64,000 bases of DNA from Hypomesus transpacificus (Eukaryota > Chordata > Actinopteri > Osmeriformes > Osmeridae), in NCBI RefSeq assembly GCF_021917145.1, contig NC_061073.1:1638075-1702074 (forward strand). Direction: 5' to 3'. The position numbers and the translations under genes are program-made. This document shows, piece by piece, positions 1 to 64,000 of this stretch. The first letter of the stretch is position 1, and the number at the start of each line of letters is the position of its first letter. The notes under the pieces were generated by a model that saw nothing but the letters and a program-made list of their open reading frames with translations, did no database searches and was not told the origin of the DNA.

Positions 1-671
1 CATGAAACAGACAGAGAGACAGATGGTGAGAAAGATCGGGCAACAAGGAGTTCAAAGTTCGCCTCCCCTTGGCTCGTGACTAAAATGAAGGCCTACTGAT
101 GTGAGAGAGAGAGCTGCTGAGATATTACACAAAAATGATTGCTATTTCATGCTTTCATTTTTCAGGGTGAAAACTTTCCATGACAATTGTCTGGATTTAA
201 CAGGAACTCATGGATTCCATATGCAGACATAATTAGCAATAGTTTAATTAAACATTAATTCTATAGCATGCTAAATCAAGCTAAAACCTAGATATTACGG
301 TATGAAAGCGAAACATAAGCTAGCAACAGAACTACATAGAATGTAGGCTCACTAATATAATACAAATTGAACAGAATATGTGCTTCTTCGCCAAAATCCC
401 GGACAGAATGTCTTCAGTTGCGTATCATCTTGCTAAGAACTTTCTGTACATGTGGTGTAGGAAATAACACATACTGTGCTGGAAGCCTATTTTCATTGTG
501 CTGCAAGCACTCAACTTATCGAATATACATTTTACTAATCCTTTATTTATTAACCTTGCTTATTTAATTAATGTTTAATTAATGTTTTTTATTCCATTCT
601 AGAGATTCACCACACATATGCAACCCTATATACACGTATGAATTAATGATAGAACAAATGGGCAATGCAAA

Positions 672-834
672 TAGGGCTAGTAATCTGAAGGTTGCCAGTT
701 CGAATCCTGGCCGTGCCCATTGACGTTGTGTCCTTGGGCAAGGCACTTCACACGACTTGCCTCGGGGGGAATGTCCCTGTACTTACTGTAAGTCGCTCTG
801 GATAAGAGCGTCTGCTAAATGACTAAATGTAAAT
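672..834 (+). mobile_element. tRNA-derived SINE (V-SINE-like), 5'-truncated
   Basis: A tRNA-type B box (GTTCGAATCC) is followed by a central block with TCCTTGGGCAAGGCACTTCA and the tail AGTCGCTCTGGATAAGAGCG. The same architecture recurs at 47864-48054, where the A-box region is also present. The element lies in a testin intron, opposite in orientation to the gene. The central block resembles V-SINEs of fishes; that family name is from memory. Confidence 0.75.
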
Positions 835-856
835 ATTCAGGGCACTGTATCCTTAC

Positions 857-3657
857 CAGGTACTGGTTAGCTCCCGGCGGCACCCACTCGTAAGTGACCG
901 ACTGGGCGGCATCCCTCTTGACTGGCACCACGTTGGCTGATACAGCATTGGGCTTCACTGGCACGGAATTTGCCTTCACTGGCACGGAATTTGCCTTCAC
1001 TGGTGTGATTTTGGCTGGCATTGTGTTGGCACTGACGGGTACCGTACGGGAACCTGCACCGGGAACAGCTAAGGCAGTGACCTGAGGTGGCACGACAGCG
1101 CCCGTGGAAGGTCTTGCCAGGGTGATGGTGACCATGTTGCCCTTGTATGTGGGGACGCCGTCCGTCTTCAGCTTGGCGATGAGGCCTGTGTACTTGGTGT
1201 CCTCAAACAGCTTGCCCACTTTCTTGTTTTCTTCAGAGTTCATCTGGACGTCGTGTTCGGTCAGGCCACACTTGCAGTTCCGGCAGATCTTTCTGAGAGG
1301 GGAAAACAAGGGAAGAGAGCGTCTTGATACTTTATTTGATGCTAGAATGTCTGTCAGGTTTTATGCATAGGATCTGTGGAAGTGAGGACATTAATTTGTT
1401 TTCAAAATTTTCAATTGTTTAGCAGTTTCAATGTCTGAACTATATTCATTGTCGGGGGAATCAAGGATTGCATGTGCATCACAATCAATAGATCCCATTT
1501 TGCCTTATTAATGAATTCCTTGATATACGTGCTCCTGTTTTAACCTATCTTGTGTACTGATGATAGTCATGTGTCAGCCTAAGTGTGTAACAAGATGGAT
1601 CATGGGCATTTGGTGGAGCTTTAAGGGGAAAACAAGCATTATCCTGGTGTCCACTATCTTTTGCCTTGTTTTCACATGCGTTTTGCAACCTAACATTCAA
1701 TGAAGGATGCTTCACTCATAATTTCAGCGACACTGGCTTGTCTCTGTACAACATACCCCAGATAAGAAGGACTAGGTCATTAGCTAGGACTGCAAGACAT
1801 GCTACGGCAAGAGCTGGCCTGTACATACAGAATCAAACTGGAAAGGCAGCTCTTAGATATGAAAATTACTATCACTAGACTATCACTTAAGCCAAAAGAC
1901 AAAGAGTTGCTGCACTACTACAGCTTAACGGGGAGGGAGGTCAGGGGTTGATAGGGAGATCTGTGAGGTGGAAGGAAAGCGTTGATGATTAAAACAAAAT
2001 TGGTATAAAATACCATAATACTGTATAACATGTCACACTGTAATTATTATTTCAACATTTTCCATTAGCTATTTTTCCATGAGACATTGGTTTAGAAAAT
2101 GGATGCATTGTGAAACTGTGGAAAACAGGTGTTTGCCAGCTACACCTGCTGTGTTTTTGGGGACTAGTCTACATGTCCCAATGCAAAAGGAAGATATGTT
2201 GACAGGATAGAGAAATACAGACCTCCAAAAGTGCAGCTCGAAACCCTCGCATTTGTCCTTGCATTTCAGACACGCAGCCCCTGCACCAAAGTCGTGCCCC
2301 AGGGTCATCTACAAAACAAAAACAACGTTTGTAATATTAAAACAGCCGTATTTACTCGTCAATAGACTGTCAGTCTAGTCATCCAATCTACATCTCTCTG
2401 AATCTTGAAAAAGAGAAAAGTCCCTTCAAGAGTACTTCAAATTGTTCTGCAGTTGGCTGAATCTAAATATTTAGGTTAGTCACTTGGAATCCCAATGGTG
2501 AACTGGAAATGATTGAAGAAGTTCTGTTCATGGTAAATTAGGGTGGAACATTGTTCAAGGACTGGGTCCTCCTGAGCAGCTTAAGTGGTAGTTAGTCACC
2601 AATGTAGTCACCTTTTTATATTTACTTTCAGCTACCATGTGAGTGACTCATTCTGCAATAAGGCCTGGTCAGAAGACTGTGCCACACATTTCCGAGGAAG
2701 GCAAGATTGATAGTGACTGTTTGTTTTAATAATTACACTGGGTATGGTACACGATTCTTCCATTTTACGATGAGGCTAGTGAATATAGGCTGTTTGGGGA
2801 TTATAACATCAAATACAGTTGAACTCTATGCACTTTTGACCCTTGATATATTGCTGTACTTTCTATGTGCACTATTTGTACGTCCATTTGGATGAAGAGT
2901 CTGCTAAATGATGTCCTGCAATTAAATAATGTTTTGATACGTCCACTGTTGTCATTGTGGCCCTTCAGCACACGATGAGCAAAATGCATAAGATTCTTGT
3001 AAATTCATTACATTAACCACATTTAGCTAGAGCTACTTGTGTCAAAACGTGGTGTTGTTGCTCATTATGTACAACGAAAAAACAAACCAACTATACTAAC
3101 GCTATAGCGTTATTGACAATACGAGACCCCAAATGCAAACATTACGCCTCAAAAAGGGATTATAGGCGATGACAGCTATCTGTGCCTTATGACACTTTCT
3201 CTCAGTAGCACCTTTCTCTCGGCGTAGCTTTAGCTGCAAAGTTCTCCTGTAATATTTTATGGTTGACTCGTGCAAGTATCTGCTTGCATTTTGCAATATT
3301 ATATATGAGCACACGTGTCCTGCTAGATCAATAAATGTGCAATGAGTGGACAGGACGGGACACCCTCAAAACAAATACACAGAGCAGCTACAACGACAAA
3401 GGACGGATGAGACGCGAATCAGCACCTCGTTTGAACAGGACTTTTAGTGAAACAAACAATGAACAAAAAAGGAGAGGAAGAAGAGAATAAATGTAGTGAA
3501 TGTAGTTGTCATCCACCTGTCCTTTACTGCTAAAGGTTGGTTCATTCTGTTGGCTACTCAGGCAGCTATACCTTTAAGGGCGTTACCCATTCCATTCTCT
3601 TAAAAAGTTTCAAACGATGCCAAATCTTACCTTCTTTACTTCTTTCTCCACCTCCAT
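857..3657 (-). CDS. tes: testin, 5' part (three coding exons; continues beyond left edge)
   Basis: Coding exons on the minus strand are 3631-3657 (MEVEKEVKK), 2223-2308 and 857-1292, each bounded by GT-AG sites, and the frame stays open through all three. Exon 2 reads [16 protein letters not shown] and exon 3 starts [10 protein letters not shown], so together they give the cysteine-rich N-terminus of testin. Exon 3 ends in VTYEWVPP, the start of the PET domain. The rest of PET and the three LIM domains must lie left of position 1. Testin is a focal-adhesion and actin-associated scaffold that binds zyxin, Mena and VASP. The start codon matches the known testin N-terminus in position and phase. 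Exon 3 carries an extra Val/Pro/Lys/Ala-rich repeat stretch between the Cys-rich region and PET that I do not recall from mammalian testin. Identity is secure; completeness cannot be judged from this window. Confidence 0.9.
2886..2912 (+). repeat. fish LINE/SINE 3'-tail fragment
   Basis: The short stretch TTGGATGAAGAGTCTGCTAA resembles the 3' tail shared by the SINEs in this window (GGATAAGAGCGTCTGCTAAA). It lies in testin intron 1. It is too short to classify. Confidence 0.3.
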
Positions 3658-5752
3658 TTTATGACCTTTTTAGTATACCAAACCGTTAAAACAGGATATT
3701 TTTTATAATGTCTAAGACAAATCAGTGGGATTTTGGTGAGTTTACTTCGCTTCCCCACCGGGCAGTTTGCATCAATCTTTGGATACACTGCCTTGGTGAC
3801 GAAACAGTCTGACTTCCGCTATCATATTCTCTTGACCAATGGGAGTCAGGGAAAGGAGTTTTTTTATTCCTCATGTTTAGGATTGCTTGTTAGTCTGCCA
3901 TACATTCCTAGGTCCATGCCAGAAAAAGATTCGTTTGTCCAAATAGATAATGTCAAATGCAAGTATGCCAGAATGTCATACTTGTCCATACTATATCCTA
4001 CTGCATCCGGTCACATTTTGTAGTACGCAAGCCACCATTTCTGGAGAAAGGTCCAGCTGCTGTCCCAGCACTAATTTGTAGGAAATTTAAGCTGAATTTC
4101 CAAATATGGTTCAAATGCTGGTTTGGTAAGAGAAAAGCCAGCGTCCAAACCCGCTCGTCCGGTGTTCACAAAGTAAAAATAAAGAAAGCATTTAACAATA
4201 ATTCGACTAAAACTAGTTATTCAACATGTTATAGTTTTATTTATATAACATAATTAATATGTTAATAATGACTTGTTGGATGTCATACCGATATGGCTCT
4301 TTTGCGGAGTGTAACAACTAACTGGAGGACGTAAAGGAAAAACGGAAAAAAATGGATGGGCCACCAAAAATGTATCGCCAACCTTTTTTCAAAGTATTTA
4401 AGGTTTGTGCTATGAACTGTGACGGATGCATTTAGGAAGAGGGTCAAAGTTCAAGGCGCAATGTTATGACAAAGTAGTATGTCCCAATTGCCTGCATTCT
4501 TCATGCAACAGTACATGATTTGTGAGGGCAGCTGCAGCATTAACTAAGAGTAGAAAGAAGTATGCAAGTTGGGATACAGGGCATACATATTTGCTAAATA
4601 TTTTCTGCCAATATTTCACTTACAAGTTTGGCCCTGCGTTGATTAATTTGGGGATAGTATTCTTTCTAACATTTAGAACACACATCATTCAATATACAGT
4701 ATGCCATTATTGGAAAATAGGCCTACATATGCTCCACATTTGTTATGAAGATCAGCAGCATAAACTTCTCACACTGTCTTGAGAGCTGGGGCTTTGACTC
4801 TTATGACTGCAGCACATACTTTTTTTGTGTTATACCACACCCCATTGCAATTTATACATGTACTCATCAATTTACACTATGGCTTACTCACAGTAAAGCA
4901 AAAAATGTAACTTGCGCACAGCAGTGTCAGCAGTTGTAGGAAGTGTGTAATACTGTGGTTTAGAACTTCCGGTGCATCAGCTTGCCTTTTCAAAAGAAAC
5001 ATACTGCCTCACCCAAGGGGATGGGTGGAGATGGTGTTGTATGTGAAAAAGACTAGTATCTTGCTAAGTAGGCTATAATGTAGTTCAATTAACATGATTT
5101 TAGTTGTTGTATGCTAATGAGTACCTGTAACTGTCAACTAACAATGTGACACCCATTGAATCAACAAAGGCAATGTCAATGATACACTTTTTAGGATCAA
5201 ACTAAAAGTATCTGATGCTATATTTTGTATACATCAATCCTTATTTTAGATTATTTTAATTCATTGAGTTTTGAGAAAATTGAATCAATTTTTTTCAAAA
5301 CAAAGTATAACTTTGAAAGGTCATTGACAGATGAAGTAGAGTTAAGTATTTAGAGTAGTATTCTGTGTGTTTTTAGGTGTGTCTTTCAGACTTCTCTGTT
5401 AATGAATAATACACTTCCTGAGATGGAAAAAACTATTCTGGTACTGGTGTTATCAGCTGGATTGCGTAAAACTATAAAACTGTTGAGTCAGAGAGATCTA
5501 GCAAAGTGTATAACTCTCCTCTCTAATAAACATATTTTCCAAATCCAAATCGAGTTATTTTAGCATAGGTCTCAAATTATAACAGATACCAAATGTTGGA
5601 TGCTTGGAACTGAAAGTGAATTATGTAAATTGGAACTAGGATATTGTACAAAAAGTGTCACTTTGTGAAAGTAAGAATCTTTTGTAGTTCCATGTTACGC
5701 TGTTTAAGAAGACTTGTGATATTTGGTTTGAATTACATTACTAATACATTGA
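3658..5752. other. intergenic spacer between tes and the CPA array
   Basis: This is AT-rich sequence with no exon I can support. The immediate upstream side (about 3658-3720) should hold the testin 5' UTR and promoter, but I see no TATA box. The short open frames here have no splice support or family match. It ends where homology to the copy-B upstream region begins. Confidence 0.6.
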
Positions 5753-6031
5753 TTACGTGACACAAATTTGATCATAAAAGTCTGCCTCATAATGTAGCGT
5801 GCACCACTAACACCTCATGAGCACAGCAGTTGACTTACAAAAATGTTAAAAGTATTAATTTAACCCCTCAAACTTCGTCACACATTTTTTTATGAAGGAA
5901 AGGATAATTAATATGTGGAATATAATAGCTCTAAAAGTGTTTGCAGAACATAGTCTCTGACCCCAAATTATAAAAGAAATGGAAAATTATCAAAAAACAA
6001 CCCAACATTTCACAGTATGTCCTGGATGGTG

Positions 6032-6114
6032 TGGGAAACTGAGCAGCAGGTGTAACACGTCGAGAACCTTAGGCAAGGTTGTGGTCAGTGTCATCACACT
6101 GCAAGCATAAAAGC
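6032..6114 (+). promoter_or_regulatory. gene A promoter: TATA box and PTF1-like motif pair
   Basis: A TATA box (CATAAAAGC, 6106-6114) lies about 40 bp before the start codon. Upstream are TGGGAAA (6032-6038) and CAGGTG (6047-6052), separated by 8 bp. Read on the other strand this is an E-box followed by TTTCCCA, the two half-sites of the pancreatic acinar factor PTF1. The spacing differs somewhat from sites I remember, so the factor assignment is inference. Confidence 0.5.
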
Positions 6115-6150
6115 TTGGGGATATACAGTGTAGATCCACTTTTGTTGGGC

Positions 6151-9100
6151 ATGATGAAGACACTGCTCATTCTGATCGCTCTGTTTGTGGCCGTTTTCGG
6201 CAAGGAAACTTTTGAGGGGTAAGTGGCATTCGTAGAGAGATGAAAGGCTTCAGGAATCTGTAAAACCTCATTGCAGCGCTATAATATTGGACTGTGTAGT
6301 GAGTGGTATAATAACACTAATAACATTTAGAATTAAGAACAAATGGTTCTGATACATTATATGTATGTGTAGGGAAGGTTTTAGCTTCAAAATCTTTCAT
6401 AGAGATTTATTCTGAATAATAAGAAATAAATGATCTTTAGAAGGATGTTTACATTTCTTTAGCAGAGTTTACTCAACATACATGAATGCAACACATTTTA
6501 AGCAATCACAGTCTCTCTCAATTTCCCTCTTGCAATATGATCTCTAACATTAGCCAAGGTCTTGACATTGTGGTGTGTCCACAGGGATGAGGTCCTTCGT
6601 ATCACTGCAAAGGATGAGTCCCAGCTCGTTCTGATCCATGACCTGTGTGAGATGGAGCTGCTGCATGTGCGTTGTGATTGCAGAGCCAATGGGCCACACA
6701 TCTCATATAATCACTCAAATTAATTAATTTTAAAACTTCAATGCACTCAATATGTACTCAATTTGTCATTCCCATATTGTCAAGCCATAAATGTTGACGG
6801 GTAAATATGTTTGTTCTTTTTCATTCCCAGCTGGATGTCTGGAGAGGGCCTACTGATGTTGCCACCCCTGTGGACATCAGAGTTCCCTTCCACAGCCTGA
6901 AGTCCGTCAAAGCCTACCTGGAGGCCCGGGATGTGCAGTACACCATCATGATCAAGGACCTGCAGGTACGTAGGGGGTCTCCAAACACTTAGGAGGAGAA
7001 GAGCGAAAGACTACAAACTTGCAAACTCCACCCCCACGTTGTCATGTCCTGAAATGTGCCTCTTCAAATGTGAGACTTGGAATTTTGCCGCTTGGAACTT
7101 TTTTTTCTGTCACAAGAGTTACAATAATTGGTCTGAATGCCAAGTGATAACGTCATCATCAGCAACCCACCATAACAACATTGATGTCATTGTTTTCGGA
7201 AGGCTGTTCTAGATGAGGAGCAGACACAGATGCAGATGGCCTCTCGCGCTGCTGAGCCCAGAAACACTGATGCATTTGACTACTCTAACTACCACACCAT
7301 CAATGAGGTCAGTAAAGAGCAGAACATGGTAACAAGTGGCAATTTACTTCGTATGAGATATTTATGACATGCACTACTGACACATGCCATGAAATGCCTG
7401 TTGTGGAAATCCACATGTTGAACAGAGAGTTATGTCCTTTGTCTTTGTAGATCTACAGTTTCCAAGACATGCTAGTGGCTGAGAATCCCCAACTGGTCAG
7501 CAAGATTGTCATTGGCCAGAGTTACCAGGGACGTCCCCTGAATGTACTCAAGGTAAAAATGTGTTAATATTTGTTTGCTCTAATACAGCCTTTTCACATG
7601 ACTTAGCATTGTTTCCATAGTTAATGGTAACTGTTATTACATGGACGCTTTCTCTTTATTCTCTTTTTTTCTATCTCTTACTTTTTACCAGTTCAGCACT
7701 GGCGGAACCAATCGCCCTGCCATCTGGATCGACACCGGTATCCACTCCAGGGAGTGGGTCACCCAGGCCAGTGGTACCTGGTTTGCTAAGAAGGTGCCTT
7801 GAACTTTCCATTTTTCTTTTCCATTGCTGCAATTGCTTCTTCATTTGAATATCTCACCATGTCCTTGTTCTTCTCCACATGGCTAAATGACCAATCTTTT
7901 CTCTTTGAAAAGATATAATAAATACAAATATCAAATGATATTTTTTTCACCATGTAGATTGTGACTGACTATGGTAGTGACCCCACCCTCACCGCAATCC
8001 TGAACAGAATGGATATCTTTTTGGAGATTGTGACCAACCCTGATGGCTTCTTCTACACCCACAACAGTGTGAGTTCCTTGATGCTAGAACACTGAATATG
8101 ATATAAGGGCAGGGATATATAGATACATTGTGTGTCTCATGAAGCAGTATATTCGGTACATTTGACATTTGCTAGGTATGGGTGTTGAATAAGGTTTCCC
8201 GTCTGACCTAGTTATGTCATGAAGTAGATTAAAACTAGCGAACCATGAGTCATTCCAGGGACATTCTCTGTTTACTCAGAACCGCATGTGGCGTAAGACC
8301 AGGCAGCCCAACAGTGGCTCCTCTTGTGTTGGAGTCGACCCCAACAGGAATTGGGATGCTGGTTTTGGAGGTGCAGTATTTCTTCTTTGTGTTTTGTTTT
8401 TACTTCGCTTTTGCACTGCTACATCCAACTGGATGTTCTCCTTCAACAAAATGGTGATGTTTTTTTGTTTTTTCCATTGTTGTGGTTTGGTCATACCAGC
8501 CTGCAGTTTTTTTTTTTACTTGAATGTTTTGGTTGTAACATTGTCAATTTTCTTTTGTTGTCATGTCTACGGTTCTTCAGGTCCTGGTTCCAGTAAAAAC
8601 CCCTGCTCTGAGACCTACAGTGGCCGATCTGCTCACTCTGAGTCGGAGGTGAAGTCCATTGTGGACTTTGTGAAGGCTCATGGTAACATGAAGGCATTTG
8701 TCTCCATCCATGCCTACTCCCAGATGCTCCTCTATCCCTACGGCTACACTTCAACCCCCACTAAGGACCAAAAAGAGCTGGTGGGTCTAAGCAGAGACAA
8801 ATATCTACTCTAATTTCTCTCAGCCATTGATAATCATGTGTTGAATATACATTCACTTTACATACCATGTCACTGCATACCAAAATCTGTATTAAAACAT
8901 TGTTAACCAAGTGTTAGCTGTGGAGATGAATACAGAAGGGTTAGAAGGCACGCTGTGGGTTTGTGGTGAAAGGGACACCTCAATGCTGTAAAGCGGCAGT
9001 TGAAGTAATACAAAAACAAGATTGTTAACAATGTTAATCCACACCTGGAAAACCCAACCACCCCCAAACAAAGTTTCACTTTTCTAATAACTGATAAATA

Positions 9101-9828
9101 GCTATAGTTATTTACTTTTATAGTATAGCTTTAGCTATTATTATGTAGTGACATGGTAGTTAATGTGCCATTGGCTTTATTATCATTACGTTGTTGACAG
9201 GTCGTACATCAAACAAGGCATATAGAGTACCATGATGAGAACTATGATACTCATTTTAAAAGACTTTAGTTTTTACCTCTAATAATTTAAGAATCCATTA
9301 CATTAACAGTACAAGCATATTACACAGTATACATTTAGTTGATTGTATTTTATTTCCTCCAATAGCACGCCCTGGCAAGTAAGGCAATCAATAACCTTGC
9401 TTCCCTGTATGGCACCCGCTACAGATATGGTAGCATTATCAACACCATCTGTAAGTATCACACATCCATTGGTAAACCACCAACTGCACATAATTGACCA
9501 TGCACACCCTCTCAGGCCAACCAATCAACTCACTTTAACAACATGATACTCAACATCCAGTTAAATTACAACAAAATCTAAATTGACTTTTGGCTCTCCA
9601 TTGTATCAGGTGTTGTTATTTTTCTTGCTCTCTTTCTAAGATCAAGCTAGCGGTGGTACCATTGACTGGACTTACAACCAGGGAATCAAGTACTCCTACA
9701 CATTTGAGCTGAGAGATACTGGTCGCTATGGTTTCATCCTGCCCGCCAATCAGATTCTCCCCACTGCTAAGGAGACCTGGCTGGCAATGATGACCATCAT
9801 GGAGCACACCAATGCCAACACTTACTAA
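6151..9828 (+). CDS. pancreatic carboxypeptidase A, copy A (CPA1-like, Thr268)
   Basis: Eleven coding exons: 6151-6218, 6585-6666, 6831-6965, 7203-7307, 7451-7552, 7692-7793, 7958-8068, 8280-8370, 8581-8780, 9366-9450 and 9641-9828. They join to 422 codons plus a stop. The product is a secreted M14 metallocarboxypeptidase zymogen that removes C-terminal hydrophobic residues from peptides in the gut. It has a hydrophobic signal peptide (about residues 1-17), a propeptide (about 18-110) and a catalytic domain. Using mature bovine numbering, zinc ligands His69/Glu72 (GIHSREW) and His196 (SIHAYSQ), Arg127 (MWRKTR), Asn144/Arg145 (PNRNWD), Tyr248 and catalytic Glu270 (FELRDTG) are all present. Ile255 makes it A-type rather than B-type, and Thr268 is CPA1-like. 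Start: the first of two tandem ATGs; either leaves the signal peptide intact. Human CPA1 has 419 residues. Orthology to cpa1, cpa2 or cpa5 is unresolved. Confidence 0.9.
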
Positions 9829-9899
9829 AGAGGGTCACTATAATGACACTGGTTAATAACACATCTGAGAAACATTCTTTGTTAGAACCTTAATCTACC

Positions 9900-9905
9900 A
9901 ATAAA
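9900..9905 (+). other. polyadenylation signal AATAAA, gene A
   Basis: This is the first AATAAA after the stop codon, 72 bp downstream. The same 3' UTR is found behind copies B and C. Confidence 0.75.
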
Positions 9906-11253
9906 TGACATATCTTTTACCTGCATTTGTCCTCTTTTAAATGGAATTTACTTGAGATTTTTTTTAAATAACAAAGCATAATGGAGACACTGTAGAACTA
10001 ACAACGTTCCATGATTCACTCCCACACTATAACATACAGTATTTTGGTGCTCATTTGCACTGTACACTATGATTAACGTGTCCTACTTAAACTACCCACA
10101 GTTTCGAGGACAAATTAATATTGAAGTATGCGTTCACAGTATAAAGCTTGAATTGTCAGAAGAAAAATATAGAACTGTCTGTATACTACCAGCAGGCTTC
10201 ACTCTGAGGATCGGATGATTTTAGCATGGTGACAAAAAATGTGAATGTGTGTTCACTCCAAAATTAATATTTAACATTTGTGTTTTTGTAAAAATATATA
10301 TTAAAATGTGGGTTTACTCAATTATTTGGATAAGTGTTCAATATGATTGTATTCAGAGTCCTCCTTGTATCCATATTTTGGTACATTACAGCCTTTAAAG
10401 TCATTTTGGTTAATCACAGCCTGCAACTCAACATGACTAAACAGCTTTTTTCCCTCATACCCCGTAATGAAAAAGCAAAAACATGTTTTACGACATTTTT
10501 GCAAATGTTTTAATATTAAGAAATAGTAACACTACATTTACATTTATATTGTATAAAAAATACATATATTCAGATCCTTCGCTGTGTTAAAGTTTTTTTG
10601 CCAGTAACTATAGCCTTGTGTCTTCTTGGTTATAACTTTACAAGCTTGGTTCTCCTGTATTTGGGAAGCTCCTCCCATTGTTCTCCGCAGATCCAAGCTT
10701 GGTCAGGTTGGATGGTAAGCGTCGCTGCACCCACAATTCATTTGACCAAACTCCAAGCGGGCTGTCATGAGCCTTTTACTGAAAAATGGCTTCCATCTCA
10801 CCACGGTACTATGAAGGCCTGATTCTGCTGCAGAGCCCATAGTTTTATTGAGCCATTCTAGGCAACCCTCCCTTCATCTCTTTTTTGACAAACATTATTC
10901 AGCTGTACTATGATGTTTTCAACTGTTTAAAATCATGCAATCTGGACATTTGATAGGTTTGCAAAAATGATTGTGTTGTTAATGTGATTTAATTTGGATT
11001 TGCCAACCAGGTGTATTAACAGATACTAAACATACCTAAATTAGGGAAATCATCCTATTAAAATATGTCATTGTAACTGTTGTCTATGATTGTATTACTG
11101 TGAACACAAACACTCACTGGCAAAGCACATGGAAAAGGAGAGGCACAGCTGGAGCCAGACCAGAGCCAGCTACACAAGTGTTATACAAGGGTATATGTGG
11201 GAAAAACAGCAGCAGGTTTATCAGGCAAGGTCATGGTGAGGTTATTTGGCCAG
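9906..11253. other. spacer between gene A and the relic copy
   Basis: No gene is visible. The spacer is homologous to the one between B and C (16582-17837) almost throughout. Differences include a poly-A run present only behind B (16936-16960) and a segment around 10420-10500 missing there. The last 120 bp correspond to the C-gene upstream region, including TGGGAAA and CAGGTT. Confidence 0.7.
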
Positions 11254-11274
11254 GGCATCACTCTGCTTGGCAAG

Positions 11275-12375
11275 ATGAAGGGGCTGCTCATTCTGACCAC
11301 TGTATTGGTGGCTGTTTTCAGCAAGAAGACTTTTGTGGGGTGAGTGAATTTTGTGACATTTGTAGGCTTTCCAAATGACTTGCTGGATGAAAAACATTGT
11401 AACTGAAGTCACATCTCTGTCCAACCGAAATTAATTAGTCTCACATTTGTGATGTATTTGAAGGGATCAAGTCCTTCGTGTTATTGCGAAGGATGAGGTA
11501 CAACTAACTGTCATCCAGGACCTGTGTGAGATGAAGCAGCTTCAGGTGTGTTCATATCATCATGTTCGAAATGAAGGACAAGAAAACATGGCTATATTAT
11601 CACAAGGTGTGAACTGTGTTTCCTCTCTCATCTTGTTGCCATATTCTAATGATCGATTATCTAAAAGTCAGGAACTCCCGCTAATTCATCAGTGGAAATG
11701 TATGGAAGTTGAATCATTGTTTAAAATTATAAACTCAGAGCAACCAAATGTTCAGCTATACATTTTGTGAAATCTGCTCAATCCTTTTCTGAACATTTTT
11801 TCAGTTCACAAACAATGAAGCGGAGCTGATTCATGCAGGGGGACGCGAGACATAGTGCCTCAGTAGCAGCGCGTCACTGGCAGCGCGTCATCACTCAGTA
11901 GGGGCACACCTTCTTAGCAGGGCGGGCTATTTAATCAGGATATTGCTGCACTCTGCTTTGCGAGTGCGACACAGGATGCTTTCTGTTAATCTGCTGCCTC
12001 CGCCTCCCCGGCCTCCACCCTTGGTTCTGTGTTTCTTGTTCAAGGGGGAATGCGTCTCTGCTCTCTGCTCGGATGTCGAAACTGTGTCTCCGTTGGGTGC
12101 GGCAGGGAGCCAATGCAAGCAGAACCATTATGCCAAATCAATTGTTACAATGATGTGTTGTACCGTGTGAATAAAGTATCAAGTAAATACTATACTGAGT
12201 CCTCCTGCCTGAACCTTCCAACAGGATGCAAGTGATGAACTCGCCCTGGGCGCACAATGTGCTAGGACCGACACTGCCTTCAAATCCATTTTTGTGAATA
12301 CTGTAAAATGTAGAATGTATTTTAGATTAGACCATGTGCTCCTCATTCCATACCATCATGATCAAGGACCTGCAG
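11275..12375 (+). pseudogene. truncated C-type carboxypeptidase A relic (exons 1-2 and an exon 3 stub)
   Basis: Exon 1 (11275-11339; [18 protein letters not shown]) and exon 2 (11464-11545) are open, have good splice sites and match copy C. Exon 3 survives only as its last 24 bp (12352-12375); a deletion removed the acceptor and about 110 bp of coding sequence. The following donor reads GGAAGG instead of the GTTGGT seen in C, so splicing out of the stub is lost as well. Exons 4-11 are absent because the tandem-duplication breakpoint falls in intron 3. The TATA box present in C and D is missing: a 25-bp deletion between two GGCAT repeats fused GGCCAGGGCAT to CACTCTG. Intron 2 holds a 466-bp insertion. 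It cannot encode an enzyme. Confidence 0.88.
11811..12276 (+). mobile_element. unclassified insertion in relic intron 2, LTR-like
   Basis: This sequence is absent from the same intron of C and D, which are continuous across the site. It is more GC-rich than its surroundings and contains a TATTTAA-like box (about 11928) and, about 240 bp later, an AATAAA signal (about 12169). That order is typical of a retroviral or Gypsy-type LTR, so a solo LTR or fragment is plausible. I could not find clean TG...CA ends or a target-site duplication. Confidence 0.4.
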
Positions 12376-12779
12376 GAAGGTAGGGGTCAATTGGAATTGA
12401 CTCTACCATTTGTTTTTGAATATGAATTGAACAGCTAATATTTAACCCCCAATCCAGTTTCTAATATTTTTTCTGAAATAAAATAAAAATGTAAATTAAT
12501 TACGTGACACAAATTTGATCAAAACAGTCTGCCTCATAATATGGTGTGCGCCAGAAACTCCTCATTAGCACAGCAGTTGACTTGCAAAAATGTTAAAAGT
12601 ATCAATTTAAGCACTCAAACCTTTTCAAAAAAAAAAATATGAAGGAAAGGATCATTAATATGTGGAATATAATAGCTCTAAAGGTGTTTGCAGAACATAT
12701 TCTCTGACCCCCAAATTATAAAAGAAATGGAAAATTCTCAAAAAACAACCCAACATTTCACAGTATGTCCTGGATGGTG

Positions 12780-12862
12780 TGGGAAACTGAGCAGCAGGTG
12801 TAACACGTCGAGAACCGTAGGCAAGGTTGTGGTCAGTGTCATCACACTGCAAGCATAAAAAC
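12780..12862 (+). promoter_or_regulatory. gene B promoter: TATA box and PTF1-like motif pair
   Basis: TGGGAAA (12780-12786), an 8-bp gap, CAGGTG (12795-12800) and a TATA box (CATAAAAAC, 12854-12862) have the same arrangement and spacing as in copy A. Just after the TATA box, A and B differ by a short substitution block. Confidence 0.5.
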
Positions 12863-12898
12863 AGGTGGATATACAGTGTAGATCCACTTTTGTTGGGC

Positions 12899-15800
12899 AT
12901 GATGAAGACACTGCTCATTCTGATCGCTCTGTTTGTGTCCGTTTTCGGCAAGGAAACCTTTGAGGGGTAAGTGGCATTCGTAGAGAGATGAAAGGCTTCA
13001 GGAATCTGAAAAACCTCATTGCAACGCTATAATATTGGACTGTGTAGTGAGTGGTATTATAACACTAATAACTTTTAGAATTAAGAACAAATGGTTCTGA
13101 TACATTATATGTTTATTGTAATGTGTAGGGAAGGTGTTAGCTTCAAAACTTTTCATTGAGATATATTCTGTTTTTTATTAATGAGATTTATTAATAAGAA
13201 ATAAATGATCTTTAGATGGATGTTTATATTTCTTTAGCAGAGTTTACTCAACATACATGAATGCAACACATTTTAGCAATCACATTCTCTCTCAATTTCC
13301 CTCTTGCAATATGATCTCTAACATTGGCCAAGGTCTTGACATTGTGGTGTGTCCACAGGGATGAGGTCCTTCGTATCACTGCAAAGGATGAGTCCCAGCT
13401 CGTTCTGATCCATGACCTGTGTGAGATGGAGCTGCTGCATGTGCGTTGTGATTGCAGAGCCAATGGGCCACACATCTCATATAATCACTCAAATTAATTA
13501 ATCTTAAAAATTCCATTCACTCAATATGTACTCAATTTGTCATTCCCATATTGTCAAGCCATAAATGATGATGAGTAAATATGTTTGTTCTTTTTCATTC
13601 CCAGCTGGATGTCTGGAGAGGGCCTACTGATGTTGCCACCCCTGTGGACATCAGAGTTCCCTTCCACAGCCTGAAGTCCGTCAAAGCCTACCTGGAGGCC
13701 CGGGATGTGCAGTACACCATCATGATCAAGGACCTGCAGGTACGTAGGGGGTCTCCAAACACTTAGGAGGAGAAGAGCGAAAGACTACAAACTTGCAAAC
13801 TCCACCCCCACGTTGTCATGTCCTGAAATGTGCCTCTTCAAATGTGAGACTTGGAATTTTGCCGCTTGGAACTTTTTTTTCTGTCACAAGAGTTACAATA
13901 ATTGGTCTGAATGCCAAGTGATAACGTCATCATCAGCAACCCACCATAACAACATTGATGTCATTGTTTTCGGAAGGCTGTTCTGGATGAGGAGCAGACA
14001 CAGATGCAGATGGCCTCTCGCGCTGCTGAGCCCAGAAACACTGATTCATTTGACTACTCTAACTACCACACCATCAATGAGGTCAGTAAGAAGCAGAAAA
14101 TGGTAATAAGTGGCAATTTACTTCGTATGAGATATTTATGACATGCACTAGTGACACATGCCATGAAATGCCTGTTGTGGAAATCCACATGTTGAACAGA
14201 GAGTTATGTCCTTTGTCTTTGTAGATTTACAGTTTCCAGGACATGCTAGTGGCTGAGAATCCCCAACTGGTCAGCAAGATTGTCATTGGCCAGAGTTACC
14301 AGGGACGTCCCCTGAATGTACTCAAGGTAAAAATGTATTAATATTTGTTTGCTCTAACACAGCCTTTTCACATGACTTAGTATTGTTTCCACAGTTAATG
14401 GTAACTGTTATTACATGGACGCTTTCTCTTTATTCTCTCTTTTTCTATCTCTTACTCTTTCCCAGTTCAGCACTGGCGGAACCAATCGCCCCGCCATCTG
14501 GATCGACACTGGTATCCACTCCAGGGAGTGGGTCACCCAGGCCAGTGGTACCTGGTTTGCTAAGAAGGTGCCTTGAACTTTCCATTTTTCTTTTCCATTG
14601 CTGCAATTGCTTCTGCATTTGAATATCTCACCATGTCCTTGTTCGTCTCCACATGGCCAAATGACCACTCTTTTCTCTTTGAAAGGAAATAATAAATAAA
14701 ATCATCAAATGATATTTTTTTTCACCATGTAGATTGTGACTGACTATGGTAGTGACCCCACCCTCACCGCAATCCTGAACAGAATGGATATCTTTTTGGA
14801 GATTGTGACCAACCCTGATGGCTTCTTCTACACCCACAACAGTGTGAGTTCCTTGATGCTAGAACACTGAATATGATATAAGGGCAGGGATATGTAGATA
14901 CATTGTGTGTCTCATGAAGCAGTTTATTCGGTACATTTGACATTAGCAAGGTATGGGTGTTGAATAAGGTTTCCGGTCTGACCTAGCTATGTCATGAAGT
15001 AGATTAAAACTAGCGAACCATGAGTCATTCCAGGGACATTCTCTGTTTACTCAGAACCGCATGTGGCGTAAGACCAGGCAGCCCAACAGTGGCTCCTCCT
15101 GTGTTGGAGTCGACCCCAACAGGAATTGGGATGCTGGTTTTGAAGGTGCAGTATTTTTTCTTTGTGTTTTGTTTTCACTTCGCTTTTGCACTGCTACATC
15201 CAACTGGATGTTCTCCTTCAACAAAATGGTTTACATTTTGTCCATTGTTGTGGTTTGGTCATACCAGTCTGCGTTTTATTTTTTACTTGAATGTTTTGGT
15301 TGTAACATTGTCAATTTTCTTTTGTTGTCATGTCTACGGTTCTTCAGGTCCTGGTTCCAGTAAAAACCCCTGCTCTGAGACCTACAGTGGCCGATCTGCT
15401 CACTCTGAGTCGGAGGTGAAGTCCATTGTGGACTTTGTGAAGGCTCATGGTAACATGAAGGCATTTGTCTCCATCCATGCCTACTCCCAGATGCTCCTCT
15501 ATCCCTACGGCTACACTTCAACCCCCACTAAGGACCAAAAAGAGCTGGTGGGTCTAAGCAGAGACAAATATCTACTCTAATTTGTCTCAGCCATTGATAA
15601 TCATGTGTTGAATATAAATTCACTTTGCAAGCAGGCTACATACACTACCATGTCACTGCATACCAAAATCTGTATTAAAACATTGTTAACCAAGTGTTAG
15701 CTGTGGAGATGAATACAGAAGGGTTAGAAGGCACGCTGTGGGTTCATGGTGAAAGGGACACCTCAATGCTTTAAAGGGGCAGTTAAAAGTGTTACAAAAA

Positions 15801-16499
15801 CAAGATCAATGTTAATATACCCCTGGAAAACCCAACCACCCCCAATCAAAGTTTAACTTTTCTGATAACCGGTAAATAAATAATAGCCATAGCTATTTAC
15901 TATTATAGTATACCTATAGCTAATACTATGTAGTGACTTAGTTTTTACCTCTAATAATTTAAGAATCCATTACATTACCCTTAGTACAAGCATTTCACAT
16001 AGTATATAGTTGATTGTATTTTATTTCTTCCAATAGCACGCCCTGGCAAGTAAGGCAATCAATAATCTTGCTTCCCTGTATGGCACCCGCTACAGATATG
16101 GTAGCATTATCAACACCATCTGTAAGTATCACACATCCATTGGTAAACTACCAACTGCACATAATTGACCATGCAAACCCTCTCAGGCCAACCAATCAAC
16201 TCACTTTAACAACATGATACTCAACATCCAGTTAAATTACAACAAAATCTAAATGTACTTTTGGCTCTCCATTGTATCAGGTGTTGTTATTTTTCTTTCT
16301 CTCTTTCTAAGATCAAGCTAGCGGTGGTACCATTGACTGGACTTACAACCAGGGAATCAAGTACTCCTTTGGTTTTGAGCTGAGAGATACTGGTCGCTAC
16401 GGTTTCATCCTGCCAGCCAATCAGATTCTCCCCACTGCTAAGGAGACCTGGCTGGCAATGATAACCATCATGGAGCACACCAATGCCAACACTTACTAA
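12899..16499 (+). CDS. pancreatic carboxypeptidase A, copy B (Gly268 pocket)
   Basis: Exons: 12899-12966, 13359-13440, 13605-13739, 13977-14081, 14225-14326, 14466-14567, 14733-14843, 15055-15145, 15348-15547, 16037-16121 and 16312-16499; 422 codons plus stop. It is a secreted M14 carboxypeptidase zymogen almost identical to copy A, introns included, so the duplication is recent. All zinc-binding and catalytic residues (His69, Glu72, Arg127, Asn144, Arg145, His196, Tyr248, Glu270) are present. Two differences matter. Codons 267-268 read Phe-Gly ([10 protein letters not shown]) instead of Tyr-Thr, which should widen the S1' pocket. The conserved Gly at the end of NWDAGFG is Glu (GFEG) at the exon 8/9 join. 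The first is probably functional; the second could be tolerated or damaging. CPA2-like specificity for bulky aromatic residues is an inference from residue 268. Confidence 0.9.
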
Positions 16500-16575
16500 A
16501 GAGGGTCACTATAATGGCACTGGTTAATAACACATCTGAGAAACATTCTTCGTAGGGTTAGAACCTTAATCTACC

Positions 16576-16581
16576 AATAAA
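16576..16581 (+). other. polyadenylation signal AATAAA, gene B
   Basis: It is in the same 3'-UTR position as in copies A and C. Confidence 0.75.
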
Positions 16582-17781
16582 TGACATATCTTCTACCTGC
16601 GTTTGTCCTCTTTTAAATTGAATTTACTTGAGATTTGTTTTTAATAACAAAGCATAATGGAGACACTGTAGAACTAATGACGTTCCATGGTTCACTCCCA
16701 CACTATAACATACAGTATTTTGGTGCTCATTTGCACTGTACACTATGATTAACACGTGTCCTACTATCCACAGTTTAGAGGACAAATTAATATTGAAGCA
16801 TGCATTCACAGTATAAAGCTTGAATTGTCAGAAGAAAAATAAAGAACTGTCTGTATACTACCAGCAGGCTTCTTGATTTTAGCATGGTGATAAAAAATCG
16901 GAATGTGTGTTCACTCCAAAATTAATATTTAAAATTTTGTAAAAAAAAAAAAAAAAAAAAGAGGGTTTACTCAATTATTTGGATAAGTGTTCAATATGAT
17001 TGTATTCAGAGTCCTCCTTGTATCCATATTTTGGTACATTACAGCCTTTAAAGTAATTTTGGTACATCACAGCCTGCATTTTTGCAAATGTCTTAATATT
17101 AATAAATAGTAACACTACATTTATATTTATATTGTATAAAAAATACATATATATTCAGATCCTTCGCTTTGTTAAAGTTTTTTTGCCAGTAACTATAGCC
17201 TTGTGTCTTCTTGGTTATAACTTTACAACTTGGTTCTCCTGTATTTGGGAAGCTCCTCCCATTGTTCTCTGCAGATCCAAGCTTGGTCAGGTTGGATGGT
17301 AAGCGTCGCTGCACCCACAATTCATTTGACCAAACTCCAAGCGGGCTGTCATGAGCCTTTTACTGAAGAGTGGCTTCCATCTCACCACGGTACTATGAAA
17401 GCCTGATTCTGCTGCAGAGCCCATAGTTTTATTGAGCCATTCTAGGCAACCCTCCCTTCATCTCTTTTTTGACAAACATTATTCAGCTGTACTATGATGT
17501 TTTCAACTGTTTAAAATCATGCAATCTGGACATTTGATAGGTTTGCAAAAATGATTGTGTTGTTAATGTGATTTAATTTGGATTTGCCAACCAGGTGTAT
17601 TAACAGATACTAAACATACCTAAATTAGGGAAATCATCCTATTAAAATATGTCATTGTAACTGTTGTCTATGATTGTATTACTGTGAACACAAACACTCA
17701 CTGGCAAAGCACATGGAAAAGGAGAGGCACAGCTGGAGCCAGACCAGAGCCAGCTACACAAGTGTTATACAAGGGTATATG

Positions 17782-17848
17782 TGGGAAAAACAGCAGCAGG
17801 TTTATCAGGCAAGGTCATGGTGAGGTTATTTGGCCAGGGCATAAAAGG
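17782..17848 (+). promoter_or_regulatory. gene C promoter: TATA box and degenerate PTF1-like pair
   Basis: TGGGAAA (17782-17788), an 8-bp gap and CAGGTT (17797-17802) mirror the pair in A and B, but the E-box half is degenerate (CAGGTT for CAGGTG). The TATA box is CATAAAAGG (17840-17848). Two GGCAT repeats (17838-17842 and 17863-17867) flank the TATA box; recombination between them explains its loss in the relic. Confidence 0.5.
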
Positions 17849-17883
17849 TAGTGGCAACTCATGGCATCACTCTGCTTGTCAAG

Positions 17884-20800
17884 ATGAAGGGGCTGCTCAT
17901 TCTGACCACTGTATTGGTGGCTGTTTATAGCAAGAAGACTTTTGTGGGGTAAGTAAATTAGTGACATCTGTAGGCTTTCCAAATGACTTGCTGGATGAAA
18001 AACATTGTAACTGAAGTCACATCTCTGTCCAACCGTAATTAATTAGTCTCACATTTGTGATGTATTTGAAGCGATCAAGTCCTTCGTGTTTTTGCGAAGG
18101 ATGAGGTACAACTAACTGTCATCCAGGACCTGTCTGAGATGAAGCAGCTTCAGGTGTGTTCATATCATCATGTTTGAAATGGATGACGAGAAGAAATGGC
18201 TATATTATCACAAGGTGTGAACTGTCTTTCCTCTCTCTTGTCTGAAAGGGAGGAACTCCTGCTAATTTATCAGTGTAAATGTATGGAGGTTGAATCCTTA
18301 AAAAAAAAAGAAACTCAGAGCAAACAAATGTTCAGCAATACGTTTTGTAAATTCTGCACAATCCTCTCCTGAAATTTTTTTCAATTCACATTTAACCTTC
18401 AAATCCATTTTTGTGAAACATTGTAAAATGTAGACTATTTATATGCTTTGAGATTAACCATGTGTTCCTTATCATTCCCAGCTGGATGTCTGGAGGGGAC
18501 CTACTGATGTTGCCACCCCTATGGACATCAGAGTTCCCTTCCACAGCCTGATGTCCGTCAAAGCCTACCTGGAGGCCCGGGATGTGCAGTACACCATCAT
18601 GATCAAGGACCTGCAGGTTGGTAGGGGGTAATTGGAATGGACTCTACCTCCGTTTGTTTTTGAACATGAATTGAACAGTAAATACGATGATTTTAAGTGT
18701 ATTCAATCCAGTTACGGCTAATTTTTTTGAAATAAAGTAAAAAGGTAAATTATTTGAATGTCAATGACTGCCCATGGTTGAATATGAGACAACACCCTTC
18801 TGCCCTTTTGCCAAAGGCTGACATTGACAAAGAGGAGAGACAGATGCAAAGAAGTTCCTATGCAGCCAAGACTACTGATGACTTTGACTATGCCAACTAT
18901 CACGTCCTTGATGAGGTAAACACCACAGCACCAAAAATGTACAATAGTTGTTTATTTTGCTTCTGTACCAAACACCAAAGTCATGTAATATCCCATGCAC
19001 ATTAAGGTTTCCCTAGGACTGTTGGGGCCAATATGAAAAGCTGTGTGTTTTCACCAGATCTACAGTTTCCAGGATATGCTTGTGGCAGAGAACCCTACAT
19101 TGGTCAGCAAGATTGTGATTGGCCAGAGCTATGAGGGCCGTCCCTTGAATGTGCTTAAGGTAAGCTGTTAAGAGATAAGAAAGCTTCTGTGTTTATCATA
19201 TCTGTAAACATCAGGGGTGATGATTAAATAAGAGGATATCAAGCTATTTCCTTTCTTTCTCCTAGTTCAGCACTGGAGGAACTAACCGTCCTGCAATTTG
19301 GATTGACACTGGCATCCACTCCAGAGAGTGGATTACTCCAGCCAGTGGTGCATGGTTTGCCAAAAAGGTGACCAAATTCTGATTATTTCTTTTTTATATA
19401 CTTTAGAGAGAAGATTTACCATCTTGTATTTCCTTGCTGTGATCCTGTACATTTTATTTTGTTCATGATATTGTTCCCTGTCCTGATATGTCCCTGTCTA
19501 TAAAACTGAAGGGGGTATGATGAGAACTATTTCCCATTCAAAGTAAAACTCATCCATTCATCACCTGCCCTCCCAAGCACTATACAATACTTTATAGTAA
19601 CTGGTTAAATGTTTAATGGACAGATTGTGCTTGATTATGGACATAATCCTGCCCTGACTGCTATCCTGGACAAAATGGACATCCTTCTGGAGATGGTGGT
19701 TAATCCTGATGGCTATCACTTCACTCATACCAGTGTGAGTTAGTAAAAGTCTGATTCCCTGTCTGCTTTGGAGTGCACAGACATTGTCAGACTGTTAACA
19801 AAGTTGTCTAACCTGAGCCAATATGCTGACAGAACCGCATGTGGCGTAAAACAAGGAAGCCTAATCCTGGTTCTTCCTGTGTTGGAGTTGACCCCAACAG
19901 GAACTGGGATGCCGGTTTTGGAAGTATGTCTAATTGTCTGATACAGTATAGATTTGTGACGACTGTAAAGCAAGTTAAAATGACCCTGACATGTATTTGG
20001 ACAACGATCCCACCATCTCACCGTTCCCCAGCTGCCGGCTCCAGCGGGAACCCCTGTGATGAGACCTACCGTGGTCCAACTGCTCACTCTGAGTCTGAGA
20101 TCAAGTCCATTGTGGACTTCATGAAGGCTCATGGAAATATCAAAGCGGTCCTTTCCATCCATAGCTACTCCCAGATGCTCCTCTACCCTTACGGCTACAC
20201 CAGCACCTCTGCTAAGGACCAGAAAGAGCTGGTGAGTCCAGCAATGTCTTTCTCAACCCTATCAGTTTCTGATAAGAGGGGTGACTGTTTAGTTTGAGCT
20301 AGGAACAGCTGGTTAAATTCTCAGATAAATCAAGTCTGGTACAGTACAAACAACATAAAATGTTCAATATTAACTGCATGTGAAACTTTTTACTAACGCA
20401 TTTTTCACATGAATTAAAAGCAATTTTACAATATATCCACAGCATGAACTGGCTAAAAAAGCCATCACTGATCTGGCCTCCTTGTATGGAACAGCCTACA
20501 GATACGGGAGTATGATCAACATCATATGTAAGTAGGCTATCAAACATTCCCTTACACCATCTCACCCCAGGTTTCTTATTGTAAACCTAGTGTAAAGCAT
20601 TGAAAAAGATGTATTATACTGGAGGTAATTCCCATAATTTCCAGTTTTGCATTCAAGATGTTGCTATTATTCTTGACTTTGAATGAAAATGGCTTCCCCA
20701 CAAATGACTTGCTTGATTCCTCCCAGATCAAGCCAGTGGCAACACCATTGACTGGGCCTACAACCAGGGTATCAAGTACTCCTACACGTTTGAGCTGAGA

Positions 20801-20914
20801 GATACTGGTCGCTATGGATTTATCCTGCCCGCCAATCAGATCATCCCCACTGCTAAGGAGACCTGGCTGGCACTAATGGCCATCATGGAGCACATCAATG
20901 CCAACACTTACTAA
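17884..20914 (+). CDS. cpa1: pancreatic carboxypeptidase A1-like, copy C
   Basis: Exons: 17884-17948, 18072-18153, 18482-18616, 18817-18915, 19058-19159, 19266-19367, 19624-19734, 19833-19923, 20032-20231, 20443-20527 and 20727-20914; 419 codons plus stop, equal to human CPA1. Signal peptide [16 protein letters not shown] is followed by a propeptide and an M14 catalytic domain. The zinc ligands (GIHSREW, SIHSYSQ), Arg127 (MWRKTR), Asn144/Arg145 (PNRNWD), Tyr248, Ile255, Thr268 and Glu270 are all intact, so it should be an active A1-type enzyme secreted from the exocrine pancreas. It differs from A and B by two fewer codons in exon 4 and a distinct N-terminus, and it groups with D. Its 3' UTR, however, matches A and B rather than D. 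The symbol rests on family features and on the neighbourhood near cep41; the paralogue number is uncertain. Confidence 0.88.
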
Positions 20915-20990
20915 AGAAGGTCACTATAATGGAACTGGTTAATAACACATCTGAGAAACATTCTTTGTAGGGTTAGAGCCTTAATGTACC

Positions 20991-20996
20991 AATAAA
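20991..20996 (+). other. polyadenylation signal AATAAA, gene C
   Basis: It lies in a 3' UTR that runs parallel to those of A and B up to about 21050, then diverges. Confidence 0.7.
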
Positions 20997-21366
20997 TGAC
21001 ATATCTTCTACCCGCGTTTGTCCTCTTTTAAAGGGAATTTACCTGAGCTAGAGGGGTGATTGACTGTTTTTTGGGGGGTATGTCACACTGTTCCTTAAGG
21101 TCTCCGAATAGGGTATGTAACATTGGTTGGGCTGAAAATGGCCCAGGGGCTGTTCTATGCCCGCTGATACATCCAGTGAAATTTTCCCGGGAAAAAACGC
21201 TAGGTTTTCTCCTCATGAAAATATAGATTGGTTGGTTTACCACGAGTGAAGCTGCGGAGCAAAGATGCAACATGGCCAAATAGTGATGGGAATTTCGGAT
21301 CCTTAAACTGATTCGGTTCTTTGAATCTCGTTCTGTAAAATGAACAAATCTTTTTTCGAGTTTTGA

Positions 21367-21390
21367 GGGGGGGGGGGGGGGGGGGGGGGG
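21367..21390 (+). repeat. G24 homopolymer run
   Basis: Twenty-four uninterrupted G residues, able to form a G-quadruplex. Assembly length here is likely to be unreliable. Confidence 0.9.
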
Positions 21391-21555
21391 CTATACGCTA
21401 TACGTCCACTGCAAACACTTATCATATTCTCATGTAGGTTAGTGCATGACATGTGCACCAGCAGATACTATTTCAAAAGAAATTCCTGCATTAAAATAAT
21501 GTATCATGACAGTTTGTATGATTTGGTCATTTATTATCACCCTGCGAAAGTTATC

Positions 21556-21625
21556 AGGACGTTGCAAAGGAACGTCCCCATGACGTCGCAAACAAACATC
21601 CCCGGGACGTCCATGTAACGTCCTC
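21556..21625. repeat. GACGT/ACGTCC short repeat cluster
   Basis: Several spaced GGACGT, ACGTCC and GACGTC motifs occur within 70 bp in both orientations. It looks like part of a dispersed repeat. I do not recognise the family. Confidence 0.5.
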
Positions 21626-21792
21626 ATAACATTTATGTGACTATATCCGTATACATATTGACATTAAAAAACTATTCAACTTATTACGACCTCGGTCATG
21701 TGTGATAAACAGACGAAAATGTCCAATCATACTGGACATCAGAAATTGCTATATTTGATTGGCTTAGGTTGGTTTTGGGAGCAGTGTTCCCG

Positions 21793-22140
21793 CCTTCTTC
21801 TACGGAGACACAAAACTTTTTTGCAAGTACGCAAATCGTTTACTACAAGACACAAATCTTTTTTGCAAGTTACAAATCTTTTGTGCAAGTACACAAATCT
21901 TGCCTTCTTCTTCGGAGACAAAACTTTTTTGCAAGTACGCAAATCGTTTACTACGAGACACAAATCTTTTTTGCAAGTTACAAATCTTTTGTGCAAGTAC
22001 ACAAATCTTGCCTACTTCTTCGGAGACACAAAACCTTTTTTTGCAAGTACACAAATCATTTTGTACAGTCGTTTTTGCAAGATACTAATCGTTTTTGCTA
22101 GTACACAAATCTTTTTTGCAAGTTACAAAGCGTTTTTACA
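21793..22140. repeat. minisatellite, about 111-bp unit with 20-bp subrepeats
   Basis: The block starting CTTCTTCTACGGAGAC is repeated at about 21904 and 22013 (about 110-bp period). Each unit contains several roughly 20-bp subrepeats of the type TTGCAAGTACACAAATCTTT. The array keeps open frames in several phases simply because its units lack stops; there is no coding signal. It abuts the left arm of the foldback element. Confidence 0.85.
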
Positions 22141-22141
22141 A

Positions 22142-23159
22142 AGCTCTATGGGCTCAAAACGGGGCCAAAAGTATTGCAAATGCGTATAGAACGATCCACA
22201 AATGTAAAACGGGTTCCACAAATGTAAAATATGTTCCGCAAATGTAAAAGGTCTTTCGCAAATGTAAAACTGGTTCCGCAAATGTAAATTGCTTTCCGCA
22301 AATGTAAATCAAGATCCACAGTATTGTGGATGCGTATGACTATCCATGAATGTAAAACGCAATCCACAAATGTAAAACGTGATCCATGAATGTAAAACGC
22401 GATCCACAAATGTAAAACCTGATCCACAAATGTAAAACTGGTCCCGCAAATGTGAAACACATTCCGCAAATGTAAAACATGTTCCACAAATGTAAAATTT
22501 GTAGCGCCCCCTAGCTTGTCTTATACTATTTTGAAGTGCGCTCCCCGAATTCTTCTTTTAGCGAGAGATCTCTCTCTCTTAAATTAATTAATTAATGGCC
22601 TAGTATTCAGCTTTATCGTTTCCTATCTAACTTTTACTTATTACTATTTTCCCAACAAGAAGATACCCAGCTGGCAATTTGATTCCGCGCCGGATCTGGC
22701 CCGAATGTTGCGCAGCATTCGGGCCAGATCCGTAATACAGAGTTGGGCCGGTGTCTTTTTGCAACGCGGCCCAATGCTGGCGCGGATCCATTTTATGGAT
22801 CCATAACGGAACAGGGCCAGGACTGGCCCAGATCCGTAAAGCGGATTGTCCCGCATTGCAAACGGACACCGGCCCGGCTCCGTATTACGGATTCATTTAT
22901 CAAGTAAAATGGCCCATGCAGTTGTAAAATGTGATTGTTCGTGGACAATTAATCACATTTGTGGATCTTGATTTACATTTGTGGAAAGCAATTTACATTT
23001 GCGGAACCAGTCTTACATTTGCGAAACACCTTTTACATTTGCCGAACATGTTTTACATTTGTGGAACACGTTTCACATTTGTGGAATACGTTTTAACATT
23101 TGTGGATCGTTCTATACGCATTTACAACACTTTTGTCCCCGTTTTGAGCCCATAGAGCT
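22142..23159. mobile_element. foldback element with minisatellite inverted arms
   Basis: The left arm (22142-22320) and right arm (22960-23159) are inverted copies: AGCTCTATGGGCTCAAAACG on the left is mirrored by CGTTTTGAGCCCATAGAGCT on the right. Each arm is built of 20-bp units of the type GATCCACAAATGTAAAACGG. The left side carries additional units to about 22498 that have no partner on the right. The central part (about 22660-22900) is GC-rich and itself strongly palindromic. No transposase is visible, so it is a non-autonomous foldback-type (FB/Galileo-like in structure) element. The assignment rests on structure only. Confidence 0.8.
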
Positions 23160-24839
23160 CGCTCTCCTGGCACTAATTTCACGCCACACAAATCTCATCA
23201 GTGTTCCGCGAAGAGCGTAAGTGTTGAGAAAATATAAATTTTTTAAATATCTAAAACGATTAAACTCATGTTTGTGCAACATGGTATGTGTTGAGGTTGA
23301 AGTATATTTCTTTTGTTGAATTAAGAGGGGAGAAAACGTGCTTGATTATGGAGGATTGTAGGGGCCAAAATGAAAGAAATACTTGGATAAATAAATAATT
23401 ATATGACACAAAGCTTAAATAAATGACTACTTATATAATGAAATGCCTATTTGACATTCAAAATATATAAATTACAAAATAAATCAGTCGTCCGCCGTCA
23501 CCAAGTCAGGGGGCGGGTTAAAGCCTCTGATTGGTGAATGAACAGTATTACCTTATTACCAAAGTAATCTGTGTGTTTTGTTGTTGTGAACTGAGCTATC
23601 ATCGCAGCATGTTCAGTTTGAAATACCACTTGATGGCCAATTGCTTAAGCACACGGAATTCTCCGCCCCCTCGTCAAAGCCAGGCTATTGCAATGTTGTT
23701 TAAAAAAAAATGGCACTAAGCAAGCCAATTCACTTTTCCATGTTGATAAGAGCATTAAAATTAGAACAAATTATTGGACAAAAATAAATCAAGGGATATT
23801 TAGTAGATAAATATGTGCGACTAATTGCGAGTAACTATGACATTAATGCGATTAATCACGATTAAATATTTAATTCGTTTGACAGCACTATTTTAATCAT
23901 TACGGTGAATGCTGACAATGTGAATGGTGCTCTGAAGCCTGTTCCAAAAAGCGAGTTTACCGAATAAGTCACACTTCAGTTAGTCTGACTCATTTCTTTC
24001 CTTCGGTTCCATAAAGCTAGCTCGATGTAGTTCGAACTCAGTTACTATGGTAACTGATGCTTCGAAACTAGCCTGGTCCGGGTCAGGCTAATTGTCAGGC
24101 TTAGACCATGTTCTTGCTTAACCAGAAGTTCCTGTAACACTGACCCAAATCAACTTAAATAGCCTCCATAGACTACAACATTTAGCATAATACATTAAAC
24201 AATGATAAATGATTTGATACACAATATAACCACGTTAAACGTATGGCTTTACTGTATGATAGTTTGTGATTTCAAATGTTTAGGCATCAGACATAGGCCT
24301 ATTTAAATTATCTGATTATAATTATCATTGCGATATAATTGTTAACAGTAGCCTACAATTGCAAAACGGCTACATCTATCCTCCTTTGTCCTGACACAAC
24401 AACCATGTTCAAAAGTTAGGCTGCTGGGTCTATTGATTAATAGTAGGCTATTTATTTCAAACAATGTCAAAAAAGTCAATTGGGCAATTGCACAAAAGTA
24501 GAATAAAGAAATCCAGGATAACTGGAAAAGCGCTGGGGGCTATTGCACGGAACCAGGATAAGGGATTAAGTTGGGATATTCAAGTTATCCTGGATGAAAT
24601 TAGCTTTGAGTTGGTTGCACGCCAGCAGGTTGAATTAAACCCAGCCAAGTAACCATGGAGATTCATTCTTTGCAGCTAGCCTGCTCCAAAGCAGGCTAAC
24701 AACCAGGCTAAAATTAATCCTGGAATCTCATGTGTTAAATCAGCTGCCGCTCTGATCCGAAATATACGTTTTTAACAGTTATTCCGTTGTCTTCTGAATG
24801 TGTTCTTACATATTTTTTATTAACCCTCCTATTGTGTTC
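23160..24839. other. no gene seen; repeat-like spacer
   Basis: AT-rich sequence without supported exons. From about 24500 to 24740 there are short inverted motifs (CCAGGATAA against TTATCCTGG, and AGCCTGCT/AGCAGGCT) that look like a degraded hairpin MITE, but I cannot set ends. Confidence 0.4.
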
Positions 24840-25053
24840 GGGTCAAATTTGACCCATTTTGAAGTTTAGATGCATGAAAAACACCTTAAACTTTTTCTGA
24901 TCAAAACAAGGTTTCATTAATGCCTCCACGGTGGTCTACTGAATACAATCAAACACAATTTGATCAGTTTTATTTTTTTTAAATACCTATAAAAAAAAAC
25001 ATCTGTTACAAAAAACCAGTTACATCTGTGGTGTTGTGGGTCAAATTTGACCC
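24840..25053. repeat. paired 16-bp palindromes GGGTCAAATTTGACCC
   Basis: The perfect palindrome GGGTCAAATTTGACCC occurs at 24840-24855 and again at 25038-25053. The left copy follows TTAACCCTCC, which resembles a piggyBac-type target and terminus. The likely source is a MITE, but the far end is not clear. Confidence 0.5.
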
Positions 25054-25265
25054 GGTAGTAATTCTGGGTGGTTTAAGCAGGCAAATAAACAGTACATTTT
25101 TCCAAATCATCATAAATAACTAAAAGGTCAACAACACATAAATACTATGAATAAAAACCTTCAATGATAGTATATTAATATTGTGTAAAAGTATTCAAAT
25201 CATGTTTCATTACACTGAATCGCATTGACTTGAATTCAATTGTAACATGCAGCAAATACTATGAT

Positions 25266-25350
25266 CCACACACACACACCCATCCCACTCTCTCTTTCAC
25301 TCACTTCCTCCACCCACCCCCCCACCCACCCTCACTCACCCCCACCCACA
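25266..25350 (+). repeat. low-complexity CA/CT/CCCACC tract
   Basis: A pyrimidine- and C-rich simple-sequence stretch: a short (CA)n, then CT-rich, then CCCACC repeats. Confidence 0.85.
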
Positions 25351-25492
25351 TCTCTCTGTCCCCCAAGCTGTATAGCAGTATATAGGCTTGGACTTTCTCA
25401 TGCTTTATTACCAACATCTTACTGCACCATGTGCACCCACATACACTCACACAAACATAAAAATACAAATTCATCTCAATGAAGACGATATA

Positions 25493-26098
25493 CAATGCTC
25501 AAAAAAATAAAGGGACCACTAAATTAACACATCCTAGATCTGAATGAATAAAATAATCTCATTAAATACTTTTTACATTTACATTTATGCATTTAGCAGA
25601 CACTTTTATCCAAAGCGACTTCCAAGAGAGAGCTTTACAAAAGAGCATAGGTCACTGATCATAACAACGAGGTAGTCCCAAACATTGCAAGCAGCCAAAA
25701 CATGAAGCATACATTGTGAAAAAACTAAACAAGTGCCAAAAGGGAAGACCCATAAGAGCATGCAGCTATACAAGTTACAAACTAAAACAACATGAACCTC
25801 AAAAAGTGCAGGACTGTACCTGTAGAAGAACAGTCAACAGTAAAATATTTCACAGCGAGTACAAGACTTAACTTCATTATAACTAACCTACAAGAGTAAC
25901 AAGTCACTCAATAAGAGTCATTGTGATCCTCGAGGAAACTAACTTTTTCTTTGATTCCATTGATAATTGATAATTTTTGTGTGATTTTGTAGTCAGCACA
26001 TTCAATTATGTAAAGAAAAAAGTATTTAATGAGATTATATCATTCATTCAGACCTAGGATGTGTTATTATAGTGTTCCCTTTATTTTTTTGAGCAGTG
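25493..26098. mobile_element. non-autonomous Tc1/mariner element with a nested LINE/SINE tail
   Basis: Terminal inverted repeats of about 85 bp begin at GCTCAAAAAAATAAAGGG on both ends and are flanked by TA dinucleotides (25491-25492 and 26099-26100), the Tc1/mariner target site. The interior has no transposase frame. From about 25575 it contains a reversed retroposon tail (TTTACATTTACATTTATGCA onward) related to the tails of the SINEs here. Confidence 0.82.
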
Positions 26099-26189
26099 TA
26101 CAAAGTCCCATTCACCTGTGTTTCTTACTGCACCATGGCATGCCCATTTCTGAACTAAGTTTTGGATGACGAAGCATTGATATTGAGAC

Positions 26190-27217
26190 GTGCTTTCAGA
26201 CGTGAGAGGCTATCGCCCGATAGCACTGACCTCTGTCATCTTGAAGTGCTTTGAGCGGCTAGTCAAATCATTCATCTGCTCCTCGCTGCCCCCCACCCTG
26301 GACCTTATGCAGTTTGCATACCGGTCCAACAGGTCTACAGAAGATGCCATCGCTTTGACTATGCACATCGCTCTCTCCCACCTGGACAAAGGGAATATGT
26401 GAGGATGCTGTTCATTGACTACAGCTCAGCATTCAAGACCATCATCCCCTCCAGACTGGTCTCCAAATTTGTGGACTTGGGACTAAGCACCTCCCTCTGC
26501 AAGTGGATCTTCCACTTCCTGACTGGGAGGCCACAGGTGGTGAGAATTGGTGACCGCACCTCATCCGTACTGATCACCAACACAGGCACCCCCCAGGGCT
26601 GTGTGCTCAGCCCTCTCCTGTTCTCCTTGTTCACTCACGACTGTGCGGCAACGCACAGCTCCAACCTCCTTGTTAAGTTTGCTGACGACACAACCATCGT
26701 GGGCCTCATCTCTGACAGTGACGAGTCAGCCTACAGAGAGAAAGTTGACACCCTAAAATCATGGTGCCAGGACAATAACCTCTCTCTCAACATCAGCAAG
26801 ACCAAGGAGATGATTGTGGACTATAGGAGGCGGCAGGAGGAGGAGCATGCACCCCTACTCATCAACGGATCTGAAGTGGAGAAGGTCAGCTGCTTCAAGT
26901 TCCTCGGGGTGAACATCAGCAACGACCTCACCTGGTCTGTTCACACGGACAAGGTGTTCAAAGCGGCCCATAAACGCCTATTCTTCCTGAGGAGACTGAA
27001 GAAGTTTGGTATGCTCACTAACCTTTACAGATGGACTATAGAGAGCATTCTGACTGGTTGCATTACAGTGTGGTATGGGAGCTGCACAGACAAGGACCGC
27101 AAGGCCCTACGAAGTGTGGTCCGTTCTGCTGAGTTCATCATCGGCAGGAAGCTCCCAGCCCTACAGGACACCTACTACAAACGTTGCCTCGGGAAAGCTA
27201 TATATATTCTCATGTGA
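26190..27217 (+). pseudogene. non-LTR retrotransposon reverse transcriptase remnant, frameshifted
   Basis: Two overlapping frames (26190-26402 and 26399-27217) together give the middle and C-terminal part of a LINE reverse transcriptase. Visible motifs are RGYRPIALTSV and [13 protein letters not shown] in the first frame, then [33 protein letters not shown] and the catalytic [11 protein letters not shown] box in the second, followed by a thumb-like region. A frame change near 26400, the absence of an endonuclease domain upstream and no clear 3' tail show that it is a 5'-truncated dead copy. The sequence resembles fish L2/CR1/Rex-type LINEs; I cannot fix the clade. Confidence 0.85.
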
Positions 27218-27459
27218 TGCCTTCTTGCTGCATACAAATTGCCCTTCTGGAGCAAAGAAAAAACTAAGCTGAAATGACTTCTCATCCATTATGGGCTAAA
27301 TATGCATTTCCATACGATTTACATGATACCTCAGGCCTTCTGGAGTCCAGTGACACAGTCTCCTCATCATCAGCTGCAGAAGCCACATCCTATACTTCAG
27401 AAGTTCCTTCCCCGTGCCATATTGAATCTAATTTGTGTTGACAGGATATGCCAAGCCAT

Positions 27460-27700
27460 GTGCTTTTAATAATTAATAATCACTGGATCTTTGTCTGGTG
27501 GCAGGAGAGTAACTGTGTCGCTGTTTTAAACCAAGGAAGGCCAGTGATGGAAGGGATTCAGGGTGGGACAGCTACTGACCACCTGCCAAAAACTGCTCTT
27601 ACTCTTTGTACAAGGTACTTGCAGGCCTTGTGTGTCCCGCGACACAGTTACTCTCCTGCCACCAGATGAAGATCCAGTGAGTATTATTTATTAAAAGCAC
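27460..27700. mobile_element. hairpin MITE with about 60-bp inverted arms
   Basis: The left arm (27460-27520, starting GTGCTTTTAATAATTAATAA) and right arm (27640-27700, ending TTATTAAAAGCAC) are near-perfect inverted copies that include CTGGTGGCAGGAGAGTAACT. The spacer is about 120 bp and has no coding potential. The superfamily is not recognised. Confidence 0.7.
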
Positions 27701-28086
27701 AAGGGTCAAATCCTCAGCTGGGATGAAGCCTGGAGCTGCTTGGGAATGGGCCTCTGGATGTATTAATCCGAACAGGACTGTGTTCATTGTGAATAGAGAT
27801 TTATCATTTATATTTGTGATTGAAATGAAGCAGCTGTGTTGTATGCAAATATAAATGTTATATTTGTGTATGTTTCCTGTAGGAAAAGAGGCTACTACCA
27901 TTGTCTATGCGGCAATCAAAATTAATTTATTGCAAAGGCCATTCTCAGTTTCTGTGAATAAACATAGGATCCGGCCAGAGTTCCGTAGACCCCGGATGTA
28001 GCACAATTAAAGCTGCACAATTACAAGTGCAGTCAGGAATAAAACAACCAACAGCCATTTCACTTGTGTGCCTAGTCCACCTGGGG

Positions 28087-28247
28087 GGTATTCCAGAAAG
28101 CAGGCTATGCGACATACCGGGTAAGTTAACTCCCCAGCTGGCACCCAGCGTTGCAGCAACATTGCCAGTGGGTTTCTGCAACATTGTAAATCATATGGTG
28201 GGTTAACATAACCAGTTATGTTGCATAACCTGCTTCTCTGGAATATG
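28087..28247. mobile_element. short MITE just upstream of gene D
   Basis: Inverted ends of about 45 bp share TATTCCAGA and AAGCAGG(C/T)TATGC, followed by matching GTTAAC blocks. The inner part contains a smaller palindrome-like stretch around CAACATTGCCAGTGGG. It ends about 40 bp before the short upstream region that D shares with C, so it now forms D's 5' flank. Confidence 0.65.
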
Positions 28248-28294
28248 TGTCCCTATAAAAAGGGTCTATACGACGCCCCTACGTGACAGTATGT

Positions 28295-28358
28295 GCGGGG
28301 AAAAACAGCAGCAGGTTTATCAGGCAAGGTGAGGTTATTTGGCCAGGGCATAAAAGGT
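28295..28358 (+). promoter_or_regulatory. gene D core promoter (TATA box, altered upstream motif)
   Basis: The TATA box is CATAAAAGG (28349-28357). The upstream pair is GGGGAAAA (about 28297-28304) and CAGGTT (28312-28317): the TGGGAAA half-site is disrupted relative to C. Homology to the C upstream region starts only near 28288; everything before it is unrelated and MITE-derived. Confidence 0.5.
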
Positions 28359-28392
28359 AGTGGCAACTCATGGCATCACTCTGCTTGGCAAG

Positions 28393-31378
28393 ATGAAGGG
28401 GCTGCTCATTCTGGCAACTGTATTGGTGGCTGTTTTCAGTAAGAAGACTTTTGTGGGGTGAGTGAATTAGTGAATTGGTGACATTTGTAGGCTTTCCAAA
28501 TGACTTGCTGAATGAAAAACATTGTAACTGAAGTCACAAATCTGTCCAACCGTAATTAATTAGTCTCACATTTGTGATGTATTTGAAGGGATCAAGTCCT
28601 TTGTGTTTTTGCGAAGGATGAGGTACAACTAACTGTCATCCAAGACCTGTCTGAGATGAAGCAGCTTCAGGTGTGTTCATATCATCATGTTTGAAATGAA
28701 GGACAAGAAAAGATGGCTATATTATCACAAGGTGTGAACTGTCTATCGTCTCTTATCTTCTGCACAATCCTCTTCTGAAAATGTTTTCAATTCGCACACA
28801 ACCTTCAAATCCATATTTGTGAAACACTGTAAAATGTAAACTATTTATATGCATTTTAGATTAACCATGTGTTCCTTCTCATTCCCAGCTGGATGTCTGG
28901 AGAGGGTCTACTGATATTGCCACCCCTGTGGACATCAGAGTTCCCTTCCACAGCCTGATGTCCGTCAAAGCCTACCTGGAGGCCCGGGATGTGCAGTACA
29001 CCATCATGATCAAGGACCTGCAGGTTGGTAGGGGGTGATTGGAATGGACTCAACCATTTGTTTTTGAATATGAATTGTACAGCAAATACGATGATTTTAA
29101 GTGTATTCAACCCCCATCCAGTTCCGGATATTTTTTCTGAAATAAAGTAAAAAGGTACATTTATTTGAATGTCAATGACTGCCCATGGTTGAATATGAGA
29201 CAACACCCTTCTGCCCTTTTGACAAAGGCTGACATTGACAAAGACGAGGGACAGATGCAAAGAAGTTCCTATGCAGCCATGACTACTGATGACTTTGACT
29301 ATGCCAACTATCACGTCCTTGATGAGGTAAACACCAAAGCACCAAAAATGTACAATAGTTGTTTATTTTGCTTCTGTACCAAACACCAAAGTCATGTAAT
29401 ATCCCATGCACATTAAGGTTTCCCTAGGACTGTTGGGGCCAATATGAAAAGCTGTGTGTTTTCACCAGATCTACAGTTTCCAGGATATGCTTGTGGCAGA
29501 GAACCCTACATTGGTCAGCAAGATTGTGATTGGCCAGAGCTATGAGGGCCGTCCCTTGAATGTGCTTAAGGTAAGCTGTTAAGAGATAAGAAAGCTTCTG
29601 TGTTTATCATATCTGTAAACATCAGGGGTGATGATTAAATAAGAGGATATCAAGCTATTTCCTTTCTTTCTCCTAGTTCAGCACTGGAGGAACTAACCGT
29701 CCTGCAATTTGGATTGACACTGGCATCCACTCCAGAGAGTGGATTACTCCAGCCAGTGGTGCATGGTTTGCCAAAAAGGTGACCAAATTCTGACCAAAAA
29801 TTATATACTTTAGAGAGAAGATTTACCATCTTGTATTTCCTTGCTGTGATCCTGTACATCTTATTTTGTTCATGATATTGTTCCCTGTCCTGATATGTCC
29901 CTGTCTATAAAACTGAAGGGGGTATGATGAGAACTATTTCCCATTCAAAGTAAAACTCACCCATTTATCACCTGCCCTCCCAAGAACTATAAAATACTTT
30001 ATAGTAACTGGTTAAATGTTTCATGGACAGATTGTGCTTGATTATGGACATAATCCTGCCCTGACTGGTATCCTGGACAAAATGGACATCCTTCTGGAGA
30101 TGATGGTTAATCCTGATGGCTATCACTTCACTCATACCAATGTGAGTTAGTAAAAGTTTGATTCCCTGTCTGTTTTGGAGTGCACAGACATTGTCAGACT
30201 GTTAACAAAGTTGTCTAACCTGAGCCAATATGCTGACAGAACCGCATGTGGCGTAAAACAAGGAAGCCTAATCCTGGTTCTTCTTGTGTTGGAGTTGACG
30301 CCAACAGGAACTGGGATGCCGGTTTTGGAAGTATGTCTAATTGTCTGATACAGTATAGATTTGTGACGACTGTAAAGCAAGTTAGAATGACCCTGACATG
30401 TATTTGGACAACGATCCCACCATCTCACCGTTCCCCAGCTGCCGGCTCCAGCGGGAACCCCTGTGATGAGACCTACCGTGGTCCAACTGCTCACTCTGAG
30501 TCTGAGATCAAGTCCATTGTGGACTTCATGAAGGCTCATGGAAATATCAAAGCGGTCCTTTCCATCCATAGCTGCTCCCAGATGCTCCTCTACCCTTACG
30601 GCTACACCAGCACCTCTGCTAAGGACCAGAAAGAGCTGGTGGGTCCAGCAACGTCTTTCTCAACCCTATCAGTTTCTGATAAGGGAGGTGACTGTTTAGT
30701 TTGACTTAAGAACAGCTGGTTAAATTCTCAGACAAGTCAAGTCTGTAAGTCGCTCTGGATAAGAGCGTCTGCTAAATGACTAAATGTAAATGTAAAGTCT
30801 GGTACAGTACAAACAACATAAAATGTTCAATATTGACTGCATGTGAAACTTTTTGTTAACATATATGTCACATGAATTACAAGCTATTTTACAATATATC
30901 CACAGCATGACCTGGCTAAAAAAGCCATCACTGATCTGGCCTCCCTGTATGGAACAGCCTTCAGATACGGGAGTTCATTCAACACCCTCTGTAAGTATGC
31001 TATCAAACATTTCCTTACACCATCTCACCCCAGGTTTCTTATTGTAAACCTAGTGTTAAGCATTGAAAAAGGTGTATTATACTGGAGGTAATTCCCATAA
31101 TTTCCAGTTTTGCATTCAAGATGTTGCTATTATTCTGGACTTTGAATGAAAATGGCTTCCCTCACAAATGACTTGCTTGATTCCTCCCAGATCAAGCCAG
31201 TGGCAACACCATTGACTGGGCCTACAACCAGGGTATCAAGTACTCCTACACATTTGAGCTGAGAAATACTGGTCGCTATGGATTTATCGTGCCTGCCAAT
31301 CAGATCATCCCCACTGCTAAGGAGACCTGGCTGGCACTAATGGCCATTATGGAGCACACCAATGCCAACACTTACTAA
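28393..31378 (+). CDS. cpa1: pancreatic carboxypeptidase A1-like, copy D (Cys198, Asn273)
   Basis: Exons: 28393-28457, 28589-28670, 28889-29023, 29228-29326, 29469-29570, 29677-29778, 30031-30141, 30240-30330, 30439-30638, 30906-30990 and 31191-31378; 419 codons plus stop. It is a close paralogue of C, introns included: a secreted A-type metallocarboxypeptidase zymogen. His69, Glu72, Arg127, Asn144, Arg145, His196, Tyr248, Ile255, Thr268 and Glu270 are intact. Positions normally constant are changed, though: Tyr198 to Cys (SIHSCSQ, subsite residue), Asp273 to Asn (ELRNTG) and Arg to Cys in the propeptide (VLCVFAKDE). Upstream homology to C is cut to about 105 bp, and the 3' UTR is unlike that of A, B and C. 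It is convergent with cep41, the position of human CPA1. It may be functional or starting to decay. Confidence 0.86.
30746..30794 (+). mobile_element. 49-bp SINE/LINE tail insertion in D intron 9
   Basis: The tail AGTCGCTCTGGATAAGAGCG...AAATGTAAATGTA is flanked by the 7-bp target duplication AAGTCTG (30739-30745 and 30795-30801). Copy C has the uninterrupted site CAAGTCTGGTAC, so the insertion postdates the C-D split. Confidence 0.9.
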
Positions 31379-31432
31379 CATCTGATTGGTGTAAAATAGA
31401 AAGAACGCCCATGAAGTCATGCTGTAATGACT

Positions 31433-31438
31433 AATAAA
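31433..31438 (+). other. polyadenylation signal AATAAA, gene D
   Basis: It is 54 bp after the stop codon, in a 3' UTR not shared with A, B or C. Confidence 0.7.
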
Positions 31439-33051
31439 CAAACTTGAGAAAAATGAGAATATTTTAGGTTGTTGTCTTTTGTCCATTTGCCAAACAGAAC
31501 ACCAAACAATGCATTTCAAAATGAGCAATCCAGTGTATATAGTATATGATTGTGCATTTTATTTGACAGTAATGTACAAAAGCAATGAACTGTTATCAGT
31601 CAAAACAGTTTTTAGATTGAAACTGACAAACGCTGATGAGTTCATTCAGGTACAGCAAGTAGAAAGGGCAGCCTTTTGAAATTCTCAATGTCTCTCTCAC
31701 TCGAGCATACACAAACCACAGGTCAGACCTTAGATACATCTCTCAAGCCCCAAACATTACAGTACATGCACTTGTTTAAGACCCAGTGATGTGGTAATTT
31801 AATTTTTTCCTGGTACAAAAACTAAAATTACAAAGAAAACTCGAACAAAACAAGTCACATATGACATTTCACATGTTAAAAGTTTCCCAGTGGGGATCCT
31901 ATACAAGTCACCATGACCACCATATCATAATACCTGTGTTCTCAGCAAAACTGAATTCACCCTCATTAACCAATATGACTGCATGAATGCATAAACAATC
32001 ACCAGGAACATGTAGTAGTAGTGTACAATTTAGATTGATAAATTCTCAATTGATATTGTTCCTTTTCTACTTTCTTGAGAATGTTACACAGTAATATTGG
32101 TCTTTTGTTTTTGGAATACATTTACAACACACACTGGGGAAAACCTTTTGTGCAAAATAATACACAAACTGCAACACAAAACTAGCTAAACAAATGCATG
32201 TATTTATACAAAAAGGCAAGGATTTTAAGTGTCATCTATAAATTAGTGTTAATTCAGTGCAAAAAAATTTCCTCAATTTCCCATTAGATGTTTTGGTCAT
32301 AAGTGACATCCTAGTCAAAAAATGTTTAACTGACTTCTCCAGAAGAAAATCGAATTTACAATCCAACATAAATCCTACATTTTGAAAATATAGGCCTATA
32401 GGGAAGGGCTGTCAAACTAAAGCCACTTGATGGTTTCAGTGTCTGCAGACATCACACAAGGTATGTACTTTGAATAACTGATCAAGGACAGATGAAAAGC
32501 TTTCAGGGCTGCCACAGTGAACGTATGCTGCCCTATCACGACAGTAGGTAAAGGGCGGCTCATGGAAGTGCACTGAGGTATTGATACTGAAATAAGCAGA
32601 CTTACAATTTAAAGGGAGTCTTCATAAGCATTCATGACACCTTTATGAAAACACTCCTAATACCTTTGTGAGTGCTGAACCATTCATAACACATTATTTT
32701 TATGTTGTTTGAAAGCGATACGCAAAAGCAATTATAACAGTTTTGAGTTGTAACAAATAATGACGTTAGCCCCAGTGAAAAATGCAACATACACTATGAG
32801 TGCGTTTGTCTGTTTGTTGCAAGGCAGAATACACTGACAGAAACCCACTCCTAGAACATATCAGATGTATGCTACACAGTAAAAACAATAGGTATTGACT
32901 ACCGAATATATATATTCCACACACACAAAGGTGTAATGAATGTTCATAATGGTGTCGTACATGCTTATGAAAACTCTTCATGTGAAGTGTTACCGTAGAC
33001 TTTATTTGTATTTTGAGTGGATTGGGCGTAGTGATGATCCGGGGGTTAAAG
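31439..33051 (-). other. probable cep41 3' UTR and convergent spacer
   Basis: No open exon is visible. On the minus strand an AATAAA lies at 31558-31563, about 120 bp from the D polyadenylation signal, so cep41 could have a 3' UTR of about 1.5 kb. This is inference; earlier signals may be used. Confidence 0.4.
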
Positions 33052-36000
33052 TTATTTCCAGGGTCTGCTGCTCTGGGATCTTGCACTTTCAGGGCTAGCT
33101 AAAGAGGAGCTCTTCCGACTCCGAGCACTAGAAGCTTTGGACAATGTGCTGCTGCTCGACATGCGACTGCTGAGACGGCCTGTGAAACACACAAGCAAAG
33201 GAACAGAAAAGTCAACAAAGGAAAAATCTGGTTTACGTGGTGTGTAGTGCAGTGACACTTATTGGTAGGATGGTTCAATGTTGGAAGTCACTGAACAAAA
33301 AAAAGCCTCAAGATCTATGCTTTCAAAACACCCCTTGCTACAAAGTGATACTCATGTTAATGACCTTTCCACAATAATTCAACCTTTTTTATATTGTCAC
33401 TCCTTAAAACACCTTCCACATATTCAGTCAACTTCAGTTTGAACCCAACCTTTCTCAACTTTCCTTTGCTGCCAATGTAACACAAGTGTGTTCTTACTGT
33501 TGGGATTCGTCGGTACAAGCATTTCCTCCAGGTAGTGCTGGATCTTAGCTAGGTCGTCAGATGAGAACCTCCACTTCCTCTCTGCTGGCAGAAAGACCTG
33601 GCGAGGCGTGGAACGCTTCCGGCCAACCATTGTCCCTGTGGGAGACGGCAGGCAAGAGGCCGGAATGGAGCCTGTTGTCAGTCCCAAAGGGAACTTCTGA
33701 GCTATCACTTTGAGACCTAGAAGACGGGAGGGAGGAGAGTGAGAATAAAACACTAAGCCCAAAACTGAAATAACCAGCGCCACAAAAAATGTGTACACAA
33801 AGTGTTGTTTGCGTGTCATTATTCTGACTTTAAAGCAATCGTACCTTATTATGTAACATATTCAGAAATCGATTTGTTTGGAGGGATGCACTTTTGCTTG
33901 CAAACGAAATCTTTATACACTTTTTTATACAAAACATCACCGTGGGCATAGCAACAATGTAGGCTAATTGGTGTAAGGCAAATATCCTTTTGGATATGTC
34001 AACCCCCAAAAACCAATGCAATAGTTTACCTCCAGACAGCAAGAAGAGATTCTCAAAACCTCTCTCACACATGGTGGTGGCAACCTGACTGGCCATCCTC
34101 TCATCTTCATCGTACACTATGATGATCTTTCCCGAGGCGTTTTTCTGAACACACTCTCGTCAAGGGTTTACAAATACAAATGTTGTCTTTCAAAAGGATT
34201 CAAACATCCATTTGCCCACTTTTCTTTTTCTTTACCAAAGGAATTTCCATCTCTAATGATGATTGATTCTTGACAAGCAAATGTATTTCATCAAGAACAG
34301 AATCCCTAGAGATGAAACTTTGGAAAACGGTATACAAGTGCAAGGATACATAATCCAACACTTCCCTAGTGTAAGGATTCATTGTTCTTGAGAGGGTGGC
34401 AATGGGGTAACTGTATGCTGCAGGGAAAAAAGGAAAGTTAGTAAGCGACAAGTTAAAAAGAACAAAAACACAACTGTAATGGTGAATAATAGAGATTATA
34501 ATGATTCCTGGTGAGAAAAATGTGTTTTCCTTGAACTACTCTTAGTTTTATTGCATCAAGAAAACTAAATGAACTGACCGAGAAATGTAAAGGATTCTAA
34601 ATAGCTTGCTATTTAACGTCATGGCCAGTTCTCTCTATGAAACCAAATTAATTGGAATTCTCTGCACCTCATGGGGTGTACCTACCACTGATGATGTGGC
34701 ACTGGTCATACTGCTCTTTGTCTCGTACATCCAGCAGCAGGTAAGGACAGTCAGGGTAGCGTGTGTCTGTTTCCCGATGACTGGACACAGGCGTCAGAAT
34801 GACTTTTTGATCTTCCTTGTCCAGGTCCAGTTCTCCCACACCACTTATAACACTGTAGGGGTAGCAGTGATTGTTTCAGTAAACGGACAATGGCATTCAA
34901 ACACACTTGACATTATGCCATGTCACACTTCCAGATAAGCAAAGGACAGCTAATACTTGCCTGCCCATAGGCAGGAAACAGGGGATTCTTAATTTGATTT
35001 TTAAGAAAAGAAAAATGGCACGATGAGAACCATTTATATGTGTGGGGCTGAATTCAGACAGGGCTGAGAGGTTACAGCTGAGTTTAGGGTTCATAGTTAT
35101 TTACAGTCGGTGTGAGTGTATGTAGGCAGCATATATGAATGTGTTAGAAGGATGGACAGAATAAATAAAAATAAGGGTGTAGATATCCAAGTATTTAGGA
35201 AGGAGCAGATGTTTGCATCGTCTGTACATGACCAAAGGACACAGGCTGTCAATGTTGTGTAATCTAGTTTGGTTCTACAAACCCTACCTTTGCAGTGTCG
35301 ACCTTGGAGAAAAGCCAGCATCCCCTGCGTTGTTGCTGTTGTCAAGAAAATGTGCGGGTGTGGGGTACTGCAGGGGAGACCCGTCGGTATTCTCAGACAG
35401 GCGCTTTATTTCAGGCTCCGAAAACACGGACATATTGTCTGGTGGGGTCAGGGAAAAACACCAACTGTTAACCATCCACATCAGATCAGCACACTCGTGA
35501 TCTGTTACTTCTAAATACACTTGAAAAAACGGTTCACTCTAGCCTGATTCATTTATTGAATTGTATTTGCATTGCAAGACAATTGAGCATATTCATGCAT
35601 ACATACTGAAGGTAATTAGACATAAAGAGTAGGTTCAGTCATTACCTTCAAGTCTTGGTGTTTCATCTTCATTCACACTTTCATTCAATTCTGATACCGA
35701 TGCCACTTGAATAACCTGATAAAAGGAGAGTACGTTTGAACAAAGACTCCCTCAATTATTGAATACTGTAACCAGATATATAGTCTTGATCCCGATAACC
35801 CTCTACTGCCTCTCAAAATCATTTAGTTTGAAGAAGAAAGTGTATGTAAAAAACAAATATTACTGGTGTCAAAACCAATCGCAAAGCCGTCTGGCACGTA
35901 AAGTCAGATGATTAATGCACTGTCTCAAGCCAAATATTATACAAAATGTTCATATAAATCTTGTTACACATCCATTTAAACATTTAGCATGACCATTACA

Positions 36001-37991
36001 GCCACAACCCTAACATCTATTCTACCTGTTGGCAGTCATTTGCCTACTGTACTTCAAACATCATGTACATCGTGAAAAATCTTGTTTGTGCATTGGTAGA
36101 GAGAGGGTTGTGGTGGTCATTTAAATTTAGTCAACTTTCCTTCGAGGATTTTAACAAATCCTAAAAAGAATATTTGTTGTTTAGAATGTGACTCACAGAA
36201 TGCATCATTTCTCACTTACCAACTGTGCAAATGTTGTCACTTTTAGCCTTTTGAAGAGTTCATCCTTTCTGTACCTGTAATCTAAAAAGGGATTTATTTA
36301 GTCAATCCTGAAACAGATTTCTCACACATATCTTAACAACATTAAACAGCTTTGATGTGGATTCTCTGTCTACTAACTCAATCTCGACCCACCTGGGTCT
36401 TGAATGTCAGATTTTTGCTTTGCCTCTTCGTGTAATCCTTCCAAAATATCTCTGGAGCTCAAATCAACAGTATTGGCGTCCATACCGCCTTGCAGGCATA
36501 CCTCTATCACACCCAATGCCCAAGTCAGGCAGCTCACCCTTCTTTTAACACAGGCTTTGGCACTGAGATGACCCAAAGTATGACCTTGTTATCTCACTCT
36601 CTTACTTGTCAAAAGCCCCTGTTGGCACCTCAACAGTGGAGCCTAACAAATCCTACATCAAGGCCCACAGAGAAATTATTGTCGAAAACTTTACAATCGG
36701 CCCAGAGTTATATAAAGGACTCAGTGTTACTTATCCCTGAGAAATCGTAGAGCCAGAAAGAAAATGGCCACTAGGCACAAAGTGCTTATTCACCGTGGTT
36801 GACCAGGTTACCAAGCTGTAAAATATCAGTAGGACAGGGCTTCTCCGGTGTACCTCTGAAAGTACAGACTTGAACACCGAGAGGAAATTGATATTGTACT
36901 GGAACTCATCTTATGAAAAGCACATGCTTTGAGAGTCTAGATACATGTGTCCCACAAACAAGCCTGGGTCTAGTACAAATGCAGACTTGTGTTTTGTCTA
37001 CGCAATAGTTTAAACAATAAAGACAAATAAAATGTTATTGTGCAATAATCCCTACACTACAATATATCTGATCGTCATTTTACACCTTTATATTGTTATT
37101 ACTTGTTCCTGTTATATTTATCTGACTTGTACAATATATATTCTGATGTTATCCTCACTGGTAAGTGTCTGTCAAGGTTTTTGTCAAGTTATTGCAACCA
37201 TTACAGCACTACAAATAGTCGATCTTTACAAAGAGTGGACTTACTTTTCTTGATTTCTTCTAGCCTCTCCATGTACTTTGTCAGGCTGCATCCTGCCAAA
37301 TAAAAAACATTCAACTACAGGCTGCAAATAATCCACATTCATTCTACCATCATATGAATATGTATATTCACATTACTAGATCTAACTAGTGTAGGCCTTC
37401 TGCAAGAAACATGGTATCTTTTAGCATAGTCATCTGAGGACATTTAGCCTACCTGTATCCAGCCTGGTTTTCACATGTTGATATTTTGGGTTCTGTGGAA
37501 TTCTCCTTTTCAGGTACTTGATATGGGGAATTAGGTAAAAGCTCTGATTATATAGGTTACAACTTAAATAGCAGTGGTACAGTAACAAATAGGTTAACCA
37601 AACAGGTTAGAAACTGTGTAGTGTGCACGCCAGTTAACAAAATGGCTAGTTTGGTGTATAACGCATTAAATGACCAAAGAAACAGTAGCACTGCAATCCA
37701 GATTAGCATGAGAAGTAAAACAGCAAGAGCAAATTAGTAATAATGAAGGTTGTTACTTCTTTAGTCTACTGTAACACCTGCCTGGCCAGAGCAGGACCGG
37801 GGAGAACATAGCGAGTACTGTATTATGTTTTGCTTAGTAACTGCTGACGGGAAACATGATCACGACTTGAGAATGATCATCTTAAACCGTCGACACGACT
37901 ATTACTAGAATGAAATGACCAAACAAATGTTAAAATAAAGTTAATGTAGTCGATTTACCTCTGTGTTTCCAATACTCTGTTTGGACGACAT
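33052..37991 (-). CDS. cep41: centrosomal protein of 41 kDa (CEP41)
   Basis: Eleven minus-strand coding exons: 37959-37991 ([11 protein letters not shown]), 37453-37516, 37245-37292, 36220-36281, 35646-35715, 35288-35438, 34686-34852, 34350-34417, 34030-34144, 33498-33716 and 33052-33179. They total 374 codons plus stop; human CEP41 has 373. CEP41 sits at centrioles and cilia and is needed for tubulin polyglutamylation in the axoneme; human mutations cause Joubert syndrome. Conserved stretches include [47 protein letters not shown] and a rhodanese-like domain (about residues 170-275: [48 protein letters not shown]). I see no catalytic rhodanese Cys loop, as expected for the family. The C-terminal tail is Ser/Arg-rich and ends SSRPWK, like the human GKPWK end. 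The start is set by the matching N-terminus. It lies head-to-head with poc1b. Confidence 0.95.
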
Positions 37992-38480
37992 CTTTTCAAA
38001 CGGAATACTTATAAAACATCGATTGCCAAGTTTAACAAACTTGGCGCTGATTGATTGAAGCAGAATTCTAAACCAATCAACAGAGCTGATACTCTGATGT
38101 CGAAATCCATCGTTCTACAGTTTGCTGTACCAGTTGCCTAGCAGCAGAAGACGCTTAGCTCCTCCCTCACGATACTTTCTTGCTGTTGGCACAGCGCTGG
38201 TCTGAATTTATGTAGATAATCTAGCTAGTCTACCCATTTAACCAATGTTTCATTTTATTTTCTAGTCCTTCTTACTAATAATAATATAGCATCAATGTAC
38301 AACTTCTAATCACTTGATGATGAGACTCACTAGGTACTCGACTAGCACAGTCTGACAGACTTAAAGCGCGCATTGTTTCCCCTTTGAAAGATGGAGGAGT
38401 ACATGGCAAACTTTCTCCGTTTTGCTTTTCCAAAAGCAAGTGTGTAAGGATTATGCTGACTATTGATGTCAATGCACTCA
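37992..38480. promoter_or_regulatory. bidirectional cep41/poc1b promoter with X-box-like motif
   Basis: Only 489 bp separate the two start codons. No TATA box is visible. A CCAAT box (38073-38077), an E2F-like TTGGCGC (38041-38047) and GTTGCCTAGCAGC (38133-38145) lie near the cep41 side. The last has a perfect RFX half-site GTTGCC, a 1-bp gap and AGCAGC, one mismatch from the RGCAAC half expected of an X-box. RFX control fits two ciliary genes; binding is inferred. Confidence 0.55.
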
Positions 38481-41400
38481 ATGGCATCTGTTATGGTAAG
38501 GATAATGTTTTAGAAATAATGTGATTGTCCACAAGCTCAAAGTTGATTGCAGTAGTATGGTGAAAGATAAAACTATTTCGAGCTAGCTAGCAAATACGTT
38601 AGCAGTACAGTAGCTATCGAATTAGCAACTCATTTGGACAACTAGCCAATGGCGCTAGTTGTACACAGCTCAGATACCAGGTTTTATTTTATAGTTGGGT
38701 ATACTTTTTCAATGAGCAGTGCCATTATTGTATTCTGGAGCATGAACAAAAGAAATGTGACGTTTTAAGTGAGCAGCTGACGCTGTGGGCGTGTAGAAGG
38801 GATGTCAATGGGGGAAATTAATTGACTGGAAATTCCTTAGCTGTCAGATGGCAGCTTCCTCTTAATCGGAAGGGCGGGGTGATGGGGCATGAGACGCAGC
38901 TCACTAATATGGTCTCTGCAGGACGACCCAACCCTTCAAAGCAATTTCAAAGGCCACAAAGATGCCATAACCTGCGTAGACTTCAGCCCTAATCACAAGC
39001 AACTAGGTAACATCACAGTCCTATTGCTTCTCACTATGCACAATCTGCATGCTATCATACTATCTCACCATTAAAGGCTAGTAGTATTACTCTCATGCTG
39101 CCCAGTTCTACTTTCCAATAATTCCTCCTTTTTCTCCTTGTTGTCATTAGCCACTGGGTCGGCTGATAAGTCCCTGATGATCTGGAACCTGAGTCCCAAG
39201 GCCAGGGCCTTCCGCTTTCTGGGGCATAAAGATGCTATTACTGGGATCCAGTTCTCCCCTTTTGGTGACCTTGTGGTATCTGCCTCCAGGGACATGACAG
39301 TCAGATTGTGGACCCCTAACATGTGAGTTTTAAAGAGAGCAGCTCTGTTTTCAAGGTTGGGTGGAAATCACTGTTCTTCTTAAGTTGCCGCAGTTTACTT
39401 GGCTGGCACACATTAAAAAGCTAACTTGTTTAATAGAGTTTGGTGTAGGCTTTTTCAAACTGTGCTGTGACACGATGCCAGACAAACAGTAGTTGGACAC
39501 TTGGTAGTAAAATCACACTCTTGCACACATACCAAGTAAACAGCTTCTCAACAAAGCATGGGCGTATCTAGCCCTCTGCTGAAGCCCCCCCAAAAGTTTC
39601 ATTAGCCTCCCAAAAAGGTTTTATATAAAAAAATAAAATATTTTTCTTTCATATTTTAAATCTAAATGCGTTAATTTCTCTAAAACCCACTAGAGGACCC
39701 TTTTTAAAATAATATTTTCACAAATTTATTCTGGGAGAACATGCCCCCAGACCCCCCTCGTTTTGCTGGGTCACAGGAAAAATAATAGGTTTTATCTAGG
39801 GGCTTAGCCCCCCCAAAGGTGGTAACCTAGATTCGCCCCTGCAACAAAGTGTTTCTGTTTTCAGTAAAGGAGAGTCCACAGTTTTTAAAGCCCACACAGC
39901 CGTGGTGCGAAGTGTTAACTTCTCTCACGACGGCCAGAAGCTGGTGACGGCCTCCAACGACAAGTCAGTGAAGGTCTGGAGCGTCCACAGACACCGGTTC
40001 CTCTATTCCCTCAACCAGCACACTAACTGGGTGCGCTGTGCCAGGTAATGTCTGACATGGTTTCTGTTGTTTTTTCGATCTGTTGTTTTTCAATATTAGC
40101 ATGCTTTCAATATTTATTTTTCATTTATTTCAGCTTTTTCAATATTTCCTCCTGTTCTTTGCAGGTTTTCTCCCGACGGACGTCTTCTGGCATCTTGTGG
40201 TGATGACCGCACGGTCCGACTATGGGATGCCTCCACCAAACAATGTGTGAACAGCTTCACAGACTATGGAGGGTAGGTATAGTAATACTGTATGTTCATA
40301 TAATTTTTTTTATCCTGAAGGTCTTGGAAATAACTTCATACGTGTACTTTTCACAAACATTTCAAAACTTTTGAAAAAAAATTTGGGACAATTGTAGTTG
40401 CTGTAATAATAAGTGCTCATACAAAACATTTTCATTACTTAGTGGTTTCAATGAACCCCCATTCATTAATATAGCTTCCTCTCATACCCCATGTTTAGGT
40501 CAGCAACATGTGTAGACTTCAACTCCAGTGGTACCTGCATAGCATCCTCAGGATCTGACAACTCCCTGAAAATCTGGGATTTAAGAACTAACAAACTACT
40601 TCAACATTACCAAGGTAGCCAACTTTCTACAGAGATGGCCACAACGTTACTTTTAGTTAAACGTGATTCTGTTTGCAATTTGTGCCAAGTAATAATTTCT
40701 GTTTATCTAAACCTCTTGTCGTGGAACAGTCCACAGTGCGGGGATCAATTGCTTTTCCTTCCATCCATCGGGTAACTACCTAATTAGCGGCTCAAATGAC
40801 AACATGGTGAAGATCTTGGACCTACTAGAGGGACGCCTCATCTATACCCTCCATGGCCACAAGGTAGCGCCAGGATTATTTCCAATTAGCAGTTTGCTTT
40901 ATGAATTTTACATGCGTGATGACTGTTGCTGTGCTCTGTACATACAGGGTCCAGTCTTCGCTGTGGCCTTCTCTCGAGGGGGGGAGCTCTTTGCCTCTGG
41001 GGGTACAGATGCCCAGGTGAGCTGGTCTCCACTACCACAACACAAGACCTGATCTGATTGTAACTATGTCCATAAGATGTTTATACTGGTCTTCTTTGAG
41101 GATTTCATTTGAATCTCAGGTCTCTGATCTAGAGTAGGGCAACTGTAAAACTCTTGGTGACATTACTTATAATGTAAAATAGTAAAAAAGAAAAGGTATA
41201 ATCATTTTTCATGACCATATTTATTTGAGACCAAAAGAGATGTTTACGGATGGAAATTTACAGATGGACAATCTTGACAAAATTACATAATTCCCTTTTT
41301 TATTTAATTTAAGGTTTTGGTGTGGAAGACCAACTTTGATATCATAGACTACCGAGAGCTTCTGAGCAAGCACAGCCAGCGGGTCAGCCTGGACCCCCCC

Positions 41401-43539
41401 CCTCATCTGTTGGATATCTACCCCCGAGGACCCCACCTCCACTCCTCCCAGTCTGGGGCCATAAAGGTCAGAGCTCCAAAGCAAATATTTTCCTATTATT
41501 ATTCCTGTTAAATGTTATAGGCATACTAAAGATTTGAAAGTAGTAACTGGAGTTGCATTTGAACATGTTGCTGTATAATATATTGCAATGGGACCATTGC
41601 TCTAGATCAATCCCGTTGTGGCAGACACCCAGTCCACAGACCCTGATGTCATAGATGTGGACCAGACACTCTACTCCTCTATGGTAAGCTTGCAATCTCA
41701 GCCAATAGGTAACAAGGCACTACCGATTGTCCAAACATAGACAACTCATCTTTATTGATTCTCTGTCAGTCAACGTCCCCTGCAACAACTCAGATTAGGA
41801 ATGAAGGTCCTCCTTTAAACTTTCAGTAAAACTCTTACCGATGAGCCATAGGAACAGTCTACTGTAGACGGGTTCAATTTTACACACACAAATTAAACTC
41901 ATTTACTATCAGTATTGTCTATGTTTCTATGAGTTTACTGCAGCTGTATTTTATCACCAATGAATGGAAAACGTAATTGCTCAAGATATCGTCTAATCTT
42001 TATTTTATGTATTTAGTCTACTGGCCACTAGAAAGCAGTGTAGGGCAGTCTTTTATTTCAACAAATGGGACTGCTCAATACCTTCTGTGTGCTCTCTGAC
42101 AAATGCATGTGGGTCATGTACAGACTGAGGCCACAATGCCATGGGGAAGGGACTGCGACACAGCAGTAAACAGTACAACACGTGTTTCAATTTTTGTCTT
42201 CAAATGTAGTTTTTTTTCTGATATTTGTACTTGTTTATGAGTTATGAATTAGCTTTTTAATTTATGATCTTATTATTTGAATTAGGGATATTAACGGGTT
42301 AACCTTTTAATCCAATAATCCATTAACCACCAAGACAATTTTTCTTCCGGTTATGTATGTCGCTCTATGGGTTCATTTGCATACACGGCTAATGGCTTTG
42401 CTAGCTAGCAGTCTGAGGTAAAAGATGATGCGTGCTATACCAAGCTCGGTGTGGGAACTTTGAGTCCAGAATGGCGGCAATGCCAAATTTAAATTGTGTG
42501 ATGCTAGTCTTCAGTTTAGTAGTCCTGGTTGCACTGTGCTACATCACATTAAGAAGCACCCGACTACCGTGCTTGAGAAGGATGAGCTAAAAGTCAAGCT
42601 AGGCAATAAACTGAAGCCAACAGAAAAAAAGACACCATTTTTTTTTTTCTGCACATCCAAATCTTATTTAGTTGTTAAGTTTAAATTTGATTTTTGAATT
42701 GTGGTAGATTTTATAGTGTGTAAATGTTTCTTAATGAGCATGAAAATTCACATTCAATTTAGAATCCTTTGGATTTCTGTTTTTCAGGCACCATGTTGCT
42801 TGGAGAAATGGTGTCCTTGTCTGAACGGTGTGTCATGTAGGGGTTGCTGCGCATTATCCACTGTAGTATGTTGCTTGGAAAGAATTCTCCTTTCTGTAGT
42901 CATGTCCAGTTTGTCAGAGCTGACACGTCCATTCTTTTTTCATCAGCTTGTTGAGTCTGATCATATCATTTGTCTTGATGTCATTTCTGCCCTGCATATT
43001 ACTGCATAGATGATGGAGCTGGCTATGACAGACTGGTAGAACAAGTTGAGTAATGTTTTTACAAACGCCAAAAGACCAAACTTGCTTGGAACGTATAGTC
43101 GTAGTGAACTTTTTAAACTGGGCAACAGTGTTGGGTGCATATCTCAGTTTTTCCACCCAGGTCGACTGTAAGGTACTGTGACTGGGGCCAGCATTGTTCA
43201 GATGTTAATGGTTCTTTTAGCAGATAGATGATTGCGTCATCGACAAGTATGTCTTTCAGGCAGGCAAACCAAAAGTGTTTTGGACTCTGCATTCAAACAT
43301 CTTTGTAACCATCTCTGGCGGCTGTCTTAGTGTCACCCTGACACCTGTCTGTCAAATGTCCAACCAGAGAGAACAACAGCCTTGCTTTTGAACGCTAAAG
43401 AGAAGAGGGCTTTTACTGCACACTCTCTGGACTGGTCAGATTGTTTGGTTCCTCCCACACACGCAAAAGCAAAGCAGCCTTTCACAATTTAGTGTGAATG
43501 TCTTTTGATGAAATGAGGTATTCAATGTGCCAACAGTAT

Positions 43540-43572
<33 letters not shown>

Positions 43573-46206
43573 ATTATTTTATTTTTTTACATTTGTATTA
43601 ATGCCCCAAGCTCATTCATTAATTGTAGGTTGTTAAAGCACCTTGAAGTACCATTTGTCTTTCATGTTAGGGTACACTCTTTGTGTGTCCCATCATCCTT
43701 TCCACCTCTACCCTCCCTCACTCTTTCTCCCCCCTTTGCTCTCATTCAGCCCCCCACCCCCCCTCCCCGACAGCGTTTTTGCTCTCTGACCCCTTCCATC
43801 ACTTCCTGTCCCCCTTTCCCACTCTTTCTCTGATCCCTTTTCTTTATCTCTGACCCTGTGTTAGGTGGCGTTAGCCGGGCTCCCTCTGAGAGTCACCCAT
43901 GCATGGCAGAGCGGAGGCCCATACCCGCCGGGGAGAGAGGGGCATGAGGAGAGGGGATAGAGGGAGAGAGAGGGTGGAATGGAGGGAGGAATAGAGAGAG
44001 GGGAGGAATACATGTGCCTGTGTCAAAGCCTCCTGGGTCCCCCCCCCCCCCAACCAGAGTGCAGCAATCCTAATAATAGATTCCCGCTCTGCCTGTCTCA
44101 CGTTGACTACCTCGCAGCTAGACACAGACACATGTATACACACAGAATGGCTAGACAGAAGCCACCACTCTGTAAAAGGCACATGACGGCCTACTTGGCG
44201 TCTACTAAAGGACTCTAAAGGACTCTCAGACCATGAGAAATAAGAGTCTTTGCTCGGATAAAAGCAAAATATCCGAACTCTTTGGTCTATATACCAAGCA
44301 TCATGTTTGGAGGAAACCAGGCACCACTATTTACATGGCCAGTAGCATTACAGCACCATCTGTTGTGGGGCCTAGCCCCATAGGCCTGTAAAAATGGAAA
44401 ATAAAAAGGAAATTATGACATGCAAATGTTACACTATTTGAACTGAGATTCACTGATTTGCGCAAACAATCCCTTCTCTCTCCCTTGACCTCAGTGAGCC
44501 AAGGTCTTAACAAGCCAGCTGAGGTTCAAACTGGCCCCAAGCTCCTAAGAGCGTGCCATCACAGGAGGACCAGAGCAAACATCTGTGTGTTTTACTCATC
44601 TTCTCCCATCTCCCATGAGCACCTTCCCTCCGCCCTGAATCGGTGTTTCCTCTCTACTTCTAATGGTTGCCAGCATAGGCAGCGGAGCATGGGTCCAGGC
44701 CGGGGGCAGCAGCACTGCAGCCAATCTCTGCATTCATGAGACATGTATATCACTTGTAGAATGTGTGTGTGTTTGAAAGGAAGTATGCGTGAAAGTTTGA
44801 ATTGTCCCTCTCTTGCCTGTGCATAAATGTCCGTGACGGAGTGTGCGCGCGCCATTGTTTGCGTTGTTTGCGCTTCTTTTCCCTTTTGGTGGGATGAGTT
44901 TGTATGTAGTGTGACGCATTTTGGGACCTTGACGTAGTTCACCGCTGGTGCTTTCTCCTCACTTGCTCTTTTCCCTTTTCGTTCTCTCTCTCCATCTCTT
45001 TCCCCCTCTCCATCCCCTGCTCACTTTGGAATTGGCCATTAAGTAGCCCTGTGAGCTTGCGGCATTAACTGGGTTCACTGCTTCTGAATGGATGGGTTAG
45101 CAGCTAAAGCTTTGTCAGCATCTCACCCAGGACCACAGAGGCGCTATAGGAGGGAGGGGAAAGGGAATCCTCCCAGGCTCCATTGATATAGGCGTAGACC
45201 CCCGTGGCCTCGAAATGGAGTCTTGTGCTGAACACATTCAAGTTCACAGGTAAAAATGTCAAGAGGCAAACTTCACCATCCCTCCAGGAACAGGCTTGTT
45301 TTCATGTTAAGTTTTGAGAACTAGTGAAAGTCGAGGGACTGAAGTCAGTACAATGACTGGTGTGTGTATTTAACTTAACTGAATGAAGTAATGTTTTAAA
45401 ATTATTTTATAATCCATAGCCAGGGCTAGAATATTTGTGTTCAGTGGATTTAGATTTAGTTTTTCTTTACACTTTGTAGAGTACAAGTTGTCCAGACTCC
45501 AAGTTGAAGTTTATATAACACTACATTTGAAAGAGGTCTTCCTAAACATTAAGGAAACATGAATGAAACCATTCATTGCATTCTTTTGGTGCTGGGGTGT
45601 GAAAAATACTTTTGTTTTAAAACTACACTTCAAACCAGACCTGTGAAGGTAGCTGTAATACATGAAGATTAAGATATTATTAATGTTTTATGAAGACCCC
45701 CATCAAGGAAAGTGTTTATCTTCTCAGAGATGTCTGTACAGCCTGCACTCGAGTCTCCATAGCTGACGGTGAGAGAAGAGACAGGGTTACAATGTCAAGG
45801 CATAGGGCTAAATACAGCCAGACAGGTCTATTACAGGTGTTGGGGATACCTGAAAGGCAAGTGGTGCATTTCTGTTAGCCTGTGGTACCTGGTTTCCATC
45901 TAATGCCAGGGCCTATAATCATTTGATATCACGTCAAGTGAAAAGCCCTGACGTGAAATGACTCCAAAGCAACAACCAAAAAATGTATATGACACGTGCA
46001 TGTTTTATTAGATGTCAAATGTTTGGGCTTGAGTTGCATGTACTGGCTACCATAAGTCTTTGCTGTGAATCAGGCTTCATCAGACAAGACATCTCCAACC
46101 AACATGGTTCTATTAATGTCTGTCTGTGTATATGAAGAGTTCTGTGGTATGGCTTTCCATCTAACCATTAGAAAGTGCTAGTGTCTGTGTGTGTGAGATC
46201 ATATTA

Positions 46207-46241
<35 letters not shown>

Positions 46242-49200
46242 GTCTATATGTCTGTGTATAAGCACCTGCCAGAGCCTCCTTCCTTCCTTCCTGTTCAGGA
46301 AAGTACAGAATATTGGATGGCTCGGAGGTGTGGATAGCAGATTTAAGTGCTGTAGCAGAGCACGAGTGACAAGGCATGGCGGAAATGGCTAAAGATAGAC
46401 ACTGTTCCAAGGGAGGCCTACTTTCCACCAGAAGAGCTTTCAGAGATTTCCTAACAGCGGGAGAGTGAAGCACATACACTCGGACACCTGAGGCCTTAAA
46501 TGTTCAGAGTATTTCCCTTGATTTTGTTCAGGGATTTGGACACTTTGCATTTGTATGTCTTTTGTTTCAGGAGGTGTGTGTGCGTGTTGAACTCCATGGC
46601 CTTGCTTGCGTTTGCTGAAGTATTAGGTTACGTCGCGTGACATTTCCTAACTGCTTGATCTGTCGGCGACAGGGGAGTCAAAACGGAAACTGTCTCGGGA
46701 CACCGAGTACGTCTCTTTTGTCGTCAGACACCCGGCAACCCTGGGCTCCGGTGGCCACATCGGCATGTGAGCGTCCAAACATGATCGCACTCATGAAAGA
46801 TACAGCAGGGGCAAGCCTTATCACTTATTCAGCAGGGTTCTCTCTTAGTTTCCTTCCTGCTCTTATCCTATCTTCCGCCCCCTTCGTCCTCTCTGACACT
46901 CTATCTTAACACCTTACGCAATGCTCACCGCTCAAAGCACTCCGTTGATGCTTGAAGGCTGTGCTCGATAAAGTCACTTGGAACGAAAAAGCCTTTCTAA
47001 TGGTTTTCCCTCACTGTCTTTGTATGTAGATGTCGTGGTCTGAACTCATTTTTTCTTTGTGATTTGTTGGTATAAATTCTACTCCAAGGCATTACCAATG
47101 AGCCCTTGCTTTTAATGTGCACACCAATAAAAGCTACTGCCAGAGCTGTCTACGGTATGTGCTCCCTTGTGTTTGTGATGCAATATCATTCTCAAAATCC
47201 AAGCATGTTTGATATCTGATCCACTTCTACTTCAGTCAATAAAAAGCCTTGATCTCCTTTTTTCATATTCTATAGTCTCTGTCAATTGGTCGTATTTCCT
47301 GGCCAATAAGGTACAAGTATTATCTTTTTCTATTTGTATCAGTTTGTATATTAATTGGATCAGAGACATACTGCCGAAGCTTTATTAGATTCTTCTTTAG
47401 AATCACCTAGTTTAGCTACCATCTGATCTCTAAATGTGAACCCTTCAACGGTTGTGCAGCCCGTGTGTCGGGTGTCCAATAACATGCCTTTAAACGTGCT
47501 CTTTAAGAGCCCAATGCTCACCTTTTGTTCTCCCTGTGCGAGACTTCCCCTCTGTATGTCCTTTCTTTCTAAATGTGCTCTCTCAAAAGCACAGGCTGTG
47601 CCCCAAGGGGCCTCTGCTGAGAATTCGCTGACAGTCAGTCAGTGCGCAAAGCTAAAAATAGAGTGCACAGGTCTATTACAGGTATTGGGGACATCTCAAA
47701 GGCAAATTATGCACTTGTGTTTTCCTGCTTGCCATTGCTGTGTCTGAGGTGAGAGGGGTAGACAATGGAACGAAAACATCTCCCGAATGTTTTGATAATA
47801 GTGGTGGTTTCATCCTGAAGTTGTAAAGTGTTACCATTGTTATATCTTAATAATAATATGAATGGGAGTCAGATGGCTGAGCGGTGAGAGAGTTGGGCTA
47901 GTAATCAGAAGGTTGCTGGATCGATTCCCCGCCGTGTCAAATGATGTTGTGTCCTTGGGCAAGGCACTTCACCCTACTTGCCTTGGGGGGAATGTCCCTG
48001 TACTTACTGTAAGTCGCTCTGGATAAGAGCGTCTGCTAAATGACTAAATGTAAATTAATATAATAATGTATTCATTTAGACGCCTTTATCCATAGGTTCG
48101 TATGAGCTTTGAACCAAAACCTTTTGATTTGCAATGAAATGCTCCTACACTGAGAGATCTCCTTAATCCCCTGAATGTGTTTCTGATTCACAAGTCAGTT
48201 ATTTTCTCTCTGTTCCTTACAACAACAACACATGCGTCACAATCAATGCCCAAACCCGGATGTCACTTTGTCACATGAGGTCCTTACAAGGACCAACATT
48301 TTGGGCAAAACCCAAAATGTAAACACGAATTAAACGCAGGGTAGGTAATGTTGTTGAGAAGCACTTTTTTGGGATATTTGTTGAAATAAACTTCTCATTC
48401 TTATAGCAACCAATAAAGCTAAAGGTTTGACACTAAAATGAAATCAAACCAAAATCTGTGGGCGTTGCAGGACCGTAATAAACATGACTAATCATTAAGG
48501 TTGGACCGGCTCTAATGAACTAATGAATCAGATTCTTGGGATTGTCCTCGATTTAGCTTATTCAGTACAGTAGCACAGGAGACTGTCATATAAGTAAGTT
48601 TGCTTGTGTATGTGTGTGTGTTTTTCTTCTTCTTCATTGTTTCAGACAGTTGCACACCGGTACATGTGACATGGTCGGGCTCTTTGTATAACAATAAAAC
48701 CCTAATGTGTAAGGCAAGGGTTGTTGGTCTAGATTGATTTATACATAGTCACGCGTTTAGTGTAGTTATTTGTGTCCTATTGAATTTATGAGTTGTCTGC
48801 ATCTGACCCTATCCATTGCTGTATCTATGGCTTTGTGTGAAAACCGGCTACCTGTGTTGATGGTGCTATTTCTGGGTGAGTGTGGGAGGCTGAGAGCCTG
48901 TGGCCTGTTGCACTGTGTGGGGAGATCAAATGAAGCACCACTCTGCCACTGCCATGGATTGGTCTTTTCAATATGTTGCACGACAAACCCCCGAGACAAG
49001 AATTTTATTTATTTCTTTTGAGATCATTTTTCTCCAACAAACAATGTTTTTCCAGATGAGGATAGCTGACAGGTGAAGGTCAGTTAACAGGTATCAAACA
49101 ACAGGTGCACTTGGAGAACGTAAGGGTTTCAAATGGCTCTTACAGTGGGTTTTGTTTATTTTTAATATTATTCATAGTTTTTCTTGTACTTGTTTCTGTT

Positions 49201-52200
49201 GTGTGGGAAAGGGAATTTTTAAGGTCCATGTTTAAGATGGGTCGGTAAGGAATTTAAGTTTTTCCATTGCATGTTCCAGCCGTCATTATTCACATTTATA
49301 CTGATACAAGAAGCTGATGGAATCGTGTCAAATGTTCTGTATCAAACTGTCGATATACGCTTAGTGATCGTAAAATAGTCGGATAATGAAAGCAAGTACA
49401 GCATATTACAAAGAAAATTGTGTGTGGTGTGATTGAAGTTTTCTGCAAAAGGGAAACAAATTCACTTCCTGTGAGAGGAAGGAGCCCAAAGGGGTCATGG
49501 TCTCTCCGGAGGTATGGAATGAAACCCAACCCTGGCTCAGTCCCAGGTTAAGCCATCATCAGTGGACTGTCCAACAGACCACCTGTTAGGAAGTCATTCA
49601 TCTGTGCCCCAACAGTCTTGTATGATATTCCCATGACCCAAAACCTTGTCCAAAATAAGTTTGGTTCTACAAGTCCTGAATGAACTTCCCACAAGTCAAT
49701 CCCTAATGGTTTTGCCAAATAAGTCCAGATCCAGAGCAAAAACCAAGTTCAGTTGACCCCTTGTCTTGACTTGTTGCTAACGCATCAGCTACCCACGTCC
49801 ATCCATGAGACTTTCCGATCGCAACCAATCCTGAGAATTTCATTCAATGTGTTTTACCGTCTTTAAAATTGCTCATGGTCTGCATAGTAATGTGAAACGT
49901 ATTACCTGTTTTATCCCCCTGATATCTACAGACTAACCATTACTTTTGAGTTCTGTTTCTTATTTTGATTAATTTGTATCCAGGTCAAGATTGTGTCAAA
50001 ATACCAGATCTATACATGGCCACTGCTTTACTTTTGCCATAGACATACAGAAAAAGTTCTGTTAACCAATGTTTTCTTTGTTAAGGTATTGGACTTAAAA
50101 TTCCCTCAATTAAATCTGATTATCTTTTTGTTGGTGGCAGTTAGACTAGTATGTGTGGGAATGCAGGAAAGGTTCGATGGCTCCAAGTCTGGATCTGGAA
50201 AAGGATCTGGTTTAGCCTGGGACTCCTATTGTTTTACTTAAGGGGAATTAGCAAATGGCAGGCAGCTTATAGTAAATTGTGAGTTCCCACAGGTGCTTTG
50301 CAGAATGTTAGGTATAAACTGAAAGCAGATTAGTAGGCATTTGTTGAGCAACGCAGCTTGGCCCTCAGTAAATCCCTCAGTGACCCCTCCTGTTCCAGCA
50401 ACTTTTTGTGTATTGATGCATTTTGCCTCGTTTTCTGAGGCTTTATGAAATTGGAAGTTGCTTAATTTTGCTGTACTTACCATTCTTTGAGTATTTTCTC
50501 TCTCAATCCTCCCGCCAGTGTGTGTGTTTTATTTATGTGGTCAACTGTTTGCTAAATTTCCATTTGTTGGTCCCACCTGTTATTTTTTGCAGTGTGCTAC
50601 AGTGTGAATAGGATGGCTGGTCTGTGTGTCATAAAAGCTGTGATCATGCCTGGCTTTGGATTTTTGTCCAAATAGCTTGAACAGATTCCACTGTCCTACA
50701 TGCATGTATACACACACTGATGACACGTACTTTACACCTCTCCAAATGGCATATTACCTTCTCTGTCCAGATATTTTCTATAATTGCATGTTTGCTTTTC
50801 CTTTCCCTCCTTCAGCCTCATTCCTGCACTCACCTATTTCATTTACAGTGCCCTCCAAAAGTATTGGAACAGTGAGGCGAATTCCTTTATTTTTGCTGTA
50901 GACTGAAAACATTTGGGCTTGACATCAAATAATGAACGTGAGACCAGAGATCAACGTTTCAGCTTTTATTTCCAGGTATTTACATCAGGATCTGATGCAC
51001 AACTAAGAAAATATCACATTTTGTTTGAATCCACCCATTTGTCATGTGATCAAAAGTATTGGAACAGATATACTTAAAACATATTTAAGTGAATAAGACT
51101 TAATATTTAGTTTCAAATCCTTTGCTTTCAATAACTGCAGCAAGTCTGTGACCCATTGATGTCACCAAACTTTTGCATTCTTCCTTTTTGATGCTTTCCC
51201 AGGCTTTCACTGCAGCCTCTTTCAGTTGTTGTTTGTTTTGTGGGGTTCCTCCCTTCAGTCTCCTCTTAAGCAGGTAAAATGCATGCTCTATAGGGTTTAA
51301 GTCTGGAGATTGACTTGGCCAGTTTAATACCTTCCATTTCTTGCCCCTGATGAACTCCTTTGTTGTTTTGGCAGTGTGTTTTGGGTCGTTATCTTGCTGC
51401 ATGATGAAGGCTCTGCCAATCAGTTTGGTTGCATCTTTCCTTAAATTGGCAGACAAAATGTTTCTGTAGACTTCCGAGTTCATTTTGCTGCTGCCATCAT
51501 GTGTTACATCCTCAATGAAGATTAATGAGCCCGTCCCAGAAGAAGCCATGCAAGCCCAAGCCATGACATTACCTCCACCGTGTTTCACAGATGAGCTTGT
51601 GTGTTTGGGATCATGAGCAGTTCCTTTCTTTCTCCAAACTTTAGCCTTTCCATCACTTTGGTAAAAGTTAATCTTTGTCTCATCAGTCCATAAAACTTTG
51701 TCCCAGAATTTTTGAGGTTCATCTCTGTACTTTTTGGCAAATTCCAGCCTGGCCTTCCTATTCTTCTTGCTAATGAGTGGTTTGCATCTTCTGGTGTAGC
51801 CCTTGTACTTTTGTTCATGAAGTCTTCTGCGAACAGTAGATAGTGATACCTTCACTCCTGCCATCTGGAGGTTGTTGCTGATCTCACTAACAGTTGTTTT
51901 AGGGTCTTTCTTTACAGCTCTTACAATGTTTCTGTCATCAACTGCTGATGTTTTCCTTGGTCTACCTGTTCGACGTCTGTTACTTAGTACACCAGTAGTT
52001 TTCTTCTTCTTCAGGACATTCCAAATGGTTGTACTGGCTATGGCCAATGTTTCTGCAATGGCTCTGATTGATTTTCCATCTTCTCTAAGACTCACAATTG
52101 CTTGTTTTTCACCCAAAGACAGCGCTCTGGTTTTCATGTTGTTTTCACCTCTGAATACAGTCTGCATAGACAAAACCTATCTTACCCAATCTGAACCTGA

Positions 52201-55200
52201 GTGTAGACATTCAGTGGTATTTATCGATTGAATAATGTATGTAATAGGACACACCTGGGCAACAAAACACACCTGTCAGTCACATGTTCCAATACTTTTG
52301 CTCACGTGACAAATGGGTGGGTTCGAACAAAAAGGTGATATTTTCTAATTTGTGCATCAGATCCTGATGTAAATACCTGGAAATAAAAGCTGAAACGTTG
52401 ATCTCTGGTTTCACATTCATCGTTTGATGTCAAGCCCAAATGTTTTCAGTCTACAGCAAAAATAAAGGAATTGGCCTCACTGTTCCAATACTTTTGGAGG
52501 GCACTGTATGTATTAAGTGATTACTTAATATATGTATTTATATAAATTAGGAAAAATTGTACCCATAATAGATATAGATTAAATATAATGAAAAAGTATT
52601 ACGGAAGTTATTGTAAAAAACTAAGAAAAACTCAATCTTATCCCCGTCACTTTTGTGTCTAGTTCCCCTTGTGACCATTGTTTTTTGCTTGCTGTAATTG
52701 ATCCTAATTAAAGGAAGTCACCCATTTTATTCTGTTTCCACCAGTGTATTTTTAGAAAGTTTTTGTCTTCTGTAGAGAATTATAAGTACCACTTCAAAGG
52801 CCCAATTTGGAATTGATGACATGACCTTTTTCAGAGAACCTTGTGATGATGTTCCAAGGGTTATTTGCAGAATGGCACATGTGAGGGCAACCACTCAGAA
52901 TGCACAAATAACAAGCAACATACTGATGTCTTATTTTAGCATGGATCAATCAGATTAGGCCCCGAGAATCAAATTACCTTTTTTTCATGGAATTTTCCTG
53001 AACAGGAGTCATGTGTTTTTATGACATGTGTTTTCAAATTTTTTGTTCATGAGACTAATTTTCTTAAATGCACATCTAGACCAGCTGCATTTGGCTTCCT
53101 TGGAGTGTGTCAATTCTGACTTGTGGGTTGTTTTGGATCATGGTTTGAACCAGGTTCGCCAAATTCAATAAAATCAAAATAAACCAAGACAAATTACTCA
53201 AATGTTCCTGCTCAAAAATAAATTAAAACATTTAGAAAAAGGTATAAAGTATTCAACATTTTGACTGCCAGTGATTTACAGAATAAAGAGAAAGCTTGCC
53301 TAAAATTTCCAAAGGTTAATTAAAAGGCCCCACATAGATACATCATTGAAATAAACCAGTTCCATAATACACAAAAACTCAGAATGTCCATAAGAGGACC
53401 AGCTAAAGTCCAGACTTGGAACCTGAGAGAAAATCTGTATGGAGATCTCATGATTGCAGTTTACCAATGTTCCCCATTCAATCTAGGAAAGCTTGATTAT
53501 ATTCCGCTTGAAATCTTTTTTTGAAACTGCCCAAGTCCAGGTATGCAAAGCTTTTAGAGGCATACCCAAGAACTCTTTATTTGGTAATAAGGCATAGGTA
53601 ATACCCTCTGTTCTGATGCTGCATTGAATGATAAACACAACTCCCTTCCTTCACCTTTTTGGCAGAAGGGTCAGGTTGTCACTCATTACTAATGTCCTTA
53701 GAAAAATACAGTTTGACGGCGTGCTCTATTGCGCTAAAACCTTTTTAACCTTTGTCACCTAAAAAAATACTACATCGCTTTTTGACATGATTCAGTCCAT
53801 CATTGTTTTAGCTGCATTTCTACTACTGATTTTGCTGTACAAGCTTGGTGGCCTCAGCCCAGACTTCAACAGTGGGGAAAGCTCTTCCAGAAAGATTTTG
53901 CGGATATATTTGATTCAGTCGCTTGGCCACAGTAAACATAGGTGAGAATCACATATTGAAAGCTTAGAAACATTTGGAGCTGTTATAATGGTCATGGGAG
54001 ACATGTTGGTATTGCATCATTAAAGTTTTTAGAAGATCAATGTTAACGTTTATGGATTAGTTACTTTGCCTTAGTGTCAGTACATTTGACCCCACATGCA
54101 CAAACGACTTGTTAAAAATCTCTTTGCACAGACACCTCCTGCACTTTGGGAATGTGGACTAGTAGGAGAGTATCCTGTTGTTGGGGTGGGATATTAGCAG
54201 TGGATGTCAGCCATATTTAGCTCTCCAACTGGAAGCACCCTGCGACTCGCCGTTCTGAAGCCTAGTACTGTAGCTTGTTATTCTAGCTGGTCTCCCATAA
54301 GTTTGTACTGCTTGTTACGAGGGTTTAGTTTGTGTGCATACCATGAAGACAGCAGCAGTGAGCATACTTCATCTTAACTGCACGTCGACAGAAACAAATG
54401 TAGCATGCGCCCCCGTGGAGGGGTAAACAACCCCACTATCACCTCCATGCTGTGGCTTTTCTGTCGCATTGCCTCTTTCTCTGCAGAAATCAATTTTTCT
54501 CGCCACACATCCAACTATTTCCCATCTACCACACAAACACATACATGGACATACCACTCCTTACCAACCTATTGGTGAATCCTTTACTTGGTAAGTCTTG
54601 AAGAAAGCACTCAATAAAAGATAAGGAGGCGGTGTGTGCCACAGAGTCCTTAATGATGCACCACAAAGTCCTCTTGCAAATGCCGAGGCCAGGAGCAGCT
54701 CTCTCCTGTCCCCCCCACTGACACAGTGAAGGGCAGAGGCCCAGCATGACCTCTCACCCCCTGGAGCTCCACCTGCCAATCAACCTCCCCATTCAAAGCT
54801 TTTCTTCCCCCATTCTTCATTTGCTGATGGCTGGTGGCAAATGTCGTCACATGTTCATTCTGTAGAATATTTGACCTTTCCGTTATTTTCCTTCCTCTTC
54901 ATATTCCTCGCTGTCTGTCTCACTACTAATCTCAGATCTCTTAATAGTTTCAAATAACCATTACTTGACATTTTAAACTGTGTGCTTGTTACTACCATAC
55001 ATCATCCAACTCATTACTAGCGTAACGGGTCGTAGTCGCGCTGCTCGGAAGTCATCCCAATCTTTCCCCTTGCTGGCACTCGATCCTCGCGACTACTAGC
55101 CAGCTACACCAACAAGAAGCTAGCTTTTCACTGGCGTGGTGGACTGCATTTATATCTAAGGAGTGAGTTTAACCGATTCACATCGGTTCCACAAGCACAA

Positions 55201-58200
55201 GTAAAAAAAATCCAGTGCTTCTTGTATTGGCTGTTTTTGCTTTAGTGATGCCTGAGAATAATTAGGAGGTAGTAAAATGCATATGCAATGCGGATCTAAA
55301 ATATGCTTTTACATTGGGGTTTTTATGTCTCCCCCTTTTGAAAAATATGTTACTGGTAAACCCACATTGAAACCTGGTTGTTGGTTTCAAAAGGGTAACA
55401 CTGGCAGCTGTTTTGAAACGTGTCGTTCGGTTTTCCCACCAACTGTTGAGTAGTTGCGTGTCGGTGAGCTTTGTTGCCTAAAAGCCCGTCCTACGACTCA
55501 CACTTTGGGATTTCAGTTAATGGGTGTAGACTTTGTGTCCATTCAAATTGAATAAAACTTTATAAGGGGCTTTAAAGTGGGCTAATCTTTTGCAAAGCAC
55601 AATGACGACCATTCGCTTAAAGGATCTGCCTCCGCTTCAGACTTAGGTGGGAAAGTGTGTCTGAAAAACCACCAGTTTTAGCGATTACTCTCTTCAGTAG
55701 GAGTCTTATTTCTCTTCCAAGAAAGCCTACTCAAGCACCTCCCAAGTAAAACAGTTTTTATCTGTCTTATCGCTAAATGCCAATGTGCTGTATTTAGCAC
55801 AAATCGTGCTTTTTGACAATGCAGCATGATGCTTATCTAGCACCTCACACAAAAGCATGACAAGCTCATTCTAGAAACACCTCACTTGATGTGGAATACG
55901 AAGTTGCCAATGTAAAAAAACACTACTAACAGAAATGGTCAAAAGTAGGTTCAAATGTTACCCACTTCAGGTGAGTTCTCACTTTGAGAGGCGGTCCGTG
56001 ATAGGTGTAGGTACATGTTGGCCTATATTGAGAAAGAGTGCTTAGAATGTGAATGCTGTTTGGTTTTTTAGTCCCTGAATTTGGAAAAAGAGTGCTTATT
56101 GTCTCATGTCAAGTTGCCCTGCACACAACGCCATGTGAGTAACTACTTTGTGGAACAGGATAGATGAGGATTACAATCAATATTACAGTTTGTTGAAACA
56201 TGGGAAAAAGCAAAAGCTACTATTTAGTAGGCTAATCTGTCTTATCACGTTTGCTACACGTGCTGCAATTTTCAACAACAGTTTACTGTTAGCAGTGAGC
56301 ACATGGAACACAAGCTGGGGCACAAAGTAGCAATCTCTTCTGTGTCACTCCATAATACTGTTTAGTATAAATCCTTTGTAGACTGTATAATTTATAGACA
56401 ATGGCATCAGTATTCCCACTTCATGGCCTGACCGTTGTGTCTGCTAGGCTTATATGATATCCGCTTAGAAAGGCCCCATGGCAGTTGTTATGGCTGACCC
56501 CTGAAAATAAATATGTTGAAAAAAATAAGCCATCGTGCCGCATTGAGCCAAGCCAAGAATTGAAGTCAATCCCATTTACACGTTCAAACATTCAAACCCC
56601 AACGTTGAAAGTAATTAATTGGATTGTGAACTTAATACAACTATATGAATTGGAGCATTTGAAGTGTCTTCAACTTGTAAATGGATGAAAATGTATTAAG
56701 TAGACACATATTTACATTTTAAAGTACATATTTCTGTCCATAGAAGCAATGGGCAAAATTTAAAAAAGATTGTCAGACTGTAGCCAATGCTGCAGTCTGA
56801 CATACACATTTTACATTCCATTCCTGATGACTCACGTGGATGCAGCCCTTTGCATTAGCGTTTTCATTTAACCACACATACACATTCCAGACAGTGAAAT
56901 CCATGTTATGGGTCACAGACTGACAAAGAGATAATTTAGCAGAAGTGGGAAGAGGAAGAAAGAGAGGAGGTTGACAGTGCTGACAACAGTAAAATATGTG
57001 GAAGAGCAAAAATACAGGAAGGGAACTGAAAAAATCACCCATTACCTAAAAGGATTAAGAAGGCCTGGCATGCAAGTGGATAGCTAAACCCACTCTGAAA
57101 GTAATCTGACATAGGGAATCTTTCTGAATTCAATTGAATTTTCTTTTCCCTGTCTGATTACATGTTGACTACCACTAACTGACTCTTTATAGTTGTGGCC
57201 AAAAGTATTGGCAATAACAAATTTAGTGTTTTGCTAAATTAGCTGGTCCAGTATTTTTAGATACTTTTTTCACATGTTTCTGAGGTATACTGGACAACAA
57301 TAATACACATTTCATGTTTTAAAGGCTTTTATTGGCAAAAACATCAAATATATGCAGAGTCCCCACTTTAATAGCAATCAGCATGCTCTTTTAATCCAAT
57401 CAGAATGATAGGGACTTCACCTGACTATAACTTGTTCACACGTTCCCATTTTTTTAATTACAGTATACCCCCCAAGAAACGTTTTTGTGAATTTGATTGT
57501 AACTCCTTGTTTAAAGATACCTTAAGCAATAGAAATCAGGCTAAACCATAGTAAGTCATTTGTGTAGTCTACACGGCAACAATTGTAGCTAATAACCTCA
57601 GCTCATTCAAAGCCAAGGTAGAATTATCCCTGCAAAACTGAGGCAGAATAATCATTCATTACAAAAATGTCATATATGGAATTAAACCAGAATGGGTGTT
57701 TATTAACGTACAGACCTGCAAATCTGGTGGCACCGATGTTGATTAACTGAGGTGACTACTGCCATGAGACATGATGCTTGGGTGTATAAGCTACATAAAC
57801 CAGTGCCCTGGGACCCATTTGGTGAAAGAACCAGTGCAAATACTATATTCAGCCAATGACCTTCCTTAAGTTTGATAGATGAGCTTCTTAGATCTCTTAC
57901 AGTACATCATTCTTGCAGCAGGGGAAGTGTTTGTCCTTGGCTTGAGCCAAGCTCTGTATTGTCTATCTCTGATGTTCCTATGTGAGCTTCTGCAGTACCA
58001 CCAGATCACATATTACCTCTCTAAACTGTACCTGTGCCTACTGTCAATCCAGCACATCTTCCACTCTCAGGCAGACGGACTACAGTCATTATTCATTTCC
58101 GGCTGGGAGGGCTGTAACATCAGCCGCTCAGAGCTAGCCAGATGTCATGCCCCATGTCCAACTTGTCAACCCAATGTTAATGTAAGGCCATGTTCCTGAT

Positions 58201-61200
58201 CTGATGCATTACAGACGCGCCTCATAGCTGTTTCTGTTGCCATTGTCTCCAGCATCTCCCCCTGCACACGCACGCGCTCATGGCGAGATTTGTGACAGAT
58301 TCGGATTCTCCCAGGCTCGTGTGACAGCTGAGTAAAATGTGGTTGTCGTGGCAACACCGTGATGCCCAACTTGATTTTGTTCACGTTAAGCTATCACCCA
58401 TGTCCCTGTTTTAAACATCCTTATAGGTTAATGTCTCCACCATCTTATTTTGCTGCGAGTGAAAATTCACTTGAGTATTTGATATATGTCTTCTGGAATG
58501 CGGAGTCATTTCCCTCTAACTACGTCTATCTTCCTCACTCCGTTGACTGTCACTCATTATCTGCGTTTTAGCCGTCTGAGCGCTAGAGTCTAACTGTGAT
58601 TCAGACACAGTCGCAATGTGTGAGTTCCACATTCAGGGACGGCAGCCAGACACGGGAGACTTGACCTCCGCTTCCCATCCACGATGACTCATCCAACCAC
58701 AACATTGAAAGGGGGCGGGGCTTCAGAGGTTCATCTGGAACCCAGCCAGTCGCATGGGAGGGATGCCCAGTTAACATCCGTCAGCCAGCAGTAAAACAAC
58801 TGGTTTGGAATGTTGCTACCATTTCAAGGCGTGAAATTGAATAATGCCAAATCTACTAGCTAATAGGTCAAAAAAAACAAAGAAGAAAAACATGAATATT
58901 CAATGATACAAATGTTGACAAGGTTCCACACAAACCTTGTGGCTCACAAGGTTGTTGCTTCTTAGAGTACTGTGTAGTAATGTAGCACCTCACTGATCCA
59001 GGAGAGGGTTATGGGTTGGACAGTGTTAAAGTCATAGGAGAGGTCACGACAAAATAGAATATTTAGAATCTCAAAAATACAGTAGCCAATGCCCCAGTCT
59101 GACATACACATTTTACATTCCATTCCTGATGACTCACGTGGATGCAGCCCTTTGCATTACCGTTTTCATTGAACCACGCATACACATGCTAAACACAATC
59201 ACAGTTATTGATGTACTTATTTAGGATCTCTCTGTTTTCTTCTGCACTGTGTCTGAGTTGCTTGCCTCAGGGCCAGTCAGGGGAGACGGAGCCTCCCCTG
59301 TGTTGCTCTGCGCACTGGCAGGGGCTGTGAGTCACCAACTGTGACTTGGAGCGGCTCAAGAAACTCTCATTCATGCCCTTGCAAATGGGTCAGGGATAAC
59401 CCATCTTCAGCCTCATGTCACCTCAGTCTGTCTCCCGGGCTAGATACCTCTGTCTCTTGCTTCTGTCAGCACGTTCCGCACCCCTTCCTTCTTTATTTCC
59501 TCGCTACTCGTGAACGGCAATGTTGGGTATGTGCGTGGGCGTGCACACAGGAGGTTGGAGACAGCAGTCAACCTATTATCAAACCATGGCGTCTCAGTGC
59601 ATTTTTTTTTTTTTTTTTTTTATTGCTGTGACTTATTTCATGTTCTCATTCGAGGCAAACAGACCTAACCGCCCAGTCCCACTGACGGTTACAAAATACA
59701 CAGACAGATAAAAGGTTGATGGTATGCTTGAAACCGGATGTTTCAGTCAGCATGTGTGGGCGGTTGCGGTGCCGAGTTATGAAACGAAGGTTAGAGATAG
59801 ACGGAGGGAGGCAAGAAGAGAGAGAGGGAGAGGGAGGGAGAGATGAAGCAAAGCAGAGATATAGAGGAAGTAGACAGTTCCTCTGGCAACCTCATGACTC
59901 ACATTTTGGGTTTCCGATTCTCGCTTTCAAAATGTACATGGTGCAAAAGTGCACCAAGACACAAAGTCCTGGGGGCGAAGGATGTTTGCGGGAGACCTTC
60001 AAGAAGGGAAACGGAGATAGACACAGAGAGAGAGAGAGCCGCCAGTGACATGTTTTAGAAAGAGAGAAGGGGATGATTACAGCATGCACACTTAAATCAG
60101 TCTGTAATCCTTACAGCATTATAGCAGAAGCGGAGCATTAGAGCTGTTCGAGCCTTACCCATTCCCTGACTTCCTGTTAAATGTCAAAGGGCAGGGGGAC
60201 AGCTGTGGCTACCACACAGGAAGTGGATGACATATGAGAGCACACACGATCACAACTAGCCTTTAGTACAGTATTTTGCATCTCTCTCCAGTGAGCCTGT
60301 TCTAATGAGGTTTTCAAACTTTTTTGTCACTGACAACAGGACAAGATGATGTCACAGAGCCTCAAGCGTGTGTGTGTGTGTTTGTGAGTGTGTGTGTGTG
60401 TGTGTGCGTGTGTTTGTGAGTGTGATAGTCTAGGAGGGTCAGGGGCCACTAATGCCTCCTTTGATTTGAATAAGGATTTCCTTGTTTGGGAAAAGCTTGA
60501 ATTTAATGGCATTACATGGCATCCTGTGACCAGAAAATGTTCTCTTCCCCATCAGCGGAACGAGAAGCCTCTTCAGTCCTGACATACTGTTACGTGCTTA
60601 AGACGAACAGAGTGAGAGATATTGTACACACAGATACTGCTGTATTTCATCTTATTAAAGTATCTTTCAATCTTCCTTGGTTTTGCTTTGACCTACTCTG
60701 AATAACTGGACAAACAGTAGACCCTTCTAGAACAGATAACCAAATAAGCTTGATGTGAACTCTGGTAAATTAGGGTTGAAGTGGGGAAAATATACAGCCA
60801 TGGGCCTTTGCTGATATCTTACTTCCTGGACGGATACGGCCGACAGGAAAAAAAGAAGCAGTTTGAGACGCTTTGATTGTCTCATTGTTTAGTCTGGTCG
60901 GGAACTCAGTGAGCCCTCACTGAAGTAGCTCATAAATATTGGTAATAGGAGGGATGAGATGGAGAGCTTAGTGAGTGGCTGAGAGGCCAGGGCCAGCGAG
61001 GATAAATTACTTGGCCGTGCGAATGAATGGGGGGACTGGATACTGTGGATGGGGAGCTGGGTGAATATCTTCCAGTGTTGAGTGGCCCACCTGGGCTCTT
61101 TTCAGTAAACCAGGACTACCGTACATGGCTCACTAGTTGCTGAGTGGCCTAATTGCTGAGTTCTTTGGCCTTTTCTGCTTGGGTTAAAGAAGAGAATGAT

Positions 61201-63821
61201 GCTAGTCATGGCATACATGCTAATAACCTTTTGAAATGATACACCTTTCGGTAAAAGAACATGAAGCCATTATGAACACATTCATGATAAATGAAAAAAG
61301 GACACACTGTTTTTCTTGTGAATAAGTCAATTAATAAATGACACATCCAAGTAGTCCCATCCAACAAGATATTTGCGACACGATTTTGTTTGCGTAAAGT
61401 ATTGGAGCTAAACTGTGATACTGTGGACATGTTACCAGTCAGACAGTGATAAACACAGGACACTACAAGAATCTAAACAAACCACACTTTTTCAATACTT
61501 GCCTACATATAGAGCAGTAAGTAATTATATTTTCCTTTCCCAAAGGATACACATCAAACATACCATACCAATCACATAATATGAATGCCCCAATATCAAC
61601 AACTGGTATGCCTACAGTATATTCCACATTTATAGTAGAACAAGCCTTGAAATGTGTATTTTTGCATACAATTATATTTTTGCAGGGGATAATGGGATTC
61701 AACATTAAGTTCAGTGTAGAAAGATGGGTACTTTAATGACCCCAAAGAGATATTGTGGCATCAGGTGTTATGTGTTCAGATGACAAAAAAAATACTGGTA
61801 ACCAGCGAACTGTACAAACGAGTGTCAAATTAATAAAGACAAAGCTGTAATATAGAAGGAGAATTGTGGCAAGTACTGTGAGATGTACCTGTAGCCATGT
61901 TGTAGCAGTGTTAGCAATTGGAGTACAGCCACACTGTTATGTCATCAAAGTTTTCACAATGACCCTCTTGTCCAGCTTGCCACTCTCACTCGGACTGCCC
62001 AGTTGGGCTGGCAGCGAGCCACTGATGGCCTTGGTTGCCGTGACAATGCTGATATGTGGCTGGCAGCTTAACAGGTTATTAGTCGTGCGTGTGCGCGTGG
62101 TGCATGTTTGTGAGAAGGAGATTGACACGTGGACACGTGTAGTCATGGAGCATCCCGTACCCTCTTGACGTCCGACGGCAAAAACGTCCTGCTGGAGAGA
62201 CTAAAAAGAAGAGGTGGAAAGAAGGGGTAACATGGCAGACCAGTCTGCTGTGCGCTAATGAGCTGAACAGATGTAGCCCAGATGTGGTAGAGGTGCGTGC
62301 GTGCGTGTGTATGTGTGTGTGTGTGTGTCAGTAAGACAGAGAGAGTGGGAGGATGCAAAAAAAAAAAAAACACAGAACATAGGGGAAGAGGGGGCAGCCC
62401 AGGCAGACTTCCCATTCACACACTGACAGGATGGACCTCCCTCCCCTCCTCTTATACCTTCCCCTGCTCTCGGCTCTCCAGTCCTCCCCCTCCTTCGCCC
62501 GGCTCTTTGAAGTGAAGACAGTGCACAGGAAGCAGGCCCGGAATCGATTCCTCCATGCATTAGGTTAGGAATGTGTGACCCCCCCCCACCCCCGACCCCT
62601 CCTTCTACTTCCTCTTCCCCCTGTTCCTGTCTCCTTTGCTCTTGTTTTCCTTTCTGTTCCTCCGTTGGGGACGGTTCACTTCTCTGCCTCAGGCACCAGG
62701 GTTGTACATTGTCTTTGTTTGCGTCTGCCAGGCACGTATGTTAAAGGAGCCCATCGTCCACTGGCTAGCTCTCTACCCTCATCAGGGACTTGTAATGTAA
62801 AAGCAATGACTTTTTTAATATGACGTCACAGTATTGCACTTTAATATGTGACACACGTAGGTCAAACCGTTTCGGTTTATGTATCCTATAGTGATGTGTC
62901 AGGAAACTTTTTCTCTTCTCTTTTTGACTGTTGGCGTACAGGGGAGTATTCTCGGTCATTCATACTCTCCAACCAGAGTAGCCTGTAAAATGTCAAGCTT
63001 GGTCATCATTCAGTCAGAAGTTAGCATTGCTTTTTAATGGACATTTGCATGAAAAATAAAATTACTCAACTTTTATGTCCCACAAGGATATTCAGTTGGG
63101 TTAATTAAGCATGTAAGACCAGACAAGATATTCACTGATACACTGATTCAGTGTATTTGGCCTACATCCTGTTAGTGCACATTCTGCCCTTTCCCTTCTT
63201 TTCTTCCAGGTTGTCAACCGGTTGCCAGTGCTGCATGGGAACACTGACTTCCACTGTGCCGGGTTGCCCGGGCGACAAGTAGCCAGTCCGGGTCCCAGTG
63301 AGGGGCCCAGTGACTGTGGGCGGGGTTCACCCTCACCGTCTGGGCCAGGTGGAGGGGCGGAGGAAGGGGGGAGAGAGGAGACGGGGGATTGGACCATGCA
63401 GGAGGTGCCCTCGGCCATGCCCACGGGGTGCCACACAACCCTACAGCACATTGTCCACCAACTTGAAATCCTCACTCAGGTGAGTGTCCAAACCTGGCGC
63501 GAGTTCCAAAACCACCCTCTTTACAGACCAATATGCTGCCTCAAATGAGTATTTGTAATAGTTGTGTTGCTTTTGCTTCTTTTTCATTTTTTCCACGTAA
63601 GGAAAGCCGTGTTTTAGCGATTCGATCGACCACGTTTTGTTTTTCTTTGCCAACAGAATGTGTCGATGTTGGAGAAGAGACTGACACTGACGGAGGATAA
63701 ACTGAAGGAGTGTCTCCACAACCAAATCCAAATCCTGCATGGACAAGGGGAGAAGAAGAAAAGAGAGAGGGAGACGGCGGAGGAAGAGGAGGCAGGGCGC
63801 AGTCTCCCCCATTTGGGATAA
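38481..63821 (+). CDS. poc1b: POC1 centriolar protein homolog B
   Basis: Twelve coding exons: 38481-38495 (MASVM), 38922-39006, 39151-39322, 39865-40044, 40165-40272, 40499-40614, 40730-40863, 40948-41016, 41314-41466, 41606-41683, 63210-63479 and 63657-63821; 514 codons plus stop (human 478). POC1B is a centriole/basal-body WD40 protein needed for centriole integrity and ciliogenesis; human mutations cause cone-rod dystrophy. Seven WD40 repeats fill about residues 10-295, with signatures such as [39 protein letters not shown] and [21 protein letters not shown] after the propeller and the phrase [14 protein letters not shown] identify POC1B rather than POC1A. The POC1 coiled coil is [13 protein letters not shown] joined to [16 protein letters not shown]. 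The linker in exon 11 is Gly/Pro/Ser-rich and poorly conserved, and the C-terminus after the coiled coil is Lys/Glu-rich. Further alternative exons inside the 21.5-kb intron cannot be excluded. Confidence 0.93.
39557..39841. mobile_element. hAT-type MITE in poc1b intron 3
   Basis: The ends CATGGGCGTATCTAG and (inverted) CAGGGGCGAATCTAG form a terminal inverted repeat. The 8-bp duplication CAACAAAG flanks it (39549-39556 and 39842-39849). An 8-bp target duplication with CA-GGGCG-type ends is typical of hAT elements. The 285-bp interior has no transposase. Confidence 0.8.
43539..43573 (+). repeat. (CA)n/(TA)n microsatellite
   Basis: About ten CA units followed by six TA units. Confidence 0.95.
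45804..45880 (+). repeat. dispersed duplicate, copy 1
   Basis: ACAGGTCTATTACAGGT, then TTGGGGA and AAAGGCAA, recurs at 47650-47727 in the same orientation. Both copies happen to translate to similar peptides (TGLLQVLG...RQ...H), but the flanking frames differ and no splice sites support coding. Confidence 0.6.
46207..46238 (+). repeat. (TG)n microsatellite
   Basis: An uninterrupted TG tract followed by TATG variants. Confidence 0.95.
47650..47727 (+). repeat. dispersed duplicate, copy 2
   Basis: Partner of 45804-45880, about 1.85 kb away. Several substitutions separate the two, so the duplication is not recent. Confidence 0.6.
47864..48054 (+). mobile_element. full-length tRNA-derived SINE (V-SINE-like)
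   Basis: The head is tRNA-Leu/Ser-like: A-box region ATGGCTGAGCGGTGAGAG and B-box GGATCGATTCC. It is followed by the central block with TCCTTGGGCAAGGCACTTCA and the tail AGTCGCTCTGGATAAGAGCG ending in AAATGTAAAT. This is the reference copy for the truncated element at 672-834 and the 49-bp tail in gene D. Confidence 0.8.
50846..52506 (-). mobile_element. complete Tc1-like transposon with IR/DR ends
   Basis: The 1661-bp element is flanked by TA on both sides (50844-50845 and 52507-52508). Inverted repeats of about 220 bp begin CAGTGCCCTCCAAAAGTATT. Each repeat carries two direct copies of the AAAAGTATTGGAACA motif (50857 and 51053 on the left; 52285 and 52483 inverted on the right). This is the IR/DR layout of Sleeping Beauty-type Tc1 elements. 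The two ends are nearly identical. It lies antisense in poc1b intron 10. Confidence 0.93.
51100..52173 (-). CDS. Tc1-like transposase, intact
   Basis: A single 357-codon frame on the minus strand. The N-terminal paired-like DNA-binding region (about residues 13-125) has a first helix-turn-helix ending near [10 protein letters not shown], a GRPR hook (about 70-73) and a second helix-turn-helix. The catalytic domain has Asp164 (LWTDETK), Asp261 ([10 protein letters not shown]) and Glu296 (DLNPIEHAF); 34 residues between the last Asp and Glu give DD34E, the Tc1 signature. The Gly-rich box HGGGNVMAW is present. There are no stops or frameshifts. Met13 ([11 protein letters not shown]) is an alternative and perhaps more usual start. 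The cut-and-paste activity of the protein cannot be judged from sequence, but nothing required is missing. Confidence 0.93.
   Translation of the reverse strand: MSMQTVFRGENNMKTRALSLGEKQAIVSLREDGKSIRAIAETLAIASTTIWNVLKKKKTTGVLSNRRRTGRPRKTSAVDDRNIVRAVKKDPKTTVSEISNNLQMAGVKVSLSTVRRRLHEQKYKGYTRRCKPLISKKNRKARLEFAKKYRDEPQKFWDKVLWTDETKINFYQSDGKAKVWRKKGTAHDPKHTSSSVKHGGGNVMAWACMASSGTGSLIFIEDVTHDGSSKMNSEVYRNILSANLRKDATKLIGRAFIMQQDNDPKHTAKTTKEFIRGKKWKVLNWPSQSPDLNPIEHAFYLLKRRLKGGTPQNKQQLKEAAVKAWESIKKEECKSLVTSMGHRLAAVIESKGFETKY
56780..56888 (+). repeat. 107-bp duplicate in poc1b intron, copy 1
   Basis: From GTAGCCAATGC through the AP-1/E-box stretch TGATGACTCACGTGGATGCA to CCACACATACACAT, this segment is almost identical to 59082-59188. 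It contains an AP-1-type TGACTCA overlapping a CACGTG E-box. Confidence 0.8.
57191..57480 (+). mobile_element. partial Tc1-like element end
   Basis: AGTTGTGGCCAAAAGTATTG directly follows a TA and resembles the terminus of another Tc1-like fish family. About 290 bp follow without a transposase or the opposite end, so this is a solo end or decayed copy. Confidence 0.5.
59082..59188 (+). repeat. 107-bp duplicate in poc1b intron, copy 2
   Basis: Partner of 56780-56888 in the same orientation, about 2.3 kb apart, with only a few substitutions. The TGACTCA and CACGTG motifs are unchanged. Flanking sequence is unrelated. Confidence 0.8.
59602..59621 (+). repeat. T20 homopolymer
   Basis: Twenty T residues; possibly the A-tail of an old antisense retroposon, but no body is recognisable. 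Confidence 0.85.
60366..60422 (+). repeat. (TG)n microsatellite, interrupted
   Basis: TG repeats with TTTGTGAG interruptions. Confidence 0.95.
62303..62330 (+). repeat. (TG)n microsatellite
   Basis: A short TG tract within GTGCGTGCGTGTGTATG, in poc1b intron 10. Confidence 0.9.
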
Positions 63822-64000
63822 CTCCCTCCACACTGCAGCATCTAGCTGTGAACAAGGATTATGAACAAGGTGTGTAGGTGGTCACACTTGTTCGTGTGGA
63901 GGTGGTGGGGACTGCTCGGGGGTCTTCAGCTGTGTGCATATGTGTTTGTTTGTTTCTGCATGTCATCATTTGTGTGTGCATGTGTGGTCTCCAGGTCATC
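63822..64000 (+). other. poc1b 3' UTR start
   Basis: This follows the POC1B stop codon. No polyadenylation signal is seen before the window ends. Confidence 0.6.

Follow-up and report, generated by a model that had tools for sequence, protein, structure and literature searches.

Copy B, one of four intact carboxypeptidase genes arrayed in the window (the whole stretch of 64,000 nucleotides that was analysed), encodes Phe-Gly at residues 267-268, directly before Phe269 and the catalytic Glu270. The gene is intact and constrained, and its product is a secreted procarboxypeptidase of the CPA1 type, within a known enzyme family. The array comprises the following features.

6151..9828, + strand: copy A, CPA1-type, 11 exons, 422 aa, Thr268; sister of copy B
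11274..12500, + strand: C-type relic, cut short, separating A from B; what is left is exons 1-2, the last part of exon 3 and a portion of intron 3
12899..16499, + strand: copy B, intact CPA1-type procarboxypeptidase, 11 exons, 422 aa, Gly268
17884..20914, + strand: copy C, second CPA1-type lineage, 11 exons, 419 aa, Met243, Asn253, Thr268
28393..31378, + strand: copy D, 11 exons, 419 aa, Ser243, Phe244, Leu247, Asn253, Thr268; sister of copy C

The Phe267-Gly268 site and the anatomy of the array

Codons 265-270 of copy B (16362-16379, + strand) read Y265-S266-F267-G268-F269-E270. The codons for residues 267-268 are TTT GGT (Phe-Gly; 16368-16373) in copy B, TAC ACA (Tyr-Thr; 9697-9702) in copy A, TAC ACG in copy C and TAC ACA in copy D, the latter two also encoding Tyr-Thr. 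The five contiguous bases at 16369-16373 are TTGGT in copy B versus ACACA in copies A and D and ACACG in copy C. The initial annotation of this DNA had reported Phe-Gly in B against Tyr-Thr in A with five of six bases differing, and the sequences of both copies confirm it. Its description of two near-identical copies is right for A and B, which share 416 of 422 residues, but is incomplete, as the array contains four intact copies and a relic. The conventional numbering was taken from a phmmer alignment of the last exon of copy B to residues 249-309 of chain 1pyt_B, which we take to be bovine CPA1. It also fits in copy A, where H69, R127, N144, H196, and Y248 fall at the expected numbers with no net indel. 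Phe-Gly is correctly placed at 267-268 in copy B.

All four copies have 11 exons and an uninterrupted translation, and the 11 exons of copy B all have splice signals and an open frame. The synonymous divergence is about 0.04 for A-B, about 0.05 for C-D and about 0.75 for A-C, indicating that A and B are sisters and that C and D are sisters. The relic contains inserted DNA and its upstream 25-base block with a TATA-like sequence is missing, while the DNA directly after it matches a 29-base stretch (5745-5773) of the sequence upstream of copy A. From the location of the relic between A and B and this match at its 3' junction, it appears that a tandem duplication copied a unit extending from ~400 bases upstream of the start codon of A to intron 3 of its C-type neighbour. 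The duplication appears to have generated the order A, truncated relic, B and intact C, the breakpoints being our reading of the sequence, and the relic seems to have later lost most of exon 3 and gained the inserted DNA.

The neighbours of the array are presumably testin and CEP41, with weak domain matches below the Pfam cut-offs (PET, 13.9 bits; rhodanese, 18.3 bits). The window also contains an open 358-aa Tc1-like transposase frame (51103-52176, - strand; HTH_Tnp_Tc3_2 and DDE_3). By eye, a 320-aa open frame between copies C and D (26255-27214, + strand) has the look of a LINE-type reverse transcriptase, and short repeats of the form CCRCAAATGTAAA run first one way and then the opposite way at 22190-22500 and 22975-23110.

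Family assignment and the S1' pocket

Copy B matched PF02244 (Propep_M14) with 71.5 bits and PF00246 (Peptidase_M14) with 350.6 bits, both above the cut-off. Like vertebrate pancreatic CPA1, it has a signal, a propeptide and a catalytic domain, aligned over residues 2-419 of 422, and its predicted fold is clear from the full-length similarity to solved CPA1. In the comparison with solved relatives, copy B scored 639 bits for CPA1 (5om9), 524 for CPA2 (1aye), 480 for CPA4 and 360 for CPB, and copy C scored 629 for CPA1 and 516 for CPA2; the CPA1-type assignment is based on these bit scores of B and C and not on a tree. Human CPA1 (2v77) was among the solved CPA1 chains compared with copy B. All seven residues listed as required in a passage of PMC9925722 (H69, E72, H196, R127, N144, R145, and E270) are present in each of the four copies. 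Ile255 is also present in all four, and a hydrophobic residue at this position is the mark of A-type specificity in the CPA1-type M14A enzymes.

At residue 268, the CPA1 chains 5om9 and 1pyt have Thr and 1pca has Ser, compared with Gly in copy B. We take 1pca to be pig procarboxypeptidase A. Residues A250, G253, and I255 of chain 1pyt_B are also found in copy B. Residue 268 of CPA2 is Ala, and the smaller residue is thought to widen the S1' pocket. Copy B resembles CPA2 in its smaller 268 residue, but its sequence is CPA1-like (639 versus 524 bits). Small residues at 268 are not unusual, as Ser in 1pca and Ala in a fish CPA6-like gene exemplify, and the presence in copy B of Gly, rather than Thr or Ser, concerns a variable pocket position that is no requirement for membership.

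The engineered T268G human CPA1 has the same residue changed to Gly as in copy B. Such an enzyme was reportedly engineered by Smith in 1997 and is said to have been used with prodrugs by Wolfe in 1999. The engineered human enzyme reportedly accepts bulkier P1' side chains. Copy B differs from it in being a natural fish enzyme and in additionally carrying Y267F and G152E, the latter lying near the Arg145 loop in the sequence. The statement in the initial annotation that a T268G form of human CPA1 had been made agrees with the literature (Wolfe, 1999). Its placement of residue 268 in the S1' pocket also agrees with the passages of PMC3940198 on the pocket, which list residues 144, 243, 250, 253, 255, 256, and 268 and name Thr268 as a residue part-way down it. 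In the pocket passages of PMC7698808 and PMC11677197, residues 203, 207, and 255 are named and 268 is absent.

With Gly268, copy B would lack the side chain with which Thr lines the S1' pocket beside E270, and the pocket would be wider. We infer this larger pocket by analogy, from position 268 and the engineered human T268G enzyme. Copy B should keep cutting because the zinc ligands H69, E72, and H196, the carboxylate anchors R127, N144, and R145 and the catalytic E270 are untouched, and A-type specificity is expected because Ile255 and all of the listed catalytic residues are kept. Hydrophobic C-terminal residues would still be cut, and bulkier P1' residues (Trp, substituted Phe/Tyr) would be taken better than by copy A. 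The parallel with the engineered enzyme suggests that copy B may be able to digest bulkier protein ends. Phe267 is what the compared CPA1 chains have at this position, and the change should be conservative.

The CPO genes duplicated in tandem in fish and Xenopus, as described in a passage of PMC9925722, resemble the present array in being M14A duplicates with gene conversion and changes at specificity residues. The CPO duplicates in that passage change at residue 255, whereas here residue 268 (and 243 in copy D) changes and 255 stays Ile.

Origin of the five-base replacement

The A-B pair shows 19 differences over 1269 coding bases, 91 over 2277 in-gene noncoding bases and 6 over 422 residues (98.6% identity). 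The residue differences from A to B are Ala to Ser in the signal peptide, Ala to Ser at residue 6, G152E, Y267F, T268G, and M298I. Exon 11 has eight differences in 188 bases, five of which form the contiguous run at codons 267-268; the remaining three comprise two silent changes and M298I, and the run is flanked by 57 upstream and 26 downstream bases that are identical in A and B. Across the A-B alignment of 5,958 columns, with 209 mismatches (19 coding and 190 noncoding), the run is the sole in-gene mismatch run of at least three bases that is not within 10 columns of a gap. Beyond the genes, a single clean run of six bases falls in a homopolymer of A/T close to the margin of the duplicated block, and further runs lie beside gaps; clean runs of two number 14. 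When the 19 coding differences were shuffled over 1269 sites, a contiguous run of five arose in 0 of 100,000 trials and a run of at least four in 2 of 100,000. The cluster is therefore too tight for independent drift, as the initial annotation had argued.

We lean towards an origin in which copy B changed after the duplication by one multi-nucleotide replacement. Tandem duplication of the unit from A to intron 3 of the C-type gene would have produced copy B, and one multi-nucleotide mutation would then have changed ACACA to TTGGT and Tyr267-Thr268 to Phe267-Gly268. We infer both the single event and its direction. As a point against this origin, a search over 2 kb turned up no template for the replacement sequence better than those of random 5-mers: the best match covering the five bases had 6-7 bases, and an equally good match was available within 2 kb for 180 of the 243 possible replacement 5-mers and within 200 bases for 81.

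It is extremely improbable that the difference comes from an error of assembly or base calling, or from an allele left uncollapsed. The in-gene noncoding DNA of A and B differs by 4% with indels of up to 113 bases, and the two copies lie on one contig with different downstream neighbours (the relic and intact C, respectively). Exon-11 DNA was found at four places in the array only, with no alternative haplotype, and an in-frame replacement of five bases is atypical of errors.

The initial annotation had offered conversion of copy B from a donor paralogue with the Phe-Gly motif as one source of the change. The array does convert, and a cluster of changes is the expected trace of a conversion tract. 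To look for a donor, the 437-Mb assembly was searched with the protein of the last exon of copy B at E values up to 10. Nine loci were obtained, the four array copies and five others, the latter named from sequence features and not from a tree. Residues 266-268 of the five are SFT in a CPB-like gene, AFA in a CPA6-like gene, AFT (followed by FELQ) in a CPB2-like gene, and SFT and SYT in two CPO-like genes. The CPA6-like gene has Met255, given in a passage of PMC2945764 as a defining feature of CPA6. The CPB2-like gene (L019; G000:C12:7127116-7130268) is compact, with family matches spanning ~1.6 kb and FELQD in place of FELRD.

Among the nine M14A genes found, residue 268 is Thr in seven, Ala in one (the CPA6-like gene) and Gly in copy B alone. 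A degenerate pattern covering every codon spelling of FGFELRDT had a single site in the whole assembly, in copy B. The looser pattern FELRDxG, which excludes copy D (FELRN) and L019 (FELQD), had 12 sites, comprising seven carboxypeptidases and five whose context is unlike that of a carboxypeptidase, and it added no carboxypeptidase to the nine loci. Exon-11 DNA gave four matches in the whole assembly, all inside the array, and a query joining intron 10 to the first part of exon 11 had full-length matches in A and B only, with two partial matches in C and D. No Phe-Gly donor paralogue was thus found in the assembly, either with the FGFELRDT pattern or among the eight other M14A genes, which have Thr or Ala at 268. 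Together with the identity of the exon-11 flanks to those of A, these results speak against conversion from another existing paralogue, which we consider highly improbable.

Beyond this assembly, six related loci were found when bacterial and archaeal genomes were scanned, two of which reached the E270 strand, both with Thr at 268; these are too few to gauge the rarity of Gly268. Literature searches returned no report of a natural Gly268 in a carboxypeptidase, which is not proof of absence, and no match to FGFELRDTG, although papers seldom print sequences. On fish cpa1 tandem arrays and multinucleotide change in duplicates, they returned nothing specific besides the passages of PMC9925722.

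Conversion between the A/B and C/D lineages bears on another account, in which the A/B ancestor acquired Phe-Gly by ordinary substitutions along its long stem and, once the duplication had taken place, copy A was overwritten by a C/D-type tract of at most ~47 bases. Exon 3, which encodes propeptide (A 6831-6965, B 13605-13739, C 18482-18616 and D 28889-29023, all + strand), differs between A/B and C/D at 3-4 of 135 bases, versus about 10-31% across the other exons compared, with exons 2 and 5-10 at roughly 15-31%, a pattern that indicates gene conversion within the array. Over codons 263-309, the synonymous differences from C are 5 of ~27 in B (P about 0.003) and 3 of ~27 in A, compared with ~46% gene-wide (both P <0.005). 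Codons 263-266 and 269-276 of copy B have no synonymous differences from C and D; with codon 277 added, the 13 codons beside the cluster have one synonymous difference in 8.7 sites, which is borderline (P 0.03-0.05), and the result for codons 263-309 is the firmer of the two. The region from codon 263 looks to have been homogenised with C/D (TAC ACA/ACG) before copy B changed.

The overwriting of copy A is possible but doubtful in our judgement. It would not require a multi-nucleotide mutation, and it fits with the conversion to which exon 3 points and which the codons from 263 onwards suggest. In codons 267-277, copy A equals D at all six A-B differences and C at five of the six. Phe267 is the usual residue among the other M14A genes found: it occurs in the CPB-like, CPA6-like, CPB2-like and one CPO-like gene and in two CPA1 alignments compared, for which reason this part of the Phe-Gly state of B could be old. 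On the other hand, the synonymous sites of B to either side of the cluster already resemble those of C/D, only a short tract could have been transferred into A, and the amino acid changes of the A-B pair polarise to B.

Polarised against C/D, an outgroup that is distant and lies inside a converting array, 15 of the 19 coding differences fall to B, three to A and one is unpolarised. The polarity of one difference scored to B (8324/15099) is ambiguous, as C sides with B while D does not, and its removal leaves 14 to 3 (P = 0.013). Without the cluster, the counts are 10 to 3 (P = 0.09), or 9 to 3 once the ambiguous site is dropped as well (P = 0.15), and neither is significant. All six amino acid changes polarise to B (P = 0.03), or five of five with the adjacent pair counted once (P = 0.06), residue 6 being scored to B by nucleotide only and the other five by residue. 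The excess of changes on B is suggestive only.

The cluster can be explained without selection, by either a single multi-nucleotide mutation or the overwriting of A with C/D-type sequence. The initial annotation had also raised selection; if positive selection on substrate specificity had fixed the substitutions in B one after another, this would account for the change of a specificity residue and for the amino acid changes scored to B. However, the branch is short for five independent changes, and dN/dS of the A-B pair, which had been proposed as a check, gave a value of 0.17 (0.11 without codons 267-268) that points to overall constraint. By residue count over the seven positions listed in PMC3940198, the pocket is not significantly over-represented among the mature changes, with 1 of 5 for A-B (P = 0.11) and 1 of 15 for C-D (P = 0.30). 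We regard such stepwise, selection-driven change as improbable.

A second replacement run at a pocket residue, in the C-D pair, could also be taken in favour of selection. The longest clean mismatch run between C and D is four coding bases at codons 243-244 (C 20512-20515, D 30975-30978, + strand). Residue 243, a named pocket residue, is Met in C, Ser in D and Ile in A and B, and residues 243-244, MI or II in the other copies, are SF in D. The other C-D runs of at least three bases are a clean noncoding run of three and a noncoding four-base run beside a gap. A random four-base coding run would touch one of the seven pocket codons from 39 of 1263 starts (3.1%), and a five-base run from 44 of 1262 (3.5%). 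Since the A-B run was singled out by the initial annotation for its pocket position, the C-D run alone provides an independent test, one that was picked out post hoc.

A further possibility, which we hold to be less likely than not, concerns function: the change in B may be neutral or mildly damaging and tolerated thanks to the backup of A, C and D. This can hold together with our preferred origin by a multi-nucleotide mutation after duplication. Four copies are present, and Ser and Ala occur at 268 elsewhere. Copy D has Y198C, P143A, D273N, and I247L at sites common to the other three copies, with a C-D dN/dS of 0.49, and may be drifting or changing function. Against it, neither a stop codon nor a frameshift interrupts copy B, its catalytic residues are all kept, and the dN/dS of the A-B pair is low.

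Substrate specificity within the array

No CPA2- or CPA4-type gene was found in the assembly outside the array. In comparison with solved chains, the last-exon query scored 93-94 bits for CPA2 and 63-70 bits for CPB; because the CPA2 chains outscore CPB and the fish CPB-like gene was recovered, a fish CPA2, if assembled, would probably have been detected. One speculative reading, which we think rather unlikely, is that copies A-D together cover the P1' range that mammals split between CPA1 and CPA2, by multi-base block replacements, with copy B replacing CPA2. We are equally doubtful that the array is a natural specificity library whose S1' residues have been retooled at 267-268 in B and 243-244 in D.

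Should A and B behave alike, theirs would be an ordinary pocket difference between duplicates. A natural Gly268 beside a 98.6%-identical Thr268 sister would provide a matched pair for testing the role of residue 268 in specificity, and the same pair would test whether block mutations shift the specificity of duplicated digestive enzymes in one step. If copy B changed after the duplication and bulky residues are preferred by B but not by A, copy B would be a possible substitute for a missing CPA2 and would repeat in nature what protein engineering achieved.
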